This document shows positions 1 through 34,725 of a DNA stretch of 34,725 nt, one piece after another (the first letter of the stretch is position 1; every line of letters starts with the position of its first letter). This DNA comes from an uncultured Xenococcaceae cyanobacterium (GTDB lineage Bacteria; Cyanobacteriota; Cyanobacteriia; Cyanobacteriales; Xenococcaceae), in the NCBI GenBank assembly GCA_937996665.1, contig CALKUU010000079.1, positions 1 through 34,725 on the forward strand, given 5' to 3'. The translations under genes were made by a program, and so were the position numbers. Under the pieces are notes generated by a model. That model was not told the origin of the DNA. It saw only the letters and a list, made by a program, of their open reading frames with translations, and ran no database searches.

Positions 1-744
1 ACCGCTGTAGTTATATAGATCAGCGCGATCTATTTCTAAAATGCGGTTAGTTACTTGATCGAGAAAATAGCGATCGTGAGTAATTAGTAACAGCGCCCCA
101 GGAAAATTGCTCAAATAGTTTTGCAACCATTCCACCGATTCGGCATCAAGATGGTTAGTTGGCTCATCCATCAGTAAAAGATCTGGTTCTTCGAGCAAAG
201 CTGTTGCTAAAGAGATTCGCTTACGATAACCTCCCGATAAGCTACCTACTTTGGTTTCAAAATCACTAATTCCTAGCTTACTCAGAATAATTTTTGCCTT
301 AGTTTCTAGCTCCCAGGCATCCATCGCATCCATTTTTTCCATGACGCTGGTGAGCTTGTCGGTCAACTTTAACCGCTCAGCATCAGAGATATCAGACTCT
401 ATTTTTTGGGAAATTCGTTCATATTCTCGAACGACCCTCAGCTTTTCACTACTATCATTGAAAACTTCATCTAAAACTGTTTTGTTATCGTCCAAGTTTG
501 GCTGTTGAGGCAGATAAACAATATTTGCTCCAGATTTAATAGTGATATTGCCACTATCAAATGGTTCCATCCCTGAAGTAGGGGAAGCTTCTGCGCAAAT
601 CGCTTTAAGCAAAGTTGATTTACCCGAACCATTGACCCCAATTAGCCCAACTTTATCATTTTCTTCGATACTGAAACTACCATCCCGTAAGATTTCTTTG
701 ATGCCAAAGTCTTTTTTGATGTTTTGCAGCGTAATTAGAGTCAT
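1..744 (-). CDS. ABC-F family ATP-binding protein (3' end beyond window)
   Basis: Reading leftward from ATG at 744-742, about 248 codons are present before the window edge. The N-terminus begins MTLITLQNI. A Walker A motif GVNGSGKST lies near residue 36, the ABC signature LSGGYRKR near residue 168, and a Walker B with the ABC-F hallmark LLLMDEPTNHLD near residue 190. An acidic, charged linker follows the first nucleotide-binding domain strands. ABC-F proteins carry two ATPase domains and no membrane segments; they act on the ribosome (EttA/Uup type) rather than as transporters. Only the first domain is visible, so the subfamily (Uup, EttA or other) cannot be set. The gene stands alone, divergent from the small membrane protein gene at 1073. 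The family call is secure; the exact role is inferred. Confidence 0.93.
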   Translation of the reverse strand, partial: MTLITLQNIKKDFGIKEILRDGSFSIEENDKVGLIGVNGSGKSTLLKAICAEASPTSGMEPFDSGNITIKSGANIVYLPQQPNLDDNKTVLDEVFNDSSEKLRVVREYERISQKIESDISDAERLKLTDKLTSVMEKMDAMDAWELETKAKIILSKLGISDFETKVGSLSGGYRKRISLATALLEEPDLLLMDEPTNHLDAESVEWLQNYLSNFPGALLLITHDRYFLDQVTNRILEIDRADLYNYSG

Positions 745-1072
745 GAATAAGGAGATGAAGAAAAGTCAGTAACCATTGTATCGAATTGTATCTAACAGAA
801 TGACTGGTGGTCTTGAATATTGAAAAAATTTGCCTAGAGCGATCGCCAATAGATAATCACAAAACTAAGACTAAAGACCGAACCAATCCCTAATACTAAT
901 CGTCACACAAATTACAACTCAAAGATAATAATTTATTACTAAATAAGTACTTAATTAACTAATAAAAAGCCTCTTAAATTAATTAGCTAAAGTAACTATT
1001 ATTCAGCATTTAAGCTCTAGCTAGTCTTTTCAATACAAACTATAATTGTAAATATCTAAATTAATTGAACAA
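745..1072. other. AT-rich intergenic region between divergent genes
   Basis: This 328-base spacer separates the divergent ABC-F gene and the small membrane protein gene, so it should hold promoters for both. One HIP1 octamer (GCGATCGC) lies near its left end at about 839-846. I see no open frame of credible length, no RNA gene and no clear hairpin. Confidence 0.5.
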
Positions 1073-1387
1073 ATGATTGATAGTGCAACCTCTGGAATAA
1101 TTGAAGGAACAATTTCAGCTTTGGCAAGCTCTTACATAATTGCTCAGTTTAGCCAGCAAAAATTTGCCATCAATTTCAAGTCTTTTTTGGCATCTTCGAT
1201 TGTCATTGCCTGGACTGTGATGATTATCAATCATTGGTTAGGTATTTCCAATCAACCCATCATTATTGGATTATCACTATCTTTAGGATTTCACATCAGT
1301 AAAGCAGCTAAGAAGCAAAAACATTACTTATGGGCTTTATTGTCTTGCTTTCTAGCCTTAGGTTGCAACCTATATCTATTCTCATAA
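1073..1387 (+). CDS. small hypothetical membrane protein (104 aa)
   Basis: The predicted protein has 104 residues. Hydrophobic stretches lie around residues 8-25, 38-55, 61-74 and 85-103, separated by short polar loops such as SQQKFAINFK and KAAKKQKHY, so it is probably an inner- or thylakoid-membrane protein with three or four helices. I do not recognise a family. The start is ATG at 1073; no strong Shine-Dalgarno sequence precedes it. The gene is monocistronic: a 230-base spacer separates it from hemC. Codon use looks like its neighbours. It could be a lineage-specific gene. Confidence that it is a real gene is moderate. Confidence 0.6.
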   Translation: MIDSATSGIIEGTISALASSYIIAQFSQQKFAINFKSFLASSIVIAWTVMIINHWLGISNQPIIIGLSLSLGFHISKAAKKQKHYLWALLSCFLALGCNLYLFS

Positions 1388-1618
1388 CCTAATTTTTGGG
1401 ATGCACTCAATTAAAAATTAAGTATTTTAGATTTACTAAATTTCTGCTCATCTAAATCAATCTTGCCCAGAAAATAAATCATCACAAGCCCGACAAAGTT
1501 TCTAGGCAAGAAAGATAAATCAGGTACAAATCTGAATATGAACAAAAATTAATTAAACCAAGGCGAGAACTACGCTAGTCTAGGTTGAGTCCTTTATATT
1601 CTTTTAAGATACGCGCTC

Positions 1619-2578
1619 ATGGAATCGGCTGAAAATCGCACTGTTCGCATTGGTACTAGAAAGAGTCAACTAGCTCTAGTGCAGACCTATTGGATCAAAG
1701 CAGAACTAGAAAAACACTTCCCTAATCTCGAAGTAGAAGTAGAAAAAATGAGTACTCAAGGAGACAAAATTCTTGATGTACCTCTAGCCAAAATTGGGGA
1801 TAAAGGTTTATTTACCAAAGAGCTAGAAGTGGGAATGCTCGAAAATACCACCGACTTTGCAGTTCATTCCCTCAAAGATCTACCTACTAATCTCCCTGAA
1901 GGATTAATGTTAGGTTGCGTGACCACCAGAGTTAACCCTGCTGATGCTTTAGTCGTAAACGAAAAGAATAAAGACAAACAGCTCGACACTTTACCAGAAG
2001 GCGCAGTAATTGGAACTTCTTCTCTAAGACGCTTGGCTCAATTACGCCATCATTTTCCCCATCTAACTTTCAAGGATGTGCGCGGCAATGTAAATACTCG
2101 TTTAGCCAAACTAGATGCAGGTGAATACGACGCAATTATTTTGGCTGTAGCTGGTCTAGAAAGACTGAATATGAGCGATCGCATTCACCAAGTTATCCCT
2201 CCAGAAATTTCTCTTCATGCAGTTGGACAGGGTGCATTAGGTATTGAATGCCGCGAAGGAGATACCGAAGTTCTAGAGTTACTTAAGGTATTAGAAGATC
2301 CCGAAAGTCGCGATCGCGCTTATGCAGAACGCTCTTTCCTCAGAGAACTAGAAGGTGGTTGCCAAGTGCCGATTGGAGTTAATACCAAAATCGAGGGAGA
2401 TAACATTACTCTTGATGGAATGGTTGCTAGCTTAGATGGTAAACAATTGCTCAAAGATACAGTAAGTGGTGCTAGAACAGACGCTGAACAACTAGGCAAA
2501 GATCTAGCCAAAAAACTTAGAGATATGGGCGCAGGAGAAATTCTTGAGAAAATTTTTGAGGAAGTCGGTAGAGGATAA
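1619..2578 (+). CDS. hemC: hydroxymethylbilane synthase (porphobilinogen deaminase)
   Basis: HemC joins four porphobilinogen molecules into hydroxymethylbilane, the linear tetrapyrrole precursor of heme, chlorophyll and phycobilins; it is a soluble cytosolic enzyme. The 319-residue protein has the usual family length. It starts with [12 protein letters not shown], has the substrate-binding block [11 protein letters not shown] (near residue 80) and the arginine-rich [11 protein letters not shown]. The dipyrromethane cofactor cysteine lies in [11 protein letters not shown] at about residue 248. The start ATG at 1619 gives a leader [17 protein letters not shown] typical of cyanobacterial homologues. 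The gene is followed 11 bases after its stop by a terminator-like hairpin, so it is probably transcribed alone. Confidence 0.97.
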
Positions 2579-2589
2579 TATCCAAAAAG

Positions 2590-2626
2590 TATGTAAGGTG
2601 GGCAATGTTCCACCCTACATATTTTT
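2590..2626 (+). terminator. rho-independent-type terminator after hemC
   Basis: Left arm TATGTA-A-GGTGG (2590-2601) pairs with CCACC-C-TACATA (2610-2621), with one internal mismatch and a short loop, and runs into a stretch of Ts (2622-2626). It begins 11 bases past the hemC stop codon. Similar GGTGGGCA-type hairpins are common between cyanobacterial genes, so this could also be a copy of a dispersed repeat. Confidence 0.7.
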
Positions 2627-2654
2627 GTCAAACAACTATTGACACCTAATCAAA

Positions 2655-2952
2655 ATGAGCGAAGAGGCAATTAAATTTGATCAAGATCGCGCTAGTCAAT
2701 ACGATCTTGATAAATTTCGCACCATATTTTGCCAAATTAAGACAAGCCTGGCATCATCTTTACTAAAGTAAAGATGATCCAGAGTATTTAGTAGAAGCAC
2801 AATCAAAATTTTCAGCCTCGATTGCTAATTCTATCTATTTTGTTCCTGAAACAAGAATTATTGAGTTACTAACACTTTCAGGTTTTACTGAGATCACAAA
2901 GTTCTATAATGCTTTTTTATTCGGCGGTTGGACAGCTAAATTTGCTGGATAA
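2655..2952 (+). pseudogene. remnant of a SAM-dependent methyltransferase gene
   Basis: Two fragments in different frames look like the two ends of one gene. The first (2655-2771) opens MSEEAIKFDQDRASQYD, which resembles the N-terminus of small class I methyltransferases (FDQERAxxYD). The second (2773-2952) ends ELLTLSGFTEITKFYN then AFLFGGWTAKFAG and a stop, matching the C-terminal 'GFT..xxFFxAxLFGGW' tail of the same family. The intact proteins have roughly 220-240 residues; here only about 95 codons remain, and the whole SAM-binding core (GxGxG) is missing. A perfect 11-base inverted repeat (2753-2778) sits exactly at the junction. The family assignment is from memory of these tails. The gene should be non-functional. 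Confidence 0.7.
2753..2778. repeat. perfect inverted repeat at the pseudogene junction
   Basis: ATCATCTTTAC (2753-2763), loop TAAA, GTAAAGATGAT (2768-2778). The hairpin lies exactly where the N-terminal and C-terminal methyltransferase fragments meet, so it may mark or have caused the internal deletion. Confidence 0.8.
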
Positions 2953-3010
2953 GCACATCAACCAATTTTTTCGCCAAAAAATACAACAAAAAATTTTGAA
3001 TTTTTAAATT

Positions 3011-3529
3011 ATGCAGTTACCTACAGATATTTATACATATGGTGTGTGGAGTGGTTACACAGCGATCGGCTTATTTTTTATAACCATCATCGCTTTTGTT
3101 GCTGGTTGGGGTTTTCGCTTCCGTTTATTTGGCGTAACCAGTTTTATGATGGTGCTGACTGCGGGAATTTTTGCACTCTATTTGGGTTTATTTAAGCATG
3201 TCGAAATTCCTGGTTCTACTCGCTATGTCGTCACCTATGACAATGGAGCTAACAAAGCGGTAGTTAAAGTTGATCCGACTATTAACGCTGAGGAAGTTGA
3301 ACCAACTCTTCGCCAAGCAGCGTTAAATCTTTACTCTTATGGCAGAACGGGAACTAATGGGAATGATAATTTTAACGTCAGTCTGAGAACTGTTCTTCAT
3401 CCAGATTCCGAAACATCAGAGCTATTGTTTCTAGGAGAAGCAAGAAGATCTTTACTGGTAAGAGATGAAAGTAACCTAGAGATTAAGGTTTTCAACAAAA
3501 ATCTCGCTAAGTTAAATCACACTAGCTAA
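3011..3529 (+). CDS. Ycf51-family protein (DUF2518)
   Basis: This 172-residue protein has two N-terminal membrane segments (about residues 14-33 and 40-61, GYTAIGLFFITIIAFVAGWG and VTSFMMVLTAGIFALYLGL) followed by a soluble domain with IPGSTRYVVTYDNGANKAVVKV, then LRQAALNLYSYGR and ending near LLVRDESNLEIKVFNKNL. This arrangement and these motifs match the Ycf51 family, found in cyanobacteria and red-lineage plastid genomes; no biochemical function is established. It probably sits in the thylakoid or plasma membrane with the C-terminal domain exposed. ATG at 3011 is the only sensible start. It is followed 50 bases later by the alcohol dehydrogenase gene on the same strand, possibly a loose pair. 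Confidence 0.85.
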   Translation: MQLPTDIYTYGVWSGYTAIGLFFITIIAFVAGWGFRFRLFGVTSFMMVLTAGIFALYLGLFKHVEIPGSTRYVVTYDNGANKAVVKVDPTINAEEVEPTLRQAALNLYSYGRTGTNGNDNFNVSLRTVLHPDSETSELLFLGEARRSLLVRDESNLEIKVFNKNLAKLNHTS

Positions 3530-3579
3530 ACAGAAAAAGTTAATATAAAGAAATATTACTACTTTTTAACTACAACCAC

Positions 3580-4716
3580 ATGAAGAAGGATAAAACCGCA
3601 AATCTTAAATCAAAAGCTGTAGTGCAAAATCAGGGAACCCCAATTCCCTTAATAATTTCGCCTGGCAAGATTGTGCGCGGACAGAAAATTCTTAGTCAAT
3701 CTGGTCAAGAAATTGCTCAGTTTGGCGATCGCCCTTTGGTTGTAGGGGGCAAAAATACTTTAGCAAGAACAGAAGCCACATTAGAGAATCTTTTTAAGCA
3801 AAATAATCTCAGCGCTGATCAAGCAAGCTACTTACCTGATTGCGCCGAATCATCTCTAAAAAAATTACGCAATGCAATCAAAAAACATCAAGCCGATTTT
3901 ATTATTGGTGTTGGTGGCGGCAAATCTTTAGATACTGCCAAACTCCTCGCTCATCAGTGCCAGCTACCAATCGTTACTATTCCGACCTCCGCAGCTACCT
4001 GCGCCGCCTGGACAGCTCTATCTAATATTTATTCGGAAGCAGGTGCGTTTCAATATGATGTCGCGTTAGATCGATGTCCTGAGTTGCTAATTTTGGATTA
4101 TGGATTGGTTAGTTCAGCGAGCAAAAGAACTTTAGTTGCCGGTATTGGTGATGCGATCGCCAAGTGGTATGAAGCGTCAGTAAGCAGCGCTAATTCTACA
4201 GAAACAATGACAATCGCCGCAGTCCAACAAGCAAGAGTTTTGCGGGATATTTTATTTCAAAAATCTGTTGTCGCTCTAGAAAATCCTCAATCAACAGAAT
4301 GGTGCCAGGTTGTTGATGCCACAGTTTTATTAGCAGGTGTCATTGGGGGAATTGGAGGAGCAAATTGCCGAACAGTTGCCGCTCATGCAGTCCACAATGG
4401 TTTAACCCATATTCCGTCAGCTCATCATGCTCTCCATGGCGAAAAAGTAGCCTATGGGATTTTAGTGCAATTGCGCCTAGAAGAAATGTTGCAATCTAAC
4501 CAATTAGCTATTTCTGCTCGCAAGCAATTATTAGATTTTTACCAACAAATTGGCTTACCTAAAACTTTGGATGACTTGGGTTTAGAAGATGCAAAACTTG
4601 CAGAATTAAGAACAGCAGCAGAAATCGCATGTCAACCAGGATCAGATATCCATCGTTTACCCTTTAAGGTCACAGCAGAGCAATTGATGGCAGCAATGGT
4701 TTCCACAACAATTTAG
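3580..4716 (+). CDS. iron-containing alcohol dehydrogenase / glycerol dehydrogenase family protein
   Basis: The 378-residue protein belongs to the NAD(P)-dependent, metal-containing alcohol dehydrogenase superfamily (GldA-like). It shows the nucleotide-binding GVGGGKSLDTAKLLA (residues 110-124), followed by TIPTSAATCA. Candidate metal ligands are D191 in GIGDAIAKWYEA, H272 in HAVHNGLTH and H286 in HGEKVAYG, all in the spacing expected for GldA. Length is typical. The natural substrate cannot be read from the sequence; small polyols or aldehydes are possible. The first 22 or so residues are a poorly conserved lysine-rich leader, so translation might start further in, but ATG at 3580 is the only nearby ATG. 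It converges with pdxA across a 66-base gap. Confidence 0.88.
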   Translation: MKKDKTANLKSKAVVQNQGTPIPLIISPGKIVRGQKILSQSGQEIAQFGDRPLVVGGKNTLARTEATLENLFKQNNLSADQASYLPDCAESSLKKLRNAIKKHQADFIIGVGGGKSLDTAKLLAHQCQLPIVTIPTSAATCAAWTALSNIYSEAGAFQYDVALDRCPELLILDYGLVSSASKRTLVAGIGDAIAKWYEASVSSANSTETMTIAAVQQARVLRDILFQKSVVALENPQSTEWCQVVDATVLLAGVIGGIGGANCRTVAAHAVHNGLTHIPSAHHALHGEKVAYGILVQLRLEEMLQSNQLAISARKQLLDFYQQIGLPKTLDDLGLEDAKLAELRTAAEIACQPGSDIHRLPFKVTAEQLMAAMVSTTI

Positions 4717-4782
4717 GTAACTATAAGCATCTTTCCTCAGTTAAAGAAGTTGATTGGGATCAACATTCAAAATACTCTTAAA

Positions 4783-5829
4783 TCAGGAAATTTTTTGGCG
4801 ATTTTGGACAATTTGAGCTGCTAATTTAATCGCTTCTTTGAGGCTATTGGCATCAGCAATACCCTTGCCTGCAATATCAAAAGCAGTGCCATGATCAGGA
4901 GAAGTCCGAATAAAAGGTAACCCAATTGTGGTGTTAACTGCGCAATCAAATGCCATAAGTTTGACAGGAATTAAACCTTGGTCATGATAAAGAGCCAAAT
5001 AAGCATCTGCAACTGACAAATTTTGCTGAGGAGCATTGCCATACCAAGCCTGACCAGGCTTAACCCACATAGTATCTGGGGGAATTAAACCAACTAATTT
5101 ACATTGAGGATATTGCTTCTGGGCATTTTGTAACCAATCAGCTAACCAATCAATTTCTTCTGTGCCTAGCTGTCCTGCCTCACCACTATGAGGATTGAGT
5201 CCAGCGATCGCAATTGTGGGATTAACGATCCCAAAATCTTGTTTTAGTGAATCAATTAAAAGCTTCAACTTATCATCCATTACAGTTGAGTTGAGAGCTT
5301 GCGGTACAGAAGCTAGAGGAATATGAGTAGTTGCTAATAAAGCTTTGAGTACCCAACTAGTATGAGGAGATTGGGCAGCAAACAACATACCGTAGTCTTT
5401 GGTTTGAGACTTTTCGGCTAATACTTCAGTCTGACCAGGATAATCGTATCCCGCTTGTTGCCAAAGATATTTGGCGATCGGAGCTGTAACAATCCCTTGA
5501 AATTGATCTTGCTGAGTTAACTTAATCGCTGTCGTCAAATATTCAAAACTAGCTGCTCCAGTATAAAAATCCCCTTCTCCAAATTTCATTTGCACATCGC
5601 AGGGACAATCAAAAATTAATAAATCTTGGGGGTCAGCTAGATCTTTTTCAGTTAGTTCTGTTTGAGTCAACAGATGCCGATAGGTTGAATTGAGTAAATT
5701 GAGATCGCCGATTACCGTTACCTGGCAGTTAGCTTGCAATTCTTGGTCTACTAGTGCTTTGAGAATAATTTCTGAGCCAATCCCAGCGGGATCACCCATT
5801 GTTAATGCAAGATGAGGTATTTGGGGCAT
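4783..5829 (-). CDS. pdxA: 4-hydroxythreonine-4-phosphate dehydrogenase
   Basis: PdxA oxidises 4-phosphohydroxy-L-threonine with NAD in the DXP-dependent pathway to pyridoxal 5'-phosphate. The 348-residue protein starts [21 protein letters not shown], contains IVTAPIAK, the metal-binding [25 protein letters not shown] and the terminal signature [16 protein letters not shown]. All these blocks are diagnostic and in the right order. The cytosolic homodimer uses a divalent metal held by histidines in NPHSGE, YHDQG and SPDHG. ATG at 5829 gives the usual N-terminus. It is divergent from petM (106-base spacer) and convergent with the alcohol dehydrogenase gene. The pathway also needs DXP, made by Dxs, whose gene lies at 24926-26836 in this window, but the two are not co-transcribed. 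Confidence 0.97.
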
Positions 5830-5935
5830 TAATAACTTAAAATAACTATATTAGCTGAGATTTTTAGTAAGCAATTTCAGTAGCAGATCGTTAGGTCAAT
5901 TTTAGAAAAATAATAAATAATTAGGAGAACTTTTA

Positions 5936-6049
5936 ATGTCCGCAGAAAGTATGTTAGTTAATGGTGCGATTATCAGCGCCGTTTTAATTTTGGTTGGTTT
6001 AGCTTGGGGTTTCCTAATTTTAAAAATTCAGGGTGGAGAAGCAGAATAA
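5936..6049 (+). CDS. petM: cytochrome b6-f complex subunit PetM
   Basis: A 37-residue protein with one membrane helix, opening [18 protein letters not shown] and ending [15 protein letters not shown]. This matches PetM (subunit VII, about 35-37 residues), a peripheral single-helix subunit of the thylakoid cytochrome b6f complex, which carries electrons from plastoquinol to plastocyanin or cytochrome c6. A clear Shine-Dalgarno AGGAG lies at 5923-5927, eight bases before the ATG, supporting this start. It has its own terminator 25 bases downstream, so it is a monocistronic gene, as is usual for petM. Confidence 0.95.
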
Positions 6050-6073
6050 ACTAATCAATTACCAGAATTAACT

Positions 6074-6107
6074 AAAAGCAACCTACTAAGTACAGTAAGT
6101 TGCTTTT
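6074..6107 (+). terminator. terminator after petM
   Basis: AAAAGCAAC (6074-6082) pairs with GTTGCTTTT (6099-6107), one mismatch, then TACT (6084-6087) pairs with AGTA (6094-6097) around a six-base loop. The arm ends in a T-run, as in rho-independent terminators, and it starts 25 bases after the petM stop. Confidence 0.88.
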
Positions 6108-6200
6108 GTTATTTAATAATTGCCTTATCAATTAATTATGGCAAAAATAGCTGCTAATTGAAGCAATTATCATTCCCCTCAGCAAGAGACCCAGTCAAGA

Positions 6201-7388
6201 TTAATTTCTAATTTGCACAGGCATAACCAGATAAGTAACTTGTAAACCGCTTAAGGGCGTAAAAATGACTGGTTGATTCCATTCATTGAGTTGAATTTTG
6301 ATCTCTGGTGAAGAAATAGCTTTGATCCCATCAGCTAAATACTTAATATTGAAAGCAATATCAATATCTCCACCAATAATCTCAGCAGGAAGTGACTGTT
6401 TAGCGTTACCAACATCAGGAGTATCGACTGATAGAGTTAACTCTTCACTCTCGCTATCAAGGCTAAATTTGACGATATTATTTTTCTGCGCCAACACAGA
6501 CACTAGTTCTAAACTACTCAAGAGCTGCTTGCGATCGCAAGTAATTTGCCGAGTAAAACTTTCAGGAATTAACCGCTCATATGGTGGATATGCGCCTGTC
6601 AATCTTGAGGTATTAAGAACTCTTTCTCCAGATTCAAAAATAATTTGATTATCGTCATAGCGCATTCTGACAGTATGCTGAGCATCACCGACCATTTTTT
6701 CTAGCTCGCGCAACGCTCTAGCTGGAATTGTAACCGCCATCCCCACCAAATTATTAATAGTGTCAGGTGCAACAGCTAGATCGTCATCAGCACCAGCTAA
6801 AAAGGCTCGGACAACAGACAAACGATGACTATCAGTCGCCGCAAATTCCAAAAAAGCGTCAGCTAAATCGGTTTGACTAGAACCAGAAAGATGAATACCA
6901 GTTAATACTTGTTTGGCTAACTCGGTGCTTGCCGCAAACAAACAAGATTTTAATCCTTCTAAGAGCAAAGCGATCGGCAACTCTAAAGTATGACTACTAG
7001 CAACAGTGGGTAACTCAGGAAATTCGGTACTGTCCATCCCATTAATTTGTAACTTACTCGAAGCAGCACTTAGAGTAGCTACTAAATTCGGCTCGTCATC
7101 TTCGCGATCGCCACAATCAAGAGTAATATCCATCTCTGGCAAACGCGAGACAATATCATTAAATAACTTAGCGGGCAAAGCAACTGTTCCTTCACTAATA
7201 ACTTCACCCGAAAAACTAGCCCGAATTCCTAAACTGCCATCAAAACCAGTCATGGTTATTTTCTGATTAGTTTCGTCAGCAACCAACAATACATTTCCTA
7301 AAACTTGCGGTTCTGGTCGGCTGGGCACGGCACGACTCACAAAAGCTAAATTATTTTTTAAATCACTTTGACTACAAATAATTTTCAT
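6201..7388 (-). CDS. dnaN: DNA polymerase III beta sliding clamp
   Basis: The beta clamp is a ring-shaped dimer that encircles DNA and tethers the replicative polymerase. The 395-residue protein begins MKIICSQSDLKNNLAFVSRAVPSRPEPQVLGNVLL, contains FPELPTV near residue 125, VVRAFLA, IPARALREL and FTPLSGLQVTYLVMPVQIRN at the C-terminus. The terminal 'VMPVQIR' is the usual clamp ending, and the length (three-domain, about 370-400 residues) fits. ATG at 7388 is well supported by homologue-like start. It lies 27 bases downstream of the glycosidase-like gene on the same strand, so the two are probably co-transcribed. dnaN is not next to dnaA here, as is common in cyanobacteria. Confidence 0.97.
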   Translation of the reverse strand: MKIICSQSDLKNNLAFVSRAVPSRPEPQVLGNVLLVADETNQKITMTGFDGSLGIRASFSGEVISEGTVALPAKLFNDIVSRLPEMDITLDCGDREDDEPNLVATLSAASSKLQINGMDSTEFPELPTVASSHTLELPIALLLEGLKSCLFAASTELAKQVLTGIHLSGSSQTDLADAFLEFAATDSHRLSVVRAFLAGADDDLAVAPDTINNLVGMAVTIPARALRELEKMVGDAQHTVRMRYDDNQIIFESGERVLNTSRLTGAYPPYERLIPESFTRQITCDRKQLLSSLELVSVLAQKNNIVKFSLDSESEELTLSVDTPDVGNAKQSLPAEIIGGDIDIAFNIKYLADGIKAISSPEIKIQLNEWNQPVIFTPLSGLQVTYLVMPVQIRN

Positions 7389-7415
7389 TGGTGCTTGATT
7401 AAGCGTTATCTCTTA

Positions 7416-8300
7416 CTAATTTTCTTGAACTACTAGTATTGATTTTAAGGGGCGTTTGACCTTATTACCCTCTGGGTTCAACTTCCCATAATAAGTGCGG
7501 CCTCGATAATAAAGAGAAGTTGAACTTCCTCCATCAAGATTCATCGCTTTAGTAACTCCCAAATTCTTGAGAAACAAAGCTAAATCGGCAAGAGATAAGC
7601 CCGAATCACGAGCATCTTTTTGCTCTACCATCGCCAAAATAACCGTACCATCTTTAGTAATACCGACCGCACTACGAGCATTAGCAGCGTTAACACCAAT
7701 CGCATTACGCACAAGTTTTCCATCTTGATACGCAGTAAAACCCTCGGCTTGGGAAGTATCAATAGGTAATAATTGAGGTCCTGCACCTAAAGCATCAATT
7801 AAGACACATTGAGCAGGAACAGACTGCCGATGTAGAGCAATGTCATAAACATTTTGACCGTCACACTGATAACGACGAAATTCAGCTCGATTAAGAATTT
7901 TACCAAGATAAATAGCCAAATCAGGATTATCAACTAATCTAGAATTCAACCTAGGATCGACAACTAATCTATTGTTAGTAGTTACAAATGAAGTAGTTTG
8001 CTGATTATTCGGATCAAAATAGCCGCCATTAATGGCAGCAACATCTTTGCCTTTAAGAAAAAAATTGAGTGGTTGTAAGTTAGTTGCTGTTTTTGTAGTG
8101 ACAATGCGATCGCTATTTGCTGCGACTTTGACGACATGAACAATGCTATTTGCTTGAGGATAAACTCGATAGCTTACCCCAGATGAGTTAGCAGCTTGGA
8201 CTAAATTCAAAGTCCCAAACAAAGTTGCTCCAATTAAAATATAAACAAGATATTGAATTACTTTAATTAACAAAGTCATTGAAAATGAGTTACGCCTCAT
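7416..8300 (-). CDS. exported phosphodiester glycosidase family protein (DUF2233/NAGPA domain)
   Basis: A 294-residue protein with an N-terminal hydrophobic segment (about residues 8-33, then LVQAANSS), probably a cleaved signal peptide or anchor. The rest is one NAGPA/DUF2233 domain: VYPQANSIVHVVKV, INGGYFDPNNQ near residue 92, NAIGVNAANARSAVGITKDGTVILAMV, and the family signature TKAMNLDGGSSTSLYYRGR near residue 258. Relatives include the mammalian uncovering enzyme and bacterial exopolysaccharide-related proteins that cleave sugar-phosphate diesters. The substrate here is unknown; wall teichoic or surface polysaccharide is a guess. ATG at 8300 or the internal ATG at 8279 (M8) could be the true start. 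It precedes dnaN by 27 bases, divergent from the gene at 8461. Confidence 0.85.
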   Translation of the reverse strand: MRRNSFSMTLLIKVIQYLVYILIGATLFGTLNLVQAANSSGVSYRVYPQANSIVHVVKVAANSDRIVTTKTATNLQPLNFFLKGKDVAAINGGYFDPNNQQTTSFVTTNNRLVVDPRLNSRLVDNPDLAIYLGKILNRAEFRRYQCDGQNVYDIALHRQSVPAQCVLIDALGAGPQLLPIDTSQAEGFTAYQDGKLVRNAIGVNAANARSAVGITKDGTVILAMVEQKDARDSGLSLADLALFLKNLGVTKAMNLDGGSSTSLYYRGRTYYGKLNPEGNKVKRPLKSILVVQEN

Positions 8301-8460
8301 AAAAATATCTCGATAATTATTTGCACGTGAATTGAGTAACTATTCTAGTGTGGGAAAATGATTTCAGCTTTTTTATTTCGCTTTAATGTCTGATCAAAAA
8401 TTATGTAATACTGTTTCAACTCGTCGAATTACTTTTGAAAAATTTTTTAAAATCAAGCCC

Positions 8461-8823
8461 ATGAAAAAAATCCAAGAAAATTGGCGCTGCATAGCTAACT
8501 GTGGAGCTTGCTGTAATTTAACGCCAGAGGATCGTCCAGATTTAGAAGAGTATCTTACTCCTCAAGAACTAGAAATTTATAAAACCATGCTGCAAGAAGA
8601 TGGTTGGTGTCGTAATTTGGATAAAGAAACAAGAAAATGCTTAATCTATGAAGAACGTCCCAATTTTTGTAGAGTTCAGGCAGATATTTTTCAAGAAATG
8701 TATCAAGTTGAAGAAAAAGATTTTAATGAGTTTGCAATTGATTGCTGTCGAGATCAAATTGCAGGAGTTTATGGAGAAAAGAGTCCAGAACTAGTTCGAT
8801 ACAACAAGGAGATTAAGCAATAG
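8461..8823 (+). CDS. YkgJ-family cysteine cluster protein (zinc/iron-chelating domain)
   Basis: From ATG at 8461 the protein has 120 residues and begins MKKIQENWRCIANCGACCNL. Cysteines occur as C-x4-C-x2-CC, then CRNLDKETRKC, FCRVQ and DCCRDQI, the pattern of the YkgJ/Fe-S or Zn-binding family. Cysteine-rich metal binding is likely; no function is established for this subfamily. The frame is open back to an ATG at 8386, which would add 25 residues (MSDQKLCNTVSTRRITF...), but homologues I know of begin near the WRC motif, so I chose 8461. Neither start has a clear Shine-Dalgarno sequence. It is divergent from the glycosidase-like gene. Confidence 0.85.
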   Translation: MKKIQENWRCIANCGACCNLTPEDRPDLEEYLTPQELEIYKTMLQEDGWCRNLDKETRKCLIYEERPNFCRVQADIFQEMYQVEEKDFNEFAIDCCRDQIAGVYGEKSPELVRYNKEIKQ

Positions 8824-8913
8824 TAACCATCGTTTATTAAATTGAATAAGTTTAACAATCATGAACACCAAAATAATAGGTTAAATAAGGTTATTAAAAA
8901 TTCTCACCTTTAC

Positions 8914-9468
8914 TCAAGAGAAACCAGCTTGTTCAAAAATATTCTTGGCAGTTAAGTTTAGATTAGCGAAAATTTGATTCTCAATAATCATTTCACCAAT
9001 AAAAGTTTGAGTAGCTTGATTATGAACAGATATAGTTATGGATTGAGAATAAGGGTTAACTAAACAAACTCTGGTTACACCTGACTCTAGATAATCATCA
9101 ACTTTTTCGACAATGCGATCCAGCTTTTGATCTTTACCTACAATTTCAACAATAAGATCAGGAGCAATAGGGCAAAATTCATCTAACATCCAGTTAGAAT
9201 CAAGCCGTTCGTAAGAAATATAGGTTAGTGCAGGTACAGGAAACCAATCACGTTCATTGCATCTAAGTTTCAAAGTCCATTCTGGATAAACTCTGCCTTG
9301 CTTTCCAAAGTGTTGTCGCAAAATCACTAATAATTCAGACTGCATAGCAGCATAAAAACACTTGGAAGTGATACCAGAATTTCTTTGACCACCAACAAAG
9401 CTATTTGGGAAGTAACCTTGCAAAGTGTTTAAAGACTGCCAATTAGACTTATAAGTTGATGTAGACAT
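8914..9468 (-). CDS. Uma2 family endonuclease-like protein (DUF820)
   Basis: A protein of 184 residues from ATG at 9468; the frame is open two codons further to a TTG at 9474, which I consider unlikely. It has the Uma2 layout: a core with RNERDWFPVPALTYIS, then the catalytic block CPIAPDLIVEIVGKDQ followed by KLDRIVEKVDDYLESGVTRVCLVNP. Uma2 proteins share a PD-(D/E)XK fold and are greatly expanded in cyanobacteria; their biological role is unknown and most have no demonstrated nuclease activity. The usual EV-LSP-SD segment reads EIVGKDQ here, a variant. The gene stands alone. The family call is firm; activity is uncertain. Confidence 0.88.
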   Translation of the reverse strand: MSTSTYKSNWQSLNTLQGYFPNSFVGGQRNSGITSKCFYAAMQSELLVILRQHFGKQGRVYPEWTLKLRCNERDWFPVPALTYISYERLDSNWMLDEFCPIAPDLIVEIVGKDQKLDRIVEKVDDYLESGVTRVCLVNPYSQSITISVHNQATQTFIGEMIIENQIFANLNLTAKNIFEQAGFS

Positions 9469-10081
9469 AAACAAATCAGGGTTGAATTTTAAAAAATAAA
9501 CAATAAGTAATTAATTGCGGAGCTAATTTCAATTCAGAATACCAATAATTAATACTTAATTTCCGAATCAAGTATTGCAATCTCAATAATAGTCAAGAAT
9601 AAATTAGCGATTCTAAATTCTACTAAGAGATAAGATTTTTGATCACTACAAGATAATTTATCTAATTAGTATATTACTTCTAATCAAGATTTATAAGTAA
9701 TAATTTAAATCACCAAAATAGATTCTAGTTTAAGCTTAACTATTATGAGTATTCCTCCTCACTCTAAAATTAATTAGCTATTTTATAGCTAGTAAAGCTT
9801 TCTTAATATCAGAAATAATTGTATTACAAAAATAGTTTAAATATAGATAAAGAAACTAAATTATAAAAGGCAAAATTGCTCAAACAAGAATAATAACTCT
9901 AAATTTTACCTATAATTTTTTAGTAAATATGATCGCAAAAGCTACTAATCGTAATTTTTTATGAAAAAATGCAACCGTAAATAATTTAAAATGTTTCCGT
10001 GTTGATGAATTTTTTGCGAAACTCTATACTTCCCTAAAATGCAAAAATACATATATATTAAACACGCTTAAATTAATTACT
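9469..10081. other. long AT-rich intergenic region upstream of alaS
   Basis: More than 600 very AT-rich bases lie between the divergent Uma2 gene and alaS. I find no reading frame of credible length, no RNA gene, and no convincing riboswitch or T-box-like leader. It probably holds both promoters and otherwise decayed sequence. Confidence 0.5.
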
Positions 10082-12739
10082 ATGTCTAATTCTCTTACTT
10101 ATCTAAGCGGTAGTGATATCCGCGATCGCTTCCTTCAGTTCTTTGCAGATCGCCAACACAAAATCCTACCCAGCGCTTCCCTAATTCCTGAAGATCCAAC
10201 CGTTCTCCTGACAATCGCGGGGATGTTACCTTTCAAACCTATTTTCTTAGGACAACGCCAAGCACCTCAACCTCGGGCAACAACTTCCCAAAAATGTATT
10301 CGCACAAACGACATTGAAAATGTCGGGCGCACCGCTAGGCATCATACTTTTTTCGAGATGTTAGGCAACTTTAGTTTCGGTGATTATTTTAAAGAACAAG
10401 CGATCGCCTGGGCATGGGAGCTTTCGACGGAGATCTATAAACTACCTGCTGAACAAATTGTAGTTAGCGTCTTCCGAGAAGATGATGAAGCTTTTGCTAT
10501 TTGGCGCGACCAAATTGGTATTCCCGCTCACCGCATTCAGCGCATGGGAGAAGCGGATAACTTCTGGAAATCTGGAGCAACAGGACCTTGTGGACCTTGC
10601 TCAGAGTTGTATTTTGATTTTCATCCCGAATTGGGAGATGAGAATTTAGATTTAGAAGATGACAGTCGCTTTATCGAGTTTTATAACTTGGTATTTATGG
10701 AATACAACCGCGATGCTGAAGGCAAGCTGACACCATTAGAAAATAAAAATATTGATACTGGTTTAGGTCTAGAAAGGATGGCGCAGATCCTCCAGCAAGT
10801 ACCTAACAACTATGAAACAGATTTAATTCTTCCCATCATTAAAACTGCTGCCGAGATTGCCAAGATTGATTACAACCAAGCTGATGATAAAACCAAAACA
10901 TCACTAAAAGTTATTGGCGATCATGTCCGCTCTGTAGTTCACATGATTTGTGATGGCATCAATGGCTCTAATGTTGGTAGGGGTTATATCCTACGTCGAT
11001 TGATTCGCAGGGTGGTAAGACACGGCAGATTAATAGGGATTGAGGGCAATTTTATTAATCAGGTTGCCGAAACAGCGATCGCCTTGTCTGAAACTGCTTA
11101 TCCTGAAGTTAGAGAAAGAACAGAGCTAATTAAAACCCAGTTAGAAAGAGAAGAAAGCCAGTTTCTCAAAACTCTAGATCGCGGAGAAAGTTTACTAGCT
11201 GAAATTATCACCAACACTAAGCAGGCGACAAGCAAGCAAATTTCTGGTCAAGATGCCTTTGAACTTTATGATACCTATGGTTTCCCTCTAGAGCTTACTC
11301 AAGAAATTGCCGAAGAGCAGGACTTAGAAGTAGATGAGAAAGGTTTTGAATTAGCAATGCAAGAGCAGAAAAAACGCTCTAAAGATTCAACTGGCACAAT
11401 CGATCTAACCACTAAAAATGCTCTAGGAGAAATCGTTAAAGCAAGTGATGATACCAACTTCTTGGGCTATAACGACTTAAGCGCGCAAGCACGCATTCAA
11501 GGCATTGTCATTACGACTGAAGAAGGTTCAAAGAATATAGACTCAGCAACCGCAGGAGATGCAGTCCAAATAGTTCTTGATCAAACTCCTTTTTATGGAG
11601 AATCGGGAGGACAGATAGGCGATCGCGGTTATCTATCTGGAGATCAAGTGGTCATCCGCATTGAAGATGTCCAGAAAGAAGGCAATATTTTTGTTCACCA
11701 AGGCAAAGTAGAGCGAGGCACTATTAAGGTTGGCGATCAAATTCAAGCAACTATTGACCAAACTTGTCGTCGTCGCGTTCAAGCAAACCACACCGCAACT
11801 CACCTTCTACAAGCAGCCTTAAAAAAAGTTGTTGATGATTCAATCTCCCAAGCTGGTTCACTGGTAAATTTTGACCGTTTGCGCTTTGATTTTAATGCAC
11901 CTCAAGCATTAAGTTCTGAGCAAACTCAACAGGTTGAAGATCTTGTTAATACTTGGATTAATGAAGCTCATCAAGCAGATGTTAATGTCATGCCGATCGC
12001 TGATGCCAAGTCTAAAGGTGCAACTGCCATGTTTGGTGAAAAATATGGTGATGAGGTCAGAGTAATTGATTTTCCTGGAGTTTCCATGGAGCTGTGCGGC
12101 GGAACTCATGTCCAAAATACAGCCGAAATTGGAGCTTTTAAAATTATTTCGGAAACTGGGATCTCTTCAGGAATAAGAAGAATTGAGGCAGTTGCAGGTG
12201 CTGCAATTCTTGATTATTTAAATGTGCGGGATCGCGTAGTTAAAGACTTAAGCGCAAAATTTAAAGCCAAACCAGAAGAAATTAGTGATCGCGTTAGCAA
12301 TTTACAAGCTGAGTTAAAATCAACTCAAAAAGAACTAGCCGCGGCAAAACAAGAACTAGCTCTCGCCAAGTCCGATAACCTCATCTCAAAAGCTGAACCA
12401 ATTGGCGAATTTAAGATTTTAGTTACCAATATGGGAGCAATGGATGCCAAATCTCTGCAAGCAGCAGGAGAGAGATTACAACAAAAACTAGGAGAGTCAG
12501 CAGTAGTTGTTGCGTCCGTCCCCAGTGAGGGCAAAGTTAGTTTAGTTGCCGCTTTTAGCTCAAAAGTTGTCAAAGACAAAAAAATGCAAGCAGGCAAATT
12601 TATTGGTGCGATCGCTAAAATCTGTGGTGGTGGCGGTGGTGGCAGACCAAATCTAGCCCAAGCTGGAGGAAGAGATGCCAGTAAATTAGATCAAGCTTTA
12701 GAAGCTGCTAGAGAAAAATTGCTTGAAGGTTTAAGTTAA
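10082..12739 (+). CDS. alaS: alanine--tRNA ligase
   Basis: AlaRS charges tRNA-Ala and edits mischarged Ser/Gly-tRNA. The 885-residue length is typical (about 875-890). Order of domains: catalytic core with [45 protein letters not shown] and [16 protein letters not shown]; tRNA-recognition domain with [18 protein letters not shown] near residue 300; editing domain with the zinc motifs [12 protein letters not shown] near 570 and MELCGGTHV near 670; and the C-terminal C-Ala domain with a coiled-coil-like stretch ([20 protein letters not shown]) and the glycine-rich [15 protein letters not shown] near 850. ATG at 10082 gives the normal N-terminus. It is transcribed alone. Confidence 0.98.
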
Positions 12740-12846
12740 CTCTTCTCTACAAAGAAAGTCTCTTAAAGCAAAAAAACATAAGTAAATATTATGAGTTTCT
12801 ACTTGTGTTCCCTAACAACTAAAATATATAATTAAGTAATGTTAAA

Positions 12847-12920
12847 GCCTGGGTAGCTCAGACGGTTAGAGCACAAGATTCATATCCTTGTTGTCGGCAG
12901 TTCAATTCTGCCTCCAGGCA
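12847..12920 (+). tRNA. tRNA-Met (CAT anticodon)
   Basis: A 74-base cloverleaf can be drawn: acceptor arms GCCTGGG / TCCAGGC, D-arm GCTC...GAGC, anticodon arm CAAGA-TTCATAT-CCTTG, T-arm GGCAG-TTCAATT-CTGCC, and discriminator A. The anticodon is CAT. The loop (TTCATAT) resembles elongator tRNA-Met rather than the lysidine-modified tRNA-Ile(CAT) with CTCATAA, and the acceptor G1-C72 pair excludes the usual initiator mismatch. The Ile2 alternative cannot be fully excluded. The 3' CCA is not encoded. The last anticodon-stem pair is A31 against C39, a mismatch. Confidence 0.9.
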
Positions 12921-12928
12921 TTACGAAT

Positions 12929-12969
12929 AAATTAAGGACTCATCATTACTTATGATGAGTCCTTAATTT
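12929..12969 (+). terminator. strong hairpin terminator after the tRNA gene
   Basis: A perfect 18-base stem (12929-12946 with 12952-12969; core GGACTCATCAT / ATGATGAGTCC) closes a five-base loop TACTT and ends AATTT. It starts eight bases after the tRNA and is the best hairpin in the window; it would terminate tRNA transcription and, because it is symmetric, might act in both directions. Confidence 0.88.
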
Positions 12970-13106
12970 GCGACAAATAGTTTAATAAAAATCAAAAATT
13001 CCATAACCTCGAACCATGACAATAAAGTCTTTATGGATTTTTACCTTACCTTTATTAATTCACAGTTAGGCTAATTAGGTAATAAATTTTCAGTAGAAAT
13101 TCTTTT

Positions 13107-13202
13107 ATGACTGGTCACGAACTATTGACTCTCGCGCTGCTACTTAGTCCTGGAATGCTTTTATCAGTACTAATTATGGTCACTTTCGCCAAAGGAGGAT
13201 AG
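13107..13202 (+). CDS. putative 31-residue single-helix membrane protein
   Basis: ATG at 13107 opens a 31-residue frame, beginning MTGHELLTLALLLSPGM and ending MVTFAKGG: a short polar N-terminus, one hydrophobic helix, and a basic-glycine tail. This resembles the many tiny photosynthetic subunits (Psb, Pet, Ndh types), but it does not match any that I can name. No clear Shine-Dalgarno sequence precedes it. It sits between the tRNA terminator and the DUF760 gene. Its amphipathic and membrane-like composition, unlike the random-looking surrounding AT-rich sequence, is the main support. Confidence 0.5.
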   Translation: MTGHELLTLALLLSPGMLLSVLIMVTFAKGG

Positions 13203-13279
13203 GCACTAAGCAACAAGCAGAATCCAAAAAGTAAAACTAACAATTTCTAATATTTCAGCCTAAAGACACATAGATGTTT

Positions 13280-13648
13280 CTAATCTTGCTCAGGAAGATT
13301 AGGCGTATCATTCAGAGAAGGAAGATTTAAAGAATCAGAATCAGATAAATGATCTTCTAAGTCTTTTCTTTTTTCCATTTGGCAAAGAAAATAACCAGTC
13401 ATCATTGCTGAGGCTAATAAATGAGCCAAATTCTCGCGGTCTGTTGTTACTTTGATATTGAAGTCACCAGTAGGAAGCATTCCCACTAATCCTTGAACGT
13501 TTTGGGAGATAATCTGCTTGACTTCCGGACTTGCGGAATGTGCAATTCTGGCTAAGACTTCGGGATGTTGCTGACGTAAATATTCCATAAGATTATTACC
13601 GTCTCTATCCGAAGACTCTGACTCTAAAAAATCAAAATTAAATATCAT
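13280..13648 (-). CDS. DUF760 domain-containing protein
   Basis: From ATG at 13648 the protein has 122 residues; the frame extends to a TTG at 13702, which I consider less likely because the conserved part (MIFNFDFLESE...) begins at the ATG. The core has NNLMEYLRQQHPEVLARIAHSASPEVKQIISQNVQGLVGMLP, then FNIKVTTDRENLAHLLASAMMTGYFLCQMEKRKDLE, which matches DUF760, a cyanobacterial and plant-chloroplast family of unknown function. The C-terminal tail is acidic and serine-rich. It is a soluble helical protein. It lies 105 bases downstream of scpB on the same strand, possibly in one operon. Confidence 0.85.
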   Translation of the reverse strand: MIFNFDFLESESSDRDGNNLMEYLRQQHPEVLARIAHSASPEVKQIISQNVQGLVGMLPTGDFNIKVTTDRENLAHLLASAMMTGYFLCQMEKRKDLEDHLSDSDSLNLPSLNDTPNLPEQD

Positions 13649-13753
13649 TCCTAATCCAAATTTTGGATGTACATCAACTCCACTTTGACACAATATAGAC
13701 AAAAACCGCTAGTTTATTTTGAGAAAGCTCTCAAATATCAGCATAATCACTAG

Positions 13754-14227
13754 TTAATTAATTACTAAATTCTCTTTATCAATTTCAAAGTATTGATGAA
13801 ATTTATCGGTAACTTCAAGCCAATAAGAACGACCTTCTGCCTGTGGCCGCTTTCGGATAAAGCCTTGTTCAACTAACTCTGAAACTTGCTGATAGGCACT
13901 ACTGCCTCTTAATTCAATTAAATCACTTTGTAAGACTGGATGCTTAAGAGCGATCGCAGCTAAAGTTCTCAAAGCACCTTTACCTAACTCAGCAGGAATT
14001 AATTCATATAAAAGAGTTTCGTAAACAGATTTAAGTTGCAAACTATAACCTAAATTACTTTCTACGATTTCCAAAGCACTATCTCGATGAGCATAATCAC
14101 TCATCAATTCAATAATCGCTTCTTCAATTTTATCTGGCTCATCTTGCAAAGAAGAAGCAATTTCGGCAACAGCAAGAGGTTGACCTTTAATGTAGAGAAG
14201 TGCTTCAATCTTGATTGCTAATTTCAC
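13754..14227 (-). CDS. scpB: segregation and condensation protein B
   Basis: ScpB is the winged-helix kleisin-interacting subunit of the SMC-ScpAB condensin, which organises and helps segregate the chromosome. The protein runs MKLAIKIEALLYIKGQPLAVAEIAS..., with LRTLAAIALKHPVLQSDLIELRG and LVEQGFIRKRP, typical of the family; about 157 residues. The frame is open to a TTG at 14263, but I prefer the GTG at 14227: the homologous N-terminus starts there and a GGAG lies seven bases upstream. No scpA or smc gene is in the window. DUF760 follows 105 bases later. The start choice is inference; the family call is firm. Confidence 0.9.
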   Translation of the reverse strand: MKLAIKIEALLYIKGQPLAVAEIASSLQDEPDKIEEAIIELMSDYAHRDSALEIVESNLGYSLQLKSVYETLLYELIPAELGKGALRTLAAIALKHPVLQSDLIELRGSSAYQQVSELVEQGFIRKRPQAEGRSYWLEVTDKFHQYFEIDKENLVIN

Positions 14228-14770
14228 TTTTTGACTCCAGTAATAACAAACAAGCAAACTCAAAAAGGCAAGATCATAATAATTCAGAAGAATTTCAACA
14301 AACTAGCTTAATTACTAGAACCAATAAACTCAATTTATGGTTCTAGTAATTTTAATTTCTAATCAAAGATCAACTAACCACTACTTCTATATTTTTTACT
14401 TCATCGTCATTAATTACACTTGGCACACCCAGTAACAGTCAAGCATTAGTTGAAGCTAAACAATAACCTGAGCAGTTATAAGATTGTGATCTTGTCTATT
14501 CAAACAATTCACTAATATGCAAAAGAGTTTTAAATTACCAAGAATTTGGTAAAAAATAGCTACAAAGAAAGAGTAAAGATCATTTTTAAGACAATCTTGC
14601 CATAATAACTAAACTATACAAATCAAACAAAAAGCATAGTTATAAACCTGATATCAAGTTAATAAGACCCAAAACTGAATAATTCAAAGAGTATCAAAAT
14701 TGTGTTCAGATAAACTCAAAATTAAATTTCACAGTCAAATTAACTTTTCCAAATTAACTTTTCACATGAG
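14228..14770. other. intergenic region between ftsZ and scpB
   Basis: About 540 AT-rich bases downstream of ftsZ and upstream of scpB on the same (minus) strand. It holds a strong inverted repeat (14310-14351, listed separately) and presumably the scpB promoter. Short frames on the minus strand near 14360-14430 are under 25 codons and I do not call them genes. Confidence 0.5.
14310..14351. terminator. bidirectional hairpin between ftsZ and scpB
   Basis: AATTACTAGAACCA (14310-14323) is an exact inverted copy of TGGTTCTAGTAATT (14338-14351); further TAAA/TTTA pairing narrows the loop. It lies about 80 bases upstream of the scpB start and 420 bases after the ftsZ stop, so it could end the ftsZ transcript or serve as an operator for scpB. 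T-richness on the plus side (TTTTAATTT) would also suit a plus-strand terminator. Confidence 0.6.
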
Positions 14771-16102
14771 TTAATTTCGAGGAAACCTTCTTTTTTGTAA
14801 AAATTCTGGTATTTCAATCCGACCAGGACTATTTCTTAAAGGAGTTTGTTTCGAAACATCTTTAGGATTAGATTTCTGAGGATCATTCACGGAATCAGGC
14901 TTAACAGCATTTTTATTATTACTGATTAGAGGCATCGACTCAGACAAAGAAGTTTCGCTATCATCATGATCGATTAATCCTTGATTCTCGAATCCTGTAG
15001 CGATCACAGTAATACGAATATCACCTTCCATACTTTCGTCAATTACAGCACCAAAAATAATATTGGCATCTTGATCAACAACTTCATAAACACTTTCTGC
15101 CGCCGCATTCACTTCATGAAGAGTTAAGTCACATCCACCAGTAATATTCATGACAACTCCTTTAGCTCCATTAATTGAAGCTTCTAGTAAAGGAGAAGAT
15201 ACTGCTGTAGCGGCAGCTTCTCTAGCACGAGACTTTCCTGAGCTAACTCCGATACCCATTAAAGCAGAACCAGCATCAGCAACTATAGTTTTGACGTCAG
15301 CAAAATCAACATTAATTAAGCCAGGAATAGTAATGATGTCTGAAATTCCTTGAACACCCTGACGTAAAACATCATCAGCAAAACGAAATGCTTGTTGAAT
15401 AGGAGTCTCTTGAGAAATAACTGATAACAGCTGATTATTAGGAATAGTAATTAAAGTATCTACCCGACTTTTAAAAGCATTCAAACCTTCATCAGCCTGT
15501 AATGTTCTTCTTCTACCTTCAAAAGTAAAAGGACGCGTGACAACTCCAACAGTTAAACAGCCCATTTCTTTAGCTACTTCAGCTACGATTGGTGCTGCAC
15601 CAGTTCCTGTTCCTCCTCCCATGCCAGAGGTAATAAAAACCAAATCAGTATTTTCTAGTGCTTGAGCTATTTCTTCCCGAGACTCTTCCGCAGCTTTTTG
15701 ACCAATTGCAGGATTTCCACCTGCACCTAGACCTTTAGTTATCTTCTGTCCAATTTGTAGCTTTTTAGGAGCAGCCGACTTTGCTAAAGCTTGAGCATCC
15801 GTATTAATCGCCCAAAACTCAATACCCGAAACCTCACTCTCAATCATACGATTGACGGCATTACAACCAGCACCACCTACTCCCATAACCTTGATATTAG
15901 CTAAGTTACTGGGAGTTATTGTATTCTTGATCATATCTTCATTGGTCGATAAGTTACCAGGATTTACGGAAAAAGATTGGTTTTGACAACTACCATTAGG
16001 TGATGTGCTACTTCTATGAACAAACAAGTTGTCGTATTCATGGCCACTGTTATTGTGGGCTTCATTTTGAGGAAGACCATCAATGTTGAGTTTGGAGTTC
16101 AT
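14771..16102 (-). CDS. ftsZ: cell division protein FtsZ
   Basis: FtsZ is the tubulin-like GTPase that polymerises into the division ring. The 443-residue protein has an N-terminal extension of about 65 residues rich in Asn and Ser before the core [17 protein letters not shown] (about 71-87). The tubulin signature [10 protein letters not shown] is at about 162-171, followed by the usual [18 protein letters not shown] block, [14 protein letters not shown] and the C-terminal conserved peptide [17 protein letters not shown], which binds FtsA/ZipA-type partners or SepF in cyanobacteria. ATG at 16102 gives the extended N-terminus; a shorter form starting nearer the core at M57 is conceivable. ftsQ lies 414 bases upstream on the same strand. 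Confidence 0.98.
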
Positions 16103-16516
16103 GAGAGGTTATTAAAAAAGGAAGGTATTTATTGGTAAGCGTAAAAGAGATAGTTATCTATACATTTCTTAACTAGAGATGTATGATTTCTGGTCGAGAA
16201 TAAACTAATTATTACTTCGACATCCAGATTCTCAGTAAATTTTTTAATTTTTTGTAATCATAAAACATATAAATTTAAACACGATTTTTTTATAAAAACT
16301 AACAGTACTTTAACCATTTACTATTAAGTAATTAAGATAATAAAGGTTAGAAACACTGATCGTGTAAGACAAAAATGATACTGATACATAAAACTAACTT
16401 AAAAGTAGCAGTTTTGATGTCAAACAATTCTTAAAAGAAAATATCATTTATTCTTAAATAACGATGATTTTGAGCACTTCAATCAAGTTCTTCAATTAAG
16501 TTAATGATAATAATGG
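16103..16516. other. intergenic region between ftsQ and ftsZ
   Basis: This 414-base AT-rich spacer lies between ftsQ and ftsZ, both on the minus strand, and should contain the ftsZ promoter, since it is too long for simple read-through pairing. I find no open frame, RNA gene or strong hairpin in it. Confidence 0.5.
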
Positions 16517-17332
16517 TTATTTCTGTTCTAAGAAAGGAGATGCTGGATTACTCAAATCTAGCCAGGAAGAATTGTGCAAAGCTTTTTCTGAAGAGTTAAG
16601 CGGAAAACTAACCAAATAATTAAACTGTTGCTTAATAAACTTGGGATTAGAGCCGAAACGAACTTTTAAATCCTTAGTAATTAAACTTAGATTACCTGCC
16701 TCATTCCAAATAATTTCTTTGACACCAATGCTGGGATAACTCGAAATCAATTGGAATAGCTTTGCATAAGTTCTTTTGTTCTTATTGGTAAAGTTAACCA
16801 CTTTAATTTTCGTCAAAGGTAACTTTTCTGACCGATAGTTATATAAGCTTGGATCCAACCAATTGCCCTGACGATCTAAAAAGCCTACTTTACCCTCAGA
16901 AATTGCTGTCACTACAGGTACTCTCTCCTGCAAATAGATATTAATAACGGGAGGAAAAATTGTTTTGGTTATACGTGCAGTTTCAATTGCAGAAATCGCT
17001 TCTAAACGAGCAATAATATTTTTACTAGAAACAGTCCAAGGAGATCTCGCATTTAAAAACATGGGTAATTGAGATTGAGTTGATTCGGACTTAGCTACTT
17101 GAATATCAAGATTTTGATAAATTTTTTCTTTATTAATAGAGCGATCGCTATTAATAACAATTTGAGATGGCTTAATGATCTTGCGAGGATATAAAACTAA
17201 AGCTACTAGCAAAGATCCACTAAACAAACCAAGAATTAAGGCTCGCCAAAGATACAATGCCTGTTGTTGACGATGATTAGAATTCAAGTGAGCAAGTTGC
17301 TGCTTTAGCTGGGAATAGGGATTTAAACTCAT
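16517..17332 (-). CDS. ftsQ: cell division protein FtsQ / POTRA-domain protein
   Basis: A 271-residue bitopic membrane protein: about 25 cytoplasmic residues (LKQQLAHLNSNHRQQQ), one membrane helix at about 29-46 (LILGLFSGSLLVALVLYP), then a POTRA domain (about 55-135) with ARITKTIFPPVINIYLQERVPVVTAI and a C-terminal FtsQ-type beta domain. FtsQ links early and late divisome proteins in other bacteria. The position next to ftsZ matches the order in many cyanobacteria. Length fits (about 270). ATG at 17332 is the natural start. It is divergent from the protease gene at 17516, so 17333-17515 holds both promoters. Confidence 0.88.
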   Translation of the reverse strand: MSLNPYSQLKQQLAHLNSNHRQQQALYLWRALILGLFSGSLLVALVLYPRKIIKPSQIVINSDRSINKEKIYQNLDIQVAKSESTQSQLPMFLNARSPWTVSSKNIIARLEAISAIETARITKTIFPPVINIYLQERVPVVTAISEGKVGFLDRQGNWLDPSLYNYRSEKLPLTKIKVVNFTNKNKRTYAKLFQLISSYPSIGVKEIIWNEAGNLSLITKDLKVRFGSNPKFIKQQFNYLVSFPLNSSEKALHNSSWLDLSNPASPFLEQK

Positions 17333-17515
17333 GGAGTAACTAAAGACTTCAATTAATTTATGTTATTTTGGGATCATCTAGATGCCAACTTCAGAATCTC
17401 GATTAACAATCTTGATACTAAAAACACGTACCTTAATAAATAGCTATGATACATTTGATGCTATCTATTTTATTTTCTAGATTTTCACTGACATTATATG
17501 TAAACTAGTTAGATT

Positions 17516-18808
17516 ATGGTAATAACTAAAGGTGGGTTAGTTCTAGGAGCTACTGCCCTTGCACTTTCTACTGTCGCAGTTACTGGTACAGGCATTCATC
17601 TTTCCCAAAGCCAAGCTTTTTTTCAAGAAAGTCCCAAAGAAATAGTCGATGAAGTTTGGCAAATTATTAATCATCAATATGTTGATACTAACTTCAATCA
17701 ACTAGATTGGCAGAACGTGCGTCAAGAATATTTAGGAAAGCCATACAACAATAAAACTGAAGCATATGATGCTGTCAGAGAAATGTTGGAGAAGCTTGGC
17801 GATCCTTATACTCGCTTCATGAACCCCGAAGAGTTCAAAAACATGCAAATTGATACTTCAGGTGAATTAACTGGAGTAGGAATTCAAATCGCTAAAGACG
17901 AAGAATCTGATCGACTTATAGTCATTGCCCCTATCGAAGACACTCCTGCTTTTGAAGCGGGAATTTTAGCTAAAGATATTATCGTCAAAATTAATGATGT
18001 TGATACTAAGGGGATGGATGTTAACGATGCTGTTAGTCTAATTCGTGGTAAACCAGGCAGTTCAGTTTCTTTAACTATTAAAAGATCTCAAGGTGAAGTT
18101 GATTACAAAATTGTTAGAGCGAAAATCAAAATTCACCCCGTTAGAAGCGCACTAAAAGACACTAGTATAGGTAAAGTTGGCTACATTCGACTAACCCAAT
18201 TTAGTGCTCAAGCATCAAGAGAGATGCGTGAGTCGATCGAAGATTTGGAAAAACAGCAGGTTGCTGGTTATGTTCTTGATCTACGTTCTAACCCTGGTGG
18301 TTTACTCTATGCAAGTATTGACATTGCTCGGATGTGGCTAAAAGAGGGCGCAATTGTTTCAACCGTTGATAGATCAGGAGAGAATGAGCGTAAATTTGCT
18401 AACAACAACGCTCTTACTGATAAGCCTTTAGTAATTTTGATCGATGGCGGTTCTGCCAGTGCTAGTGAGATTCTATCTGGTGCGTTGCAAGATAATCAAA
18501 GAGCTGTTTTAGTAGGAACTCAAACTTTTGGTAAAGGTTTAGTACAATCAGTTCGTTCTCTCGGAGATGGCTCAGGACTAGCAGTAACTATTGCCAAATA
18601 TTTAACTCCTAGCGGTCGAGATATCAACAAAGAAGGTATTCCACCTGACTATCTTGTTGAACTGGCAGAAGAAGAAAGGAAAAAATTACAAGGAGACCGA
18701 ACCTTAATCGGTACCCCAGAAGATCCGCAATTTACCAAAGCAATTCAAGTTTTGGGTAAAAAAATTATTGCAGATAAGAATTATCTTGAACGCGCTAGCC
18801 AAAAATAA
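17516..18808 (+). CDS. C-terminal processing protease (S41 family, PDZ domain)
   Basis: A 430-residue exported serine protease. An N-terminal signal segment (about 3-28, GGLVLGATALALSTVAVTGTG) is followed by the helical cap, a PDZ domain (about 105-190: GELTGVGIQIAKDE...IIVKINDVDTKGMDV) and the S41 catalytic domain. The nucleophile is in GGSASASEILSGALQD (Ser near residue 321) and the catalytic Lys in GTQTFGKGLVQS (near 346). Cyanobacteria have three paralogues, CtpA, CtpB and CtpC; CtpA matures the photosystem II D1 protein. This sequence looks like the CtpB/CtpC type, but I cannot choose between them, so no symbol is given. It converges with the 57-residue gene through a shared hairpin. Confidence 0.94.
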   Translation: MVITKGGLVLGATALALSTVAVTGTGIHLSQSQAFFQESPKEIVDEVWQIINHQYVDTNFNQLDWQNVRQEYLGKPYNNKTEAYDAVREMLEKLGDPYTRFMNPEEFKNMQIDTSGELTGVGIQIAKDEESDRLIVIAPIEDTPAFEAGILAKDIIVKINDVDTKGMDVNDAVSLIRGKPGSSVSLTIKRSQGEVDYKIVRAKIKIHPVRSALKDTSIGKVGYIRLTQFSAQASREMRESIEDLEKQQVAGYVLDLRSNPGGLLYASIDIARMWLKEGAIVSTVDRSGENERKFANNNALTDKPLVILIDGGSASASEILSGALQDNQRAVLVGTQTFGKGLVQSVRSLGDGSGLAVTIAKYLTPSGRDINKEGIPPDYLVELAEEERKKLQGDRTLIGTPEDPQFTKAIQVLGKKIIADKNYLERASQK

Positions 18809-18848
18809 TTACGGCTCTTCAACATAAAGTGCAAGATAAAATTTCCAA

Positions 18849-18881
18849 AAACCCAAATAAGCATTATGCTTATTTGGGTTT
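18849..18881. terminator. bidirectional terminator shared by the protease and the 57-aa gene
   Basis: AAACCCAAATAAGCAT (18849-18864) and ATGCTTATTTGGGTTT (18866-18881) are exact inverted copies, with T-rich (TTTACATTTTTT) sequence on the plus side. The stop codon of the convergent 57-residue gene (complement of 18870-18872) is inside its right arm. Confidence 0.88.
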
Positions 18882-19043
18882 ACATTTTTTAGCCCTAATT
18901 AAACCTACTCGCTTGGCTAAAGCCTCGGCTAATGTCGGATACTTTCCCCAATAATCTTGATCTTGAGGATTTTTTAGAGTTTGCAAAATATCACAAGTTC
19001 CATCTGGTAGCTTCACAATGTACCAATCTTCAGAAGTTGCCAT
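18870..19043 (-). CDS. small conserved hypothetical protein (57 aa)
   Basis: ATG at 19043 (minus) opens a 57-residue frame: MATSEDWYIVKLPDGTCDIL near the start and YWGKYPTLAEALAKRVGLIR, then AKKCKPK at the end. The 'WYIVKLP-G-C-I...WG-.. EA-A-RVGLIRAGKC' pattern is one I know from short cyanobacterial proteins of unknown function, so I regard this as a real conserved gene. It is soluble. An AGATAGAG stretch upstream is a weak ribosome-site candidate. It converges with the protease gene, and its stop codon lies in the shared terminator stem. Such a short gene is easily missed by automated gene callers. Confidence 0.75.
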   Translation of the reverse strand: MATSEDWYIVKLPDGTCDILQTLKNPQDQDYWGKYPTLAEALAKRVGLIRAKKCKPK

Positions 19044-19097
19044 CAATAATTTCTCTATCTAATAATCTTGAAGAACAGCGATTAATTTTTTAAAATA

Positions 19098-20702
19098 TCA
19101 ATCTTGATTAAGATCTTTGTTGTTAGCAGTCCACCAGGCTAAACCATAATTTTGTCGTGGTTCATTGATCTGTCGACGATAGTTAACTCTAATTTTATAA
19201 CGTCCAGTTTTAGGAACAGGGCAAAAAATATGTTCAACACTGTCTTCATAGCTAAGAGAGGAACAAATATTACGAAGACTACTAGATTCATCGGCAGGAA
19301 TCAGATAAAGATCCAAATTATTTAGTCCGCGATCGCGAAAAGTTTCCCCGACATCAAATTTATCGTTATTGTTGAGATCATTTAGTTTTACTAAACGATC
19401 CCAAGTTAAAGTAATCATGGCATAGGTTCCAGCTTGAAGAGGCTGTTGCAAATAATAATCTTGATCTTCTTGAGCATTAATTTGACCATAATTCCAGCCA
19501 ATTGATGGAGCTAATTGTTCTGAAGAAATTTGACCACTACTAAATTGCCGATAAGCTCTAAAAGCATTAAGCTGCCCAGTACCCATTTGAATGTCTAAAG
19601 GAATACGAGGGTTGCGATAAGCATCAGAATCAAACCAAGTCTTATTGTGCTCACTCACCGTCGTATGAGTCATATCTAAAAGAGAACCGTCCCCTTGATC
19701 TGCAATTTTATCAGCCGAGTTAAGCAGGATCGCTTTCATAACCTCATGTCTACGAGCATTGATTGACCAATTTTCAAGATTTTGACTAATTTGTCGATCC
19801 CCATACTCTTGAAGCAAAGCAACAGATGCCGTTATATGGGGAGCAGCAAAACTTGTGCCACTGACTTTTTCTAATTTACCTTTCTGATTCGGAACAAAAA
19901 TTTGACTACCAGGGGCTAATAAACTGATTGCTCGGCGATCGCCATAATTAATCTCTTTTCTAATCGTAGAACGACCAATGCCAATAGGCAGAGCGCTAAG
20001 GTTAGCAAAATCAACTTTGAAAAACTGGTTTTTGCGCTTAGTTGTATAAGCAGTAGTGACTCCATTGAAATTATCAGTAGGAATCGGAATACCCCCTTTC
20101 CCCTGATTGCCAGCGATAACATACAAAGTATCGTGAACTCTGGCTGACCAATCAACACATTCTGTCAACAAGGCTTTGCCATCTAATTTTGCTTCTTCCC
20201 GAGAATCTCGCTCCAAAGATTCGCCAAAACTAAAATTAATCGCTCTAATATCTCCAGAATTTTGAGATGCAATATGTTGACTTGCTAAACATTCTTCTGG
20301 CTGACCTCCATCACGAAAAGAGCCAACTGCGGTTGCATATAAACGAGCAAGAGGAGCAACTCCTTTCCCATTCTTATTTTGACTAATCATCACACCGGCA
20401 ACCATGACAGCATGATTATCAACATCAGTATCTGCTCTAGCTATTTGATCTCTAAAAAAAACTGCCTTAGGTAAAACTTGATTAAGTTGCGAGACTACTT
20501 TATCAATCCCTAATTTACCTGGTCTGCCAATTTCTACCTGACCAATCCCAATTTTTCTTCCCAGCAAATTGTAAGGAGAATTATGCAGTCGCAACGCATC
20601 AATACCAGCATCACTCAATGAATAATTTAGAGCAAGAGCTGAGGGAATAGTCCCGCCAACTAAAACAGCACAACCAAGTAATTTGATAATTTTATTCATC
20701 AT
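19098..20702 (-). CDS. exported subtilase (S8 family) with a Glu in place of the catalytic Asp
   Basis: From ATG at 20702 the protein has 534 residues (the frame is open to a TTG at 20747, which I consider unlikely) and starts with a signal peptide, MMNKIIKLLGCAVLVGGTIPS. The S8 domain shows DNHAVMVAGVM (catalytic His), VIAGNQGKGG (oxyanion Asn) and GTSFAAPHITASVALLQ (catalytic Ser). The usual Asp of 'AVIDTG' is Glu in IGIGQVEIGRPG. The C-terminal part (SIGWNYGQINAQEDQDYYLQQPLQAGTY... ending TGRYKIRVNYR) resembles a PPC-like beta domain, also seen in other exported cyanobacterial proteins. It probably acts outside the plasma membrane. Substrate unknown; catalysis may be altered. It stands alone. 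Confidence 0.88.
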   Translation of the reverse strand: MMNKIIKLLGCAVLVGGTIPSALALNYSLSDAGIDALRLHNSPYNLLGRKIGIGQVEIGRPGKLGIDKVVSQLNQVLPKAVFFRDQIARADTDVDNHAVMVAGVMISQNKNGKGVAPLARLYATAVGSFRDGGQPEECLASQHIASQNSGDIRAINFSFGESLERDSREEAKLDGKALLTECVDWSARVHDTLYVIAGNQGKGGIPIPTDNFNGVTTAYTTKRKNQFFKVDFANLSALPIGIGRSTIRKEINYGDRRAISLLAPGSQIFVPNQKGKLEKVSGTSFAAPHITASVALLQEYGDRQISQNLENWSINARRHEVMKAILLNSADKIADQGDGSLLDMTHTTVSEHNKTWFDSDAYRNPRIPLDIQMGTGQLNAFRAYRQFSSGQISSEQLAPSIGWNYGQINAQEDQDYYLQQPLQAGTYAMITLTWDRLVKLNDLNNNDKFDVGETFRDRGLNNLDLYLIPADESSSLRNICSSLSYEDSVEHIFCPVPKTGRYKIRVNYRRQINEPRQNYGLAWWTANNKDLNQD

Positions 20703-21014
20703 TGCAAATATAGAGGTAGCCTTAAAATGTCTAGAAAACAGAATCAATAACTAATAATTTTCGGAAAAACTTGCACATTTTGACCAAAATGAGCTAAAAG
20801 TATGTGGAGTTGTTTTGCTTATCGCATGTTTCAGTAAAGCAAACCAATAATCTAATCTAATTCAGAGTAATAAGCAATTCAGAATAGTAATTAATTCCCA
20901 ATAATTGTAATTCTCTGACAGATTAAGTAGGTCTCTATTCGAATCGACAAGAAAATAATTTTGACCGAAAAAACCTTAATAACATTATGAAAAACTAAAA
21001 AAATCTTAGAAACT

Positions 21015-21233
21015 ATGTCTAAACAAGTTGCGCATCCAATGGTGAAACTTCAGCGCAAAATTTCCTCACTTGTCCATTCCAAAATCGTTACTCCAGAAGA
21101 TAATTTGAGTAAGATCGCTCTGTTACTTGGGGCTGATTGGAAGTATTGGAAAAATGAATTATTAGAATTTGATTTTTCTCTCAAAGATCCAATTCAAGAA
21201 CTTTTGTTAGTAGAAGACTGGGACGAAGAATAA
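21015..21233 (+). CDS. small cyanobacterial conserved protein (probable DUF4327)
   Basis: A 72-residue protein with HPMVKLQRKISSLVHSKIVTPEDN, then LSKIALLLGADWKYWKNELLEFDFSLKDP and the acidic end LLVEDWDEE. It matches my recollection of the DUF4327 family of short cyanobacterial proteins; function unknown. It looks soluble and helical, with no signal peptide. It begins at the only nearby ATG and lies 45 bases before rsmB on the same strand, so a small operon is possible. The family name is from memory. Confidence 0.8.
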   Translation: MSKQVAHPMVKLQRKISSLVHSKIVTPEDNLSKIALLLGADWKYWKNELLEFDFSLKDPIQELLLVEDWDEE

Positions 21234-21278
21234 CGAACACACAACAGATCTTGATCTTCTGTTACTTCATTAACATTT

Positions 21279-22700
21279 ATGGGATCGAAACATACCAATT
21301 CTCGACAAGTAGCTTTCCTGACCTTACTCGAAATTGATAAGCATCAAACTTATACAGATGTAGCCCTAGAAAGAATTTTAAATAAGTTCTTTTTAGACAC
21401 GAGAGATCGTTCTCTAGTTAATCAATTGGTCTATGGAGTTATTCGTCATCAGCGATCGCTAGATGCCTTGATTGATGTTTTGGGCAAAAAAAAAGCCCAT
21501 CAACAACCTCCACAATTAAGAAGAATCTTTCATCTAGGACTCTATCAATTACGCTATTTAAATCAAATACCTGCATCAGCAGCAGTCAATACCAGTGTTG
21601 ACTTAGCTGTTCTCAATGGTTTAGGCAAACTCAAAGGAGTAGTTAATGGAGTCTTGCGTAACTATCTACGTCAAGCAGAGCAAGGAGATATCTTAGCTTT
21701 AGCATCGAATCTAGAGCCAGAAGATCATCAAAATCCAGAGTCTCTATCACCAACTTCCTCTCTAGCCAATTTAAGTCCAGCAGAAATTAACCAATTGGGA
21801 ATTTTTTACTCTTTTCCAGATTGGATTATTGTCAACTGGCTAGAACAATTACCACTATCAGAAGTTCATAAATTACTAAACTGGTTTAACCAGCCAGGCA
21901 AAATTGAAATCAGGATCAATCCTTTGCAAACTTCTGTGGAGCAAGTCGCCTTGGCTCTAGAAGGAGCAGGAGCCAAAATCACCAAGTTAAACCAAGTACC
22001 ACAAGGGCTGAGAATTGAATCTGGAGCAGGCAATATTCGCTCTCTGCCTGGATATCAAGAAGGTTGGTGGATGGTTCAAGATAGTAGCGCTCAGCTTGTT
22101 AGCCATCTTTTAGACCCTCAACCAGGAGAAATGATTATCGATCTCTGTGCAGCCCCAGGAGGAAAAAGCACTCACATAGCAGAATTAATGGGAGATCAAG
22201 GTACTGTTTGGGCTTGCGATCGCTCCGCAACTAGACTCAAAAAAGTTGCTGAAAATGCCCATCGACTCAACCTTAATTCAATTCAAGCTTTAGCTACAGA
22301 AGGATTAAGCTTAGAGCGTTTTCACAATCAAGCGGATCGCGTTCTGGTCGATGCACCCTGTTCCGGGCTAGGCACCCTCCACAAAAGACCAGATATTCGT
22401 TGGCGCCAAAATCCCCAAAAAATTGCCGAGTTAATTACTTTGCAAAAAAACTTATTAAATCAAGCTGCAACTCTAGTTAAGCCTCAAGGAATTTTGGTTT
22501 ATGCAACCTGCACTCTCAATATGCAAGAAAATGAAGCGATTATTCAATCATTTTTAGCAAGCAATCAAGAGTGGCAAATAGTTGAACCTTCCCCAAAAAT
22601 AGAGAATGATCACAACAATTTAGATCATAAGTGGCTCAAAATCTATCCTCACCAATATAATATGGATGGCTTTTTTATGGCTAAACTAGTCAGGAATTAA
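21279..22700 (+). CDS. rsmB: 16S rRNA (cytosine(967)-C5)-methyltransferase
   Basis: RsmB (Sun/Fmu) methylates C967 of 16S rRNA with SAM. The 473-residue protein has an N-terminal NusB-like RNA-binding domain (about 5-140, RQVAFLTLLEIDKHQTYTDVAL to VVNGVLRNYLR), then the Fmu methyltransferase fold with VQDSSAQLVSH, DLCAAPGGKSTHIAELM (SAM motif I, about residues 287-303), the catalytic VDAPCSGLGTLHKRPDIRW with motif VI Cys, and YATCTLNMQENEAI, the second conserved Cys. Length is a little above the 430-450 usual in other bacteria. ATG at 21279 is the natural start. It is followed four bases later by the TerB-like gene, so the two are translated from one transcript. Confidence 0.95.
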   Translation: MGSKHTNSRQVAFLTLLEIDKHQTYTDVALERILNKFFLDTRDRSLVNQLVYGVIRHQRSLDALIDVLGKKKAHQQPPQLRRIFHLGLYQLRYLNQIPASAAVNTSVDLAVLNGLGKLKGVVNGVLRNYLRQAEQGDILALASNLEPEDHQNPESLSPTSSLANLSPAEINQLGIFYSFPDWIIVNWLEQLPLSEVHKLLNWFNQPGKIEIRINPLQTSVEQVALALEGAGAKITKLNQVPQGLRIESGAGNIRSLPGYQEGWWMVQDSSAQLVSHLLDPQPGEMIIDLCAAPGGKSTHIAELMGDQGTVWACDRSATRLKKVAENAHRLNLNSIQALATEGLSLERFHNQADRVLVDAPCSGLGTLHKRPDIRWRQNPQKIAELITLQKNLLNQAATLVKPQGILVYATCTLNMQENEAIIQSFLASNQEWQIVEPSPKIENDHNNLDHKWLKIYPHQYNMDGFFMAKLVRN

Positions 22701-22704
22701 TAAT

Positions 22705-23133
22705 ATGACCTTAGTTCAAGTCGCGAAAACACAAAAACTACTCAAAATCCTCATCGGTGCAGCCTGGATTGATGGAGTGATTGAACCCGCAGAAAGACAA
22801 TATCTTCACAAAGTTGCCCGCGAGTTAAATTTGGCACAGGATCCAGAAATTAAAGCTCTACTCTCCGAAATTAAATCGGTCACAGCTCAAGAATGTTATC
22901 AGTGGCTAGATGAATATACAAAGGAAAATCGCAATATTCAAGACTATAACGATTTACTCGAAAAAATTAGTGGCTTAATTTATAGTGATGGCTACGTGGA
23001 CGTTAGAGAAACTCAGTTAATTGAAAGATTGCAATTATGCGATCCCTCTCTGCAATCTTGCACCCCAATTTGGGATCAAGTCCTAGGCAAAATTCAACAG
23101 CTTTATAAATCCGCAGTTATGAAAAAAACTTGA
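22705..23133 (+). CDS. TerB-like protein
   Basis: A 142-residue helical protein: KILIGAAWIDGVIEPAERQYLHKVARELNL near the start, then YSDGYVDVRETQLIERL at about residues 94-110. The repeated 'A-IDG-I-..E' and 'YSDG-VD..E' acidic pattern matches the TerB/tellurite-resistance-like fold, which in TerB binds metal through acidic residues. In cyanobacteria this domain is usually not linked to tellurite; function unknown. It starts four bases after rsmB stops, a tight operon pair, and ends 28 bases before the convergent lipase gene. Confidence 0.8.
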   Translation: MTLVQVAKTQKLLKILIGAAWIDGVIEPAERQYLHKVARELNLAQDPEIKALLSEIKSVTAQECYQWLDEYTKENRNIQDYNDLLEKISGLIYSDGYVDVRETQLIERLQLCDPSLQSCTPIWDQVLGKIQQLYKSAVMKKT

Positions 23134-23161
23134 GCTGTTGCTAATCATCACTTTTTAAGTG

Positions 23162-24340
23162 TTACATCATTTGATCTAAAGGATTTTCTTGTTTAATCTC
23201 TTGTTTTGCCTCAATTGCACTACGATAAGTGTCAACAACGTGATTTAGTAAAACATCACCAAATTGAGAGGTAAAACCCCATTTTTGACCTACATGAGCA
23301 TAGTTTGCTTGCGTAAATTGGTTTTGAATAGTGATTGGAGGAACTAGAGGTACAAAATCACTGAGATTAACAATCCGATAGCTGTTAGGAATCATTTTGC
23401 TATGAGCTTGAGCAAAATTACGATCGCCAATCCGAGGAGCAGCATAAGTATAAAGTTGCAATTTCTGCCGAATTTTAGGAAAGTTAAGCGCAATTTCAAA
23501 AGCTGCCAAAGTTGCGATCGCGCCACCTAAACTATGACCAGTCACATAACAAGGAAGTTCAGGATTTAATTTTTTAACTGCTTCAAAAAGTAAAGAATTA
23601 ATCTGCTTACGAACAATTGTTAGATAGCCTCGATGAACTCTTCCATATAATTTCTGAGTCCGTAGATCCCGATAATCTTGTTGAACTGCTTGCAGATTAT
23701 GCCACCACTCAACCTGAGTTTGAGTTCCTCGAAACGCAATAATATTTGATTTTTCCGAAGCAATTACAAAACCAATAAATAGTTTATGCCGATTACGACG
23801 ACTAGCAATATTTTTAAGGAGTCGTCTAATTTTACTCTCCGCATCGTGTAAAGTCTCCATCATAGAACCTTCGCTATCTTCGGCAACTAATCCAGATTCT
23901 AAACGTAAATAGTTCTCAACAAGTTCTTCCTCAATTTGAAACGAAGTTAATTGCCGATAACTATGAAAATTAGCATTGTAGTCGGGCAAAAGCGTTAAAT
24001 CGCCATCATATTTGGGATTACTTCTACCTGTTTTATACTGTTGTACTGCCAGTTTACAAGATTGAATCATCCAAGTAGATAAGTCCCGATCATAATCCAG
24101 TTCAGGATAAACCAATTTAGTAGCAGCTAGAATTTCTTCTCGTTGAGAGATCTCTGTTTCCCACTCAGACTCAAGGTTATAAGCAGTATCGATTATATTT
24201 TCAGGATTTTGAGTAAAAGTATCAATCAAATTTTCTTGTTCGTCTTCGACTAAGCGATCGCGATCATATTCACTTTTAAGACGAGCGAAAATTCCTGCAC
24301 TTGCACCCATCAATAACAATTTTCTGCGATTTATAAACAC
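23162..24340 (-). CDS. lipase family protein (class 3 type)
   Basis: A 392-residue protein from GTG at 24340. The alpha/beta-hydrolase core has VIASEKSNIIAFRGTQTQVEWW (class 3 lipase 'FRGT'), the nucleophile elbow ITGHSLGGAIATLAAFE near residue 269 (seen as YVTGHSLGGA), and later SDFVPLVPP with a catalytic Asp candidate and a histidine in LLNHVVDTYR. The N-terminus MFINRRKLLLMGASAGIFA carries two arginines before a hydrophobic stretch, like a twin-arginine leader or anchor, so export is possible. A later start at M11 (24310) is an alternative. It lies nine bases after the membrane protein gene at 24349-24858, so they are co-transcribed. Substrate unknown; probably acylglycerol or galactolipid. 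Confidence 0.88.
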   Translation of the reverse strand: MFINRRKLLLMGASAGIFARLKSEYDRDRLVEDEQENLIDTFTQNPENIIDTAYNLESEWETEISQREEILAATKLVYPELDYDRDLSTWMIQSCKLAVQQYKTGRSNPKYDGDLTLLPDYNANFHSYRQLTSFQIEEELVENYLRLESGLVAEDSEGSMMETLHDAESKIRRLLKNIASRRNRHKLFIGFVIASEKSNIIAFRGTQTQVEWWHNLQAVQQDYRDLRTQKLYGRVHRGYLTIVRKQINSLLFEAVKKLNPELPCYVTGHSLGGAIATLAAFEIALNFPKIRQKLQLYTYAAPRIGDRNFAQAHSKMIPNSYRIVNLSDFVPLVPPITIQNQFTQANYAHVGQKWGFTSQFGDVLLNHVVDTYRSAIEAKQEIKQENPLDQMM

Positions 24341-24348
24341 TACTACAC

Positions 24349-24858
24349 TTATTGATTTAACTCTTGATTAACCTGGTCAAGTTGTAATCGATTAAATTGC
24401 ATAGCTCGACCCAATGCTGCCCCATCCAAAATTCCTGGACGATAGTAATAGTGAGAAAGAGAATTACCAATGCTCATTGTCAAAAACCCATAAGCGATCG
24501 CCCTAGCCAAACTGTCGGCAAAAGGAACAAACAAACCCAAGAGAACAATAACAACCCAAATCAAGACCGCAAGAATTAAAGAGCGAAAAATGGCTAAAAT
24601 CAGGGTGATATTAGTCATGACAAAATGACTCTTATAATGACCCCAAAAACGACCTACCCGCCAAACCATAATCAAATTCACTAAAATAAGACAGCTTACT
24701 CTAACAGTAGGCACCCAAGTTCCATAGATAGGGATCACACCTAAAATTAAAGCTCCCAAAGCAAAGTCGACAATCATAGACCGAACTCTCCGTTCGATTA
24801 ACCTGATTGCTCGCAACTCTGGAATTACAGGTTTGCAAGGAAGACATGGCTCATTCAT
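24349..24858 (-). CDS. hypothetical membrane protein (169 aa)
   Basis: A 169-residue protein, ATG at 24858. The N-terminus holds CLPCKPVIPELRAIRLIERRVRS (positive). Four likely helices are seen at about 29-46 (MIVDFALGALILGVIPIY), 52-66, 78-110 (long, two possible segments LILAIFRSLILAVLIWVVIVLLGLFVPF) and 117-130. The C-terminal tail (RPGILDGAALGRAMQFNRLQ) is soluble and polar. I do not recognise a family. It lies between dxs (67-base gap upstream) and the lipase gene (8-base gap), so an operon with the lipase is likely and with dxs possible. Confidence 0.75.
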   Translation of the reverse strand: MNEPCLPCKPVIPELRAIRLIERRVRSMIVDFALGALILGVIPIYGTWVPTVRVSCLILVNLIMVWRVGRFWGHYKSHFVMTNITLILAIFRSLILAVLIWVVIVLLGLFVPFADSLARAIAYGFLTMSIGNSLSHYYYRPGILDGAALGRAMQFNRLQLDQVNQELNQ

Positions 24859-24925
24859 AATTGCTTCCTAGCTATACTCAACAAACCACCACAAGCTATC
24901 TAGAACCAAACAACTTCTTAGTTAA

Positions 24926-26836
24926 TTAGTTAATATTAGCTGTCTGCTTAACTTGAAAAAAAGTTGTGAGGATCGTAGCCGACATTTGTGAACTAGTTAA
25001 ACCCAATGCTGCTTTTGATTGATCCGGAGTCGCATGGTCAACTAACACATCTGGCACACCCAACCTTTTCACAGGGACACACAAACCATTTTCTTGTAAA
25101 GCCTCCATGACGGCAGTACCAAAACCACCCATAATACAACCTTCTTCCATAGTTACTACCTTAGCAATCCGTTTAGCAAGAGGAAGAATTAAATCTGTAT
25201 CCAAAGGTTTAACAAAGCGAGCATTAATTACAGTCGCTTCAACACCATGCTCACTGAGAATTTCCGCAACTTGCATAGCAGGATAAACCATAGTTCCATA
25301 AGCAATCAAGAGAACATCATCACCACTACGTAGCAATTCAGCCTTACCAATTTCAAGCGGTTCCCAACCCTCTTCCATCAAAGGTACGCCAACCCCATTA
25401 CCGCGAGGATAACGCATAGCAATCGGACCATCAGTATAATTAACTCCTGTTACTGTCATCCGTTGTAATTCCGCTTCATCTTTCGGCGCCATAATTGTCA
25501 TGTTGGGAATACAACGCAGATAAGCAATATCGTACATTCCCTGGTGAGTAGGACCGTCAGCACCAACAATACCAGCTCGATCTAAACAGAAGAAGACAGG
25601 TAGTTTTTGAATACAAACATCATGGATAATTTGATCGTAACCACGTTGTAAAAAGGTTGAGTAAATAGCCGCAACCGGTCGCATTCCTTCACAGGCAAGA
25701 CCAGCAGCCAAGGTGACTGCATGCTGCTCAGCAATACCAACATCAACATACTGTTTAGGTAATTTATTCTGGAGTTTATCTAAACCAGTTCCAGTCGCCA
25801 TCGCCGCAGTAATTCCGATAATTTTAGGATTATTTTGCGCTAACTGCGTCAGAGTATGAGCAAAAACTTTGGCATATTTAGGCGGTTTCGGCGTGCTGGC
25901 AGGAGCAGCTTTTCCGGTTGTGAGATTAAAAGGATTTTGGGCATGGTAACCAACTTGATCTTTTTCAGCGATCGCATAGCCCTTACCCTTAACTGTAGCT
26001 ACATGAACTAAAACAGGACCAGTTACTTTATGCGCCTGCTTAAAAGTAGTAAGCAGTTCATCTAAATTATGACCATCGATAGGACCAAAATATTTAAAGC
26101 CTAATTCTTCAATAACAGCACCAACTTTGGGAACTGCCAAACGCTTCATCCCTTCTTTGACTCTCTCCATTTCAGGGGTAAGAGATTCCCCAAAGAAAGG
26201 AAAATTTTTAAATTGTTCTTCTAAATTTTCGGAAATAAACTGAATCGGATCAGAAAGGCGAACCTTATTTAAATAGCGAGAAATCGCCCCAACATTAGGC
26301 GAAATCGACATCTCATTATCATTCAGAACTACCATCAAATTGGTTTTGGGTAAGTGTCCTGCATGGTTAATCGCTTCTAAAGCCATGCCCCCAGTCAAAG
26401 AGCCATCTCCAATAATGGCAACACACTTAAAATCTTCTCCTTTAGCATCCCTAGCCAAAGCCATACCTAAAGCAGCAGAAATACTGGTAGATGCATGTCC
26501 TGCTCCAAAATGATCAAACTTATTTTCACACCGCTTTAAATAACCAGCAACTCCATCTTTTTGTCTCAGAGTATGAAAATCTTGATATCTGCCTGTTAGT
26601 AACTTGTGAGGATAAGCTTGATGCCCTACATCCCAAACAACCTTGTCTTTATCTAAATTGAGAGTCTGATAAAGAGCTACTGTTAATTCTACGACACCTA
26701 ATCCAGGACCCAAATGACCGCCACTGGTAGATACTGTTTGCAAGTGTTTTTCTCTAATTTGACGGCAAATATCTTCTAGCTGACGAAGTGACAAACCGTG
26801 CAATTGATTAGGATGAGTTATTTCACTTAAATGCAT
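24926..26836 (-). CDS. dxs: 1-deoxy-D-xylulose-5-phosphate synthase
   Basis: Dxs condenses pyruvate and glyceraldehyde 3-phosphate with thiamine diphosphate, the first step of the MEP isoprenoid pathway, which feeds carotenoids, phytol and quinones; DXP also feeds thiamine and PLP synthesis. From ATG at 26836 the protein has 636 residues. It shows [53 protein letters not shown] (TPP/Mg), [28 protein letters not shown] and [18 protein letters not shown]. The frame stays open to a TTG at 26869 (eleven more residues, [11 protein letters not shown]), which I reject because the conserved start is [16 protein letters not shown]. Monomer length is normal. Confidence 0.96.
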
Positions 26837-27290
26837 ACCACCAAGTTCCCAGAAATTCTGCGTTATCAATCGAATTATTTTACTTTGCCTAATTATTAAG
26901 CAAATATCAAGGAGATCACAATAATTTATTGTAAAGGAGTCAATTTTGTTAACTCACTTTCCTTGAGAGGATTAATTATAAAAAGCTTAATACTATTTGA
27001 CCTCAAAATGTAAGGCTACTACCAAAGCTAAATATACTTATTAACTCAGTTAACTATAATAATCCTATTGAGGGTTGAATGCAGAACTTGATTAGATAAA
27101 GTTCATTTTTGACATTACTGCGAAATATAATTATGTACTAAAGCGTAATAATCACTTTTTTAGGATAAATTAAAAGAAGCTTTTTCATCACAGAAAGGAC
27201 AATTGCCAGTATAATTCTTGTTTCTTCGTTAACTTGCGTCGATTTTTAGCAACCTAATAAATTAGTAGCCAATCTCAATAAACTTGGTAG
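26837..27290. other. divergent promoter region between dxs and the histidine kinase gene
   Basis: This 454-base AT-rich spacer must hold promoters for both genes. A TTGACA box at 27109-27114 could be a -35 element for the kinase gene, but no equally good -10 box follows at the usual 16-18 bases, so I regard it as weak. An isolated Shine-Dalgarno-like AAAGGAG near 26933 leads into no frame. No RNA gene is visible. Confidence 0.45.
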
Positions 27291-29339
27291 ATGAGTGTTT
27301 CTCAGACTTTAGTATCTCAATTATTGATTAACTTCCCTAATTGGCGACCACAGATGTATTTTAAATCTTCTCTTACTGCTCTTTCTCATGCCATGGAAGA
27401 TAGAGTATTAGCAGATTCTGATGACCCTCTCGTAATTGCCAGCTTTCAGAAAGAGCGTTATTACCGTCAAGAAGCACACCGCTACAGTAGGATTGCAGCC
27501 AAAACCGATCAAGTCTATGTTCTCGCTGCTCCAGAAGCTGAGTTTCGCAATAGTTCTCAAGGTTACGAAACAATTGCTTTTAATGAACAAGATTCCTTAA
27601 ATCATGAGTGGCATTTGATTGTCATTGGAAAACAATATAGTTGTTGTTTGATTTGTGGGGAAAAAAACAATGTCCCTCATACCAAACCTGCTAGTCTAGC
27701 GATGGAAGCTAGTCGAAGGTTTGAAGGAATTTGGACTTTTGATCCTCAAGTTACAGTTAAAGCCGCAGAACTTTTATTAAATAGGATTCTCACTTACCGA
27801 CCAGAATTAGCTAAGAAAATTGAACAAGCTCGCCAAACACATTTTTTCAGTTCAATTCTCGGCGAAACAGGATCTAAAGAATCGCCTACTCTCGCTAGTA
27901 ATAATCCCACGGATAATCCTGATCCTTTTGTCCAAAGACTAGTAAGTTATTTGCAAGCTAGCCAATACAAATTACTCAAAGCAAATAAATCTCTGGCGGC
28001 AAAGCAACAAAAAGAAAAGTTGATCAATTCTGTTACAGATTCAATTCGGCGATCGCTTAATACCGAAGAAATTTTACAAGTAGCTGTCCACGAACTAGGC
28101 GAAGGACTACAAGTATCTCGATGCATCGTCTATCAATGCCATGAAGATGATGAGATAACCACCATTAATCATGAATTTACTCAACCTGGCGTTACCTCTT
28201 TACAAGATACAACGTGGCAACTTAAAAATAACCCTTTGTTGGAACAGGTCATTAATAGCCATGAAACCATCGCTATTAATGACACCAAAGAAGATAAGCA
28301 TCTAAATCAAAAAAAGAAATCGAAAAATACCAATAACCATGTCAATAATTTGATTGAAGAGTTTAAAATTTCTTCTTGGTTATTGGCTCCTGTTTTATAT
28401 CAAGATCATCTCTTAGGAATGGTAGAACTACACCATTCCCAAGAACCGGCAAAAGTCTGGCAAGCAGAAGATATCGCTCTAGTTGATGCGATCGCCACTC
28501 AAATTGGAGTTGCTCTGATCCAAGCTGAGGCATACGCGAACCTTCAAGATCTCAATGAGCAATTAGAAGCTTTAGATCGAACCAGATCTAACCTAGTAGC
28601 AATTACAGGTCACGAATTGCGAACTCCTCTTTCCACAATTCAAGTTTGTTTAGAGAGCCTAGCAACCGAACCAGACATGCCACCCGAATTACGGCAAATT
28701 ATGTTGAGTACGGCACTAGGAGATGCAGAGAGAATGCGTAACTTAGTTCAAGACTTTTTAACTCTTTCCAGACTCGAAAGTGGCAGAGTTGATTGGCATC
28801 CTGAAGCATTATCAATCTCTGAGTGCGTTGATCTAGCATTAAGTAATGTCAAAGCCCGCAGTTCCGAAGAAAAAATTCCCAAAATCAATAATCTAGTTCC
28901 CTCCAAATCCCCTTTAGTCAAAGCCGATGGAGAATGGTTAGTTGAAGTATTAGCCAAACTTTTAGACAATGCTTGCAAATTTACTAACGAAGACGGTCAA
29001 GTTAGTATCATTGTCAAAGTAGATAAATTTGATAAGCTCAAAGTTACAATTGCAGATACAGGCAAAGGAATTGAACCAGGTCGATTAGAAACAGTTTTTG
29101 ATCGTTTTTATCAAGAAGAAGGCGCCCTTAGAAGAAGTTCTGGCGGTACTGGCTTAGGTTTAGCGATTTGTCGACAAATCGTCCAAGGTTGGGGAGGTCG
29201 CATTTGGGCAGAATCAGTAGGGAAAAATCAGGGAAGTAAATTTCATTTCACTATTCCTATGTTTGAGACTGCCTCCCCAGGATCAAGTAAAAAAACTGCT
29301 CTCAAATCATCTCAAACCAAGCAAAATAAATCTAAGTAG
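27291..29339 (+). CDS. DICT-GAF sensor histidine kinase
   Basis: A soluble 682-residue two-component sensor. An N-terminal DICT domain (about 20-190, DRVLADSDDPLVIASFQKERYYR to VTVKAAELLLNRILTYRPELA) is followed by a GAF domain (about 245-415, LNTEEILQVAVHELGEGLQVSRCIVYQC to DIALVDAIATQIGVALIQAEA), then a HisKA domain with the phosphorylated His441 in ITGHELRTPLSTI, and an HATPase_c domain with LLDNACKFTNE (N box), IADTGKGIE (G1) and GGTGLGLAICRQIVQGWGG (G2). DICT domains occur mainly in photosynthetic bacteria with light- or nitrogen-related signalling. No response regulator is adjacent, so this is an orphan sensor. No membrane segments are seen. A TTGACA box lies about 175 bases upstream. 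Confidence 0.93.
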   Translation: MSVSQTLVSQLLINFPNWRPQMYFKSSLTALSHAMEDRVLADSDDPLVIASFQKERYYRQEAHRYSRIAAKTDQVYVLAAPEAEFRNSSQGYETIAFNEQDSLNHEWHLIVIGKQYSCCLICGEKNNVPHTKPASLAMEASRRFEGIWTFDPQVTVKAAELLLNRILTYRPELAKKIEQARQTHFFSSILGETGSKESPTLASNNPTDNPDPFVQRLVSYLQASQYKLLKANKSLAAKQQKEKLINSVTDSIRRSLNTEEILQVAVHELGEGLQVSRCIVYQCHEDDEITTINHEFTQPGVTSLQDTTWQLKNNPLLEQVINSHETIAINDTKEDKHLNQKKKSKNTNNHVNNLIEEFKISSWLLAPVLYQDHLLGMVELHHSQEPAKVWQAEDIALVDAIATQIGVALIQAEAYANLQDLNEQLEALDRTRSNLVAITGHELRTPLSTIQVCLESLATEPDMPPELRQIMLSTALGDAERMRNLVQDFLTLSRLESGRVDWHPEALSISECVDLALSNVKARSSEEKIPKINNLVPSKSPLVKADGEWLVEVLAKLLDNACKFTNEDGQVSIIVKVDKFDKLKVTIADTGKGIEPGRLETVFDRFYQEEGALRRSSGGTGLGLAICRQIVQGWGGRIWAESVGKNQGSKFHFTIPMFETASPGSSKKTALKSSQTKQNKSK

Positions 29340-29414
29340 CTCCGATAATCAGCACTTCTATTAATTGTTAAGGTGTTAATTATTAAAGTGATGATGATGA
29401 ACTATAACTAAGTT

Positions 29415-31094
29415 CTACTGACTAACTTTTAAGGTGTATTTACCTTTTCCACCTTGATCATAAGCATTAACAATGACACTGTAAGAACCATCATCCGGTA
29501 GAGTTATTTCGAGACGAGAGTTACTAGTTTCCTCATTGATATCATCATTTTTTTCAATAATGTTACCTTCTGGATCCATAACTGCCAGAAAGGTATCAAA
29601 ATCTTGACTTTCTAAACTAATCGAGAAAGAGTCTCCAGCAGAACCCTCTAAAGGAAAAGAATCATAAAAACTACCATCATTAGGAACCACCTCATCGCCA
29701 TCTTCTAAAATTCCCGATTCAACAATTTCAGCAACCTGAGCTGGTTTAACTGTATTGGCAGTAGCTACAACTTCAGTTTCTGGTTTAGTTTCTGGGCTTT
29801 TAGTCTCGGTAGCTGTTTTAGAAGGCTGATCTTGATCAGAAGTTGAAGCATTTTCGCCAGTTTTAGCTACTGAGTTTGCAGACGAATCTACTTCTTCTGT
29901 AGCAGGATTAGCCGCGATCGCTTGCTCAGAAACTGATGAAGATGACGATTCTGGTTGATTGGGGACAGAAGCTGGCGGAGTAACTTCTTCCTCTGACTTA
30001 GCTTGAGCATTAGTCTCTTGATTACTATTCCTAATCACTTCAGTCGGAGCCGATGGGGGAGCAGGCAAACTTGCTGAAGGAGGATTAGCAATTGCGGGAG
30101 ATTTAGTTTCAATAATTTGTTCTGGCTCAGAACTTGGTTGACTACGAGCAACTTCTGAATTGACCGCACTAGAAGAGGACAAATTATCGCTAATCTTGTT
30201 TGTGGAATCGGGTTTAGAAGTGGGAGCAGAATTAGTTGCTACCTGCACGTCAGAATCTTGAATAATTTCTAGAGGCTTATTTTCATAAGCGATCGCGCAA
30301 ACTTGTTGATAAATCTCCAGCTCCTGACAAGCAATTCCTGTATGTTGATAATCTTCTTGGAAAACAGCTAAACGATGTCTTCTGTCAGGAAAACCATCAT
30401 CCACAACTAACTGCATAACAATTGCTTCGGGAGTTAACCTGTTATAGACAAAATTATTGGTATGGTGGTCTATTTTTTGCTGATCGATAATCGCTGCAAC
30501 TTGCGCTTGAGCATTAGTAATTAAATCTTCATTGTCAGCCAGAGTAGGCAAAGGCTGCTGAGCACGAACAAAGGAGATCGCTTCATTTAAAGTTCTCAAT
30601 CCCCGATTAGTTCTGAGTGAGCGTTCTCCTGGAAGATTCAAAATCATCCCCTGATAATGCTGTTTCTGGCTCTCTAGCCAATCCGCATAGGCCTGAGGAT
30701 TAGTTCTCACTCGATTTAATTCGGCAATAATCTGTTTTTCTAAATTACGGCTTGGTGCCGACGATTCTTGGTCTGCTGAGTCTAAATTATTACCTTCCGC
30801 ATCATTCGACTGTTCAGAACTAGCTTCGTGAATGTTTGTTTCTGATTGACTAGTTGATGGCTCAATCTCGCCACTAGCAATAACTGTGTGCTTTTCTCTA
30901 TCATTAACATCATTGCCATTCTTAGAAAAACTCAGTTCTGACTTTGCTTGAATTAAATGCACTCCCGAAACTTGTTGCGCATTTGCAGAAGTAAGAAAAC
31001 AAGATTCTCCTAAACCTACAAGCAAAAAGAAACAGGTCAGGGTAGAAAGTTTTCTAAAAATGTAGCTTAAACTCACTGACTTAAGTGCCAACAT
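29415..31094 (-). CDS. exported CAP-domain protein with a C-terminal PPC domain
   Basis: A 559-residue secreted protein: signal peptide (about 1-39, ending LTSANAQQ), a linker, a CAP (SCP/PR-1-like) domain (about 115-270) starting EKQIIAELNRVRTNPQAYADWLESQ, then a long low-complexity linker rich in Ser, Pro, Thr, Glu and Asn (about 280-450), and a C-terminal PPC (pre-peptidase C-terminal) beta domain (about 470-559: GSAGDSFSISLESQDFDTFLAVMDPEG, then YSVIVNAYDQGGKGKYTLKVSQ). CAP proteins act in the envelope, but bacterial functions are mostly unknown. The domain is short in its middle: the usual GHxGSDGS...GENI block is absent, while EAIVMQLVVDDG and HRLAVF...TGIAC are retained. The family call is firm, activity uncertain. 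Confidence 0.85.
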   Translation of the reverse strand: MLALKSVSLSYIFRKLSTLTCFFLLVGLGESCFLTSANAQQVSGVHLIQAKSELSFSKNGNDVNDREKHTVIASGEIEPSTSQSETNIHEASSEQSNDAEGNNLDSADQESSAPSRNLEKQIIAELNRVRTNPQAYADWLESQKQHYQGMILNLPGERSLRTNRGLRTLNEAISFVRAQQPLPTLADNEDLITNAQAQVAAIIDQQKIDHHTNNFVYNRLTPEAIVMQLVVDDGFPDRRHRLAVFQEDYQHTGIACQELEIYQQVCAIAYENKPLEIIQDSDVQVATNSAPTSKPDSTNKISDNLSSSSAVNSEVARSQPSSEPEQIIETKSPAIANPPSASLPAPPSAPTEVIRNSNQETNAQAKSEEEVTPPASVPNQPESSSSSVSEQAIAANPATEEVDSSANSVAKTGENASTSDQDQPSKTATETKSPETKPETEVVATANTVKPAQVAEIVESGILEDGDEVVPNDGSFYDSFPLEGSAGDSFSISLESQDFDTFLAVMDPEGNIIEKNDDINEETSNSRLEITLPDDGSYSVIVNAYDQGGKGKYTLKVSQ

Positions 31095-31185
31095 GATGAT
31101 TTAGATAAAACCCAATTTTGCCTTAAATATACTGATTTTGGTTTTATTCGTGGTTAATTTTCTATAAGTTAATTAATAAGCAATA

Positions 31186-31214
31186 TTTTGTTTAGTTAAT
31201 AAAACTAAACAAAA
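31186..31214 (-). terminator. terminator-like hairpin downstream of the cupin gene
   Basis: TTTTGTTTAGTT (31186-31197) and AACTAAACAAAA (31203-31214) are perfect 12-base inverted copies with a five-base loop. It lies about 50 bases after the stop of the minus-strand cysteine-dioxygenase-like gene, where a terminator is expected, although the stem is AT-rich and no strong U-run follows. Confidence 0.6.
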
Positions 31215-31265
31215 GAAATTATCAGAATCAAATTCTAATAGAGAAAACTTCCAAAATTGCTAGAT

Positions 31266-31919
31266 CTAAAAATTCTTAGCAGTGTGCCGAATAGTATCAA
31301 ACTCATATCGCTGAGCATAATCGGCTTCTCCATACAAATTAAAAGTTACACAAGGCTCTTGACCTAGTGGCTCTACGCAATGAATTGCATCAGAAGTAAA
31401 ACCCACAATATCTCCAGCAGCAAAGACTTTCTCTTCAGTTTTTTCCAGTTTGAAAGGATTATCTGGGCTTCTTTGCCAAAAAGTATTTTTTTCTTCGCCA
31501 CTAATAATCGCTACTATTCCCCAAGAAGCATGATTATGGACTGGAGAAACGTTATTCGGATTCCAAGCAACGGTTTGCACTGTAATCGGATAATTAGGCT
31601 CTTCATAAATTGAGGTAATTGACCAACCAGTTTGAGAATTTGGCTGTGCATAATTTGTGTGCAACCAATCAGCACTAGTTAGTAACTGTCTTACAGCAGG
31701 AATAATGGCATTCAGCCGATCTTGATCATTAAGATCCATTCCTAAAATATTCTCTAAATCAGTAAGAAAACGATATAAACGATAAGGCTCTGCAAATTCT
31801 TGTTCAAAGTTGGGAAAATAGGGTTGGCATTCGCCCTGATTGTTAACTAGCCAATTTTCGCAGAATTGATTGTCATGCAAAAACTTCCGATAATCTGTGT
31901 TTAAAACTTTATCTTCCAT
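31266..31919 (-). CDS. cysteine dioxygenase-like cupin protein
   Basis: A 217-residue soluble protein with an N-terminal helical part (LHDNQFCENWLVNNQGECQPYF) and a cupin barrel. The metal-binding motif 1 is PNNVSPVHNHASWGIVAIISGEE (His-x-His near residues 129-131) and motif 2 is GDIVGFTSDAIHCVEPLGQEPCVTFNLYGE (His near 181). This is the pattern of cysteine dioxygenase/3-mercaptopropionate-type thiol dioxygenases, non-heme iron enzymes that oxidise a thiol to a sulfinate. The exact thiol substrate cannot be read. ATG at 31919 is a natural start. It lies downstream of two cysteine-rich repeat proteins on the same strand, but a HIP1 hairpin (31955-31987) separates them, so co-transcription is unlikely. 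Confidence 0.85.
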   Translation of the reverse strand: MEDKVLNTDYRKFLHDNQFCENWLVNNQGECQPYFPNFEQEFAEPYRLYRFLTDLENILGMDLNDQDRLNAIIPAVRQLLTSADWLHTNYAQPNSQTGWSITSIYEEPNYPITVQTVAWNPNNVSPVHNHASWGIVAIISGEEKNTFWQRSPDNPFKLEKTEEKVFAAGDIVGFTSDAIHCVEPLGQEPCVTFNLYGEADYAQRYEFDTIRHTAKNF

Positions 31920-31954
31920 AACTTCCTAACAATCTTAGATATCTAGATCAAATA

Positions 31955-31987
31955 AAGCGATCGCCAGTTTACCATAGGCGATCGCTT
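31955..31987. terminator. hairpin made of two HIP1 palindromes
   Basis: AAGCGATCGCC (31955-31965) and GGCGATCGCTT (31977-31987) form an 11-base stem with an 11-base loop; each arm contains one complete HIP1 octamer. It sits between the YHS/NPCAG gene, whose transcript it follows (17 bases past the stop at 32004), and the cupin gene, so it could act as a terminator. Confidence 0.7.
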
Positions 31988-32003
31988 CAATTTCTAGAAG
32001 AGT

Positions 32004-32798
32004 TTATTCAAAAACAGTTGCACCAATTAAAGCTTTAGGATAATTGTCATCAGCTAAAGCAATATTACCCGAAATATCCTGAACCCATTGTTGCTGTACT
32101 TCTTTACTGTAATTTAGGTAAAGTTTACCATCAACAATTTTCCAAGCCTTTGGATCAGTAGAAACAACACTACCTTCACTCATAGCCTTGGCACAATAGC
32201 CACCATATTGAGGAGCATATTTTTGAGGGTTAGCTGCAAAAAGCGCCATGTTTCTTCTTTTAGAGAATCTCCAAGTAGCACCATTCCACTCATATTCATA
32301 CTTACTTTTTCCTTTAACGGCTTTCCCTTTTCTAAAGTAAGCAACAGGATCAGTTCCTCTAATTGCCAATTGACTGGAAGATTCAATATAAACATTAGGC
32401 GCAGAAGCAGATTTACCAGCACATGGATTACCTGCGCATGGATTTCCAGCACAGGGATTACCTGCACATGGGTTACCCGCACATGGGTTTTTTCCAGCAC
32501 ATGGATTACTCCAGCGACCAGCACATGGGTTCTTTCCAGCACATGGGTTACCTGCGCATGGGTTACCTGCACATGGGTTTCCTGCGCATGGGTTTTTCCA
32601 ACGACTAGCACATGGGTTTCCGGCACATGGATTTTTACCTGCACATGGGTTACCTGCACAAGGATTTCCGGCACATGGAGAAGCATGAGCAACATTAGAT
32701 CTTTGAGAGGAAACTTCCATCAAATTGGGTGCAAACCCAACAAATCCCAAAGAAATAATTGAAGCCGTTGCAATGGTAGCAAAATGTTTGATTTTCAT
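32004..32798 (-). CDS. exported NPCAG-repeat protein with a C-terminal YHS domain
   Basis: A 264-residue protein. Residues 1-40 form a secretion signal (MKIKHFATIATASIISLGFVG, then a likely signal-peptidase-I site at VAHA/SPC). Next is a run of 16 Cys-containing units of the type (S/N)PCAG(K), interrupted twice by RWK/RWS-like spacers (NPCASRWK and NPCAGRWS); every unit carries one Cys. After KSASAPNVYIESS a YHS domain (about 143-248) follows: LAIRGTDPVAYFRKGKAV, YEYEWNGATWRFSKRRNMALFAANPQKYAPQYGGYCAKAMSEG, then DGKLYLNYSKEVQQQWVQD. YHS domains occur with copper proteins and in related secreted proteins. Repeated PC motifs suggest metal or disulfide chemistry in the periplasm. Function unknown. 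The gene lies 101 bases after its paralogue. Confidence 0.85.
   Translation of the reverse strand: MKIKHFATIATASIISLGFVGFAPNLMEVSSQRSNVAHASPCAGNPCAGNPCAGKNPCAGNPCASRWKNPCAGNPCAGNPCAGNPCAGKNPCAGRWSNPCAGKNPCAGNPCAGNPCAGNPCAGNPCAGKSASAPNVYIESSSQLAIRGTDPVAYFRKGKAVKGKSKYEYEWNGATWRFSKRRNMALFAANPQKYAPQYGGYCAKAMSEGSVVSTDPKAWKIVDGKLYLNYSKEVQQQWVQDISGNIALADDNYPKALIGATVFE
32420..32684 (-). repeat. 15-base tandem array encoding NPCAG (16 units)
   Basis: Successive 15-base units (core, minus strand, AAYCCATGYGCMGGN) encode NPCAG, with a few 18- to 24-base units that add K, SRWK or RWS. Third-position variation among units (TGT/TGC, GCA/GCC and GGA/GGT) shows the protein repeat has been kept while the DNA drifts. 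The same unit is used in the neighbouring gene at 32905-33040. Long antisense open frames across this stretch are by-products of the repeat. Confidence 0.85.
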
Positions 32799-32899
32799 AA
32801 TAATGATTTTTCTTTAAAGGCTTAGAGTCTAATAACAGTAAATGAGATAGATAATCACTTTAAAGAACTTATTGGTTGACAAGAATAGAACTAAGGTGA

Positions 32900-33157
32900 C
32901 TATTTACCTGCGCAAGGATTACCTGCACATGGGTTTCCGGCGCAAGGATTTCCGGCACAAGGGTTACCTGCACATGGATTACCTGCGCAAGGGTTTCCGG
33001 CGCAAGGGTTACCTGCACATGGGTTTTTACCTGCACATGGATTAATCTCAACAGTCCCAGGCTGGTCAGGAGAGCCAGACGTATCACTAGCACAACCAAC
33101 AAATCCTAAAGAGATAATCGAAACCGCTGCGATAGTAGCAATGTGTTTAACTTTCAT
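32900..33157 (-). CDS. NPCAG-repeat lipoprotein (85 aa)
   Basis: An 85-residue protein with a lipoprotein signal: MKVKHIATIAAVSIISLGFVGC, lipobox FVGC, so Cys22 would be acylated and the mature protein membrane-anchored outside the plasma membrane. After a short linker (ASDTSGSPDQPGTVEI) come nine NPCAG units (the first NPCAGK) and a terminal K, giving nine regularly spaced Cys. The leader is nearly the same as that of the YHS protein next door, proving a duplication. No catalytic domain is present. It may bind a metal or form a thiol-rich scaffold; this is inference. It precedes the YHS-NPCAG gene by 101 bases on the same strand. Confidence 0.8.
   Translation of the reverse strand: MKVKHIATIAAVSIISLGFVGCASDTSGSPDQPGTVEINPCAGKNPCAGNPCAGNPCAGNPCAGNPCAGNPCAGNPCAGNPCAGK
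32905..33040 (-). repeat. 15-base tandem array encoding NPCAG (9 units)
   Basis: Nine copies of the 15-base unit (one with an extra AAA codon) make up the mature part of the 85-residue lipoprotein. Synonymous differences (TGT versus TGC cysteine codons, GGT/GGA/GGC glycine codons) are scattered between units. Unit length equals that of the neighbouring 16-unit array. Confidence 0.85.
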
Positions 33158-33812
33158 AAGTAATTTAGTTTCCTTAATTTAGATAGAGTTTAGATAGAAT
33201 TTGATGATACTAATAAAATAATTAGGATCTCGAGAATTCTACTAATCGAAAATTGTATCTTTCACTACCGGAATTTTACAACCGCAACCTCTATAAATTA
33301 ACTATCTTGTTTATTATTAAAGGAATATTAGCTGAGGTTTTGCTGAGATATATCTTGATAACCAGTTAAAAAATAAGATGAATTTGCTTATAAATACGGA
33401 AGAAGAATCTCAGAAAACACTGCAATAGTTGAAGCGCATGTTCCTTGATAATCAAACAGATGAGATTAATAAAGCATTTCAACAAAGCAGTACAAATCTC
33501 AACTTCAAAGTTTTCCCAACAAAGTTAATAATTAATAACTCTAAACAAGTACGTCATAAATTCTGTGCAAAATAGTTGAATTTAACTACCCGTTAAAAAA
33601 TATTGCATAAAATTAACCTCTCAAAGAAGCCAAAATAATATTTTCATTACTTCACAAACGCCATTCACTCAGACAAATTTATTCAAAAACTGTCGACTGC
33701 AATCAACCTTAATCATGGTTAGCAGCTAAAATTTACTGGTTTTCTCCTCAATTTAGTAAAAAAACAAAGCCGATTCTGGAAAAACTTACTTACTCTCAAA
33801 TTCGAACTAGAT
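33158..33812. other. long AT-rich intergenic region
   Basis: About 655 AT-rich bases between the NPCAG lipoprotein gene and the redoxin gene (both minus). The lipoprotein promoter should lie at the left end. Short plus-strand frames exist (one from ATG 33438 of about 45 codons), but they lack a ribosome site and any recognisable pattern; I do not call them genes. No RNA gene seen. Confidence 0.5.
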
Positions 33813-34394
33813 CTACCCAAAATATTCTGGCTCATTGCCGGGTATCCATTTAATATTGCAACCAATACTAGGCTTTTGATTAGGGTCTATGAATTGATTA
33901 TCTAAAGTTAAGGCGATCGCACTTCTTAAGTCTTTACCAGTTACAGGTAAGCCATTACTAGGACGGCTCTCATCTAATTGCCCACGGTATACCAATTTTT
34001 TCTCGCTATTAAACAAGAAAAAATCAGGTGTACAAGCAGCCGTATAAGCTTGACTCACTTCCTGAGTTTCGTCATAACAAACTGGAAACTCATATTTTAA
34101 AGTTTGTGCCATCTCTTTGAGCTTGGCAGGAGAATCAAGAGGATATTTGGCAACATCATTAGCGCTGATAGCAATAATGCCCAAGGACTGGTCAGCAAAA
34201 TCTGTTTGAATTCTAAAAAACTCGTCTTGAACATGTTTCACAAACGGACAGTGACAACACATGAAAATCACTAATAAAGCCTGGCGATCGCTAAAATCAG
34301 CTAAGCTCACCAAATTGCCACTAACTACATCAGGCAAACTAAAATCTGGAGCTTGCGTTCCTAATGCCAACATAGTTGAAGGAGTCAAAACCAT
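33813..34394 (-). CDS. thioredoxin-fold redoxin family protein (AhpC/TSA-like)
   Basis: A 193-residue thioredoxin-fold protein: GTQAPDFSLPDVVSGNLVSLADF opens the redoxin domain, VIFMCCHCPFVKHVQDEF carries the active-site CxxC (C-C-H-C before Pro), and IIAISANDVAKYPLDSP, AYTAACTPDFFLFNSEKKLVYRGQLDESRPSN (containing the cis-Pro region TPDFF) complete the fold. This matches the 'thioredoxin family / redoxin' proteins with 'FMCNHCPFV' widespread in cyanobacteria. No signal peptide is evident, so it acts in the cytosol. It is probably a thiol oxidoreductase; the partner is unknown. A perfect palindrome lies just upstream (34414-34444). Confidence 0.88.
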   Translation of the reverse strand: MVLTPSTMLALGTQAPDFSLPDVVSGNLVSLADFSDRQALLVIFMCCHCPFVKHVQDEFFRIQTDFADQSLGIIAISANDVAKYPLDSPAKLKEMAQTLKYEFPVCYDETQEVSQAYTAACTPDFFLFNSEKKLVYRGQLDESRPSNGLPVTGKDLRSAIALTLDNQFIDPNQKPSIGCNIKWIPGNEPEYFG

Positions 34395-34413
34395 AAATTT
34401 TGTTTCTCTAGAA

Positions 34414-34444
34414 TTGATGAATTAATTTCAAATTAATTCATCAA
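34414..34444. promoter_or_regulatory. perfect palindrome upstream of the redoxin gene
   Basis: TTGATGAATTAATTT (34414-34428), one base, AAATTAATTCATCAA (34430-34444) are exact inverted copies. It lies 20 bases before the redoxin start codon, within the likely 5' leader or promoter, a position suited to an operator or an RNA leader hairpin. AT-richness makes chance palindromes more likely, but 15 perfect pairs is well beyond the background here. Confidence 0.55.
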
Positions 34445-34608
34445 TAACTCAGACGCCCCAATCACCAGCTAAAAATTAAGCTTTGCCAAGCAAATCTCAA
34501 GAATTCACCAAGTTCTCAAAATTTATGGTGTTTAAAGATTGTTAGTTTTTTATAATTGAGCAAGTACAGCAATTACAAATCCAACAACTACAACATCGTT
34601 TTTTAGTT

Positions 34609-34725
34609 ATGGCATCTCCATCTAATGAGGATCTAGACTCGTTGTTACAAGGTTTCAAAGATAAATATCAAGAATCGCAACCAACACCAAGCCCAGTGTC
34701 CAATCATCAAAATGCTGACGAAGTA
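34609..34725 (+). CDS. 5' end of a gene of unknown function (partial)
   Basis: ATG at 34609 opens a frame that runs off the window after 39 codons: MASPSNEDLDSLLQGFKDK then YQESQPTPSPVSNHQNADEV. The acidic/polar N-terminus with a DSLL-type helix followed by a Ser/Pro/Gln-rich linker resembles some cyanobacterial stress or scaffold proteins (for example the Slr1339-like family), but too little is seen to assign it. It is divergent from the redoxin gene. Confidence 0.55.
   Translation, partial: MASPSNEDLDSLLQGFKDKYQESQPTPSPVSNHQNADEV

Follow-up and report, generated by a model that had tools for sequence, protein, structure and literature searches.

The gene at 19098..20702 on the minus strand of the window, that is, of the whole 34,725-nucleotide stretch analysed from a contig of an uncultured Xenococcaceae cyanobacterium, encodes a protein of 534 amino acids that is probably exported and active as a serine protease, with a subtilase fold and a Glu-His-Ser triad, and not a dead homologue. 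The cyanobacterial subgroup that carries glutamate at residue 57 is genuine and old, and selection on it is strong. Glu-His-Ser subtilases are a kind already known, named the E-H-S family, a point on which an earlier note on this DNA was silent. As far as was found, the apparently new elements are the extent of the cyanobacterial group, the absence of space for a propeptide, the exchange of aspartate and glutamate at the acid position and the frequent head-to-head pairing of the gene with rpe.

In the mechanism proposed, Ser284 would attack the peptide bond with His97 as the general base, while Asn199 and the backbone would form the oxyanion hole. Glu57, where the first core strand ends, would orient and charge-balance His97 in the manner of Asp32 in subtilisin. 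The protein would leave the cytoplasm by means of its signal peptide, fold without the usual propeptide and presumably act in the periplasm, in the thylakoid lumen or outside the cell.

The gene and its product

The gene was delimited from its open reading frame and its orthologues. Its ATG lies at 20702, within an open frame that starts upstream at a TTG at 20747. The protein matched the Pfam family Peptidase_S8 (PF00082) with 63.5 bits against a cut-off of 21.8 over residues 90-337 (19692..20435, minus strand); this match leaves out the Asp motif, since it starts only at profile position 49. A C-terminal PPC domain was matched at residues 459-506 (19185..19328, minus strand). The four motifs quoted in the earlier note read as given there, namely GQVEIGRPG (Glu57), DNHAVMVAG (His97), IAGNQG (Asn199) and GTSFAAPH (Ser284). 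Glu57 lies within KIGIGQVEIGRPG and is encoded by GAA at 20532..20534; from the alignments and orthologues it is assigned to the place of the catalytic aspartate, Asp32 of subtilisin. The putative catalytic base His97 is encoded at 20412..20414, the oxyanion-hole residue Asn199 at 20106..20108 and the nucleophile Ser284 at 19851..19853. Ser158 of the motif INFSFG (20229..20231) is the alignment-inferred counterpart of subtilisin Ser125. All of these codons are on the minus strand. Two further S8 matches were present in the source genome (G000, 4.15 Mb), one with an ordinary VIDTG motif (L001) and one cut by a contig end before the part that would hold the acid motif (L002).

Conservation of residue 57 and the active site

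Of 235 translated sequences, 205 were unique and at least 450 amino acids long and were kept as alignment rows; Glu57 was present in 192 of them. The window gene occurred twice in this set (as itself and as L004) and was counted once, leaving 204 distinct orthologue rows, of which 191 had Glu at residue 57, 12 had Asp and one (L221) had a gap. After thinning at 90% identity the figures were 148, four and one (n = 153). Both glutamate codons were used, GAA 155 times and GAG 37 times across the 205 rows. Glutamate at the usual place of the aspartate, as first read from the window alone, is therefore genuine, and the orthologues rule out a sequencing error or a local mutation. The suggestion that VEIG might define a subgroup is likewise upheld by the 191 of 204, the gene being an orthologue usually present in one copy per genome in the cyanobacteria that have it. 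Among the fragments dropped from the alignment were L058, which is frame-broken and whose open piece has Lys at column 57, and the short L218 and L220; L073 and L228 fall short of column 57.

His97, Asn199, Ser284 and Ser158 were each invariant in 204/204 covering rows, as was Asn156 in the rows covering it, in orthologues with identities to the window protein down to 45%. The residues beside the triad follow another pattern from that of ordinary S8 proteins. The residue after His97, which is Gly in ordinary S8 proteins, was Ala in 195 rows and Ser in nine, so that the HGT motif is altered to HA.MVA and variants in the orthologues, and the residue after the acid was mostly Ile, Val or Leu, as against Thr or Ser. 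Because of these replacements after the His and the acid, the pocket differs from that of active subtilisins, a point against activity. As a control, ordinary and kexin-like S8 frames from the source genome and related genomes were inspected at the acid position: Asp was found in 43/45 and Glu in 0/45, the strand being missed in 2/45. These 45 frames are those of 61 loci that had both HGT and GTS patterns and, having been chosen by an HGT-type pattern, speak for ordinary S8 proteins only.

The non-canonical acid, the altered HGT motif and the lack of a visible propeptide are what a pseudoprotease might display: a protein like the Csp germination pseudoproteases that had retained the fold for a binding or signalling role, with Glu57 as the sign that catalysis was gone. 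Subtilase pseudoproteases such as CspC have been described, and eight putatively inactive homologues have been counted among 227 (PMC2605481). A dead site should, however, drift, and the triad drift of the CspA/CspC kind was not seen in the orthologues, in which the acid varies between Glu and Asp only. Since the other catalytic residues are frozen, loss of catalysis is unlikely. Residue 57 is under strong selection to remain a carboxylate, be it the longer or the shorter of the two.

Glutamate at the position of the catalytic acid

Profile alignments were made with hhalign against 27 ordinary and 14 kexin-like S8 proteins taken from the 45 control frames, four of which were omitted. Both global alignments, and the local one with the kexin-like set, paired Glu57 with the catalytic Asp. 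The local alignment with the ordinary set begins after the Glu57 strand and is uninformative on this residue.

An AlphaFold2 (AF2) model of the mature protein had a mean pLDDT of 81 and a pTM of 0.87. In mature numbering it has a strand at 26-32 followed directly by Glu33 (Glu57), with His73 (His97) in a helix at 72-82. The pLDDT was below 50 for mature residues 33-67, too low for the model to show the presumed contact between Glu57 and His97. A model of the catalytic domain was poorer (mean 59.5). The closest structural match was the subtilase KP-43 (VIA Z 31.8, rmsd 3.1, 364 aligned residues, 21% identity), with SubHal at 31.6; among the 50 matches listed, VIA Z ranged from 23.5 to 31.8. KP-43 and SubHal (1wmd, 5fax) aligned over nearly the whole model at about 20% identity. 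Both have a C-terminal beta domain and both carry Asp. The subtilisin fold of the window protein is thus supported by AF2, the VIA matches and the Pfam family. The hhalign results, the end of the AF2 strand and the fact that the nearest solved structures are subtilases together argue that Glu57 is placed at the acid position.

Other acids were considered as partners of His97. Asp67, ten residues past Glu57 (20502..20504, minus strand), showed no amino-acid change on the tree and is probably structural; it was invariant in 204/204 covering rows, as were Asp184 and Asp210. It fell on the catalytic Asp in none of the hhalign alignments and is rejected as the catalytic acid. In the global alignment with ordinary S8 proteins it lay on the second Asp of DTGVD, four residues after the catalytic one, and in those with the kexin-like set it lay elsewhere. 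The idea, based on spacing, that it is the counterpart of the Asp in the HPDL motif was not borne out by these alignments. Asp95, two residues before the catalytic His (20418..20420, minus strand), was replaced by Glu, Gln or Ala in 19 rows, with eight changes on the tree, and is rejected as a strict substitute acid. Asp95 and the invariant Asp210, which follows the oxyanion Asn, might favour basic substrate residues if subtilisin and kexin numbering applies; furin-like basic specificity was considered on that footing and is not claimed.

A partner acid other than Glu57 has a precedent in the sedolisins (S53), which belong to the same fold superfamily and in which the acid has moved to the segment of the base. 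They use a Glu base with an Asp four residues later on its helix, and in kumamolisin Glu32 is described as hydrogen-bonded to its catalytic Asp82 (PMC11593635). Such an arrangement, with Asp67 or Asp95 serving the His, would draw on the constancy of Asp67, Asp184 and Asp210 on the tree, on the closeness of Asp95 to His97 and on the poor modelling of the stretch from Glu57 to Asp67. In the cyanobacterial protein, however, the base is His97 and residue 101, four residues after it, was Val in 204/204 covering rows; there is no Asp at this place, and a sedolisin-type triad is rejected. The loss of Asp95 in some rows and the failure of Asp67 to align on the catalytic Asp also count against the idea, while Glu57 exchanges only with Asp, as a catalytic acid should. 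A substitute acid is accordingly very improbable. An alternative Asp aligned to the catalytic position, which the earlier note had named as evidence against its reading, was found neither by hhalign nor on the tree. Among the acids examined, none fits better than Glu57.

Exchange of glutamate and aspartate

A quick tree with SH-aLRT supports only was built from 134 rows, thinned at 85% identity with every Asp row retained and with columns 55, 57 and 95 excluded. The Asp rows belong to one family (f9), in which the gene was present in 14/14 genomes. Its 13 distinct sequences formed a single branch with an SH-aLRT of 100, 12 of them with Asp and one with Glu (L235, from G527). The fewest amino-acid changes at residue 57 on this tree were two, from Glu to Asp in this family and the reverse in a single species, and both are forced by well-supported branches alone. 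Since the tree is unrooted, the direction from Glu to Asp to Glu rests on the presence of Glu in all other branches. Site 57 requires 24 codon changes against two amino-acid changes, the median of 494 columns being 21 changes.

The codon in L235 is GAG, whereas seven close sisters, 91-94% identical to it, have GAC. L235 differed from these seven at 14 private positions, residue 57 among them. This back-and-forth swap within one lineage suggests that both residues do the same job. It is also a natural experiment, with Glu in one homologue and Asp in seven: the cost of Asp versus Glu in a serine-protease triad could be gauged in backgrounds that evolution, and not engineering, has supplied. No prior account of a natural Glu/Asp/Glu exchange in closely similar backgrounds was found among open-licence papers.

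Signal peptide and propeptide

Residues 1-24, ending in SALA (20631..20702, minus strand), were recognised by inspection as a signal peptide, so that the mature protein is predicted to begin at residue 25, with Glu57 as mature residue 33. A home-made rule, which admitted no distance shorter than 24 residues, picked out a signal-peptide-like stretch 24-51 residues before residue 57 in 203/204 orthologue rows. Counting the signal peptide, the window protein has 56 residues ahead of Glu57. The propeptide of subtilisin is given as about 75 amino acids (PMC9549277). In most orthologues there would be no room for one of that size, because the median distance from the first in-frame Met to residue 57 is 57 residues, the distance being over 100 in two of the 188 rows with such a Met. 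A visible propeptide is thus absent, and a short or unrelated chaperone segment may yet take its place. A propeptide is usual and not strict in secreted S8 proteins, AspA being described as a subtilase without one (PMC9549277). Even so, most active secreted subtilases need a propeptide, and that none is visible here counts against reading the protein as an active protease.

Relation to known subtilases

The abstract of the 2007 survey by Siezen, Renckens and Boekhorst reportedly mentions a subset of subtilases with an equivalent Glu in place of the catalytic Asp. That survey is cited elsewhere for the division of subtilases into mostly D-H-S enzymes and the E-H-S family (PMC3937732), for the distinction between D-H-S and sedolisin ED-S types (PMC9549277) and for Asp-to-Glu substitution in prokaryotic subtilases as already observed (PMC2827410). 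A characterised member of the E-H-S family is SprP of Pseudomonas aeruginosa, with a predicted triad of E262, H299 and S499 (PMC3937732, PMC4618607). According to these two papers SprP is an active protease that gave halos on skim milk and cleaved Suc-AAPF-pNA, the S499A variant giving no halo; it has a broad pH optimum of 7-8 and prefers basic and hydrophobic tripeptides. Its triad Glu is predicted, and the triad mutation described is that of the Ser (PMC3937732, PMC4618607).

The cyanobacterial protein resembles SprP in having Glu, His and Ser at the three S8 motif positions and in its signal peptide. The spacing from acid to His is 37 residues in SprP (Glu262 to His299) and 40 in the cyanobacterial protein. 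SprP differs in its 233-amino-acid N-terminal domain before the S8 domain, and the cyanobacterial protein in its C-terminal PPC domain; the two are likened by their triads, with no implication that the Glu is of common descent. With MEROPS family S8 (subtilisin, D-H-S) the protein shares the predicted fold, the residue order, the His, Asn and Ser and the motif GTSxAxP, and is unlike it in having Glu for Asp, Ala or Ser for Gly after the His and no space for a propeptide. No experimental study or assay of the cyanobacterial Glu57 group was found among open-licence papers. A 'sll1488, peptidase' is named in a thylakoid-lumen study (PMC7880944) and may or may not be the Glu57 subtilase gene.

The earlier note had left two courses side by side, that Glu replaces Asp functionally or that the enzyme is slow or regulatory. 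The first is favoured because residue 57 exchanges with Asp alone and SprP is active, and the His, Ser and Asn are fixed; the second fared less well. In its specific form it describes a slow or conditional, site-specific enzyme in which Glu is less effective or suited to another pH and so restrains a protease that lacks the propeptide as a restraint. This would explain why Glu persists nearly family-wide though Asp is one base away and is tolerated. In family f9, on the other hand, nearly all distinct sequences (12 of 13) have Asp together with an unaltered His, Asn and Ser, and the reported optimum of SprP is an ordinary one, so that such an enzyme is quite unlikely as the explanation. A slow or pH-tuned enzyme is possible all the same, and is the more interesting variant. 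It can be extended to an ancient, single-copy, propeptide-less E-H-S protease, often found beside rpe, in which Glu was selected for slower or pH-set activity in the periplasm or thylakoid lumen; this is a speculative picture and rather doubtful. If activity were tuned in this way, the lineage that passed from Glu to Asp and back to Glu would record a change in tuning.

Distribution

Matches were found in 92/100 related genomes, the window's own counted among the 100, and in 181/291 genomes sampled from the class; a rule by which a subtilase lacking the Asp is filed as dead would misplace a gene of this spread. Among 244 genomes sampled from the phylum 78 had matches, every one of them (78/78) inside the class. 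Of the 92, one genome (G090) had a weak hit only and one (G042) pieces only. Many of the match-free genomes among those listed were of 1.6-3.0 Mb, and some were of 5-7 Mb (family f2); the gene was absent in the f2 genomes listed. That the gene is not kept everywhere, being in pieces in G042 and missing from these f2 genomes, counts against an active protease, whereas its retention in two small genomes of Epithemia endosymbionts (L079, on a contig of 2.79 Mb, and L136, 3.07 Mb) counts in favour of one.

In G042, a single contig of 3.8 Mb, three short pieces in different frames lie at C1:176193-177034 (L073, L222); they lack the N-terminal half and represent a decayed copy. In L221 (G251:C103) the family match is confined to the C-terminal part, and a contig end lies about 140 bases upstream, so that the assembly may lack the S8 part. 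Its protein runs on into a Calx-beta-like stretch and then short repeats, both names being guesses.

The best 80 of 273 confirmed relatives had cyanobacterial titles except for two metagenome bins, L077 (titled Gracilibacteria) and L110 (titled Tatlockia), with the gene at 62 and 58% identity respectively. The tree placed L077 among cyanobacteria, and it is probably mis-binned. A plasmid search gave no match at E 1e-5, and under looser limits 80% of the protein was not covered at any place in a phage or plasmid record; the highest coverage shown was 58%, at 26% identity to an annotated S8 peptidase. Viral contigs held two weak relatives (24 and 36% identity). Links with defence and with phages were considered and rejected: the PADLOC hits were to a generic subtilase model (E 2.2e-10) and, weakly, to IetS models, and those in PHROGs to 3677, labelled 'protease' (E 7.2e-15), and to 3964, whose function is unknown (E 1.3e-4).

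Genomic context

The subtilase gene stood head-to-head with the Calvin-cycle gene rpe (ribulose-phosphate 3-epimerase, named from its sequence by the analyst) in 62/80 named loci, or 21/31 once the loci were thinned at 80% identity; in the other 18/80 there was no rpe within the stretch examined. The pairing lies upstream of the match in loci L074-L153, for example at L078:5125-5830. In 59/62 paired loci the gap between the two matches was 110-508 bases. A repeated word, TTAACAAA/TTTGTTAA, occurred in 39/57 thinned gaps against 10 or fewer in 20 shuffles, which ignore kinship, and in the examples inspected it lay near the rpe end of the gap. The pairing may reflect co-regulation or old synteny.

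Scans of six sources for Rfam families gave tRNA only. The tested neighbours of the window gene were unconserved, a DUF4327 gene recurring in 5/80 loci, one further ORF in 4/80 and the others in one or none. In the window the DUF4327 gene (21015-21233, plus strand) is divergent from the subtilase gene, and an ORF of 57 amino acids, beginning MATSEDWYIVKLPDG, lies directly downstream of the subtilase gene (18870-19043, minus strand).
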